From Hassallia byssoidea VB512170 (GTDB lineage: Bacteria; Cyanobacteriota; Cyanobacteriia; Cyanobacteriales; Nostocaceae): a DNA stretch of 33,956 nt. Shown piece by piece: positions 1 through 33,956 of the stretch (position 1 is its first letter; each line of letters starts with the position of its first letter). The notes under the pieces were generated by a model. It had not been told where the DNA came from. It worked only from the letters and a program-made list of their open reading frames with translations, and searched no databases. Position numbers and translations under genes: made by a program. The stretch spans positions 1 to 33,956 of the forward strand of contig NZ_JTCM02000069.1 of NCBI RefSeq assembly GCF_000817785.2. Reading direction: 5' to 3'.

Positions 1-203
1 GCCAGTGCGTTGCGGAGGCAGCGCGGTCATGTTCGTTACCCCCATGAGCGACTGCCGTCGGGTTTCCCGCGTTGAAGCATCTGGCGTGGACAAGGGGAGG
101 ACACTTCCGTGCGGGGGTGGAGGAGTGAGGAACGTGTCCGTGGACAAGGGGAGCCAGTGCGTTGCGCGGGTTTCCCGCGTTGAAGCATCTGGCGTGGACA
201 AGG
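1..203. repeat. Composite cyanobacterial palindromic repeat, two copies
   Basis: A 36-bp unit at 60-95 recurs without change at 168-203. Each has an upstream partner starting GCCAGTGCGTTGCG (1-14 and 153-166), so GCCAG...CTGGC can fold into an imperfect hairpin. The phrase GTGGACAAGGGGAG also recurs (83-98 region and 140-153). Related pieces appear at 2679-2828, 30421-30525 and 31298-31340. The stretch has no credible gene. Short open frames across it are repeat translations. Confidence 0.8.
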
Positions 204-212
204 AAGAATTTA

Positions 213-316
213 CCCATTCCCCATTCCCCATGCCCAATGCCCAATGACGGCAGGTGCTACAACGGTCGTGTTCCTCCGCAACGCACTGCCGGACCAATTC
301 CCCATTCCCCATTCCC
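213..316. repeat. CCCATTC heptad-type simple repeats downstream of hemL
   Basis: Two runs of degenerate heptads built on CCCATTC/CCCAATG lie at 213-247 and 294-316. They resemble the STRR-like short tandem repeats of heterocystous cyanobacteria. The second run ends only a few bases before the hemL stop codon. No gene is seen in this interval. Confidence 0.65.
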
Positions 317-320
317 TAAC

Positions 321-1619
321 TTACAAACTAGACATCACATCGCGTGCGGCTGTCAAAGTCCGCTCAATATCTTCTTCGGTGTGAGCAAACGAGGTAAACC
401 CAGCCTCAAACTGAGACGGTGCTAAGTAAACACCCCGCTCTAACATGCCACGATGGAAGCGTCCAAACTTGGCTGTATCCGACTTTTTCGCATCCTCGTA
501 GTTATGGACTGGTCCTCTGGTAAAGAATAAGCCGAACATGCCGCTAATTTGTCCACCGCAAGCCGCGTGACCAGTTTCAGTAGCAATTTGCAGCAAAGAC
601 GAAGCTAGCTTGTTGGTAATTTGGTCAAGATACTCGTAAGTACCCGGCTTTTGCAGCAATTCCAGCGTCTTAATGCCGGCAGTCATCGCCAAAGGATTAC
701 CAGAAAGCGTCCCGGCTTGATACATCGGACCTGCGGGAGCAACCATTGACATGATATCCTGGCGACCTCCGTAAGCTCCAACTGGCAAACCACCACCGAT
801 GATTTTGCCCAAAGTGGTCAAATCGGGGGTGATACCAAACTTCTCTTGAGCGCCACCGTAGGCGATACGGAAGCCCGTCATTACTTCGTCAAATACCAAT
901 AATGCCTTATGCTCGTGGGTAAGCTCTCGTAAGCCTTCCAAGAAGCCTGCATCGGGAGTAATAAATCCAGCATTGCCGACGACTGGCTCAAGAATGACAC
1001 CAGCAATTTCGTCGCGGTTCTCTTCAAACAAAGCTTTGACGGCTTCTAAGTCATTGTAAGGCGCGTTGAGAGTGTTGGCAGTTGTCGATTTCGGCACTCC
1101 TGGAGAGTCGGGTAAGCCGAGTGTAGCAACACCTGAACCTGCTTTCACCAAGAACATGTCAGCATGACCGTGGTAGCAGCCTTCAAACTTGATGATTTTG
1201 TCGCGTCCAGTAAAAGCCCGCATCAACCGCAGCACTGCCATACAAGCTTCTGTGCCGGAGTTAACAAATCTTACCATTTCAATGCTGGGAACGGCAGCAA
1301 TGACCATCTCTGCCAGTACATTTTCTAGCACTGAGGGCGCACCAAAGCTTGTGCCTTTTTCTAAGGCTTCATGCAGTGCGGCAATCACTTCTGGATGAGC
1401 GTGACCGCAAATCGCTGGTCCCCAAGTGCCTACATAGTCGATGTATTGGTTGCCATCGACATCCCAAATGTACGCGCCTTTAACGCGATCGAACACAATT
1501 GGTTGTCCACCCACGGATTTAAAAGCGCGGACTGGAGAACTCACCCCTCCTGGCATTAAATTTTGAGCAGCCGCGAAGATTTCTTGTGATTTTGTAGTTT
1601 TAATCGTGGTATTTACCAA
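321..1619 (-). CDS. hemL: Glutamate-1-semialdehyde 2,1-aminomutase
   Basis: PLP enzyme that converts glutamate-1-semialdehyde to 5-aminolevulinate, the precursor of heme, chlorophyll and bilins; cytosolic. The 432-residue product is the usual length. It opens with the conserved [12 protein letters not shown] segment (22-33), has the cofactor-anchoring FDEVMTGFR near 243-251, and has the Schiff-base lysine K272 in [11 protein letters not shown]. The start is TTG at 1617-1619, not ATG. An AGGAG Shine-Dalgarno sequence lies about 7 bases upstream, and the N-terminus [18 protein letters not shown] fits the family, so I accept it. The gene is divergent from the ChaB-like gene; their promoters share 1620-1724. 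It ends in repeat DNA. Confidence 0.97.
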
Positions 1620-1724
1620 AGTTTTCTCCTAACACTGGAAACAAAAAGCTCTATCTTAGGATAGGCGTAATAACTGCCTAGAACCTCTATATTAGTAAAT
1701 TACCTGAACCAAGAAAATAACGAT

Positions 1725-1913
1725 ATGTTATATAAATCGAATCAAGACTTGCCTTCAGATATTCGCTCTCGATTATCTGAGCCATACCAGGATCTTTACC
1801 GGGCAGCTTTCAACTCGGCTATTCATTGGTATGGCGAAGCAACAAAGGCTCATAAAGTAGCTTTAAGTGCTGTAAGAATGCAATCGGCGATGAACAGGAA
1901 TGTTCTTGTTTAA
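1725..1913 (+). CDS. ChaB-like small protein
   Basis: The 62-residue product aligns by eye with the ChaB family: a DLPSDIRSRL helix, then the hallmark AFNSA (28-32), a tyrosine, and a THKVA-like segment (AHKVALSAVR). E. coli ChaB was named as a cation transport regulator, but its biochemical role is not settled. The protein is shorter than E. coli ChaB because the insertion between the AFNSA and HKVA motifs is missing and the charged tail is reduced. The ribosome binding site is weak. It lies divergent from hemL and about 100 bp upstream of hisIE. The family call is fairly firm; the function is not known. Confidence 0.65.
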   Translation: MLYKSNQDLPSDIRSRLSEPYQDLYRAAFNSAIHWYGEATKAHKVALSAVRMQSAMNRNVLV

Positions 1914-2016
1914 GATGAAATAACAGAGTTTAATTTAAAAAATTGCGCCAGCTGCTTCATCCATAATGGTATCGTAAATCAGTAAATTATTTTTGCATTT
2001 ACTTGCAGCAGCTGGT

Positions 2017-2655
2017 ATGTTTTCGATTGATTCCCATTCAGTCCCTGTTGAGAAAATTCGCTACGATGACAGGGGTCTAGTACCTGCGATTGTCCAGGAT
2101 TATCTGGATGGTACTGTTTTGATGATGGCATGGATGAATCAAGAGTCGTTGCAGAAAACTTTAGAAACTGGGGAAACTTGGTTTTGGAGTCGATCGCGTG
2201 AAAATTTGTGGCACAAGGGAGCGACTTCGGGACATCTGCAAAAAATACGAAGTATCCGTTATGACTGTGATAGTGATGCTCTATTAATTGGGGTTGAGCA
2301 GTTAGGAGATATTGCCTGCCATACGGGAGAACGCAGTTGTTTTCATCAAGTAGATGGGACAATTACTGCACCGCCAGCGGATACGTTGTCGCAATTGTTT
2401 CAAGTGATATGCGATCGCCGCGATAATCCAAGTGAAGATTCTTATACTTGTAAGTTGTTTGCTGGCGGTGATAATAAGATTTTGAAAAAGATTGGCGAGG
2501 AATCTGCTGAGGTGGTGATGGCTTGTAAGGATGATGAACCAGATGCGATCGCTGGTGAAGTTGCAGATTTGCTATATCATACTTTGGTCGCTTTGGCTCA
2601 TCATCATGTTGATTTGAAGGCGGTTTATCGTCAGTTGCAGGAGAGAAGGAAGTAA
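2017..2655 (+). CDS. hisIE: Bifunctional phosphoribosyl-AMP cyclohydrolase / phosphoribosyl-ATP pyrophosphatase
   Basis: Catalyses the second and third steps of histidine biosynthesis. The N-terminal half is the HisI cyclohydrolase domain, with the metal-binding pattern CDSDALL and HTGERSCF at about residues 85-108. The C-terminal half is the HisE pyrophosphatase helical domain, with [17 protein letters not shown] and [16 protein letters not shown]. Length (212 residues) suits a cyanobacterial HisIE fusion. I chose the ATG at 2017 ([18 protein letters not shown]); an in-frame TTG at 1993 would add eight residues without family support. The last 148 bp are duplicated at 12773-12920. The gene is monocistronic, followed directly by repeat DNA. 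Confidence 0.95.
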
Positions 2656-2678
2656 AAGGTAAACGCGCAAGCGGTGAA

Positions 2679-2892
2679 GCAGCGCGGTCATGTTCGTTAC
2701 CCCTACACTAAAACTGGACAAAACGGGACAGCCTTGTTTAATAGATCCAAGGGCACCCCACGACAATCCCGGATGAAGGAACCGTCTCCGTTTTGTCTGA
2801 TTTTTTGGAACCCCCCATGAGCGACTGCACCAAGCCGAAGGGCTTGCCGCAGGCTACCGCAGAGGACAAAGGAGGACAAAGGAGGACAAAGG
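2679..2892. repeat. Interrupted composite repeat plus 10-bp triplication
   Basis: GCAGCGCGGTCATGTTCGTTA (2679-2699) and CATGAGCGACTGC (2816-2828) match the contiguous repeat at 18-55, but here they are separated by about 110 bp of unrelated sequence. Directly downstream, AGGACAAAGG is repeated three times in tandem (2863-2892). The rest of 2893-3049 shows no gene. Confidence 0.7.
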
Positions 2893-3049
2893 AGGAAGAG
2901 GTGAAGAGGGGTGTTCATATCAAGTCCGTTGGATTAGTTATTATTTTGAACATCTGTGCAACAATCGTGAAACTCTCTTTCCCCCAGCTTTCGCTGCGGA
3001 CAACCATGATAAGTATTTGACCGGACATAATATGAGAACAAAGTCCATT

Positions 3050-3238
3050 ATGTTTGCGGTGACACAAAAAGAAGATAGTTCTAGAATCCGCACTACCCCT
3101 TTACCTCAGATTTTTGCCATTGCTCGTAATTTTGCTCTTAATTTATATCGAGACCAAATGTTTGATAACATGGCGCAAGCTCAACGATTCTGTTCTTTTG
3201 GACTAGACGCACTTAAGCAACTTTTTAGAATGAAATAG
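3050..3238 (+). pseudogene. C-terminal remnant of an ISAs1-like transposase
   Basis: About 62 codons read KEDSSRIRT, then ARNFALNLYRDQ and NMAQAQRFCSFGLDALKQLFRMK-type ending. In the ISAs1 family the end of the DDE transposase has this order: a DVTFKED-SRIR motif carrying the last acidic residue, then a LALNL helix. Everything upstream, including the first catalytic aspartates, is absent. An upstream in-frame TTG at 3017 extends the frame but has no family match. A dead fragment of an insertion sequence whose left boundary lies near 3045; no terminal inverted repeat was found. Confidence 0.6.
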
Positions 3239-3291
3239 CCCGGAAAAAAAAGTTAGGATAGGAAAGTTTTTAGAATTATGCCATTTTAGCT

Positions 3292-3316
3292 ATACTCAAA
3301 TAGTAAGTGTGAGTAT
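3292..3316. promoter_or_regulatory. Inverted repeat upstream of the MATE gene
   Basis: ATACTCA (3292-3298) and TGAGTAT (3310-3316) are perfect 7-bp arms around an 11-bp spacer, 90 bp before the MATE start. Centre-to-centre spacing near 18 bp suits a dimeric repressor operator. This is a guess from symmetry alone. Confidence 0.25.
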
Positions 3317-3405
3317 TGAGTCACAACCCCAGGGTAAGAGTTGGTAATTTATATGAATTTATCAATGCGTCTATCTTCTGTGTAAACTATCTAAGTATAT
3401 ATTTA

Positions 3406-4845
3406 ATGTCTAGAATCGAAATAACTTCTCAAGAATTTAAGTCGGAATTTTTATCAGAAATTCGAGCCAGCTTAGAATTGGCAATTCCTTTAGTAATTGC
3501 ACAAATATTGGAAGCAGGTATTACCTTCTTAGATGCAGTAATGATGGGTTTACTCGGACCTCAAGCTTTGGCAGCAGGGGCTTTGGGTGCAATTACCTTT
3601 TCTACCATCTCTATAGTTTGTGGTTGTACTCTCTCAGCAGTAGGTGCGATCGCAGCGAATGCCTTCGGTGCAGGTAAAATAGACATAGTTAGAACTGCCA
3701 CTACTAAGGGATTGTGGCTAGCGGCTGTAATGTCCTTACCTGTAATGCTTCTAATTTGGAACTTTGATTCTATTTTACCGCTATTAGGTCAAGATGCGAG
3801 CAACGTGGTATTGGCTAAAAGCTATTTAAGGGCAATTGTTTGGGGTTTTCCGGCTGCTATAGGCTTTTGGGTTTTAAAAGAAGTTAGCGCTGCACTCAAT
3901 CGCCCCCAATTTATTACGGTAATTATGGCGGTTGGATTACTCTTAAATGGAATTGGCAACTATGTGCTGATGTTCGGTAAGTTTGGTTTCCCTGCCCTTG
4001 GTTTAGCCGGGATCGGCTGGGCAAGCGCCCTGGTTTTCTGGTTCAATTTTATCGCCACACTAGCATGGCTTGGGTTCCATCCCAAGTTTAGAGATTACAA
4101 GTTATTTGGCGCTCTGTTTCAATTTGATCGGACTATCCTTGTCGATATTTTGCGAGCTGGATCGTCTCTTGCCGTGCAATATGGAGCGGAAATTGGAGTT
4201 TTTAGTGCCATTGCTTTACTAATGGGATATTTCGGGACAACGATGTTAGCGGCTCATGAAGTTGCTGTGGAAACTGTACATTTTGTCCAGATGGTGCCAG
4301 TAGGCATTTCCTATGCCACTATGATGAGAGTAGGGCAGATGATGGGGCAAAACAATCCTACGGGTGCAAGCAGAGCAGTATCTGTCGGGATTGCCCTGAT
4401 TACTCCCTTCATAATCATCGTGGCATTAATTTTCTGGCTGTTTCCTGAGCGGATTGTAGCCTTGTTTTTGGACATTAACAATCCAAATAATGCCGAGAGC
4501 GTGAAAATGGCAATTTCTTTTCTCAGCGTAGCGGCAATAGTTCAAATGTTTTATAGCATTCAAGTCATAACTGCTGGTGCTTTACTGGGACTAAAAGATA
4601 CCCAGAAGCCAATGTTAATTAATATATGTTCTTACTGGGGTCTTGGCTTTGGTGGCGGCTACCTCGTAGGAGTAAAATTAGGTTGGGGAAGTATAGCTTT
4701 GTGGTGGAGTTTAGCACTGGGGTTAATAGTCGCAGCAGTAGCCTTAATGTTACGTTTTTATATTTTGATTTCTGGGATTACTTCCAGTGAAGATGAACAA
4801 TCAACCATCTCCCCCTCAACGTTAACTAGTAAACTAGATATTTGA
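3406..4845 (+). CDS. MATE-family multidrug/metabolite efflux transporter
   Basis: Inner-membrane antiporter of the NorM branch. The 479-residue product has about 12 hydrophobic segments in two pseudo-repeats. The start ELAIPLVIAQILEAG with FLDAVMMGLLG after it, and the second-half QYGAEIGVFS with AAHEVAV, are the standard MATE landmarks. I chose ATG at 3406 (MSRIEITSQEF). An upstream TTG at 3316 would add 30 residues ahead of the first conserved helix. The gene converges on the natural-product operon at 5244-12427 and is a good candidate exporter for its product, but that link is positional only. Its TGA stop (4843-4845) overlaps the tip of an IS200/IS605-type element, so the original C-terminus may have been different. 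Confidence 0.92.
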   Translation: MSRIEITSQEFKSEFLSEIRASLELAIPLVIAQILEAGITFLDAVMMGLLGPQALAAGALGAITFSTISIVCGCTLSAVGAIAANAFGAGKIDIVRTATTKGLWLAAVMSLPVMLLIWNFDSILPLLGQDASNVVLAKSYLRAIVWGFPAAIGFWVLKEVSAALNRPQFITVIMAVGLLLNGIGNYVLMFGKFGFPALGLAGIGWASALVFWFNFIATLAWLGFHPKFRDYKLFGALFQFDRTILVDILRAGSSLAVQYGAEIGVFSAIALLMGYFGTTMLAAHEVAVETVHFVQMVPVGISYATMMRVGQMMGQNNPTGASRAVSVGIALITPFIIIVALIFWLFPERIVALFLDINNPNNAESVKMAISFLSVAAIVQMFYSIQVITAGALLGLKDTQKPMLINICSYWGLGFGGGYLVGVKLGWGSIALWWSLALGLIVAAVALMLRFYILISGITSSEDEQSTISPSTLTSKLDI

Positions 4846-5278
4846 CACTCCCCAGCCATTAATGGCGGGGATTCTTGGATCATCCAGTCCACTTAATACT
4901 ATCTGTCCTTTCGGCAATACTTAAACCAAACATCCCTACCAAAGATAGCAAATGCTAAAGCTGTACTCAGTTAGTACCAGAGGTGGTTCTGTCCTCAAGC
5001 TTTTTACTTTTTTGCAGAAGCAAGTTTCGGCGTGCCCCGCCGTACTTTAAGAAACTCAAAACTTGGTTTCTCTGTACTTGGTGCTTAAGTTTTTTACCCT
5101 TAGAAGCCTTCCTCTAAGGAACCCATAACTTAGTTTTCAAGGTGCGTTAGTCTTTCGACTACTGGGTTTTTAAAGTGGTTGAATACCCTTTCCACTTCCA
5201 AGGGTTATAACATATTAACGGTGCTTAAAAGCACCAATCGTTTTCATCCCCAGCCATAAATGGACGGGGCTTTCAACT
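4843..5278 (-). mobile_element. IS200/IS605-derived non-autonomous element (PATE-like)
   Basis: The element is bounded by two subterminal palindromes, CCCC-A-GCCATTAATGGC-GGGG (4850-4870) and its near match at 5248-5269. On the minus strand it begins TTGAAAGCCCC and ends GGGGAGTGTCAA, the end pattern I associate with cyanobacterial IS605-group elements. The ends are not terminal inverted repeats in the DDE sense, and there is no obvious target duplication, as expected for a HUH-type single-strand transposon. Inside are only a decayed tnpB tail and strong stem-loops: GGTGCTT/AAGCACC (5220-5235), TAGTC/GACTA (5148-5161) and CCTTAGA/TCTAAGG (5098-5119). No transposase is encoded, so mobility would need TnpA in trans. 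Exact outer boundaries are uncertain by several bases. Confidence 0.65.
4936..5046 (-). pseudogene. Possible decayed tnpB C-terminus
   Basis: A 36-codon open stretch inside the element reads STAGHAET... to a TAG stop. GHTET/GHAET-like segments occur just after the zinc-ribbon in many cyanobacterial TnpB proteins. A stop codon lies directly upstream in the same frame. It has the right strand and place, between the structured 5' part and the right end. The match is short and from memory, so the call is tentative. Confidence 0.3.
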
Positions 5279-6068
5279 TGCTTTTTGGTAAGAGCTTACG
5301 CCACACCCGTTCCACCGCTAAACCAAGTACGATGCGTTGGGCGTGCAGTTTGGCTAAATCTATGTCTTCTTGGCTCACTTGGGAAGCATAGATTTTTAGG
5401 TTTGTGAGTTTTTCTTCCAAGCGATCGCCCAAGTCGATCATTTCTACTTCAAGAGAGCCGATACTTTGATGCACCTGGGTTTGAATATTTTGCAAAGTCT
5501 CACAACCTGCATAGGGGATGTCCTCATAAAAAATCAGTTCCGGTTTTGGATCGGCTTTCCAAGTCAATACGGAGTTTAAGACTAGTAGATGATCGATATG
5601 ATTGCCAATGGCTAGAGGAACCCACAAACGCGTCATTTCTGTTTGTTGATCTAAGAATGACTGGATCGTCTGGATAATCTGCACTGCGCTTGGATCTTTG
5701 CGGTAGTCTGTCACCGTGAATATCTCTTCTAAATCTAGGTATCCTCTTTGAGTGGTATCTTTCAAGCCTAATCCCATATGCCTCAAACCAAGTTTGTCAG
5801 CATAGGCAAGATCCTCAGCATAGCGAATTGCACTAGCCTGCTCCACAGAAACAGCAGGCTCGGCGTAGGGAACGTATGAGCTATGCTCAAATACGGTGAC
5901 TAAAGTTGCCTTGCTCATGTATCCCTGTAGTAATGCACCTCCAACAGAAAAGGCAATATCGTCTGCATGGGGGGAAAGGAGCAGATCCATTTTCTTAAAC
6001 TTTATAGTTTCTTGTTTGTAACTATAGGATGTTTCGAGATTAGGCAGCCGCAACACTGGGGCAACCAT
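5244..6068 (-). CDS. PIG-L (LmbE-like) family deacetylase
   Basis: Zinc-dependent hydrolase of the family that removes acetyl groups from N-acetylglucosamine conjugates (PIG-L, MshB, BshB) and related amides. The metal-binding signature is SPHADDIAFSVGG (32-44; H34, D37) with GNHIDH (155-160; H157, H160) as the second site. Length 274 is typical. It is the last gene of the operon and overlaps the radical SAM gene by 29 bp. An internal ATG at 5990 (MDLLLSPHADD) would remove the overlap and begins right at the fold, so it is an alternative start. The last ten or so residues (LKAPSIYGWG) are encoded by the left end of the IS200/IS605-like element, so the native C-terminus was replaced. Likely substrate: the glycosylated intermediate made by the operon's glycosyltransferase (inference). 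Confidence 0.85.
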   Translation of the reverse strand: MVAPVLRLPNLETSYSYKQETIKFKKMDLLLSPHADDIAFSVGGALLQGYMSKATLVTVFEHSSYVPYAEPAVSVEQASAIRYAEDLAYADKLGLRHMGLGLKDTTQRGYLDLEEIFTVTDYRKDPSAVQIIQTIQSFLDQQTEMTRLWVPLAIGNHIDHLLVLNSVLTWKADPKPELIFYEDIPYAGCETLQNIQTQVHQSIGSLEVEMIDLGDRLEEKLTNLKIYASQVSQEDIDLAKLHAQRIVLGLAVERVWRKLLPKSKLKAPSIYGWG

Positions 6069-7491
6069 GACAGTTATTTAAAACTACACCATGTTGCAAA
6101 GCAAACCTGAAGAAACGGTAGTCTTCTCTATTCCAGATTGACTCGAAAGTATCCAGATTGATATTACCAAATGCGGGAAAATCAGGTGTTTTAAGAAAAC
6201 AGCATGGCGTAACCATTCCCTGCCAATTTACCATAATTGATTGCATGAAGATGTCGCAGCGCTTGCCTTGATACCAAGAGATGATATCTGTCAGCGCTGT
6301 TTGCAAAGCAGGCAAGGTTGCTGAATCATCAACAATCTGCTTCATATCTGACAGAGATAAAATGTTTTGCTGTAATTCTGACGGATAAAAACGTGAGTAA
6401 GCGTCCATTGTATTGAGTGACTGGAATTGCACAGAGTCGATTCCAACAGAGTTAGCAAATTCCACAATGTCATCAACTTGAGAAAGCGTTTCTTTGAGCA
6501 AAGTTACCCACAATTCTAGTCGTAGCGGTTTGTTACGTTCTTCTCTCACCTGAGCAATGGTGCGAATCCCCTGGATAACTTTATCGTATTTGCTACCAAT
6601 CCGGATTTTCTCGAATTGCTCGGGAACAAAAGACTCCATTGAAATGCCAAGAGAATCTAATCCTGTGGATAACAACTTGCGGCATCTATCTTCAGTAAGT
6701 AACGAGGCGTTGGTTGTGATATGAGTCCACAATCCGCGATCGCTAGCAATCTGCAACATCTCGTAAAGGTGGCTGTTGAGCAATGGTTCCCCCTCGCCAG
6801 TGAGTTCAAGTGCTTTAACAAAGGGGAGGCGTTCGAGAATTGCTACGAAATCTTCAAATGTAAGATCGCCTTGAACAAGATAACGTCCATAACAAAATTC
6901 ACATTTAAAGTTACATCTTGTCGTTGGTTCAAACTTCAATCTCATAACAGAGGGCAGTTCGTTGGTATGAAACGCCACGCCATCCGGCAATAGATGAGAG
7001 GGTAAAGAGTCAATAGTGGAACTGCTAGACAAAGCATTGAGCTTGGGGGAGTAGAACAATTGTCCATTGTGGGATTGCAGAGTCTGGCGGATGCGATCGC
7101 TAACCATCATCTCGACAATTCCAATGGAACTAGTTGTTGACTTATCCAAGTTAACCTGCTGTGGCAACAGCATCCAATCGTCTGAGCTAAGATGACGGCA
7201 GCGCTCTTGAGCAACAGTTAAATCATCTTTGGATAGATACAAGCACTGTTCGTCTAAACAGTAGGTAATTGGACTATCTAATAAAATTAACCTTTCTTTA
7301 GAAAAGACTTGCCCAACCAGTAATGTGATGGCTTTACCTGTACAGCTAGGACACGATTTAGTTTGGAAAATTTTGTTTTGATTGTACTCTGAGGTAAAAA
7401 AAGACAATTCCTGCACTAAATCTGTGGTGTTTACAATAATTCGACTGGGGGAAGTATCAGAAGCAGATATTGGACAAATAATGTTAAGCAT
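6040..7491 (-). CDS. Radical SAM protein with SPASM-like C-terminal domain
   Basis: The [4Fe-4S]-SAM motif is C193-x3-C197-x2-C200 (RCNFKCEFCYGR), followed by TGEGEP (231-236), the GGE-type SAM-binding strand. A C-terminal cysteine set (C412, C430, C431, C474, C477) with VNWQGMVTPCCFL and FGNINLDTFESIW is the SPASM/twitch layout for auxiliary clusters. About 170 residues precede the radical SAM core and hold CPSC (47-50), C78 and C83, a possible zinc-binding knuckle. SPASM enzymes mostly act on ribosomal peptides, but some act on small molecules, and no precursor peptide is visible nearby. A GAG-type ribosome site precedes the ATG, and the gene starts 15 bp after the decarboxylase stop. Family firm; reaction unknown. 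Confidence 0.88.
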   Translation of the reverse strand: MLNIICPISASDTSPSRIIVNTTDLVQELSFFTSEYNQNKIFQTKSCPSCTGKAITLLVGQVFSKERLILLDSPITYCLDEQCLYLSKDDLTVAQERCRHLSSDDWMLLPQQVNLDKSTTSSIGIVEMMVSDRIRQTLQSHNGQLFYSPKLNALSSSSTIDSLPSHLLPDGVAFHTNELPSVMRLKFEPTTRCNFKCEFCYGRYLVQGDLTFEDFVAILERLPFVKALELTGEGEPLLNSHLYEMLQIASDRGLWTHITTNASLLTEDRCRKLLSTGLDSLGISMESFVPEQFEKIRIGSKYDKVIQGIRTIAQVREERNKPLRLELWVTLLKETLSQVDDIVEFANSVGIDSVQFQSLNTMDAYSRFYPSELQQNILSLSDMKQIVDDSATLPALQTALTDIISWYQGKRCDIFMQSIMVNWQGMVTPCCFLKTPDFPAFGNINLDTFESIWNREDYRFFRFALQHGVVLNNCHGCPSVAAA

Positions 7492-7506
7492 ATATATCTT
7501 AGCTCT

Positions 7507-8934
7507 TTATTGAAACTGATTTTCCATTGCATCGGCTGTTTGACAAATTAATTGCCAAGCTTGCTGTACGTGAATTTTCTCGGTTGTGGCTTGCCCAATT
7601 GACATTCGTAAAGTTAGTTTTTGGTCAAGCTTAGTAGAAGTGAGATAGAGTTTTCCTGAAGAATTGAGACAATTGAGTATTGCCTGGTTAATTTCATCAC
7701 TGCCCCTGTGACGAAAGCACACCAAGTTAAACGGAGGATTTACAACTAACTCAAAGCTGGGATGAGAATTTACCCATTCGGTAAATTCTTGTGCTATGGC
7801 AATATGCTTGCGAATGTAATGTTGTAATCCTTCTATACCATAGTGCCGAATCACAAACCAGAGTTTTAAACTTCTAAATCTACGTCCTAAGGAAATTTGC
7901 CAATCTCGGTAGTCAATTACTTTACCCGATGCACTAGCTTGATTTTTCAGGTATTCCGGCATAATAGATAGTGCCTGAATTAGTTTTGCTCGATCTCGAA
8001 CATAAAAGCAAGTACAATCAAAATTAGTCATCATCCATTTATGAGGATTAAAGCAATAGCTATCTGCTAGCTCTAGTCCTTGATGAATCCAACGAAACTC
8101 AGGACATATAGCTGCTGTACCACTCATTGCTCCGTCAACATGCAACCAAATGTTGTGTTCTTGCGCGATCGCCCCTATCTCAGTTAATGGATCTACTGCA
8201 TTAGATGAGGTTGTTCCTACCGTAGCAGCAATATAAAAGGGTATTAGCCCCAATTTAATATCAGCTGTAATACGCTGCTTGAGTGCTTCCGAACGCATAG
8301 CATAATTCGTATCAACCTCTATAAAGCGCAAATTTTCACGGTTTACTCCCGCAATTTTTGCGGCTTTTTCAATTGAGGAGTGTGCCTGATTGGAAGTGTA
8401 TGCAACCAATTTATTCATATCTGCTTTTGCCTGTTCTCTGGCTGCCAAGAGAGCTACCAAAACAGCACTGCTAGCTGAATCTTGGATGACTCCTCCCCCA
8501 GCTGTAGAAGATTTAAACCCAGAAGGAAGCCCTAGCATATCAACTAACCAGTCTAGAACGTGGGTTTCCAACTCAGTACAGGCAGGAGAAGTTGCCCACA
8601 ACATTCCCTGCACTCCCATTCCTGCACTGATTAATTCTCCCAAAATTGACGGTGCGGAGATCCCTGTGGGAAAGAAAGCAAAGAAGTTAGGAGATTGCCA
8701 ATTAGTTAGTCCTGGTACGATAATTTCATCTATATCTTTTAAAATCTTCTCAAAAGACTCTCCTTGTTGAGGAGCAGTCTCTGGTAACTTGGCTCTAATG
8801 TCTCCTGGCTCTACTTGAGAAAGAACAGGTAATTGTTCAATTTTCTCCAAATAGTCCGCAATCCAATCAATAGTTTTATATCCCCAATAACGAAATTCTT
8901 TTGAGGACATATGGTAATCAGGGTTTTTTTCCAT
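7507..8934 (-). CDS. Aromatic-L-amino-acid decarboxylase-like PLP enzyme
   Basis: Group II PLP decarboxylase, cytosolic. Seen: the N-terminal YWGYKTIDWIADYLE dimer helices, NFFAFFPTG (83-91), the cofactor-stacking histidine H185 in NQAHSSIEKA, D267 in HVDGAMSG, and Schiff-base K299 in NPHKW. The mobile-loop tyrosine, Y328 in MPEYLKN, is kept. In plant and animal homologues this Tyr marks true decarboxylases, while Phe marks aldehyde synthases. The following DYRDWQISLGRRFRSLKLWFV is close to plant and animal AADC. Expected reaction: Trp, Tyr or Dopa to the amine and CO2. HVDGAMSG replaces the common HVDAAYAG, so the pocket may differ. It lies mid-operon, before the radical SAM gene, and probably sets the aromatic-amine core of the product. 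Confidence 0.93.
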   Translation of the reverse strand: MEKNPDYHMSSKEFRYWGYKTIDWIADYLEKIEQLPVLSQVEPGDIRAKLPETAPQQGESFEKILKDIDEIIVPGLTNWQSPNFFAFFPTGISAPSILGELISAGMGVQGMLWATSPACTELETHVLDWLVDMLGLPSGFKSSTAGGGVIQDSASSAVLVALLAAREQAKADMNKLVAYTSNQAHSSIEKAAKIAGVNRENLRFIEVDTNYAMRSEALKQRITADIKLGLIPFYIAATVGTTSSNAVDPLTEIGAIAQEHNIWLHVDGAMSGTAAICPEFRWIHQGLELADSYCFNPHKWMMTNFDCTCFYVRDRAKLIQALSIMPEYLKNQASASGKVIDYRDWQISLGRRFRSLKLWFVIRHYGIEGLQHYIRKHIAIAQEFTEWVNSHPSFELVVNPPFNLVCFRHRGSDEINQAILNCLNSSGKLYLTSTKLDQKLTLRMSIGQATTEKIHVQQAWQLICQTADAMENQFQ

Positions 8935-9010
8935 TTGTACTTAAATTGAGAACTTTCTCGACGGTTCTCTTGGTTTTAATATTTATCTTTTTAAAAGGAA
9001 CACCTAACTG

Positions 9011-9547
9011 CTAATCCCGATTTGGAGATATGAGTTGCAAGCGGTTTTGTTCAAATTTTTTCAATGTATTCAATGCTATACATTTGGAGTTTCGTAAGCT
9101 ACCTTCATCTCCAACAAATTTTTGGCAAATTGCTTTATGAGCAGCAAATAGCACCTTATAGGCTGACATAAATTCTGACTGCTGAGATTGTAGGGATGCT
9201 GGTAGTGTTTTGAAAACCAAAGACATTTTCTTTAAAAGACTCATAAGATAAGCATGATCCCAGAGCATAAGTCCGCTAAAATTATCAGATTTAACGTGAG
9301 GTGGAATCATCATTGGACGAATCTGTTCTTCATACTGCTGCTTAGTCATGCTGCCTGCTACCTCCATCGCTGCCGCTGATGCAATAATCAGTTCGGTTGC
9401 AGTTTTTAGTTCAATCACTGCATCATCTAAATTACCAGCTTCGATGTTCATTTCAAAACGAAACAAGCTAATTATAAGACACTGAATGTAGACAGTAAAT
9501 ACCCAATGTGATTTTTTCCATATTTCTAATGGCTCAAAATGATTCAT
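9011..9547 (-). CDS. Orphan helical protein, possible distant PrnB/heme-dependent oxygenase relative
   Basis: I do not firmly recognise this 178-residue product. It is mostly helical and soluble. Striking pieces are YEEQIRPMMIPPHV (about 72-85), FSGLMLWDHAYLM (90-102) and a late AHKAICQKFVGDEGSL (136-151). The order RP-xx-xP, a long helix with DH, then an A-(Y/H)-xA-x-x-x-(R/K)F-x-G segment recalls, from memory, the C-terminal half of PrnB, a member of the tryptophan-dioxygenase-like heme superfamily. HKAIC also fits an HxxxC pattern, as in SfmD-type heme hydroxylases. The protein is only about half the length of PrnB. Ribosome site GAGAAG lies upstream of its ATG, and it starts 17 bp after the 149-aa gene, so the two are probably co-translated and may act together. 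Confidence 0.7.
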   Translation of the reverse strand: MNHFEPLEIWKKSHWVFTVYIQCLIISLFRFEMNIEAGNLDDAVIELKTATELIIASAAAMEVAGSMTKQQYEEQIRPMMIPPHVKSDNFSGLMLWDHAYLMSLLKKMSLVFKTLPASLQSQQSEFMSAYKVLFAAHKAICQKFVGDEGSLRNSKCIALNTLKKFEQNRLQLISPNRD

Positions 9548-9564
9548 TGTATTTTTCGTTCTTC

Positions 9565-10014
9565 TCAGTTAAACATCCTCATTAATAACCTCACACAGCT
9601 TTTGAAACCCTGTTTTTGAGTTTCTAATTCTTGTGCTGTTATTGCCGACGAACTGTGTACAATCAATTCAATCCAAGTCTTATAGGCAATTAGGACACTC
9701 GAAACAAGACAAGCAGCACGCTCTTGAGTTTCCACATGTTCTATATTGAAAAAATTATCGAAATCTTCAATTTCCCAAGGTTCCAGTAAAGCGTTAGTGG
9801 AAATAAGTTCTTTATGTCTCACCACTTGCACTGGTTCAAGTATTTTGATTGCCTCGTTGAGTGTATTTAGAGCAGATTCATGAGATTTTTCCAATATAGC
9901 TTCAAGAAATAAATTGAGAGACTTGCATAGCTTATCCTTGTCAGAGTTATCGTTCTGCGAACAAATGAATAAGTGATCTGGTCTAAGTAAAAAAAGGGTT
10001 TTTTCTGGGATCAT
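9565..10014 (-). CDS. Orphan helical protein, 149 aa
   Basis: No family recognised. The product is predominantly helical, with no signal peptide and no long hydrophobic stretch. A segment SLNLFLEAILEKSHESALNT (31-50) has the same spacing as ISLFRFEMNIEAGNLDDAV in the adjacent 178-aa protein (F...xIE...A...L..A), so the two could be halves or paralogous parts of one fold. It sits 16 bp after the O-methyltransferase stop and 17 bp before the next gene, so it belongs to the operon. Real-gene status is supported by tight packing and by residue composition similar to its neighbours. Confidence 0.65.
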   Translation of the reverse strand: MIPEKTLFLLRPDHLFICSQNDNSDKDKLCKSLNLFLEAILEKSHESALNTLNEAIKILEPVQVVRHKELISTNALLEPWEIEDFDNFFNIEHVETQERAACLVSSVLIAYKTWIELIVHSSSAITAQELETQKQGFKSCVRLLMRMFN

Positions 10015-10030
10015 TATACAAGTGTTTACC

Positions 10031-11062
10031 TCATATAGCAGACAATTCCATCACACTGACGGGAGTTCCTATTTGTAGATGACGAGCTAATTGAAAACCA
10101 GCTTTTTCAAATAGTTCGCTAAATTCTGCTTCAGTTCTCGCTCCTCCATATCCGAAGCTTAACAACTCTAAATCCAACCACTTACCCCACTGATATTCGT
10201 TGGCTGATGTCAGCACTGTATCAATAACGAGTAATTTACCATTATCTGCTATGGCATCGCGGATATTTTTAATGATGGTAGTAACTTTATCATCATCCCA
10301 GTCAATCAAAATATAGGATAAAGTGTAAATATCACCACCTACAGGTATCGATTTGAACATATCTCCACTTACTGTTTCGCAGCGATCGCCTACACCTTCT
10401 TTAGCCAAGAATTTTTTTGCTTCAGAAAGGACGTGGGGTTGATCGAAGAGGATGCCCTTTAAGTGGGGGTTAGCTTGTAAAATTGCAGAAATGAGCGTTC
10501 CTTCACCACCAGCGATGTCTACAATCTTGGTGGCACTGGAAAAATCATAAGATTCGATGAATGGTGTGTGGAAGTTTCTGCAAACGTTAATCATAGCTTT
10601 ATTGAAAATATCTCCAGCCTCAGGATTTTTCTGGAAATATTCGTAATAACTATGATCTTGATAAGCGTGATAAATGCCTGGTTTACCATCCTTGATACTG
10701 CTGTACATTTCTCCCCAGGAACGCCAATGCCAGTCGTCACAATGCATGATTGTCTGGTAACGTAAAGAGTAAGGATTATCACTGCGGAGATATTCACTAA
10801 TTGGTGTCTGGGCAAATTTACGCGGTTCAACTTCGTTAAAAACACCGACACTAGAGAGTGTACGCAGCAATCGATAAAGGGAACGTGTGTGGCTTTCAGT
10901 CTTGTGTGCCAACTCATCCACACTTTTGGCTCCCTCAATTAGCAAGTCAGCAACACCCAATTTAGCTGCTACATTTAGCGCTTGGGCAATCCAGTATCCA
11001 CTTGCTATTTCGACAAAAGCCATCATTGGTGATTTAGTTGCCGGATTGAACAATTCACTCAT
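10031..11062 (-). CDS. SAM-dependent O-methyltransferase (Methyltransf_2 type)
   Basis: The 343-residue product has the family's N-terminal dimerisation winged helix (VAAKLGVADLLIEGAKSVDELA, and RSLYRLLRTLSSVGVF at 60-75) and the Rossmann SAM motif VDIAGGEGTL (181-190). LFDQPHV (205-211) and SGDMF (232-236) follow. Members methylate hydroxyls of aromatic compounds such as phenols, acetylserotonin and polyketides. The usual catalytic His of the HDWDD motif is replaced: here it reads ILIDWDDD, with I253 at that position. This suggests a different base, a substrate-assisted reaction or a non-methylating relative. Second gene of the operon, 93 bp after the glycosyltransferase. Confidence 0.88.
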   Translation of the reverse strand: MSELFNPATKSPMMAFVEIASGYWIAQALNVAAKLGVADLLIEGAKSVDELAHKTESHTRSLYRLLRTLSSVGVFNEVEPRKFAQTPISEYLRSDNPYSLRYQTIMHCDDWHWRSWGEMYSSIKDGKPGIYHAYQDHSYYEYFQKNPEAGDIFNKAMINVCRNFHTPFIESYDFSSATKIVDIAGGEGTLISAILQANPHLKGILFDQPHVLSEAKKFLAKEGVGDRCETVSGDMFKSIPVGGDIYTLSYILIDWDDDKVTTIIKNIRDAIADNGKLLVIDTVLTSANEYQWGKWLDLELLSFGYGGARTEAEFSELFEKAGFQLARHLQIGTPVSVMELSAI

Positions 11063-11155
11063 AAGTCGTATTTAATTTGACAACAACTTTGCATCATACT
11101 TGTTGAAGCTGACTAAAATCAACTGCAATTAAAAATTTACTGGCGCTATGTTGCT

Positions 11156-12427
11156 TTAAGCAAAGACTGGCTTTTTGGTAAATATCATCTGCTCAATAAT
11201 ATCGGCGGCTCGATTTATTCCTCCTGCTTGACGAATAGCTTGTTGTAATCTTGTTGCATTCTTTTTATAAGAATTCTCTGTCAAGACGCGCTTAATCGCA
11301 GTTCTCAGCTTGGGAACACTCAGTTGGGAAACTGGAACAAATTCACCAGATCCTGTCCAAGCTATACGTGTCGCTACTCCTGGTTGATCGTTGCAAATTG
11401 GAATTGCCACCATTGGGACGCCGTGGCTCAAACATTCCAAAGTAGTATTCATGCCTGCATGGGTAATGGTGAGAGCCGTTTTTTGCAGCAATTCTAATTG
11501 GGGTGCATATTCTACAACTAGGGGTGAACCAGATAGTTCTGGTAAGGGTTGTGAGCTAGTTGCCCCACCAAGAGAAATCACCAACTGGGCATCTAAACCG
11601 TCAACAGCCTCAGCAATTGTCTTAAAAATCTCTACTAAGTGTCCCATCACAGTCCCTAACGAAGCATAAATCAGGGGTTGTCCAGTTAATTTTTCATAGG
11701 GAAAGGAAACAGATTTTCTCCCAGATGAGTTATGGTAAGGACCAGTGAAGTGAAACCATTTAGGTAAAGTAGTTCTAGGGAATTCAAATTCAGCGGGCTG
11801 TTGGCTCAACTGGACGAGTGGCGAGAAGTAGTCGTCGTAGCTAGAGTAAAATGGTAAATTCCACTTTCTACGGTACTTAAATATTGCCTCCCAAATAGAT
11901 CTCTCAAGGAAATCATAGTAGATGTGAGCCACTCGGTTACGCATCGGTGCCCACCAGTTAGGGCTATAGCTCCAAAGGGTTCCATAGGGAGGAACACTTT
12001 TGTCTCGATTCAAAATTAAACCACTACATACAGTTGCGAAGGGAATGTTGAGGTATTCTGCAATAGTTCCTCCCTCTGGTGAAACTTGATCTACTAACAG
12101 CGCATCTACACCTGCTTGTTTCAGTGCTTGTGGAGTTTCCTCTAAAAACGTAATTGCCAACTTTCGCAGCCAACTGATACAGTACTGCAAGGCGGCAGAC
12201 CCAACTAATTTACCTTGTTCAGCTTCCAATTGCGTCATTGCGCCAGCAGGAAACTCAGATTCGCCAATCGCTTGGAAGTTCAATCCGGCTGCTAATGTAC
12301 TGCGTTGATTATCAAGTAACCCGAATAGAGTGACCTGATGACCTCGTATTTGTAGTTCTCGCCCCAAGGGTAGCATAGTATTAAGATGCCCAGTCATTGC
12401 TGGGCAAATTAGACCAATGTGCGCCAT
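11156..12427 (-). CDS. GT1-family (UGT/MGT-like) glycosyltransferase
   Basis: GT-B fold enzyme that transfers a sugar from an NDP donor to a small acceptor, often a phenol or terpenoid alcohol. The N-terminus MAHIGLICPAMTGHLNTMLPLG places H14 where GT1 enzymes have the catalytic base. D113 (LLVDQ) fits the partner acid. The donor-site signature is THAGMNTTLECLSHGVP (322-338), followed by DQPG (347-350). Length is 423 residues from ATG 12427; the frame stays open 28 codons further upstream, but the family begins at MAHIGL. It resembles the zeaxanthin glucosyltransferase/macrolide glycosyltransferase group. First gene of the operon, so its promoter should lie in 12428-12600. Confidence 0.88.
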   Translation of the reverse strand: MAHIGLICPAMTGHLNTMLPLGRELQIRGHQVTLFGLLDNQRSTLAAGLNFQAIGESEFPAGAMTQLEAEQGKLVGSAALQYCISWLRKLAITFLEETPQALKQAGVDALLVDQVSPEGGTIAEYLNIPFATVCSGLILNRDKSVPPYGTLWSYSPNWWAPMRNRVAHIYYDFLERSIWEAIFKYRRKWNLPFYSSYDDYFSPLVQLSQQPAEFEFPRTTLPKWFHFTGPYHNSSGRKSVSFPYEKLTGQPLIYASLGTVMGHLVEIFKTIAEAVDGLDAQLVISLGGATSSQPLPELSGSPLVVEYAPQLELLQKTALTITHAGMNTTLECLSHGVPMVAIPICNDQPGVATRIAWTGSGEFVPVSQLSVPKLRTAIKRVLTENSYKKNATRLQQAIRQAGGINRAADIIEQMIFTKKPVFA

Positions 12428-12772
12428 AAATTTTCTAGATATTTGGTAAATAAAACTTAAAAAATGTGTTCTGTATCTTGCTGTACTAAATTGCCTGATT
12501 ATTTTTAACATTATAAAAATATCACTAAATACACGTCACCGCAAAAAAGGGTCGGAAATAGAGGAAGATATTTTTGTTGGGTGGCATAAAAATAAGAGAT
12601 GCAAAAACCTAGCTCAAGTATCCAAGTAGAAATGACTAGTGAGCAACAAGATGTACTCAATAGTTACAAGCTTTTATTTCTGAGTGGAATACGAAAGCAC
12701 ACCCTTTTGGTTGGAGTGAAAAGTCAACCTTGAAAGTTATCGCAAAGTGCCAAATTCAAGATTTTAATCATA
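12428..12772. other. Intergenic stretch, probable operon promoter region
   Basis: No firm gene. An AT-rich segment directly upstream of the glycosyltransferase should hold the minus-strand operon promoter, but I could not pick unambiguous -10/-35 boxes. On the plus strand an ATG at 12599 opens a 44-codon frame (MQKPSSSIQVEMTSEQQDVL... to a stop at 12733). It has a plausible amino-acid composition but no recognised family, so I do not call it a gene. Confidence 0.4.
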
Positions 12773-12920
12773 TGAGGTGGTGATGGCGTGTAAGGATGAT
12801 GAACCAGATGCGATCGCTGGTGAGGTTGCAGATTTGCTATATCATACTTTGGTCGCTTTGGCTCATCATCATGTTGATTTGAAGGCGGTTTTTCGTCAGT
12901 TGCAGGAGAGAAGGAAGTGA
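12773..12920 (+). pseudogene. Duplicated 3' fragment of hisIE
   Basis: These 148 bp match 2508-2655 (the end of hisIE) with four substitutions and no indels. They encode VVMACKDD... to ...LQERRK and a stop in the same frame. The differences are two silent third-position changes (Ala, Glu), one Tyr-to-Phe, and TAA to TGA. Nothing upstream resembles hisI or the first part of hisE, and there is no in-frame start with a ribosome site. It is a dead fragment of a duplicated or transferred gene. Confidence 0.93.
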
Positions 12921-12952
12921 AACGAACCGCAGAGGCGCGGAGAACGCGGAGG
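12921..12952. repeat. ACGAACCGCAGAG-type intergenic repeat
   Basis: AACGAACCGCAGAGGCGCGG followed by AGAACGCGGAGG is the common cyanobacterial CGCAGAG repeat. It touches the hisE fragment on one side and precedes the porin stop on the other. An interrupted copy lies at 31282-31359 and a weak trace near 22299-22318. Confidence 0.6.
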
Positions 12953-12973
12953 AGGAGGGGGAGAGGGGAGATT

Positions 12974-14896
12974 TTAGAAGGTGAAGGTGGTGCGGAGTAC
13001 GCCTACGGTTGTTGTGTCGTTGCGGCTGTCGCTTTCGGGATTGAACAGGACAAAGGCACCAGGGGTAATGCTGATATTGTCAGTTAGGCGCAAGCGGTAG
13101 TATGCTTCTAAATGGTAGGGAACTGCTCTATTTGCACCAGCAGGTGTAACTTGAGCGTCTCCACTAGCGTCGGTACGGTAAAGCGGTTGACCAAAGATAA
13201 GACCGGCGTTGTTGCCTTTACTGAAAAGATCGTTGAAGTGAAGTCCTACCATCCAACTGGTGAAGGTGGTGGAAGCATCAACTCTACCGGAGGAATCTTC
13301 AACAAATAGCGCTGCACCATAGCCAGATAATGCGACTTTGGGAGAAAATCTCCAGGTGGCTGTACCACCAACGGAGTTGACTTTGACGGGTATTCCTAGG
13401 GGAACTCCAGCTAAAGAACCAATATCACTGCTAACTAATCCTGTACCTAAGATGTTTATTTCGTGATAACTATTGGCATAGTTCAGACCAATATCTATCG
13501 AACTGGTTGGTCTAAATGTTAATTGTGCGGCAACAACGCTACTACCGCCAAATACGCCGGCACCCAATGGTGTGTTAGAAACTCCTGGAAGTATATCGGG
13601 AGATGAACTGGGAAGGTTTGCGTTTACACTGCCATACAATGCTCTTAAATCGAGTTGCTTTGAAAGGCTGAAAATAAAGCCTGCGGCTGATGCTAAACCA
13701 GTACCTGATGTACCCCCAGAAACGCGCACTACAGGATTTAAGCCGGCAAAGCGAGAAATTGATTCTTGTCCTTCACCATAAAATGGAGTGATAGTAGGAA
13801 AAGCATCGGATACTTCCGCAGCAGTGCCGGCAAACAAAGTTAATTTATCGGCGACGGGAAAGATGTAAAGTAGTTTGTAAAGCTCAACACTGTTGGCGCT
13901 GACGGGTGATAAGGTTTTGACGTCTAGTCCAGGAAATTGAGGTTCAAAGCTTGTACGAGCGCTGCTAGCAGTGAGTAGGGGTGAAGCTAATCCCAAACTT
14001 TCTTGAATGCTACCACGACCATCTACACCGCCTAAGAAATTGTAAGATTGCAACCCAGTAATTAGTAAGTCTTTGCCTGTAAAACTGGTGTTGAGATTCA
14101 ACCGCACTCGATTTACGAGGACGATATTCGGATCGTTTCGATTAGGAGCGCCTCCTGTGGCACCAATAGCTGATATAATTGCTTCACCATTGAGTTTAGT
14201 AGTTGTAGAAAACTGATTCGCCTCCAGTACAGCCGTGCGAGCTTCTAATGCGTCTACTCGACCTCGCAATGTCGCTAATTCAGCGGAAAATTCCTCTTGC
14301 AGTCTTTGCAAGGTGACTAAATCTTCTTTTTTTACCAAATCGGCGGTTGCGGTGGCAATTAGTTCGTTAACTCGATCCAAACACGCATTTAAACCAGCGG
14401 CAAATTCATAACGAGTCATCGCACGATTGCCCCGATAAGTGCCATTTGGATACCCAGCAATACAACCGTAGCGCTCTACTAAAGATTGCAATGCACCAAA
14501 AGCCCAATCTGTAGGCTTCACATCAGACAGTTGCGATACAGATGTTACCTGTTCCTGTTCCTGTATTTCCGCTGCTGCTATTAAGCGTGATGAGTCTGAA
14601 GGAGAATTGGAATTTTTTAAGACTGTTTGCGGAAAAAAAGTAGAAGCTGCTACTGCTAAATCTGTACTTGACTGCTTTTGATTTAATACAGGTACTGATT
14701 CGATTTTATCATTAATGGAGATACTTGTTTCATCAAAGATATTATTGTTGGAAACTACTATGTTTTCAGAATAGTTTATAGCCTGGGTGTCAGATGCTGT
14801 TTCTTCAAAAGTCGGCATCGCTTGCACAGGTAAGATTCCAGCGATTAAGTATAGAAAACTTACTCCCCCAGCATAAGCTAGCAGATTTACTTTCAT
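12974..14896 (-). CDS. SLH-domain OprB-type outer-membrane porin
   Basis: Major cyanobacterial outer-membrane porin family (SomA/Slr1841-like; some members serve inorganic-ion or iron uptake). A signal peptide covers residues 1-26 (hydrophobic core LLAYAGGVSFLYLIAGIL, then VQA). An unusual ~90-residue Ser/Asn-rich linker follows. One SLH domain spans about 118-175 (DVKPTDWAFGALQSLVERYG, GYPNGTYRGNRAMTRYEFA), which anchors to pyruvylated peptidoglycan polymer. Next come a coiled coil (180-225, LQRLQEEFSAELATLRGRVDALE) and a beta-barrel to a terminal aromatic residue (TTFTF). Length 640 is usual to slightly long. It is monocistronic, with a long 5' region holding an inverted repeat at 15092-15120. 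Confidence 0.93.
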   Translation of the reverse strand: MKVNLLAYAGGVSFLYLIAGILPVQAMPTFEETASDTQAINYSENIVVSNNNIFDETSISINDKIESVPVLNQKQSSTDLAVAASTFFPQTVLKNSNSPSDSSRLIAAAEIQEQEQVTSVSQLSDVKPTDWAFGALQSLVERYGCIAGYPNGTYRGNRAMTRYEFAAGLNACLDRVNELIATATADLVKKEDLVTLQRLQEEFSAELATLRGRVDALEARTAVLEANQFSTTTKLNGEAIISAIGATGGAPNRNDPNIVLVNRVRLNLNTSFTGKDLLITGLQSYNFLGGVDGRGSIQESLGLASPLLTASSARTSFEPQFPGLDVKTLSPVSANSVELYKLLYIFPVADKLTLFAGTAAEVSDAFPTITPFYGEGQESISRFAGLNPVVRVSGGTSGTGLASAAGFIFSLSKQLDLRALYGSVNANLPSSSPDILPGVSNTPLGAGVFGGSSVVAAQLTFRPTSSIDIGLNYANSYHEINILGTGLVSSDIGSLAGVPLGIPVKVNSVGGTATWRFSPKVALSGYGAALFVEDSSGRVDASTTFTSWMVGLHFNDLFSKGNNAGLIFGQPLYRTDASGDAQVTPAGANRAVPYHLEAYYRLRLTDNISITPGAFVLFNPESDSRNDTTTVGVLRTTFTF

Positions 14897-15091
14897 GGCA
14901 ACTCCTCACATCATGATTGAAAAGCAAAATTTGGAATCAATGGTTAATTAAGCTTCAAGGCATCCATTGAAACTGTAAAGGTACACTTAATTGAATGTAT
15001 AAAAAATTTTTAATTAAATTTACTTACACTCTATAGTTACCACTGCAACCATTAATAATAGTAAATACTATTTTTGCCAACAATTGACACA

Positions 15092-15120
15092 AACAATCAT
15101 TGATAATTTTTATGATTGTT
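15092..15120. promoter_or_regulatory. Inverted repeat in the porin upstream region, Fur-box-like
   Basis: AACAATCAT (15092-15100) and ATGATTGTT (15112-15120) form perfect 9-bp arms around an AT-rich spacer. The block has the AATCATT-GATAAT flavour of Fur sites. It is about 200 bp upstream of the porin start. The remaining 14897-15360 sequence is AT-rich and shows no gene. Confidence 0.3.
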
Positions 15121-15360
15121 ATATACTCGACTCGTGTTCAACCTATGGTTGGCGATGTTGGAATTATTCAATATTGAGTTATAATTGGAAATTTTACTTG
15201 TTTCTTGCTATCGAGCGAAATAAATAGTATTTTACTAATGGGGTAGTATGAAAACTTTTGGTAAAACAAGTTAAAATGGCATTATAAAATGATAATATCA
15301 GCACGCCTCGCCCCTTGTCTTGAGTATCTCTAACTTTTCAACGCGGCGAAAGTGAATGTC

Positions 15361-16641
15361 CTACTCTTGATTTCCTACTTTTGTGTGAGTAGGCAAAATT
15401 CGATTGAGGTACTGCAAAATGGCAAGGGTGATGACAACACTAAAGGAAAATCCTAACCAAAAGCTATGGGTAACAATTCGCGGTTGATCTAATGCCCAAC
15501 CCCCCAAGGGAGGACCGATAAAATAGCCAATAGCCCAACACAGAGAATTGATGGCGAAATAAACCCCACGTTGAGATTCGGGGGCTAAGTCGGTGACTAA
15601 TGAAGAGGCTGAGGGGGTGAATGCGGTTATAGCAACGGCAAATATTGCCAATGCTAAAGCTGCCCAAAATAGATTACCGGATGTCGTAATGCCACAAGCC
15701 CAGATGAAGCTGAAACCAACTGCCCATAGCAAGCAAGAAAAGGTAAACGCTACTGTGTGAGAGAAGGATTTTAAAACACGGGCAACGGGTATCTGTGAGA
15801 GAATAGCGATCGCTAAATGCAGCGCGAAAAGCGCACTAATAGTAGTTTCTGAAAATCCTTTTGCCGACCCTACCGACACAAAGTTTTTAAAGTAGATGGG
15901 AATGGTGCTGTGCAGTTGGGAAAGGTAGGTGGTGAAGATGATATTCAGGACAATGTAGACCAAAAAAGGGCGATCGCTTAATGCTGCCATCCAAGACGCG
16001 ATATGTTGTGTCTTCTGCGATTGTCTCATATCTGGTGGACGAGTTTCCGCGATCGCCAGATAAACAACTGCAAAAAAGACAATAAAAGAAATTGCATCAA
16101 TAATAAATAGCGATCGATAACTGCCAGTAGTTGTCACCAAAACGCCACCCAAGACAATTCCCATCCCCAAACCGAGATTATCTGCCAACCGCGTAATCGC
16201 ATAAGCTTCACGGCGATTTTCAGATGGTGTCAAGTCGGCGACAACGGCTTCATTTGCGGGCCAGTATAAACCCAAACCCAAGCCTGTAATTAAGTTACCA
16301 ATCACCAAAGTAGCAAAATTGTGGCTTGCAGCTAAAACTAGAGAACCAATTGCCGAAATTGCTGCTGAAAACAATAACGTGCGTCTGCGTCCCCAGGAGG
16401 GAGAATCAACACCAATACCACCCAAAATTCTGCCTGCGACACCAGAAATCGATGCGCTACCTAAGGCTAAACCGACAGCGGTTGTAGATAAACCGACTTT
16501 GTTGACGAAAAATATCGGGGCATAAAACAGGGTAAAGCCTGTGCCCATTTCTAACAAAAGCCTACCAACTGCCAAAATCCAAACTTTGGGATGAATCGGC
16601 GGAAACCACGATGCGAACTGGAACTTGGGCGGAAATTTCAA
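15361..16641 (-). CDS. MFS transporter
   Basis: Twelve-helix major facilitator protein, 426 residues, of the drug/H+ antiporter type. The signature between helices 2 and 3 is GGIGVDSPSWGRRRT (74-88). The motif-C-like stretch GLGLGLYWPANEA and the second-half FTPSASSLVTDLAPESQRG are typical. The first helix begins after a short positive N-terminus (MKFPPKFQF). Substrate cannot be deduced. It reads toward the porin with a 460-bp gap, so it is probably not in an operon with it. It could serve the biosynthetic operon at 5244-12427 but is not adjacent, and the MATE gene is the better candidate. Confidence 0.88.
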   Translation of the reverse strand: MKFPPKFQFASWFPPIHPKVWILAVGRLLLEMGTGFTLFYAPIFFVNKVGLSTTAVGLALGSASISGVAGRILGGIGVDSPSWGRRRTLLFSAAISAIGSLVLAASHNFATLVIGNLITGLGLGLYWPANEAVVADLTPSENRREAYAITRLADNLGLGMGIVLGGVLVTTTGSYRSLFIIDAISFIVFFAVVYLAIAETRPPDMRQSQKTQHIASWMAALSDRPFLVYIVLNIIFTTYLSQLHSTIPIYFKNFVSVGSAKGFSETTISALFALHLAIAILSQIPVARVLKSFSHTVAFTFSCLLWAVGFSFIWACGITTSGNLFWAALALAIFAVAITAFTPSASSLVTDLAPESQRGVYFAINSLCWAIGYFIGPPLGGWALDQPRIVTHSFWLGFSFSVVITLAILQYLNRILPTHTKVGNQE

Positions 16642-16763
16642 CGATCGCTCTAGCTAAAGTTTTGTTAATTATAAATTTAAAAAATAATTTTTAATTTTTA
16701 ATCTGTCAAAGGGGCTAATTGTATTTTTTGTAATTCTTATCATTCACGCTGATTTTCCTCACT

Positions 16764-16805
16764 GATTCCACAGACTTTCCACAGCCATTATACAGGTTTT
16801 CCACA
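16764..16805 (+). other. Three phased DnaA-box-like sites in an AT-rich gap
   Basis: GATTCCACA (16764-16772), CTTTCCACA (16775-16783) and TTTTCCACA (16797-16805) share TTCCACA. The last equals the cyanobacterial DnaA-box consensus I recall. Start-to-start steps are 11 and 22 bp, one and two helical turns. A very AT-rich block (16660-16700) lies beside them. dnaN, the usual cyanobacterial oriC neighbour, is not in the window. The rest of the 16642-17151 gap holds no gene that I can support. Confidence 0.35.
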
Positions 16806-17151
16806 ACCGCTTTACGGTTTCATCGGCGATTGATGGCGATCGCTTAATTTTTTATTGTTAGGGATACTTGACTTCAAGGACTGAGTTTGTATGAACATAT
16901 GTAACAAAAAAGTGCTTCCAAGCCTGATTATTCTGTAAATGTTTAGTTGTGAGCAACTGATTTGTAACATTTCGCAGCATTGACAAACCTACCCCCTCTT
17001 GGCGCACAATGATTCGGCTTGCTTTTGTAATCGGCAGTGCAGCTGTGTAAAATTACCCAGTTGTTGCCTGGGGAATTGAGTGTGTTGTTCAAAAACTGGT
17101 AACAGCAAGCAACGTGTACAAAATTGATTAACCTGATAGGGGAAAATAGAA

Positions 17152-17349
17152 ATGAACGCAACGGTTAGCATATTTACAGAAATTCCGGAAACGCTGCACG
17201 AATCCCTCAAAACTTACTTAGAATCACATCCAGATTGGGATCAAAATCGAGTATTAACGGCGGCGCTGTCATTGTTTTTGCTGCAAAATGGAGATAGCGA
17301 TCGCCGTGCGGCTCGCGTATATCTGGAAACTTTATTTCACAATTGCTAA
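17152..17349 (+). CDS. DUF2811 family small protein
   Basis: The 65-residue product MNATVSIFTEIPETLHESL...FLLQNGDSDRRAARVYLETLF is, as far as I recall, the conserved cyanobacterial DUF2811 family. It looks like a short helical protein without signal or membrane segments. A good Shine-Dalgarno sequence (AGGGGAA) precedes the ATG. Function unknown. The charged DRRAARVYLE end and the PETLHESLKTYLE helix resemble ribbon-helix-helix-sized regulators, but that is only an impression. Confidence 0.85.
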   Translation: MNATVSIFTEIPETLHESLKTYLESHPDWDQNRVLTAALSLFLLQNGDSDRRAARVYLETLFHNC

Positions 17350-17847
17350 GTATAAGTGCGGTGCAAGCATAAGATACAACACCTCCACATGCTCTTGGTG
17401 CTGTTAAGCGGGCTTTTTTAGTTAGAGTATAGTCAGATGGCGATCGCTTACCTTGGGCGCTTTTACTGCGGTTAACGCGCCCCATTGCCACTGACGACCC
17501 TACCTCAAACAAAGAAAAATATTTATTATATATAAAACTCTCAATTTTCCCGAAATTTCAAATACAGAAAATTGAAGTTATTTATACAAAGTGCGATGGC
17601 ATCTAGCAGGCGAAAGCTTGTCAAATTTCCCTGACAATTGCTCCAATTGAAACTAAATCTACGCGCGATCGCAGTTAACACTTGTAAAAGCTAGACGCAC
17701 CCCATTTAAAAAAAGAAATCAAGATTTGCAAAAATTGAAGTAAAGCAAGTTGTGTGGTAAATACATCAATAGCGTATCTTTGGGCGAAAGCTGTGTGAAT
17801 GAACGCTGTTGATACCAAAGAAATTCACGCTTTTTAGCATCAAAAGT
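17350..17847. other. Intergenic gap without a supported gene
   Basis: About 500 bp between the DUF2811 gene (+) and the response regulator (-). It contains several HIP1 octamers and a weak stem around 17377-17403 before GCGGGCTTTTTTA, which might end the DUF2811 transcript. TTGTCA and TGACAA near 17618-17637 form a small stem. Open frames here read as antisense noise. Confidence 0.4.
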
Positions 17848-17874
17848 CAAGAGTCAAAAAACTCAAGACTCTTG
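17848..17874 (-). terminator. Probable terminator of the response-regulator gene
   Basis: CAAGAGTC (17848-17855) and GACTCTTG (17867-17874) are perfect 8-bp arms with an 11-bp loop, three bases after the stop codon. On the minus strand the stem is followed by ACTTTTGA, a short T tract. Confidence 0.45.
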
Positions 17875-17876
17875 AT

Positions 17877-18599
17877 TCAGGACTTGCTATCAGACTGCGG
17901 TTGAGTAGGACATTCAAATTTATATCCTACGCCACGTACAGTCTGGATTAGTGCTGGCTGACTAGCATCGGCTTCAATCTTCTTGCGAATTTGACCGATA
18001 TGCACATCCACAACGCGCTGATCGCCGACATATTCATAGTCCCATACCTCTTGGATGAGTTCGGCTCGTCGCCAAACTCGACCGGGATGGCTGGCTAAGA
18101 AATGCAACAAGTCAAATTCTAGAGCAGTTAAAAGTACTGGTTGGGTGTTAAGTGTTACCTCTCGGCGTACTGGATCGATCATCAGTTTTTCAAATACCAG
18201 GCGTTTTTGTTCTGCTGTGGTAACAACCCGCTGACGCCGCAAAATTGCTGCTACTCTGACTTCTAGTTCTCCCAGACCAAATGGTTTGGTGAGATAGTCA
18301 TCAGCACCTTTAGCAAAGCCGCGAATCTTGTCGGCTTCGTCTGCACGGCTAGTCAGCATCAGAACAAAAACACCGTTACGGCTTTGCATCTCTTGGCAGA
18401 GGTTAAACCCAATTACATCAGGTAAATTCACATCTAGAATCACCAAATCTGGGTTAAATTGCTCAAATAAAGCTATGGCAGTCTTACCGTCTTCGGCAGC
18501 CTCTACCTGATAGCTCTGCTTAATCAGAAAGCGTTGAATTAAATTACGAACCGCAGGGTCGTCATCAACTACAAGAACTTTGGCAGGAGCCATGACCAT
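17877..18599 (-). CDS. OmpR/PhoB-type two-component response regulator
   Basis: The receiver domain spans about 4-120: acidic pocket VVDDD, phospho-acceptor Asp in LVILDVNLPDV, switch Thr in MLTSR, and Lys in LTKPFG. The C-terminal winged helix covers about 140-235 (LTALEFDLLHFLASHPGRVWRRAELIQEVWDYEY, VDVHIGQIRKKIE, IQTVRGVGYKFE). It should be a DNA-binding transcription factor. No histidine kinase is adjacent, so it is an orphan regulator here. It is not RpaA or RpaB by the sequences I recall. The start is set at ATG 18599 (MVMAPAKVLVVDDD); ATG 18593 is equally possible, while the TTG at 18611 has no ribosome site. Confidence 0.93.
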   Translation of the reverse strand: MVMAPAKVLVVDDDPAVRNLIQRFLIKQSYQVEAAEDGKTAIALFEQFNPDLVILDVNLPDVIGFNLCQEMQSRNGVFVLMLTSRADEADKIRGFAKGADDYLTKPFGLGELEVRVAAILRRQRVVTTAEQKRLVFEKLMIDPVRREVTLNTQPVLLTALEFDLLHFLASHPGRVWRRAELIQEVWDYEYVGDQRVVDVHIGQIRKKIEADASQPALIQTVRGVGYKFECPTQPQSDSKS

Positions 18600-18935
18600 C
18601 ACTTTGCACAAAAAATCATAGGATTAATAAAGGTCGCCGCGTCAAAGCACGGTTTCACGGGAGTAATAACAATCTACAAGTTTAAGGTATTAATTTCCCG
18701 ATCGCCCAAGTAATAGTGTAATCAGGATTCTGGACAATTAGAACGCGAATATTCACAGAGACTGCCAGTGTTGCACCGAAGTGCAGATGTTGAAATTGTC
18801 AAGTTATTTGTGTCCAGTAAGCTTCGGTGACCCGCATTCTGCACGATTTAGGTGCTAATGGGACACTTTGGTGATTAAAGGTTGCGCTTGTTTTTAAAAC
18901 GCTTCAATTTTAAATCGATATGCAGCTCAATGCCA

Positions 18936-18960
18936 CAAGCCATTGGCTTGACTTTTTATT
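18936..18960 (+). terminator. Orphan Rho-independent terminator in a gene-free gap
   Basis: CAAGCC-ATT-GGCTTG (18936-18950) is followed by ACTTTTTATT. It is a canonical plus-strand terminator, but no plus-strand gene lies upstream within 18600-18935, so an unannotated transcript may end here. Nothing else was recognised in 18600-19283. Confidence 0.45.
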
Positions 18961-19283
18961 TAAAATGTCAAGGTACGGTGAGATGCTTTATCACAAAACA
19001 AAAAGTTAATTTTTTCATCAAGGATGCCTTTTAGGTATTTTTCGCTTAAACTCCAGATTAGAGCTAGAACTGGGCAACGACATGAGGGGATACACTGAGT
19101 TATAATAATATGTTAAAGTTACTATAGTTAAATTTCCCAAGTCGATAATATCGCTCTTGAGTGCTACTATCCAGGTAGGGCAACAATCGAGCGATCGCCT
19201 AATCGACCGAGATAAAACCACACGAACCGTTTTTCCTTCAAAAAAAGGCTGCTGCCAACTAAGGCTATACGTAATAAACTCCC

Positions 19284-19910
19284 ATGAGCGATCAAAATCC
19301 CTACGAAAAACTTGGGGTATCTGAAGATGCTAGCTTCGATGAAATTCAAGACGCTCGCAATCGCCTGTTGGAGCAATACAGTGGCGATACAAAGCGTCTA
19401 GAAATGATTAACGTGGCTTACGATGCGATTTTAATGGATCGCTTGCGGATGCGCCAAGAAGGTAAAATCAAAGTACCAGAACGCATTCGGTTTCCTGAAC
19501 GCCTCGTCCAAGCACCTGCGAAAGAAAGTCCCACCAAGAGCGAACTTTCAAACGCTTGGCTGCAACGAATCATTGATAAACCAACGCCGAGAGATGTGTT
19601 GTTACCTGGAGCTTGGTATTTGGGTTTGAGTGCTATTAGTGTGTTTTACCAAGCCGGGGGCGATCAGGTTTTACAATTGGCATTGGTGCTAGGTGTTGGT
19701 ATAGGTATTTACTTTCTCAATCGCAAAGAAGGCAAGTTTGGTCGAGCAGTTTTGTTGACTCTGCTCGGCTTAATAGTAGGTTTAATTACTGGGGGACTAG
19801 TTGCTGGGTTGCTTGTGCCGCAAATGACATTTATCAGTATGACGGCAAATCAGTTTTCTACTGTGCTGACGTTTATATTGTTGTGGTTGATTAGCAGCTT
19901 TCTGCGTTAA
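19284..19910 (+). CDS. CPP1-like J-domain-related membrane protein
   Basis: The 208-residue product begins with a DnaJ-like helical region (NPYEKLGVSEDASFDEIQDARNRLLEQY, 5-32) but lacks the HPD tripeptide. Three to four transmembrane segments follow (about 112-130, 134-145, 153-180, 187-206). This is the layout of CPP1 (DUF3353), the plastid and cyanobacterial chaperone-like protein that stabilises protochlorophyllide oxidoreductase in Arabidopsis. Likely thylakoid or plasma membrane. The gene converges on the HAD gene, with an inverted repeat between them. Confidence 0.82.
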   Translation: MSDQNPYEKLGVSEDASFDEIQDARNRLLEQYSGDTKRLEMINVAYDAILMDRLRMRQEGKIKVPERIRFPERLVQAPAKESPTKSELSNAWLQRIIDKPTPRDVLLPGAWYLGLSAISVFYQAGGDQVLQLALVLGVGIGIYFLNRKEGKFGRAVLLTLLGLIVGLITGGLVAGLLVPQMTFISMTANQFSTVLTFILLWLISSFLR

Positions 19911-19961
19911 GCGTGCTTGCTGTTTGATGCCGATCGCTCTTTGGGGTTGTGCAAAGGGTGG

Positions 19962-20030
19962 AATTGGTCAGCCGGACAACCGAGATCCGCACTTGCCTTC
20001 AAAGTTATTCCAATACAGGGCTGACCAATT
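19962..20030. terminator. Long-range inverted repeat between convergent genes
   Basis: AATTGGTCAGCC (19962-19973) and GGCTGACCAATT (20019-20030) are perfect 12-bp arms around a 45-bp loop, exactly between the ends of the CPP1-like (+) and HAD (-) genes. A bidirectional transcription end or mRNA 3'-end hairpin is the simplest reading. There is no strong T tract, so intrinsic termination is not proven. Confidence 0.4.
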
Positions 20031-20033
20031 TAT

Positions 20034-20720
20034 TCAATTGCCGGATGCTAAAACAAAATCCACAGCCGCGCTCAAATCCTTGACAATTAAGTCAGGGTTG
20101 TATTGTGCCAATTGGGAGCGATCGCGGATGCCACACTCTACAGCCATCACCTTGACACCGTGATTTTTAGCGGCGGTGATGTCGGCTTCTGTATCCCCCA
20201 CCATCCAAGTATCAGCAGCGGTTGGTAGTTCTGCTATTGCCCGTTCCATCAGTAAAGGTTTATCATCAATGTCGCGGGTTTTAACGTAGTCGTTGGTTAG
20301 GCAATAACAACGATTTTCCGGGAAAAACCTGCCTAAATCGTGTTTTTTAAAGGCATAGTCAAGTTCTTTAAATCGGCGCATTGTCATCACCGCCAAATCG
20401 ATCCCAGCTGATTGAATTTTTAACAGTGCTTCCACCGCTCCCGGCGCGAGGGTATCATAATCAAAGTAAGGCTCTGTATGCACGGTTTGCCGCCGCAACT
20501 GAGCAAATTCTTGTGCCTGTACTTCGTCCAAACCGGAATTTAAGGCAATTTGTTTTTCCGGAACGCGCGATCGCTTCAATTGCCAAAATTCCGCTTTTGA
20601 AAGTTTTTGTACTGCTTGGTTTGGGCGGTGTGTCTTCTCCAGACAAAATTGATAAACGCGGTAATACCGTTGGGAAACATCAATAATCGGACCATCAAAG
20701 TCTGTAATTAGTCTTAACAT
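20034..20720 (-). CDS. HAD-family hydrolase (phosphatase-like)
   Basis: The 228-residue product carries the four HAD motifs: DFDGPIID with nucleophile D7 and acid/base D9; AVMTMRR (motif II Thr); a Lys in KPLLMERAI; and GDTEADITAA (motif IV acids). An alpha-helical cap lies between motifs I and II, placing it with the phosphoglycolate phosphatase-like subfamily. Substrate unknown. The DGP replaces the more common DGT/DGV after the second Asp. It ends at an inverted repeat and starts about 107 bp downstream of the hppD stop, so the two may be cotranscribed. Confidence 0.85.
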   Translation of the reverse strand: MLRLITDFDGPIIDVSQRYYRVYQFCLEKTHRPNQAVQKLSKAEFWQLKRSRVPEKQIALNSGLDEVQAQEFAQLRRQTVHTEPYFDYDTLAPGAVEALLKIQSAGIDLAVMTMRRFKELDYAFKKHDLGRFFPENRCYCLTNDYVKTRDIDDKPLLMERAIAELPTAADTWMVGDTEADITAAKNHGVKVMAVECGIRDRSQLAQYNPDLIVKDLSAAVDFVLASGN

Positions 20721-20827
20721 TTAGGGAAATGTAACTTTTATTTACAGACTAACTTAAATCGTATTGTCTTTTCAATTGAAATATTTGATGCGTGAATTTT
20801 GAATTACTAATCTTAGCCCGAAAATGA

Positions 20828-21985
20828 TTAAAGGCTACCGCGTTTGATTTGTTCGTTTTCAATCGCTTCAAACAAAGCGCGAAAGTTACCTTCACCAAAA
20901 CCTTGAGCTTGCGAACGGCGTTCGATAAACTCAAAGAAAAAGGTAGGCTGTCCGAAAATTGGCTGAGTAAAAATTTGTAGCAGTACTGCTTTTTGATTAT
21001 CTTCTCTCCAATCTACCAAAATTTCCTGTCTCGCTAACGCCTCAAGTTCTAGAGTTGATAAAGGCAGTCCTTGTCGCTGTTTTAGCTGCGAGTAATAGCT
21101 TTGAGGCACTGGAAGTAAGGATAAACCACTCTGCCGAAAAAGAGCGATCGCATCCACAATATTGGGCGTTTGCAAAGCGATATGTTGAATTCCCGCTCCC
21201 AGGTTCACGTCCAAAAACTCTTGAATCTGAGAATGAGTTGAAGCCGGTTCATTAATTGGCAATTGTACGCTGCCATTACGTGAAAGCATAACTCGGCTGT
21301 GCAAAGCAGAGCGATCGGTTTTAATTTTAAACGCTTGTTGGGGTTGAAAATCGAGAACCTCTTCATACCAAGCCACAGCATGTTCTAAATCACCCGCTGC
21401 CACGTTTAGGACGATGTGATCTATAGCGGTGATGGAGGGGAGGGGGAGGGGGATGGGGAGACAAGGAGATGGGGAGACAAGGAGATGGGGGGATGGGGGG
21501 AATGGGGAGAAAGAATTGTCCCCTTGTCCCCTTGTCCCCTTGTCTCCAAGGAGTCTCCCTTGTCCCCTTTCTATCAAAGTATGAGTCAAAGAACCCCAAG
21601 CGGAGATTTTGCCCCACTTGATGTATTCTTGACTTTGTTGGTATTGGTGAATCGGTTGTATGATTTTGGCGTTGTGTTGTGTAGCGAGGGCGATCGCAGC
21701 TTCTACATCTTCGACAGCAAAAGCGACATCTGCCACACCAGGGGGGTGCTGACGCAAAAACTCAGCTACTGGACTTGTGGGTAACAGTGGTGAAGACAGC
21801 AAAAAGCAGACGGCACCACTTTTGACTACTTTTGTGCAAGTGTGAAACGATCCGTACTCGTTGCTTGATGTCAAGCTTAGGGGCATTATATAATCTGTTA
21901 CCGCTTGAAAGCCAAGATGACTTACAAACCAGTCTTGCCAGACGAGCGCATCTTTTACATAAAAGTGAACGTGATCTATTTTCAT
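20828..21985 (-). CDS. hppD: 4-Hydroxyphenylpyruvate dioxygenase (HPPD-like)
   Basis: Fe(II) enzyme that converts 4-hydroxyphenylpyruvate to homogentisate, feeding tocopherol and related quinones. It has two vicinal-oxygen-chelate halves. The metal ligands are H190 (AIDHIVLN), H268 (GIQHIALQT) and E352 (FFFEFIERR), all present, and the C-terminal GFGEGNFRALFEAIE helix gates the active site. Residues about 144-184, between the halves, are Pro/Ser-rich (RLLGDKGTRGQGD..., SPHLLVSPSPCLPIPLPLP) and encoded by an intergenic-type repeat inserted in frame. Homologues have a short linker there. The frame is intact, so the enzyme may still be active. Identity as HPPD rather than a related dioxygenase is based on the ligands and the C-terminal helix. 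Confidence 0.9.
   Translation of the reverse strand: MKIDHVHFYVKDALVWQDWFVSHLGFQAVTDYIMPLSLTSSNEYGSFHTCTKVVKSGAVCFLLSSPLLPTSPVAEFLRQHPPGVADVAFAVEDVEAAIALATQHNAKIIQPIHQYQQSQEYIKWGKISAWGSLTHTLIERGQGRLLGDKGTRGQGDNSFSPFPPSPHLLVSPSPCLPIPLPLPSITAIDHIVLNVAAGDLEHAVAWYEEVLDFQPQQAFKIKTDRSALHSRVMLSRNGSVQLPINEPASTHSQIQEFLDVNLGAGIQHIALQTPNIVDAIALFRQSGLSLLPVPQSYYSQLKQRQGLPLSTLELEALARQEILVDWREDNQKAVLLQIFTQPIFGQPTFFFEFIERRSQAQGFGEGNFRALFEAIENEQIKRGSL
21434..21556. repeat. GGGGAGACAAGG palindromic repeat inside hppD
   Basis: Plus strand: tandem GGGGAGACAAGGAGAT units and GGGGGATGGGGGGAATGGGG, then an opposing run of TTGTCCCC units (three in a row). The two arms are complementary (GGGGACAAGG against CCTTGTCCCC), giving a long imperfect hairpin. 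Such sequence is otherwise intergenic in these genomes. It adds about 41 codons without breaking the reading frame. Confidence 0.85.
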
Positions 21986-22151
21986 AAACTAGGAAAATCC
22001 AGCGCTTGGAGCTTATCTGTCTGTAGATTTTGCCTTTTTTGCCGGATTTTCAGGTCTTTCCTAAGCTAGAATTAAGTATAATCAGCTTTGTTTTTGACCT
22101 AAAAAAACATAAGATGCCAGGAAAGCAAGTTAAGGCGCTCTTTAATGTGGC

Positions 22152-22183
22152 GCGATACTCCAAGGGAGTGGCTTTGCCAACGC
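22152..22183. repeat. GCGATACTCC...GGAGTGGCTTTGCC palindromic repeat
   Basis: A degenerate copy of the frequent cyanobacterial hairpin GCGAT-CTCC...GGAGTGGCTTCGCC. It lies in the 360-bp gap between hppD and the NYN gene (21986-22345). A weak CGCAGAG repeat trace follows at 22299-22318. No gene is seen in the gap. Confidence 0.5.
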
Positions 22184-22345
22184 ACCGACAATGACTTTAT
22201 CATGCATTGTGTTCTTTACATTTATTTACATCATACATAATCAAGAGACTAAGTACAGTACGATCGCGTTTTTAAACGTACTCCTGTAGCTAAGGTAAGC
22301 GCAGAGTAACGCAGAGTGTTTGTGATGAATTTATCTAATTTTGTC

Positions 22346-23734
22346 CTAAGCTGTAACATTTGAGGCTTGACGTAATGCTACATGCCAGCGATCGCCTATT
22401 TTTTGTAGCTCAAAAGAATCGCATGATTGTAAAAATTTAATAAAATTATCATTTAGATGCAAAGATTTGATTTGCTCAGTAATCGATTTACCATATTGTT
22501 GACGAAATTTGCTACCTAAAATTCCAATGCAAATGTAGCTATTAGAAGATTGAGTAGTTAACTTTTTTATAATATTCTTCAGCGCTTGTTCCAAATCTGT
22601 GTTTGAATTAATGCTTGATAATGATGCTACATTAGTTTGTTGAATATCGTCATTGCTGCTATCTAGTTGCTGCACTTGATTTATTTCAAACAGCGTTACA
22701 TATAATTCAGACTGCTCACTCATTTGGTGAACTACAAACTCGGTGGGATAATTAACAAAAATATCTCTTGCCTTTTTACCTGGGAGATGTTGAGAGACAA
22801 CTTGACTGATAGTTAATTGGTATTTGTCTTTAAACATTTGAGAAAGAGTAGCAAGTTTTACCCAACAGTTTTTAGTCCGCTTTTGTTCTATTTTGATTAA
22901 CTCTTTTATTTGATGAATAAACTGTTCAAGTGTTGGTATTTTTGGTAATATATTCAGAGAATAATTATCCTTTTTGCCTGTAGAGATATTAAATACTGTT
23001 ATATTATTTCCTTGCTTGCTAACCCGATACACTGTTAATCCATTTTGCTGAAGATGGTTGCACAGGTTAGTCATCACCGTATCTGAGGAACAAACTAAAA
23101 CTTCCTTAGCTTTTGGGTAATGCTCATGAATTGACGAGCCAAAAGCTATCATTTTTCCATCAGCATGATCTTTACCTGCGGGGACATGAATCAAGTCGTA
23201 ACCACGCTGATGAAATTCAACATCTAGTTTACCCATGCTGCGCCAATTGGCAAAGGCAATTTTAACTTGAATCGGGCAAGTACAAACTGTTGTTAAGAAT
23301 TGTTCAGTTTCGGCGTTTATTTGTAAGTTTTCTGCATCTAAAAGTAAAACTGCTATTTTTGTTTGCGGTAAAGAGCCATTAGTAACTGTGCTATGGCTGC
23401 TTGAACCATTTAACTCAAGTTTTGCAGGATTTAGTAGACGAATTTCTTCAATTAATTTTATTAATATTGGTGAGTTGAAGGATTCAGAAATTAATAAAAC
23501 TTTTAGAAATCCTTGCAATTTTTTAATTAATGTGTCCCAGTCGTCACTTGGGCGAAGTATTTCGGTTAATTTTGCTGTTAAACTAGATTGATGGCGACTG
23601 TTCCAAGGTACGTTTCTATATTTTTCCTGTAATAATTCTGGTTGCTTGTCTTGAATGGCAATAATTGCTTGACCAACATAGAAGCCGATTTTGTTGAAGA
23701 GAGCAGAATCATAAGTTGTCAGCAAAAGTTCCAT
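22346..23734 (-). CDS. NYN-domain ribonuclease-like protein with LOTUS (OST-HTH) domains
   Basis: An N-terminal helical region (1-120) is followed by a NYN (PIN-like) domain at about 125-240. IAVLLLDAENLQI carries D133 and N136, GKDHADGKM carries D189 and D192, and CSSDTVMTNL carries D218, the expected acidic active site. Two LOTUS/OST-HTH-like winged helices follow, near 270-370 (WVKLATLSQMFKDKY) and 385-458 (YICIGILGSKFRQQYGKSITEQIKSLHL). The NYN-LOTUS pairing resembles eukaryotic MARF1/Limkain proteins and bacterial LabA/DUF88 relatives, which act on RNA. Length 462. Monocistronic. Family firm, target unknown. Confidence 0.85.
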   Translation of the reverse strand: MELLLTTYDSALFNKIGFYVGQAIIAIQDKQPELLQEKYRNVPWNSRHQSSLTAKLTEILRPSDDWDTLIKKLQGFLKVLLISESFNSPILIKLIEEIRLLNPAKLELNGSSSHSTVTNGSLPQTKIAVLLLDAENLQINAETEQFLTTVCTCPIQVKIAFANWRSMGKLDVEFHQRGYDLIHVPAGKDHADGKMIAFGSSIHEHYPKAKEVLVCSSDTVMTNLCNHLQQNGLTVYRVSKQGNNITVFNISTGKKDNYSLNILPKIPTLEQFIHQIKELIKIEQKRTKNCWVKLATLSQMFKDKYQLTISQVVSQHLPGKKARDIFVNYPTEFVVHQMSEQSELYVTLFEINQVQQLDSSNDDIQQTNVASLSSINSNTDLEQALKNIIKKLTTQSSNSYICIGILGSKFRQQYGKSITEQIKSLHLNDNFIKFLQSCDSFELQKIGDRWHVALRQASNVTA

Positions 23735-23867
23735 AGTTTACAGCCATTTACAAGCACGTTACAGTAGGATATCCCCAACCATCATTAAAAATGGTAATTT
23801 AATCATGTTATATCTGGGCAAGAAACCATCTGAGATCCGTGAAACTGCTTAAGGTAAATGTTAATAC

Positions 23868-25151
23868 TTACTTAATCTTTTTAGCAGGCATTTCTTGTCC
23901 ATTTTGGTGCAGAATTAATTCTGTCACTTCTCCTTTTTCATTTTTGACAAAGGTTATTTGGGCATAAACTAGCGTGTAGAAAAATTCCGTTTCTGATTCG
24001 GGGTAGATTTCAACTTTAGATTGTGCAGTAGCTTGAGCAAAAATTTGGTCATTTTCTTTGGTAATTGTAATGATAAAGTTAGGAGCTAGTTCATATTCTC
24101 CAATATAAGCATCATAGATTTTGGGGTCAACTTTTATCGCAGTTCTTTCTTTAGGAAGTTCATATTTTTCCCCAAAAACAATTGCGGCTAAGTCTTTACT
24201 AATTACATTAATCATTGAAAATCCATTATTGCACAACACAATGATACAAACATCATCATTAATATATCGGTCGATATTTGTAACAAAACCATTAATTGCC
24301 CCGTTATGACCGACAACTTTATGACTGAATATTTCTGTTATGAGCCAACCATAGCCATAGTTTTCTAGAAAAGGATTAAAAGCATTATCTAAAGAAGCTT
24401 TACTGACGATTTTTTCAGTATATAATGCTCTATCCCACAAATATAAATCTTCTACTGTGGAGTACAAAGCACCTGCACTATAACCAATAGACGTATCTAT
24501 ATAAGCTGCATTTATTGAACCATTACCAGTCATATAGTAACCAGAAGCGCGATTTTTAATTATGTTACTGTAATGGTCATATCCAGTATTTTTCATCTCC
24601 AAAGGTTGGAAAATATTCTCTTGGAGATAAGTTTCATAGAGTTTGCCAGAAATCTTTTCGATGATGTAGCCTAATAAAATATATCCAGAATTGCAGTAGC
24701 TATATTTTTCTCCGGGGGTAAATTCTAAGGGTTTATCTTTAAATTTGTCAATAGTTGTTTCAACAGAAGAAGGTATCATCATAGTTTGCTCATAATCAGG
24801 AAAACTTGTAAAATTAGGAATGCCTGATGTATGAGTTAATAAATGATGGATGGTAATTTGTTTACCTGTTTCTGGATAATCGGGTATATGTTTGCTTATT
24901 GAATCGTTGACGTTGAGCAAGTTTTTTTCTTGCAATTGCACGATCGCCATTGCAGTAAACTGTTTGGTAATGGAAGCTATGCGGAATTTGGTTTGAGGGG
25001 TATTAGGAACATCAAGTTCATAATTTGCCATGCCATATCCTTTACTGATTAAAATATTACCGTTTTGAGCGATTAATACAGAACCGCTAAAATAGTATTT
25101 GTTGGTATGTACTTGAAGATATTCGTTTACTTGCGCTTCGATGTTTTGCAT
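23868..25151 (-). CDS. Serine beta-lactamase-fold hydrolase (class C/AmpH-like)
   Basis: The catalytic motifs are S60-ITK63 (FRIASITKQFTAM) and Y152-C-N154 (KYSYCNSGYILLGYIIEK), with HNGAINGF supplying the KTG-like third element. Members include D-alanyl-D-alanine carboxypeptidases, esterases and LACTB-like peptidases. Length is 427. The C-terminal ~100 residues (YDAYIGEYELAPNFIITITKENDQIFAQAT) form the small barrel often appended to these enzymes. No signal peptide or lipobox is seen, so it is predicted cytoplasmic, unusual for a cell-wall enzyme. An inverted repeat lies just upstream. Substrate unknown. Confidence 0.85.
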   Translation of the reverse strand: MQNIEAQVNEYLQVHTNKYYFSGSVLIAQNGNILISKGYGMANYELDVPNTPQTKFRIASITKQFTAMAIVQLQEKNLLNVNDSISKHIPDYPETGKQITIHHLLTHTSGIPNFTSFPDYEQTMMIPSSVETTIDKFKDKPLEFTPGEKYSYCNSGYILLGYIIEKISGKLYETYLQENIFQPLEMKNTGYDHYSNIIKNRASGYYMTGNGSINAAYIDTSIGYSAGALYSTVEDLYLWDRALYTEKIVSKASLDNAFNPFLENYGYGWLITEIFSHKVVGHNGAINGFVTNIDRYINDDVCIIVLCNNGFSMINVISKDLAAIVFGEKYELPKERTAIKVDPKIYDAYIGEYELAPNFIITITKENDQIFAQATAQSKVEIYPESETEFFYTLVYAQITFVKNEKGEVTELILHQNGQEMPAKKIK

Positions 25152-25177
25152 GGTAGGTATAGTAATATTTGGTTTCA

Positions 25178-25209
25178 GATACCCGACAACTATTGCGAAG
25201 TCGGGTATC
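25178..25209 (+). terminator. Strong hairpin upstream of the beta-lactamase-fold gene
   Basis: GATACCCGAC (25178-25187) and GTCGGGTATC (25200-25209) are perfect 10-bp arms with a 12-bp loop, followed on the plus strand by TTGTTTTTGG. Both flanking genes are on the minus strand, so it may end an antisense transcript. It could instead act as an operator or an mRNA 3' hairpin of the small membrane-protein gene. Confidence 0.4.
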
Positions 25210-25218
25210 TTGTTTTTG

Positions 25219-25252
25219 GCGATCGCCTACGGCGGGCACAAAGTGCCATCGC
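25219..25252. repeat. HIP1-containing GCGATCGCCTACGGCGGGC repeat
   Basis: GGCGATCGCC, then TACGGCGGGC, then AAGTGCCATCGC is a known style of cyanobacterial dispersed palindrome ending in GCGAT on both strands. Noncoding. Confidence 0.5.
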
Positions 25253-25283
25253 ACAATTTTTCAACATCCAAAAATAAATGCTT

Positions 25284-25475
25284 TTATTCGTGAGCTTCTT
25301 TTTGCGATCGAGAATCGCTGTTACTACCAATAATTGCTTGAAAGATATTCCCTACTAAAGAGAAAAACGCTCCTACTAATAACACGAGCATTAAACTAGC
25401 AAGTGCAGCAAAGGGAGAAAGGATGAACAAGAGTAAGAAGGCAAAGATTAAAGTTGATAGTAATGTCTTATTCAT
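25284..25475 (-). CDS. Small hydrophobic membrane protein
   Basis: The 63-residue product has one or two membrane segments (LLSTLIFAFLLLFILSPFAALASLMLVLLVGAFFSL-type core, residues 4-40) and a polar, acidic tail (SNSDSRSQKEAHE). No family is named with confidence, though similar short proteins with FILSPFAALA occur in filamentous cyanobacteria as I recall. It could be a leaderless inner-membrane protein. Gene status is moderate: good composition, weak ribosome site. Confidence 0.6.
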   Translation of the reverse strand: MNKTLLSTLIFAFLLLFILSPFAALASLMLVLLVGAFFSLVGNIFQAIIGSNSDSRSQKEAHE

Positions 25476-25565
25476 GGTTTTTAGGCTTAATGGTTGCTCT
25501 TATCAACATAAACAGCTAATTCATTAGTTTTGCCTCATCTTGAAGAAGTAATTATTCCTCTTTCT

Positions 25566-26546
25566 TTAGTAGTAGTAAAATAAGAATGGTTCGCCTTGAA
25601 GATATCTGCTACAAAGTGTCTCAGTTAGGTAGGGTATATTTTCCAATAAATAATCGTGTTCGTTGGGATTTGATGCGTGAAATGCAAAATTATGTATCAT
25701 TGCGGCGAGAAAAAATGCCTCTAATATATTTTGATAGTCATCAGGTAATAAGCGCACGCTTTGATAACCATTGAGGAACGCTTTACGGTTTTCACAAAGC
25801 AGATGTAGCAGTGTAGAGGCAATATCATAAAGATAATAACCGAAGCCACAACGTGAAAAGTCGATCGCTCGTGCTTCATCTTCATGAAAGATATAATTGT
25901 TTTCGTTTAGGTCTGCGTGTATCACACCCCAAGAAGAGCGTGTTTTTCCTAACGCTGTCATCACTAGAGAAATTTGCTTGACTGCTGTCTCCAGCACAGC
26001 AAAATCAGCGTCAGATATTGTCACTAGATGCAGCCTCATAAGTGAGGTTTGTAACTCTTCCCAGTCGTATTTTGGTCGCACGAAGCCTAAAGGTAACTCC
26101 CAAACGCTGGTGTGTTGATGCAATCGTGCCATCAATTCGCCAATTTGCCATGCTTGAGTTGGTGTGGGTTGCGTACTGATTTGGCAACCCTCAACCCACT
26201 GCATTAAAGTGCAATTGAGTGGTAGTTTTCTATCAATTGCAACAGAGGTGACGAAAGTACCGTTTTTGTTTTGCATTGGCTTCGGTACTATCAGATTGGT
26301 ATCGCGATGTAATGCTGACAGCCATAAGAGTTCTGAGTCAATTACGTTGTGTTGCTGCCAAATTGAATCGCTTTGTTGAGCAATTGGGTGATGGATACGA
26401 AAAAGGAATTTTGCTGGTTTTCCGCTATATGAATTAGATGTTTCAATGCGAAAGGTTACGTTTTCGCTATGACCGAGGAAAAATAATCTCGCATCGGTGA
26501 TATTGTATTGAGTTAGTGCTGTTTGTGCGAGTTGGTTCCAGTCCAT
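25566..26546 (-). CDS. APH/ChoK-type phosphotransferase
   Basis: Aminoglycoside-phosphotransferase-fold kinase, 326 residues. The catalytic loop is VIHADLNENNYIF (H210, D212, N217), and the metal-binding Asp is D229 in AIDFSRCGFGYYLYDIA. A glycine-poor N-lobe with LFFLGHSENVTFRIE (21-35) precedes it. Relatives include homoserine, choline and fructosamine kinases and ThrB type II; the substrate is not evident. It follows HlyD by 55 bp on the same strand but with a hairpin between, so it may be only partly cotranscribed with the secretion operon. Confidence 0.85.
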   Translation of the reverse strand: MDWNQLAQTALTQYNITDARLFFLGHSENVTFRIETSNSYSGKPAKFLFRIHHPIAQQSDSIWQQHNVIDSELLWLSALHRDTNLIVPKPMQNKNGTFVTSVAIDRKLPLNCTLMQWVEGCQISTQPTPTQAWQIGELMARLHQHTSVWELPLGFVRPKYDWEELQTSLMRLHLVTISDADFAVLETAVKQISLVMTALGKTRSSWGVIHADLNENNYIFHEDEARAIDFSRCGFGYYLYDIASTLLHLLCENRKAFLNGYQSVRLLPDDYQNILEAFFLAAMIHNFAFHASNPNEHDYLLENIPYLTETLCSRYLQGEPFLFYYY

Positions 26547-26578
26547 TTTAATTTATGGAAATGAGGTATGGGTTAAGA

Positions 26579-26594
26579 AAGCGCTTCAGCGCTT
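26579..26594 (-). terminator. Hairpin after hlyD-like gene
   Basis: AAGCGC-TTCA-GCGCTT (26579-26594) lies between the HlyD stop and the kinase start. On the minus strand the stem is followed by TCTTAA, a weak T tract. It may attenuate rather than fully end transcription. Confidence 0.35.
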
Positions 26595-26601
26595 ACTACG
26601 T

Positions 26602-28044
26602 TTATCTCATGAATTTTAGGCTTTCTATTTGTTGGGTAAATCCGTCGATGAAGATGCTTAAAATTGTGCGTTTTCGTAGTTTGATGTTAACACTTACTGA
26701 CATGCCTGATTGAAGAGGTAGTTGTTTGTCTTTGAGTATAAGTGCTTGCTGATTTAAACGCACTTTTACTGGAAAGCTGTAGTAAGGACGAATTTCGGTG
26801 GGTGGTAAGGCATCGGAACCAATCGATTCTAGTGTACCTTTGATATCACCAAATTCGCTAAAGGGAAAAGAGTCTATTCTCACGTCTACTGGCATTCCTG
26901 TTTTGACGAAACCGATATCTTTGTTGGTTAGAAATACTTCGGCTTTGAGAGAGTTTTCGGGTACAACTTTGAGAACGGGTTCGGTAGAATTGGCAACAAA
27001 TCCAGGGTTGCTGGCTTTCAAATCAAATACTGTACCATTGACTGGGGAACGAATTTCTTGATAATCTAAAGAAACTTGGTTTTGACTGATTTGGCTGTCG
27101 AGTTCGGCAATGTTCTTTTCGTTTTCAACGATCGCCTTTTTTAATTGGCTGTCTATTTCCGCGATGCGTTTGTCGTTGTCGGCTATTTTCGTCCACAAAT
27201 CTTGATTTGACGCAGACATGGTATTTTGCAGACGTTCCCCAGATTGAGCGATCGCTAATTTCAAACGTTCTCCTTCTTGGATTAACTCATCGACTTCTGA
27301 CTGTTGAGTGCTTACTTGCTGCTGCTGCTGTAAATATTGTAGTCGAGCGATCGCACCTTGTTTAAACAACGGTTCTAAATCTTTGAGAATGCGGGAATTG
27401 ATTTTTAAAACGTTTTTCGCATTCGCCAATTTTACCTGATTTTGTACCACCTGCTTTTCTAATTGCGAGGCTTCTAACTTCACTGTAGCAGCTTTTGTTT
27501 TCAGTTCTTGTTGACTGGTTTGCAAGCGTAATTGCTGATCGGGTGTCAGATTTACTCCTTGTAATTTTCCTGAAAGTTGCACTCGATAAAGTTGATTTTC
27601 GGCAACTAAAGCTGCGCGATTTTTCGTCAACATTGCTATCTCTTCAGGCAATTTTACTTGATTTTTCGCCGGAATGCGAACCTTACCATCCATCTGGGAT
27701 TGATAAAATTGATTTTCTTGTAGTAAAGTATTACGAACTTTTTGGAAATAGACTTTTTGCGCTTTTTGTGCAGTGTGGTCAAGACGCAACAGCAAGTCTC
27801 CCTGCTTAACTTGCTGACCGTCTTTAACATAAACCTCTTTTACCAAACCATTGAGCGGTACTTTAACTTCTCTGACCGTTCCTTGTGGTTCTAGTTTACC
27901 AGTTGCCGGAATCGCTTCTTCAATTTTAGCAACGGCAGACCAAATAAGCGTGAAGCTAGTTACACCAACAATAGAATATAGTACTGCTCGTGATAATATA
28001 GGCGATCGCTGTAAAATTACAGGTTGGTCAAATTCAGAATTCAT
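26602..28044 (-). CDS. HlyD-family membrane fusion protein (type I secretion)
   Basis: Periplasmic adaptor of type I secretion. It has an N-terminal transmembrane helix (AVLYSIVGVTSFTLIWSAVA, about 20-39). The biotinyl-lipoyl half ATGKLEPQGTVREVKVPLNGLVKEVYVKDGQQVKQGDLLLRLD (51-93) precedes a long coiled-coil hairpin (about 100-310). The matching lipoyl half and beta-barrel IRSPVNGTVFDLKASNPGFV, with TGMPVDVRIDSFPF, complete it. Length 480. It sits directly downstream of the ABC gene, separated only by heptad repeats, so the two are the inner-membrane part of one exporter. No TolC-like gene is in the window. Confidence 0.93.
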   Translation of the reverse strand: MNSEFDQPVILQRSPILSRAVLYSIVGVTSFTLIWSAVAKIEEAIPATGKLEPQGTVREVKVPLNGLVKEVYVKDGQQVKQGDLLLRLDHTAQKAQKVYFQKVRNTLLQENQFYQSQMDGKVRIPAKNQVKLPEEIAMLTKNRAALVAENQLYRVQLSGKLQGVNLTPDQQLRLQTSQQELKTKAATVKLEASQLEKQVVQNQVKLANAKNVLKINSRILKDLEPLFKQGAIARLQYLQQQQQVSTQQSEVDELIQEGERLKLAIAQSGERLQNTMSASNQDLWTKIADNDKRIAEIDSQLKKAIVENEKNIAELDSQISQNQVSLDYQEIRSPVNGTVFDLKASNPGFVANSTEPVLKVVPENSLKAEVFLTNKDIGFVKTGMPVDVRIDSFPFSEFGDIKGTLESIGSDALPPTEIRPYYSFPVKVRLNQQALILKDKQLPLQSGMSVSVNIKLRKRTILSIFIDGFTQQIESLKFMR

Positions 28045-28196
28045 TGGGAATGGGTAATGGGTAATGGGTAATTGGGAATGGGTAATTGGTGATGGGTAAT
28101 GGGTAATGGGTAATGGGCAGTTGGTAATTGGTAATTGTTTTTATTAACCTATTTTCTATTACCTATTCACTATTACCCATTACCCATTACCCATTC
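28045..28196. repeat. GGGTAAT heptad-repeat hairpin
   Basis: A run of degenerate GGGTAAT/GGGAATG/TGGTAAT units (28045-28135) is followed, after a short spacer, by ATTACCC units (28167-28196). The arms are complementary, so the whole ABC-HlyD spacer can fold into one long hairpin. The right arm contains the ABC stop codon and its last five or six codons. Confidence 0.88.
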
Positions 28197-31100
28197 CCTG
28201 TTGTTGATATAAACAGTAATAACGACCTTTTTCACTCATTAATTTTTGATGGGTTCCTTGTTCAACTACAAAACCTTGATCCAGCATTAAAATTAAATCG
28301 GCGTTGCGGATTGTGCTGAGACGATGGGTAATAAAAAAAACTGTTCTCTCGCTGAATGCTTCGGCTAAATTTAAACAAACTTGCCGTTCTGATTCATAAT
28401 CAAGAGCGCTGGTAGCTTCGTCGAGAATGAGCATTTGCGGATTTTGGAGGATGGTTCGAGCGATCGCTATTCGTTGTCGCTGTCCCCCAGAAAGCGATGC
28501 ACCGCGCTCTCCAACTCTGGTATTGTAGCCATTGGGTAGGTTCATAATAAACTCGTGAGCAAAGGCTATTTTCGCAGCTTCGATAATTTCTTCTGAGCTA
28601 GCGTCTGGATAATTTAAGGCGATATTTTCTTGGATTGTCCCATCAAATAGCAGCGTATCTTGTGGTACAATACCTATCTGTCGTCTGAGTGAATAAAGTT
28701 CGACTTTGTTGATGTCGTAACCGTCGATTAAAATTCGACCTGATTCTAGAGGATACAGACGCGGCAGAAGTTTCATCAAAGTACTTTTACCGGAACCGCT
28801 TTGACCGACTATCCCGACAAATATACCAGCGGGAAATTCTAAGTTGATATTGTTGAGTTGCAGCGGTCCGCTGGGATTGAAGCGGAAAGATACATTATCA
28901 TACTTTACTGAACCCTGAATCATCGGCATGGGAATGTTACCGCGATCGCTTTCGGAAGATTCTGTAGGTGAGTCGATAATGTCGCTCAACCTTTCCAAAG
29001 AAAGTGCGGTTTCTTGGAAGTTCTGCCATAGTTGCGTTAAACGCAGCAATGGACTGGTGACGTAACCTGCTATAATCCGAAAGGCGATTAATTGCCCTAA
29101 AGTAAGTTCGCCTTTGAGTACTAAATACGCTCCTACCCACAACACGAGTAAACTAGAAAGTTGACTTAAGAAGTTGCTTGTAGAACCTGCTGCGGTAGAA
29201 GTTTGAACTGTCTTAAAACCTGCGCTGACATAACGAGCGTAACGTTCTTGCCATTGCCAACGCGATCGCAATTCGATATTTTGCGCTTTTACTGTTTGGA
29301 TACCCGACAGTACCTCAACTAAATGAGATTGCGCTTCCGCATTGCGTTCTGCTTTTGTTCGCAGTTGTCGGCGTACAATTGGAGAAACTAATGTTGTTAA
29401 AAGTACGAATAACGGTAATGTAGAAAGTGCTACTAAACTCAGCAGCCAACTATAGATAAACATTACCACAATATAAATAACTGAAAACACCGCATCCAAA
29501 ACGACTGTTAAAGCTGTTCCGGTTAAGAATTGGCGAATATTTTCTAACTCATTTACTCGCGTTGATAATTCACCTACAGGACGCCTTTCAAAGTATCGTA
29601 AAGGTAAACGTAGCAAATGGTCAATAATTTCTGAACCTAGCGTTAAGTCTATTCGATTGGTGGTATCGACGAATAAATAAGTCCGAATACTGGTAAGCAC
29701 GGCTTCAAATACTGCAATCACTATTAGAAAAATTCCCAATACTTGCAATGTATCAGCGCTATTTTGGACTAATACTTTGTCGATAATAACTTGGGTCATC
29801 AACGGATTTGCTAACCCAAATAATTGGACAAAGAAAGAGGCAATAAATACCTCTATTAGTACTTGACGATATTTATATAAAGAAGGTAAAAACCAACTTA
29901 AACCAAACTTTTGCTGGGGTGTATATCTAGTTTGTTGTAACAGCAAAACTGGAACAGCTTCTTTTGGAGATTCGTCTGGTTTGGTTGCCGATTGTAGCAG
30001 AATACTGGCAACATCTGCGGTTTTTTGCCGTAAAACTCCAACTTCGGGAATTCCTAAAACGATCGCTTGAGTATTGATTTCGTAAAGTAGGGCAAAACTA
30101 TCTTGCCATTGAACAATCGCCGGTGCTTGAAGTCGTCCTACCGCGTTGACTGGTAAACTGATAAGTTGAGCATTTAAACCCAATGATTCAGCGATCGCTC
30201 CACAATGCTGCAACGATAGCGAACCTGTTCTCCGTTGCTGCGAAAGCAAAATCTTACGTAAAACTTCGCGACGAAAAGGCAAATTCAACTGCTTGCTCAA
30301 CATTTGAAAGCAAGCGAGAGCCGCATCTATTTTACCACTACCGCGCACGTATGGATATTTTTTTAGGTTAGAAGTTTCAACGAGTCTTCCTTCTGGTTCA
30401 TCTGGTGCGTAGGGGATATCATCACGGGAGGGGGAGAGGGGGGGAGTGGGGGAGGGAAGCCAGCGCTGTGCGGAGGCGTCCTCCGTTGAGGCGTCTGGCG
30501 TGGAGAGGGGGAGGGTGGGGAGAATATTTGTGGGAAAGCCGAGTAAACGCAGATGCTTTCCTTTTGTGAGGTGCGTTTGGGGGTGATAGCGAGTAGCGAT
30601 CGCTTCAAGTGGAATGGTTCCCCCACTAATTAACCATAAGCGATCGCTTGGCAGTTCATTTTGAGAATCTTGAGGTAGATTGACAACTATAGTTTCTGAA
30701 TGAACCTTTAAAGCTAATTCTTTCAACGAATTTGAATGAGTCGCTTCAAGTAATAACTCGTTATCTGCACGACTTTGCAATTCTGCTGCTAATAAATCAA
30801 AGACTTCGATTAATTCCGCACGATTGCTAAAGTAAGATGCAAAGGCTTTTTCTTGCTGTAAAAGTGTGAGAAATTCGGTTGATTTTATAGTTAGACAGAT
30901 AGTTTCACTGGAAGCGATCGCTGTTTCACAACCTACTCCCCGCACCAACCCAACCCAACCTAAAATATCTCCTCTTTGCAGTAACTTTAAAGTTATCGGC
31001 ATCTGACTTTTCGGATCGTATCCTAATAGTCGCGCTTGTCCTTCAAAAATAATAGAAATTACAGCGGGTATTTTTTCCCGCATGACAATTGTTTGCCCCA

Positions 31101-31221
31101 TGCGGTAGCGCAATAACTGCGTCTGTTGTGATACCTTAGATAGTGCGATTTGTGAAAGTTGGTCAAAAGGAGCGATCGCTTTAAGAAATGTTTCTGTGTT
31201 AATTGTTGTGTAGCTCATCAA
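28180..31221 (-). CDS. Type I secretion ABC exporter with N-terminal cyclic-nucleotide-binding domain
   Basis: Four parts, 1013 residues: a cNMP-binding-like domain (about 15-135); a C39-peptidase-like domain (about 290-415); a six-helix ABC transmembrane region (about 450-740); and an ATPase with GQSGSGKST, LSGGQRQR and LILDEAT. In the C39 part the catalytic Cys place reads DAALACF (A300), and the catalytic His place reads QDSFALL, so it cannot cleave leader peptides and more likely just docks the substrate, as in HlyB. Residues about 233-267 (STPDASTEDASAQRWLPS...) come from an intergenic repeat, and the C-terminus GMGNG from a heptad repeat. The architecture resembles HetC of Anabaena. It is co-oriented with RTX, PPIase and HlyD genes, so it probably exports the RTX protein. 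Confidence 0.92.
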   Translation of the reverse strand: MMSYTTINTETFLKAIAPFDQLSQIALSKVSQQTQLLRYRMGQTIVMREKIPAVISIIFEGQARLLGYDPKSQMPITLKLLQRGDILGWVGLVRGVGCETAIASSETICLTIKSTEFLTLLQQEKAFASYFSNRAELIEVFDLLAAELQSRADNELLLEATHSNSLKELALKVHSETIVVNLPQDSQNELPSDRLWLISGGTIPLEAIATRYHPQTHLTKGKHLRLLGFPTNILPTLPLSTPDASTEDASAQRWLPSPTPPLSPSRDDIPYAPDEPEGRLVETSNLKKYPYVRGSGKIDAALACFQMLSKQLNLPFRREVLRKILLSQQRRTGSLSLQHCGAIAESLGLNAQLISLPVNAVGRLQAPAIVQWQDSFALLYEINTQAIVLGIPEVGVLRQKTADVASILLQSATKPDESPKEAVPVLLLQQTRYTPQQKFGLSWFLPSLYKYRQVLIEVFIASFFVQLFGLANPLMTQVIIDKVLVQNSADTLQVLGIFLIVIAVFEAVLTSIRTYLFVDTTNRIDLTLGSEIIDHLLRLPLRYFERRPVGELSTRVNELENIRQFLTGTALTVVLDAVFSVIYIVVMFIYSWLLSLVALSTLPLFVLLTTLVSPIVRRQLRTKAERNAEAQSHLVEVLSGIQTVKAQNIELRSRWQWQERYARYVSAGFKTVQTSTAAGSTSNFLSQLSSLLVLWVGAYLVLKGELTLGQLIAFRIIAGYVTSPLLRLTQLWQNFQETALSLERLSDIIDSPTESSESDRGNIPMPMIQGSVKYDNVSFRFNPSGPLQLNNINLEFPAGIFVGIVGQSGSGKSTLMKLLPRLYPLESGRILIDGYDINKVELYSLRRQIGIVPQDTLLFDGTIQENIALNYPDASSEEIIEAAKIAFAHEFIMNLPNGYNTRVGERGASLSGGQRQRIAIARTILQNPQMLILDEATSALDYESERQVCLNLAEAFSERTVFFITHRLSTIRNADLILMLDQGFVVEQGTHQKLMSEKGRYYCLYQQQGMGNG
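30421..30525. repeat. Palindromic repeat inside the ABC exporter gene
   Basis: GGGAGGGGGAGAGGGGGGGA then GCCAGCGCTGTGCGGAGGCG ... GAGGCGTCTGGCGTGGAGAG is the same family as the intergenic element at 1-203 and 31298-31340. It keeps the frame and encodes the linker between the cNMP and C39-like domains. Confidence 0.85.
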
Positions 31222-31281
31222 GTCAATGCTTTTAGGGTAATTAACATTAAGATTTAGGACTTACTGCATTTGTTATGGAAA

Positions 31282-31359
31282 AACGAACCGCAGAGAAGCC
31301 AGCGCGTTGCGGGGGTTCCCCCCGTTGTAGCGACTGGCGCGACGCAGAGTTCACAGAGG
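31282..31359. repeat. Nested repeats upstream of the ABC exporter
   Basis: The outer unit, AACGAACCGCAGAG (31282-31295) continuing at GCAGAGTTCACAGAGG (31344-31359), equals the uninterrupted repeat type at 12921. It is split by a GCCAGCGCGTTGCGGGGG ... CGACTGGCGC palindrome (31298-31340), the same family as at 1-203. Confidence 0.75.
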
Positions 31360-31414
31360 AATGAGGAAGAGAGAGAATTTTTACGTAAGTTATATAATAA
31401 TTAAAAGTTATTAT

Positions 31415-32194
31415 TTATTGAGCAATCAGCTGTTTATACTGAGTTTGTATCCAATTTTCAAATAATTCATTTAATAGTCGCTGACGCATTGACTCATTTA
31501 ACTGAGCCTTGATAAACTTTTCTAATCTGACAATGACGATCCACTCTCCTAAGCGGGTTGGTGGTAAAAGCTTACCGGGTTGACTTGCTATTAGCATTTT
31601 TGCTAAATCTGGATGGGGAGTTGACAATTCCATCGGACCGAGTAAACCCCCTGTTTCTGCTTCGGAACCTAAAGAATATTTACTTGCAAGTTCACTAAAT
31701 GACTGTTCTTTTTCTTGAATGCGGAAGTAAAGTTCTTGAGCAATACCGATATCTTTGACTCGAATTAATGAATATATTACCCGATCTAACTTTGCTTTGC
31801 GTTGGAGAAAATAAGACTCTAGTTTATTTCCCCAATTACCTTGCTTGAAGTATTCCAGCTTGGTGTTGCGGGTGATGATATGGTCAAGTTGTTCGCGAGA
31901 TAACCCACGCAAGACAAGCCATGTTTCTAAATCAGCATCCGATTTGAGTTGATGTTGCTGATAAAACTGCTGACACGCTTTAAAGGTTTCTTCGGTTGTC
32001 AGAGTAATATCGGCGATCGCACAATCGATCAAAATCTCTCGCATAAACTGCGGCATTATACCATACTGCTTTAGTAGGGAAATAATTTCCCCAGATGTAA
32101 TTTTACTTATATGTGTAGCGGCTTGTTGCCAAACATCGCCAACTTGCAAATTTATTGCAGTCATATCAGTTTTTATCGGGTTTGCCGCTGTCAT
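31415..32194 (-). CDS. Parvulin/SurA-type peptidylprolyl isomerase
   Basis: The 259-residue product has an N-terminal helical chaperone-like domain and a PpiC rotamase domain at about 140-235. Landmarks are FSELASKYSLGSEAETGGLLGPMELSTPHPDLAKML and WIVIVRLEKF. No signal peptide is seen, so it would fold the secretion substrate on the cytoplasmic side, or act before export. Similar PPIases often sit beside HlyB/HlyD-type genes in cyanobacteria. It lies between the RTX gene and the ABC exporter gene, on the same strand, and so most likely belongs to the same secretion locus. Confidence 0.88.
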   Translation of the reverse strand: MTAANPIKTDMTAINLQVGDVWQQAATHISKITSGEIISLLKQYGIMPQFMREILIDCAIADITLTTEETFKACQQFYQQHQLKSDADLETWLVLRGLSREQLDHIITRNTKLEYFKQGNWGNKLESYFLQRKAKLDRVIYSLIRVKDIGIAQELYFRIQEKEQSFSELASKYSLGSEAETGGLLGPMELSTPHPDLAKMLIASQPGKLLPPTRLGEWIVIVRLEKFIKAQLNESMRQRLLNELFENWIQTQYKQLIAQ

Positions 32195-32312
32195 TTATTA
32201 CCTTAAGTAATAACGTACCGATTAAAGGTCAAGAAAAGGTTATAAGTTGGTTAATTTTCCCAAAAACTGCGAGAATTACAAATAGCTCTACAAAAATAAA
32301 ATCAAAAAATAA

Positions 32313-32332
32313 CCAGAAGCGATCGCTTCTGG
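32313..32332 (-). terminator. HIP1-centred 20-bp palindrome terminating the RTX gene
   Basis: CCAGAAGCGATCGCTTCTGG is a perfect palindrome 28 bp beyond the RTX stop. On the minus strand it is followed by TTATTTTTTG. It is a good intrinsic terminator, with the HIP1 octamer as its core. Confidence 0.6.
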
Positions 32333-32359
32333 CTTTTAAACTTCTACAAGAGAGTTAAG

Positions 32360-33550
32360 TTAGGCAAAAATTCCCCCAACGTTACTCCTAAAAGTACTCG
32401 CAGACTGATTAGATACAACCGCAAGCAAGTCATTACCTGCAAAAATACGCACACCACCTGCACTGTCAGCAAAGCTCAAATCATTCAGCAAGCTACCTAT
32501 CATAAATCTACTTGAGCCTAATTCAAAGTTGTTGATGGTGTCGTAACCTTCACCTTTTTCTAGCGTTACCGTAGCTTTTCCACCCAAGAAAATAGTATCT
32601 AAACCTGCACCACTGTTAATGAAGTCACCACCACCATTGGCAAAGATAGTGTCATTACCAGCACCTGCGTAAATCCTATCAGCTTGCGAACCACCATATA
32701 TAAGGTTATTACCTTCACCAGCGTAGATGGTATCAAAACCACCATTGCCATAAATGGTGTCATTACCAGCACCACCGCTTAAATATTCATCTTTGGCAGA
32801 ACCGTAAATTTTATCATTACCATCACCAGCAAAGATGATAGTTGCCAAGCCATTACCATAGATGGTATCATTACCCAAACCACCATTTAGGGTAGTACTA
32901 TTACTGCTACCGAATAAAGTTTGATTTGTTGTGATGGGAGATGCGGCAAAAGCTGATGCTTTCAGTTGCACGTTATCGAAGTCTACTTCTACACCTCCAC
33001 CATTAAGCAGATTAACTAAGCGGATACCTAAGTTTTTCCCGATAATAGATTCACCAGCAGCAGCAGTATAAGTAATGGTGGTAGTAGTAAACTTGCCGTC
33101 TTCAAGTGTTAAGCTGTTATTATCTACAGCGATCGCTTCATCCCCTGCTAACAATTCAACGCGATATCCAGGAGAACCAGTTAAGTCAAACCCAAAGAAG
33201 TTACCTGCTGCACTACCGACATCAACTGTCAAGGTATACTTCGTATTTGCTGCCACAACAGCATCGAGAGTCTGGGTTAAACCTGCAATACCGCTTCCGG
33301 GAGATTGAATTAAAGAAATATTCGCTATATTCTCACCTTCGGGAACTTGATTATAAAAGTTTGCGGTGGGATTAAAAGTGTCAATATTTGAAGTAATATT
33401 TTCCGGACTAATTTCTCGAATTGCAGGTAGAAGTCCATCTGGGTTATATGCTGTCCAACCTGGTGGTGGTTCTAAAGTATACCCACCATCTGGCAGCACT
33501 GTCAATTCAAAGCCAGCGTTCTTGATGGGAATTAACGAATCATTTAACAT
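32360..33550 (-). CDS. RTX calcium-binding repeat protein, probable type I secretion substrate
   Basis: Residues 1-200 form a beta-rich domain (VQLKASAF ends it; GWTAYNPDG and TQTLDAVVAANTKYTLTVDVG resemble a carbohydrate-binding or DUF642-like jelly roll). Residues about 221-325 hold RTX nonapeptides of the type GGxGNDxIY (LNGGLGNDTIYG, AGDGNDKIYG, GGAGNDTIYG, AGAGNDTIF), which bind Ca2+ after export. The last 70 residues, lacking a signal peptide at the other end, should hold the C-terminal secretion signal. No protease, lipase or adhesin catalytic motif is seen. The order RTX, PPIase, ABC, HlyD on one strand suggests that this is the cognate cargo. Confidence 0.85.
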   Translation of the reverse strand: MLNDSLIPIKNAGFELTVLPDGGYTLEPPPGWTAYNPDGLLPAIREISPENITSNIDTFNPTANFYNQVPEGENIANISLIQSPGSGIAGLTQTLDAVVAANTKYTLTVDVGSAAGNFFGFDLTGSPGYRVELLAGDEAIAVDNNSLTLEDGKFTTTTITYTAAAGESIIGKNLGIRLVNLLNGGGVEVDFDNVQLKASAFAASPITTNQTLFGSSNSTTLNGGLGNDTIYGNGLATIIFAGDGNDKIYGSAKDEYLSGGAGNDTIYGNGGFDTIYAGEGNNLIYGGSQADRIYAGAGNDTIFANGGGDFINSGAGLDTIFLGGKATVTLEKGEGYDTINNFELGSSRFMIGSLLNDLSFADSAGGVRIFAGNDLLAVVSNQSASTFRSNVGGIFA

Positions 33551-33768
33551 AATTGTATTTTTGGGCAGATGCTGTAAAATTAATACTTGGATAGAGTAAT
33601 TATACGCATATAAACTTGATTTTATTTATAAAGTTTTGATGTTTAAGTTGTTGAAGGTTAAATTACCAGTTAAAGTGATGCGATCGCCCGGAAATTTACA
33701 AAAAGGCAGAGGGTAGAATTTTTCCCTTCTGCCTTGTCCAAAGGGCTGTTGAATTGTTAACGTCTTTA

Positions 33769-33956
33769 TCAAGCAACAGCTTCTTGTTTAGGCTTCCGCA
33801 CCGGACGCTTGCGATCGCTTCGACGAACACCCCCTGCCATTTTGTACTCATCGCTATTCACTCTAGACCCTCGACTAGTTTTTTAAATAGTAACTTTGCA
33901 GCTTTGGCACTAATGCGCGATCGCACTAATCTTACCGGACGCCCCTGAGACTTTTC
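33769..33956 (-). pseudogene. 3' end of a small basic protein, apparently frameshifted; cut by the window edge
   Basis: Read from the edge, the first frame gives EKSQGRPVRLVRSRISAKAA, then KLLFKKLVEGLE and TGA (33858-33860). Shifting by -1 at the A6 run (33879-33884) gives LLFKKTSRGSRVNSDEYKMA, then GGVRRSDRKRP, continuing open to TGA at 33769-33771. The basic composition is continuous across the shift. Either one A is missing (natural or assembly error), or there is slippage. Alternatively, a GTG at 33861 overlaps the upstream stop and starts a separate 30-aa gene. I cannot name the family. Confidence 0.5.

Follow-up and report, generated by a model that had tools for sequence, protein, structure and literature searches.

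What does a gene cluster make that joins an aromatic amino acid decarboxylase to a radical SAM/SPASM enzyme, a glycosyltransferase, a deacetylase and two proteins without a domain assignment? Such a cluster lies in the cyanobacterium Hassallia byssoidea VB512170, within a 33,956-nucleotide stretch of contig NZ_JTCM02000069.1 (the whole of which we call the window). A sequence-only reading had described it as an unfamiliar combination of genes for a Trp-, Tyr- or DOPA-derived amine.

A packed operon within a repeat-flanked cassette

The list of open reading frames (ORFs) in the window shows all seven genes on the minus strand and, together with Pfam, confirms both the tightly packed operon and the convergent MATE gene (Table 1). 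The spacing is as had been claimed, with gaps of 15, 76, 17, 16 and 93 bp and one overlap of 29 bp, and Pfam upholds the earlier family calls for the glycosyltransferase, methyltransferase, decarboxylase, radical SAM/SPASM and PIG-L proteins, the last falling just below its cut-off (26.9 bits for PF02585 against a gathering cut-off of 28.2). The glycosyltransferase frame could open at 12511; by eye, the GT1 N-terminus starts with the ATG at 12427. Immediately upstream of this gene, on the same strand as the operon, is an ORF of 49 aa (12511-12660), and an IS-like repeat adjoins the 3' end of the PIG-L gene. A promoter scan gave 15 sites against 17.7 in shuffled sequences and was not used as evidence, and Rfam returned a single sub-threshold match (5195-5240).

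The operon had been correctly recognized as a gene unit, but its boundaries had been drawn too narrowly: the MATE gene falls outside 5244-12427, whereas MATE and operon together form one unit of ~10.3 kb flanked by 150-bp repeats and missing from the corresponding site in four congeners. The left repeat is the 3' end of a hisIE gene with both PRA-CH and PRA-PH domains, and a single copy of this 3' end is found at the corresponding site in all four congeners. Judged from these comparisons, the cassette seems to be a mobile-looking element that has integrated. An NRPS assembly line of the saframycin or glycopeptide type was not detected beside the hydroxylase and deacetylase genes, either with one Gloeocapsa NRPS protein as the query against the whole window (no match at 1e-12) or in a domain scan of the ORFs up to 16641.

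Table 1 Features of the cassette and its flanking repeats, in window coordinates
Feature	Coordinates	Strand	Evidence or remark
Left direct repeat, 3' end of hisIE (gene 1993-2655)	2508..2657	+	97.3% identity over 150 bp to 12773-12922
MATE-family exporter	3316..4845	+	Convergent to operon, between repeats; Pfam MatE 6.3e-47
PIG-L/LmbE-type deacetylase	5244..6068	-	PIG-L 7.3e-06; Dbv21 (3dfi), teicoplanin Orf2
Radical SAM enzyme, Twitch/SPASM C-terminus	6040..7491	-	Radical_SAM 3.7e-18, SPASM 2e-12
Aromatic L-amino acid decarboxylase, group II PLP	7507..8934	-	Pyridoxal_deC 4.5e-123
Orphan 1, predicted haem-binding C-terminal half of SfmD-type hydroxylase	9011..9547	-	SfmD (PDB 6vdp), sequence search, E=2.6e-12
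Orphan 2, putative N-terminal half of same hydroxylase	9565..10014	-	Profile-profile match via single-gene relatives
Methyltransf_2-family small-molecule methyltransferase	10031..11062	-	Methyltransf_2 2.8e-42, Dimerisation 5.9e-14
GT1 glycosyltransferase, MGT/YjiC/OleD-like	11156..12427	-	UDPGT 1.2e-28
Right direct repeat, duplicated 3' end of hisIE	12773..12922	+	Match to 2508-2657

Two orphan proteins resemble the halves of a haem-dependent tyrosine hydroxylase

The two orphans (178 and 149 aa) gave only chance-level matches to Pfam (E 0.1 and 0.03, below cut-offs) and PHROGs (E 0.06 and 0.08), and none to NCBIfam. They are not orphans in the sense first proposed, since both have homologues and look like halves of an SfmD-type haem-dependent tyrosine hydroxylase. 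Orphan 1 is homologous to SfmD over its haem-binding half (Table 1), with a profile match at 3.2e-20 and a further match to RenD, and its motif H98-x38-H137-x3-C141 is placed in agreement with the 6vdp alignment. The general form of this motif, HxnHxxxC, is kept in 38/38 family members compared (n of 38-41; 38 in the window), and we take H274, H313 and C317 of SfmD, residues with known roles, to be its counterparts. The top fold matches of the predicted orphan 1 model, among those listed by Foldseek, were MarE, TyrH and TDO, with no E-value reaching 0.001 and SfmD absent among the 50 matches listed. By homology, orphan 1 is the predicted haem-binding half of an SfmD-type hydroxylase.

The case for orphan 2 is indirect. 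Its single-sequence model was poor (pLDDT 53.6) and Foldseek with this low-confidence model returned nothing informative, and a profile of split N-terminal halves searched against the PDB found no SfmD chain. Profile-profile comparison matched 17 such halves to single-gene relatives of the hydroxylase (prob 99.7, E 3e-25), and the single-gene relatives in turn match SfmD residues 24-361 at 1.9e-50; orphan 2 therefore looks like the N-terminal half of the same enzyme. By analogy with SfmD-type proteins, the predicted hydroxylase would bind haem and carry out H2O2-dependent ring hydroxylation. With homology to SfmD found, we set aside the idea that the orphans might be precursors of a RiPP or proteins that bind a leader peptide.

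Split and single-gene hydroxylases in other genomes

Of 291 genomes in the order, 33 (its own included) have a match to orphan 1. The same split occurs at 18 of the 33 other loci of the order, the remaining 15 having a single gene, and it is also seen in Agrobacterium; across the family tree it is present in 21 of 38 rows and is clustered, with 2 changes of label where shuffling gave 12.8 on average. We therefore rejected a sequencing frameshift as its cause.

A PLP decarboxylase lies within 2.5 kb of the hydroxylase at 11/15 single-gene loci, and these neighbourhoods indicate that hydroxylase and decarboxylase are a recurrent cyanobacterial pair. Counted against our preferred explanation is that none of the 18 split loci elsewhere has a decarboxylase within this distance (one, L041, has a distant decarboxylase 11 kb off); NRPS genes are near 12 of these 18 and the rest are apart from NRPS. 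Among the loci compared, that of the window is the only one to combine a split hydroxylase with a decarboxylase. The decarboxylases beside hydroxylases form three groups by similarity. Some hydroxylase relatives adjoin MfnA-like decarboxylases (tyrosine decarboxylase model, under its cut-off), and tyrosinase genes occur near some.

Decarboxylase, methyltransferase and glycosyltransferase

The decarboxylase has the features of the group II PLP enzymes: a Pyridoxal_deC domain, a Lys in NPHKWM that we take to be the PLP Lys, and a loop Tyr (PEYLKN) where the aligned plant enzyme has Phe, Tyr being the residue expected of a decarboxylase at this Tyr/Phe switch. Its nearest solved relatives are plant and animal enzymes of the aromatic decarboxylase family, tryptophan decarboxylase 1 among them. 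In plant decarboxylases a pocket Ser/Gly residue separates phenolic from indolic substrates; the window enzyme has Gly at this position, as does animal DOPA decarboxylase, so the residue decides nothing on substrate. Matches at E<=1e-100 were found in 13 other genomes, eight without a hydroxylase in the fetched stretch (two of these eight contigs are under 7.5 kb), and a class-wide search at 1e-180 recovered 2 of 388 genomes, its own and G169, with no new context.

Both the dimerisation and SAM domains are present in the methyltransferase. Two other loci with a hydroxylase and a decarboxylase hold six homologues, 51-59% identical to it. The usual catalytic His is missing from the window enzyme (LIDWDDD) and from these six homologues; the His of HDW is presumably the catalytic base expected in Methyltransf_2 O-methyltransferases. 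The named nearest solved relatives include the O-methyltransferases MmcR, CalO6 and DnrK, the very nearest being the unnamed 6c5b, and the match to RenB is only 25% over part of the protein. The glycosyltransferase has YjiC and oleandomycin glycosyltransferases among its nearest solved relatives, passes the Pfam UDPGT cut-off and scores 192.1 bits against the macrolide-type TIGR01426, missing the NCBIfam cut-off of 260. Its donor may be a GlcNAc-type sugar. In teicoplanin-type substrates, GlcNAc is attached by a phenolic linkage.

Deacetylase and radical SAM enzyme

The nearest solved relatives of the PIG-L protein are the glycopeptide GlcNAc deacetylases Dbv21 (3dfi, 4.8e-09) and teicoplanin Orf2 (9.5e-05), which supports the sugar part of the earlier reading and suggests that the protein may deacetylate a GlcNAc glycoside. 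Residues H34-x-D36-D37 and H157/H160 are kept in 3/3 aligned sequences, in line with the metal site of HXDD plus a distal His given for PIG-L/LmbE proteins in PMC4101496. A radical SAM gene is also found in the neighbourhood of its two closest relatives. The relative in L098 adjoins AroB-like, DegT, GmhA/GmhB-like and NTP-transferase genes; no such genes are in the operon, and a 2-deoxystreptamine aminoglycoside of the BtrN/BtrD type was rejected.

Twitch-type enzymes are defined by CxxxCxxC plus four auxiliary cysteines in a C-terminal Fe-S domain, and the radical SAM enzyme has both, with CxxxCxxC and C412, C430, C474 and C477 invariant in 5/5 aligned sequences; this suggests that the auxiliary cysteines fit one cluster, Twitch-like. 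The best PDB match is DesII (9.5e-08), and BtrN is a Twitch/SPASM radical SAM enzyme of a sugar pathway. Our guess is that the window enzyme acts on the sugar or the aglycone. At E<=1e-40 the 290 other genomes of the order gave two matches (37% across some 200 aa), and 387 other genomes of the class, a set sharing members with the order sample, gave none; none of four congeners had a match at 1e-30, and the best in a pattern-based scan of GTDB genomes, which finds close relatives only, was 34%. None of the 25 NCBIfam models listed, of 63 matched, reached its cut-off. On these searches we rejected a conserved full cluster elsewhere. In these searches the complete gene set was seen in one genome only, but it looks modular: the hydroxylase-decarboxylase pair recurs in cyanobacteria, and the deacetylase has close relatives with a radical SAM gene nearby.

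Proposed pathway and alternatives

On balance, we think it probable that the integrated cassette encodes a complete route of its own, leading from tyrosine to an amine with an amino sugar attached. The two halves would assemble into one haem enzyme converting L-tyrosine to L-DOPA, and the decarboxylase would yield dopamine (or tyramine). The methyltransferase would methylate the ring or a phenol, the glycosyltransferase would attach a GlcNAc-type sugar to a phenol, the PIG-L enzyme would deacetylate it to a glucosamine-type sugar, and the radical SAM enzyme would oxidise or otherwise remodel sugar or aglycone; we propose no fixed order for these middle steps. The MATE protein would export the product, which, going by gene content, is likely an amine of the dopamine or tyramine type that carries a methyl group and an amino sugar. 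The methylated, glycosylated, later deacetylated and exported amine of the sequence-only reading remains the best one, with a hydroxylation step added; as its precursor Tyr or DOPA is likelier than Trp, because the two orphans look like SfmD-type tyrosine hydroxylase halves.

Methylation could also come first, with the methyltransferase acting as a C-methyltransferase on tyrosine, the hydroxylase receiving 3-methyltyrosine and the amine being a 3-hydroxy-5-methyl-tyramine glycoside. The substrate of SfmD itself is 3-methyltyrosine, going by its PDB name and a paper title, SfmM2 of the saframycin pathway C-methylates tyrosine according to PMC13109631, and neither our methyltransferase nor its six homologues have the His base. 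The named O-methyltransferase relatives and the partial match to RenB argue otherwise, as do the homologues at three per locus, which suit O-methylation of several hydroxyls, and we regard this order as unlikely. It is more improbable that the cassette is a decaying mosaic, assembled by recombination and without a working joint pathway. Its occurrence in one species between repeats, the differing contexts of the relatives of individual genes and the IS-like repeat would fit such an origin, but the seven frames are intact, tightly spaced and once overlapping, and the catalytic motifs checked (radical SAM, PIG-L and haem) are kept.

We give little credence to the idea that the cassette makes a RiPP or a peptide cofactor, with the radical SAM/SPASM enzyme working on a precursor peptide and the remaining genes tailoring the result. 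A large number of SPASM proteins mature peptides, and the enzyme matches NCBIfam models of this kind weakly; against this, none of the 25 models listed reaches its cut-off, its auxiliary cysteines point to a single cluster, no gap in the operon exceeds 93 bp, and the flanks listed (12428-12972 and 4846-5243) hold ORFs of <=56 aa with no precursor look by eye, although the 49-aa ORF noted above is on the operon strand. Marginally less credible still is a tryptophan pathway, in which a Trp-type haem aromatic oxygenase would be paired with a decarboxylase giving tryptamine: TDO and MarE belong to the superfamily and are among the top fold matches, and tryptophan decarboxylase 1 is a solved relative, yet sequence and motif group orphan 1 with the tyrosine enzymes SfmD and RenD, and relatives adjoin MfnA-like decarboxylases (under the model cut-off) and tyrosinase genes.

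Within the tyrosine-derived pathway that we prefer, a bolder version is conceivable but doubtful: a two-subunit tyrosine hydroxylase with covalent haem, split over many bacteria, would feed a dopamine-type aminoglycoside pathway, and the freed amino sugar would be remodelled by a Twitch radical SAM enzyme that represents a new lineage, giving a class of bacterial catecholamine glycosides of which the searches made turned up no description. Our literature search on cyanobacterial amine clusters found no paper combining all the features sought. Two proteins blank in Pfam and NCBIfam can now be read as the likely halves of a haem enzyme whose kind is known and which occurs in cyanobacterial and Agrobacterium natural-product clusters. 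The recurrent hydroxylase-decarboxylase pair predicts bacterial catecholamine-type products, and the 8-gene cassette is small and expressible and includes a radical SAM enzyme without close relatives.

Comparison with known systems

The closest loci are five single-gene hydroxylase-decarboxylase loci (L057, L059, L060, L066 and L068), whose decarboxylases are 76-84% identical to that of the window and two of which have three methyltransferases each (51-59%); they differ in that the 17-20 kb fetched contain no homologue of the glycosyltransferase, the PIG-L protein or the radical SAM enzyme, and their hydroxylases lie on other tree branches than that of the window. Dbv21 and Orf2, the nearest solved relatives of the PIG-L protein, take the acetyl group off GlcNAc on a teicoplanin-type pseudoaglycone, going by a paper title, but the E-values are only 4.8e-09 and 9.5e-05 and the window has no detected NRPS. 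With the Twitch/SPASM sugar-pathway enzymes BtrN and DesII the radical SAM enzyme has the one-auxiliary-cluster cysteines in common, whereas it has an extra N-terminal region of ~180 residues without a Pfam match and no close relative was found in the searches above. The predicted orphan 1 model appears to share the fold of the haem-dependent aromatic oxygenase superfamily. SfmD and RenD, the tyrosine-type hydroxylases of saframycin and renieramycin, are each encoded by one gene (SfmD-type proteins being one polypeptide of about 350 residues), whereas the window has two ORFs that share their operon with a decarboxylase and no NRPS; the catalytic half is homologous, with H-x38-H-x3-C in the same place.

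Gene layout and cassette borders

The ORF listing of the window contains the seven tightly packed minus-strand genes as the sequence-only reading had described them, with gaps of 15, 76, 17, 16 and 93 bp between them and a single overlap of 29 bp, and the convergent MATE gene is likewise present; the domain content proposed there agrees with our Pfam and NCBIfam scans. The two orphans had Pfam matches at chance level at best and none in the NCBIfam scan.

Positions of the features discussed, in window coordinates
Feature	Position	Strand	Remark
Left direct repeat	2508-2657		150 bp, 3' end of hisIE
68-aa ORF, left part of cassette	3032-3238		No Pfam match; by eye looks like a C-terminal transposase remnant
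MATE gene	3316-4845	plus	
22-nt sequence, first copy	4849-4870		
Middle of the stretch between the 22-nt copies	4975-5196		Also found in two congeners, at 77-81%
22-nt sequence, second copy	5247-5268		Spacing 398
Operon	5244-12427	minus	
Orphan 1	9011-9547	minus	
Orphan 2	9565-10014	minus	Directly upstream of orphan 1
Right direct repeat	12773-12922		150 bp, 97.3% identical to left copy
Porin gene	12974		

All four congener genomes carry a single copy of the repeat at this site and lack the cassette there. The single copy is followed directly by the porin gene in G294 (54% complete), by ~1.9 kb of other DNA and then the porin gene in G292, and by later window sequence, from ~15.3 kb, in G291 and G293. 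Because the MATE gene and the operon both lie between the repeats and none of the cassette occurs at this site in the congeners, they form one unit of ~10.3 kb, which was either gained in the window's genome or else lost in the congeners. No integrase was recognised among cassette ORFs of at least 80 aa.

A probable tyrosine hydroxylase encoded in two parts

Orphan 1 corresponds to the haem-binding half of an SfmD-type enzyme. In a PDB search it matched SfmD, a 3-methyl-L-tyrosine peroxygenase (6vdp, residues 180-326; E = 2.6e-12), and marginally the haem-dependent L-tyrosine hydroxylase 7kqr (0.6), and a profile of 17 split C-halves matched SfmD at 3.2e-20. The 6vdp alignment places three residues of orphan 1, H98, H137 and C141, opposite H274, H313 and C317 of SfmD, and all 38 family members in the comparison keep the motif H-xn-H-x3-C (n = 38-41). 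A translated search returned 23 plasmid records, including Gloeocapsa PCC 7428, 14 Agrobacterium plasmids and RenD of a renieramycin producer. When orphan 1 was modelled with AlphaFold from its single sequence (pLDDT 70.9), the top twelve Foldseek matches were all to MarE, haem-dependent tyrosine hydroxylase or tryptophan dioxygenase; no match had an E-value as low as 0.001, and SfmD was absent from the best 50.

Orphan 2 is linked to SfmD through single-gene relatives of the orphan pair, which measure 337-391 aa (ten loci). A profile of these relatives with RenD and an Azospirillum protein matched SfmD residues 24-361 (1.9e-50), and a profile of 17 split N-halves aligned to their N-terminal part (99.7% probability, E = 3e-25). 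Since a direct PDB search with the split N-halves did not match SfmD and the single-sequence structure model of orphan 2 was of poor quality, its identity leans on this indirect link and on gene order, which together suggest that orphan 2 is the N-terminal half.

The C-half was found in 33 of 291 genomes of the order, the window's own included. Of the 33 other places in the order, 18 have the split form and 15 a single gene; the split form also occurs in Agrobacterium. On a tree of 38 C-halves, which carries a long-branch warning, the split label required 2 changes; shuffled labels needed 12.8 on average, and none of 500 shuffles came down to 2. A sequencing error is thus ruled out as the cause of the split, because the split recurs at other loci and groups on the tree; it is old. 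The window falls together there with L036, likewise a split pair, at 94/80, below the tool's star mark.

The pairs on two Agrobacterium plasmids lie within NRPS/PKS clusters and are annotated 'siderophore biosynthesis protein' (one member in L032, both in L033), a label that is likely misleading. By eye, five single-gene hydroxylases (L052, L057, L059, L060 and L066) carry the last helix of the N-half (resembling GFxxYxxLLxRVF) at the C-terminus, behind the haem half, so that their order is permuted relative to L054, L061 and L063.

Hydroxylase neighbourhoods

Flanks of up to ~10 kb were compared, some contigs being shorter. At 11 of 15 single-gene loci the hydroxylase has a PLP group II decarboxylase no more than 2.5 kb away (12 with L065, at 2.85 kb; on the opposite strand in L068). 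The decarboxylases form three similarity groups: the window's kind (L057, L059, L060, L066, L068), and two scoring below NCBIfam cut-offs, nearest to PanP/diaminobutyrate decarboxylase models (L054, L056, L058) and to the tyrosine decarboxylase MfnA (L061, L062, L063, L065).

None of the 18 split loci has a decarboxylase within 2.5 kb (a distant one lies 11 kb off in L041), and 12 have an NRPS match, that of L055 being only 31% identical. Among the loci compared, only in the window does a split hydroxylase adjoin a decarboxylase. Five single-gene loci have decarboxylases that share 76-84% identity with this one; at two of the five, six methyltransferases are 51-59% identical to the window's, and a tyrosinase gene is also present at both. 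Thirteen other genomes had a decarboxylase match at E <= 1e-100, with an adjoining hydroxylase in the five just named and none seen within the stretch fetched in the other eight. Two split pairs adjoin an FAD amine oxidase (by Pfam in L055, as a 76% homologue in L053), and L055 also has a class II aldolase gene nearby.

Sugar-related genes and the radical SAM enzyme

The nearest solved relatives of the PIG-L protein in the PDB search are Dbv21 (4.8e-09) and teicoplanin Orf2 (9.5e-05), both N-acetylglucosaminyl pseudoaglycone deacetylases. The PIG-L/LmbE-type metal site, which a passage of PMC4101496 describes as HXDD plus His, is kept in our alignment. The closest relatives in the order sample, L098 and L099 (68 and 60% identical), have radical SAM genes nearby: a radical SAM/SPASM gene with a methyltransferase, GT4 and MATE gene in L098, and a homologue (24.7%) in L099; both share only 22-25% identity with the radical SAM enzyme of the window. 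The Dbv21/Orf2 kinship, the kept metal site and these contexts support a predicted acetyl removal from a GlcNAc-type glycoside. The window's glycosyltransferase resembles YjiC and macrolide glycosyltransferases.

The L098 cluster also holds AroB-like, DegT, GmhA/GmhB-like, LegB-like and NTP-transferase genes, and may encode an amino-sugar pathway of the cyclitol or heptose type. At the PIG-L 3' end, the stretch 4849-5268 resembles an insertion of IS type. The PIG-L frame takes its last codons from the right end of this stretch, and in the alignment it extends beyond the C-terminus of its two relatives.

The radical SAM enzyme has CxxxCxxC and Cys 412, 430, 474 and 477, invariant in five aligned sequences, fitting a single predicted auxiliary cluster of Twitch-like type, presumably as in BtrN. 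Its best PDB match is DesII (9.5e-08). The order sample yielded two relatives (37% over ~200 aa), a GTDB pattern scan 34% at best, and the four congeners and 387 other genomes of the class sample none; by these sequence searches it appears to be without a close relative. One 37% relative, L100, has an AMP-binding enzyme, an ACP-like ORF (by eye), a GT28-like gene and an FkbM methyltransferase nearby, and L101 has the same ORF layout.

Proposed pathway and comparison with known systems

Homologies, motifs, gene order and cassette borders together suggest a pathway in which tyrosine would be converted to DOPA by a two-part haem enzyme, its halves putatively assembling, and DOPA to a catecholamine by the decarboxylase, in a putative order. 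The methyltransferase would methylate the catecholamine, its place being likewise putative; the glycosyltransferase would add a sugar, putatively GlcNAc-type, which PIG-L would deacetylate. The radical SAM enzyme may carry out radical chemistry on either the sugar or the aglycone, and the MATE protein would export the product.

Neither an SfmD-type enzyme encoded by two genes nor the gene set of the operon was found in the open-licence literature searched, which is weak evidence of novelty because only open-licence papers were covered. Every enzyme kind in the operon is already known, and a passage of PMC3851162 stated already in 2013 that cyanobacteria, too, have members of the related LmbB2 family.
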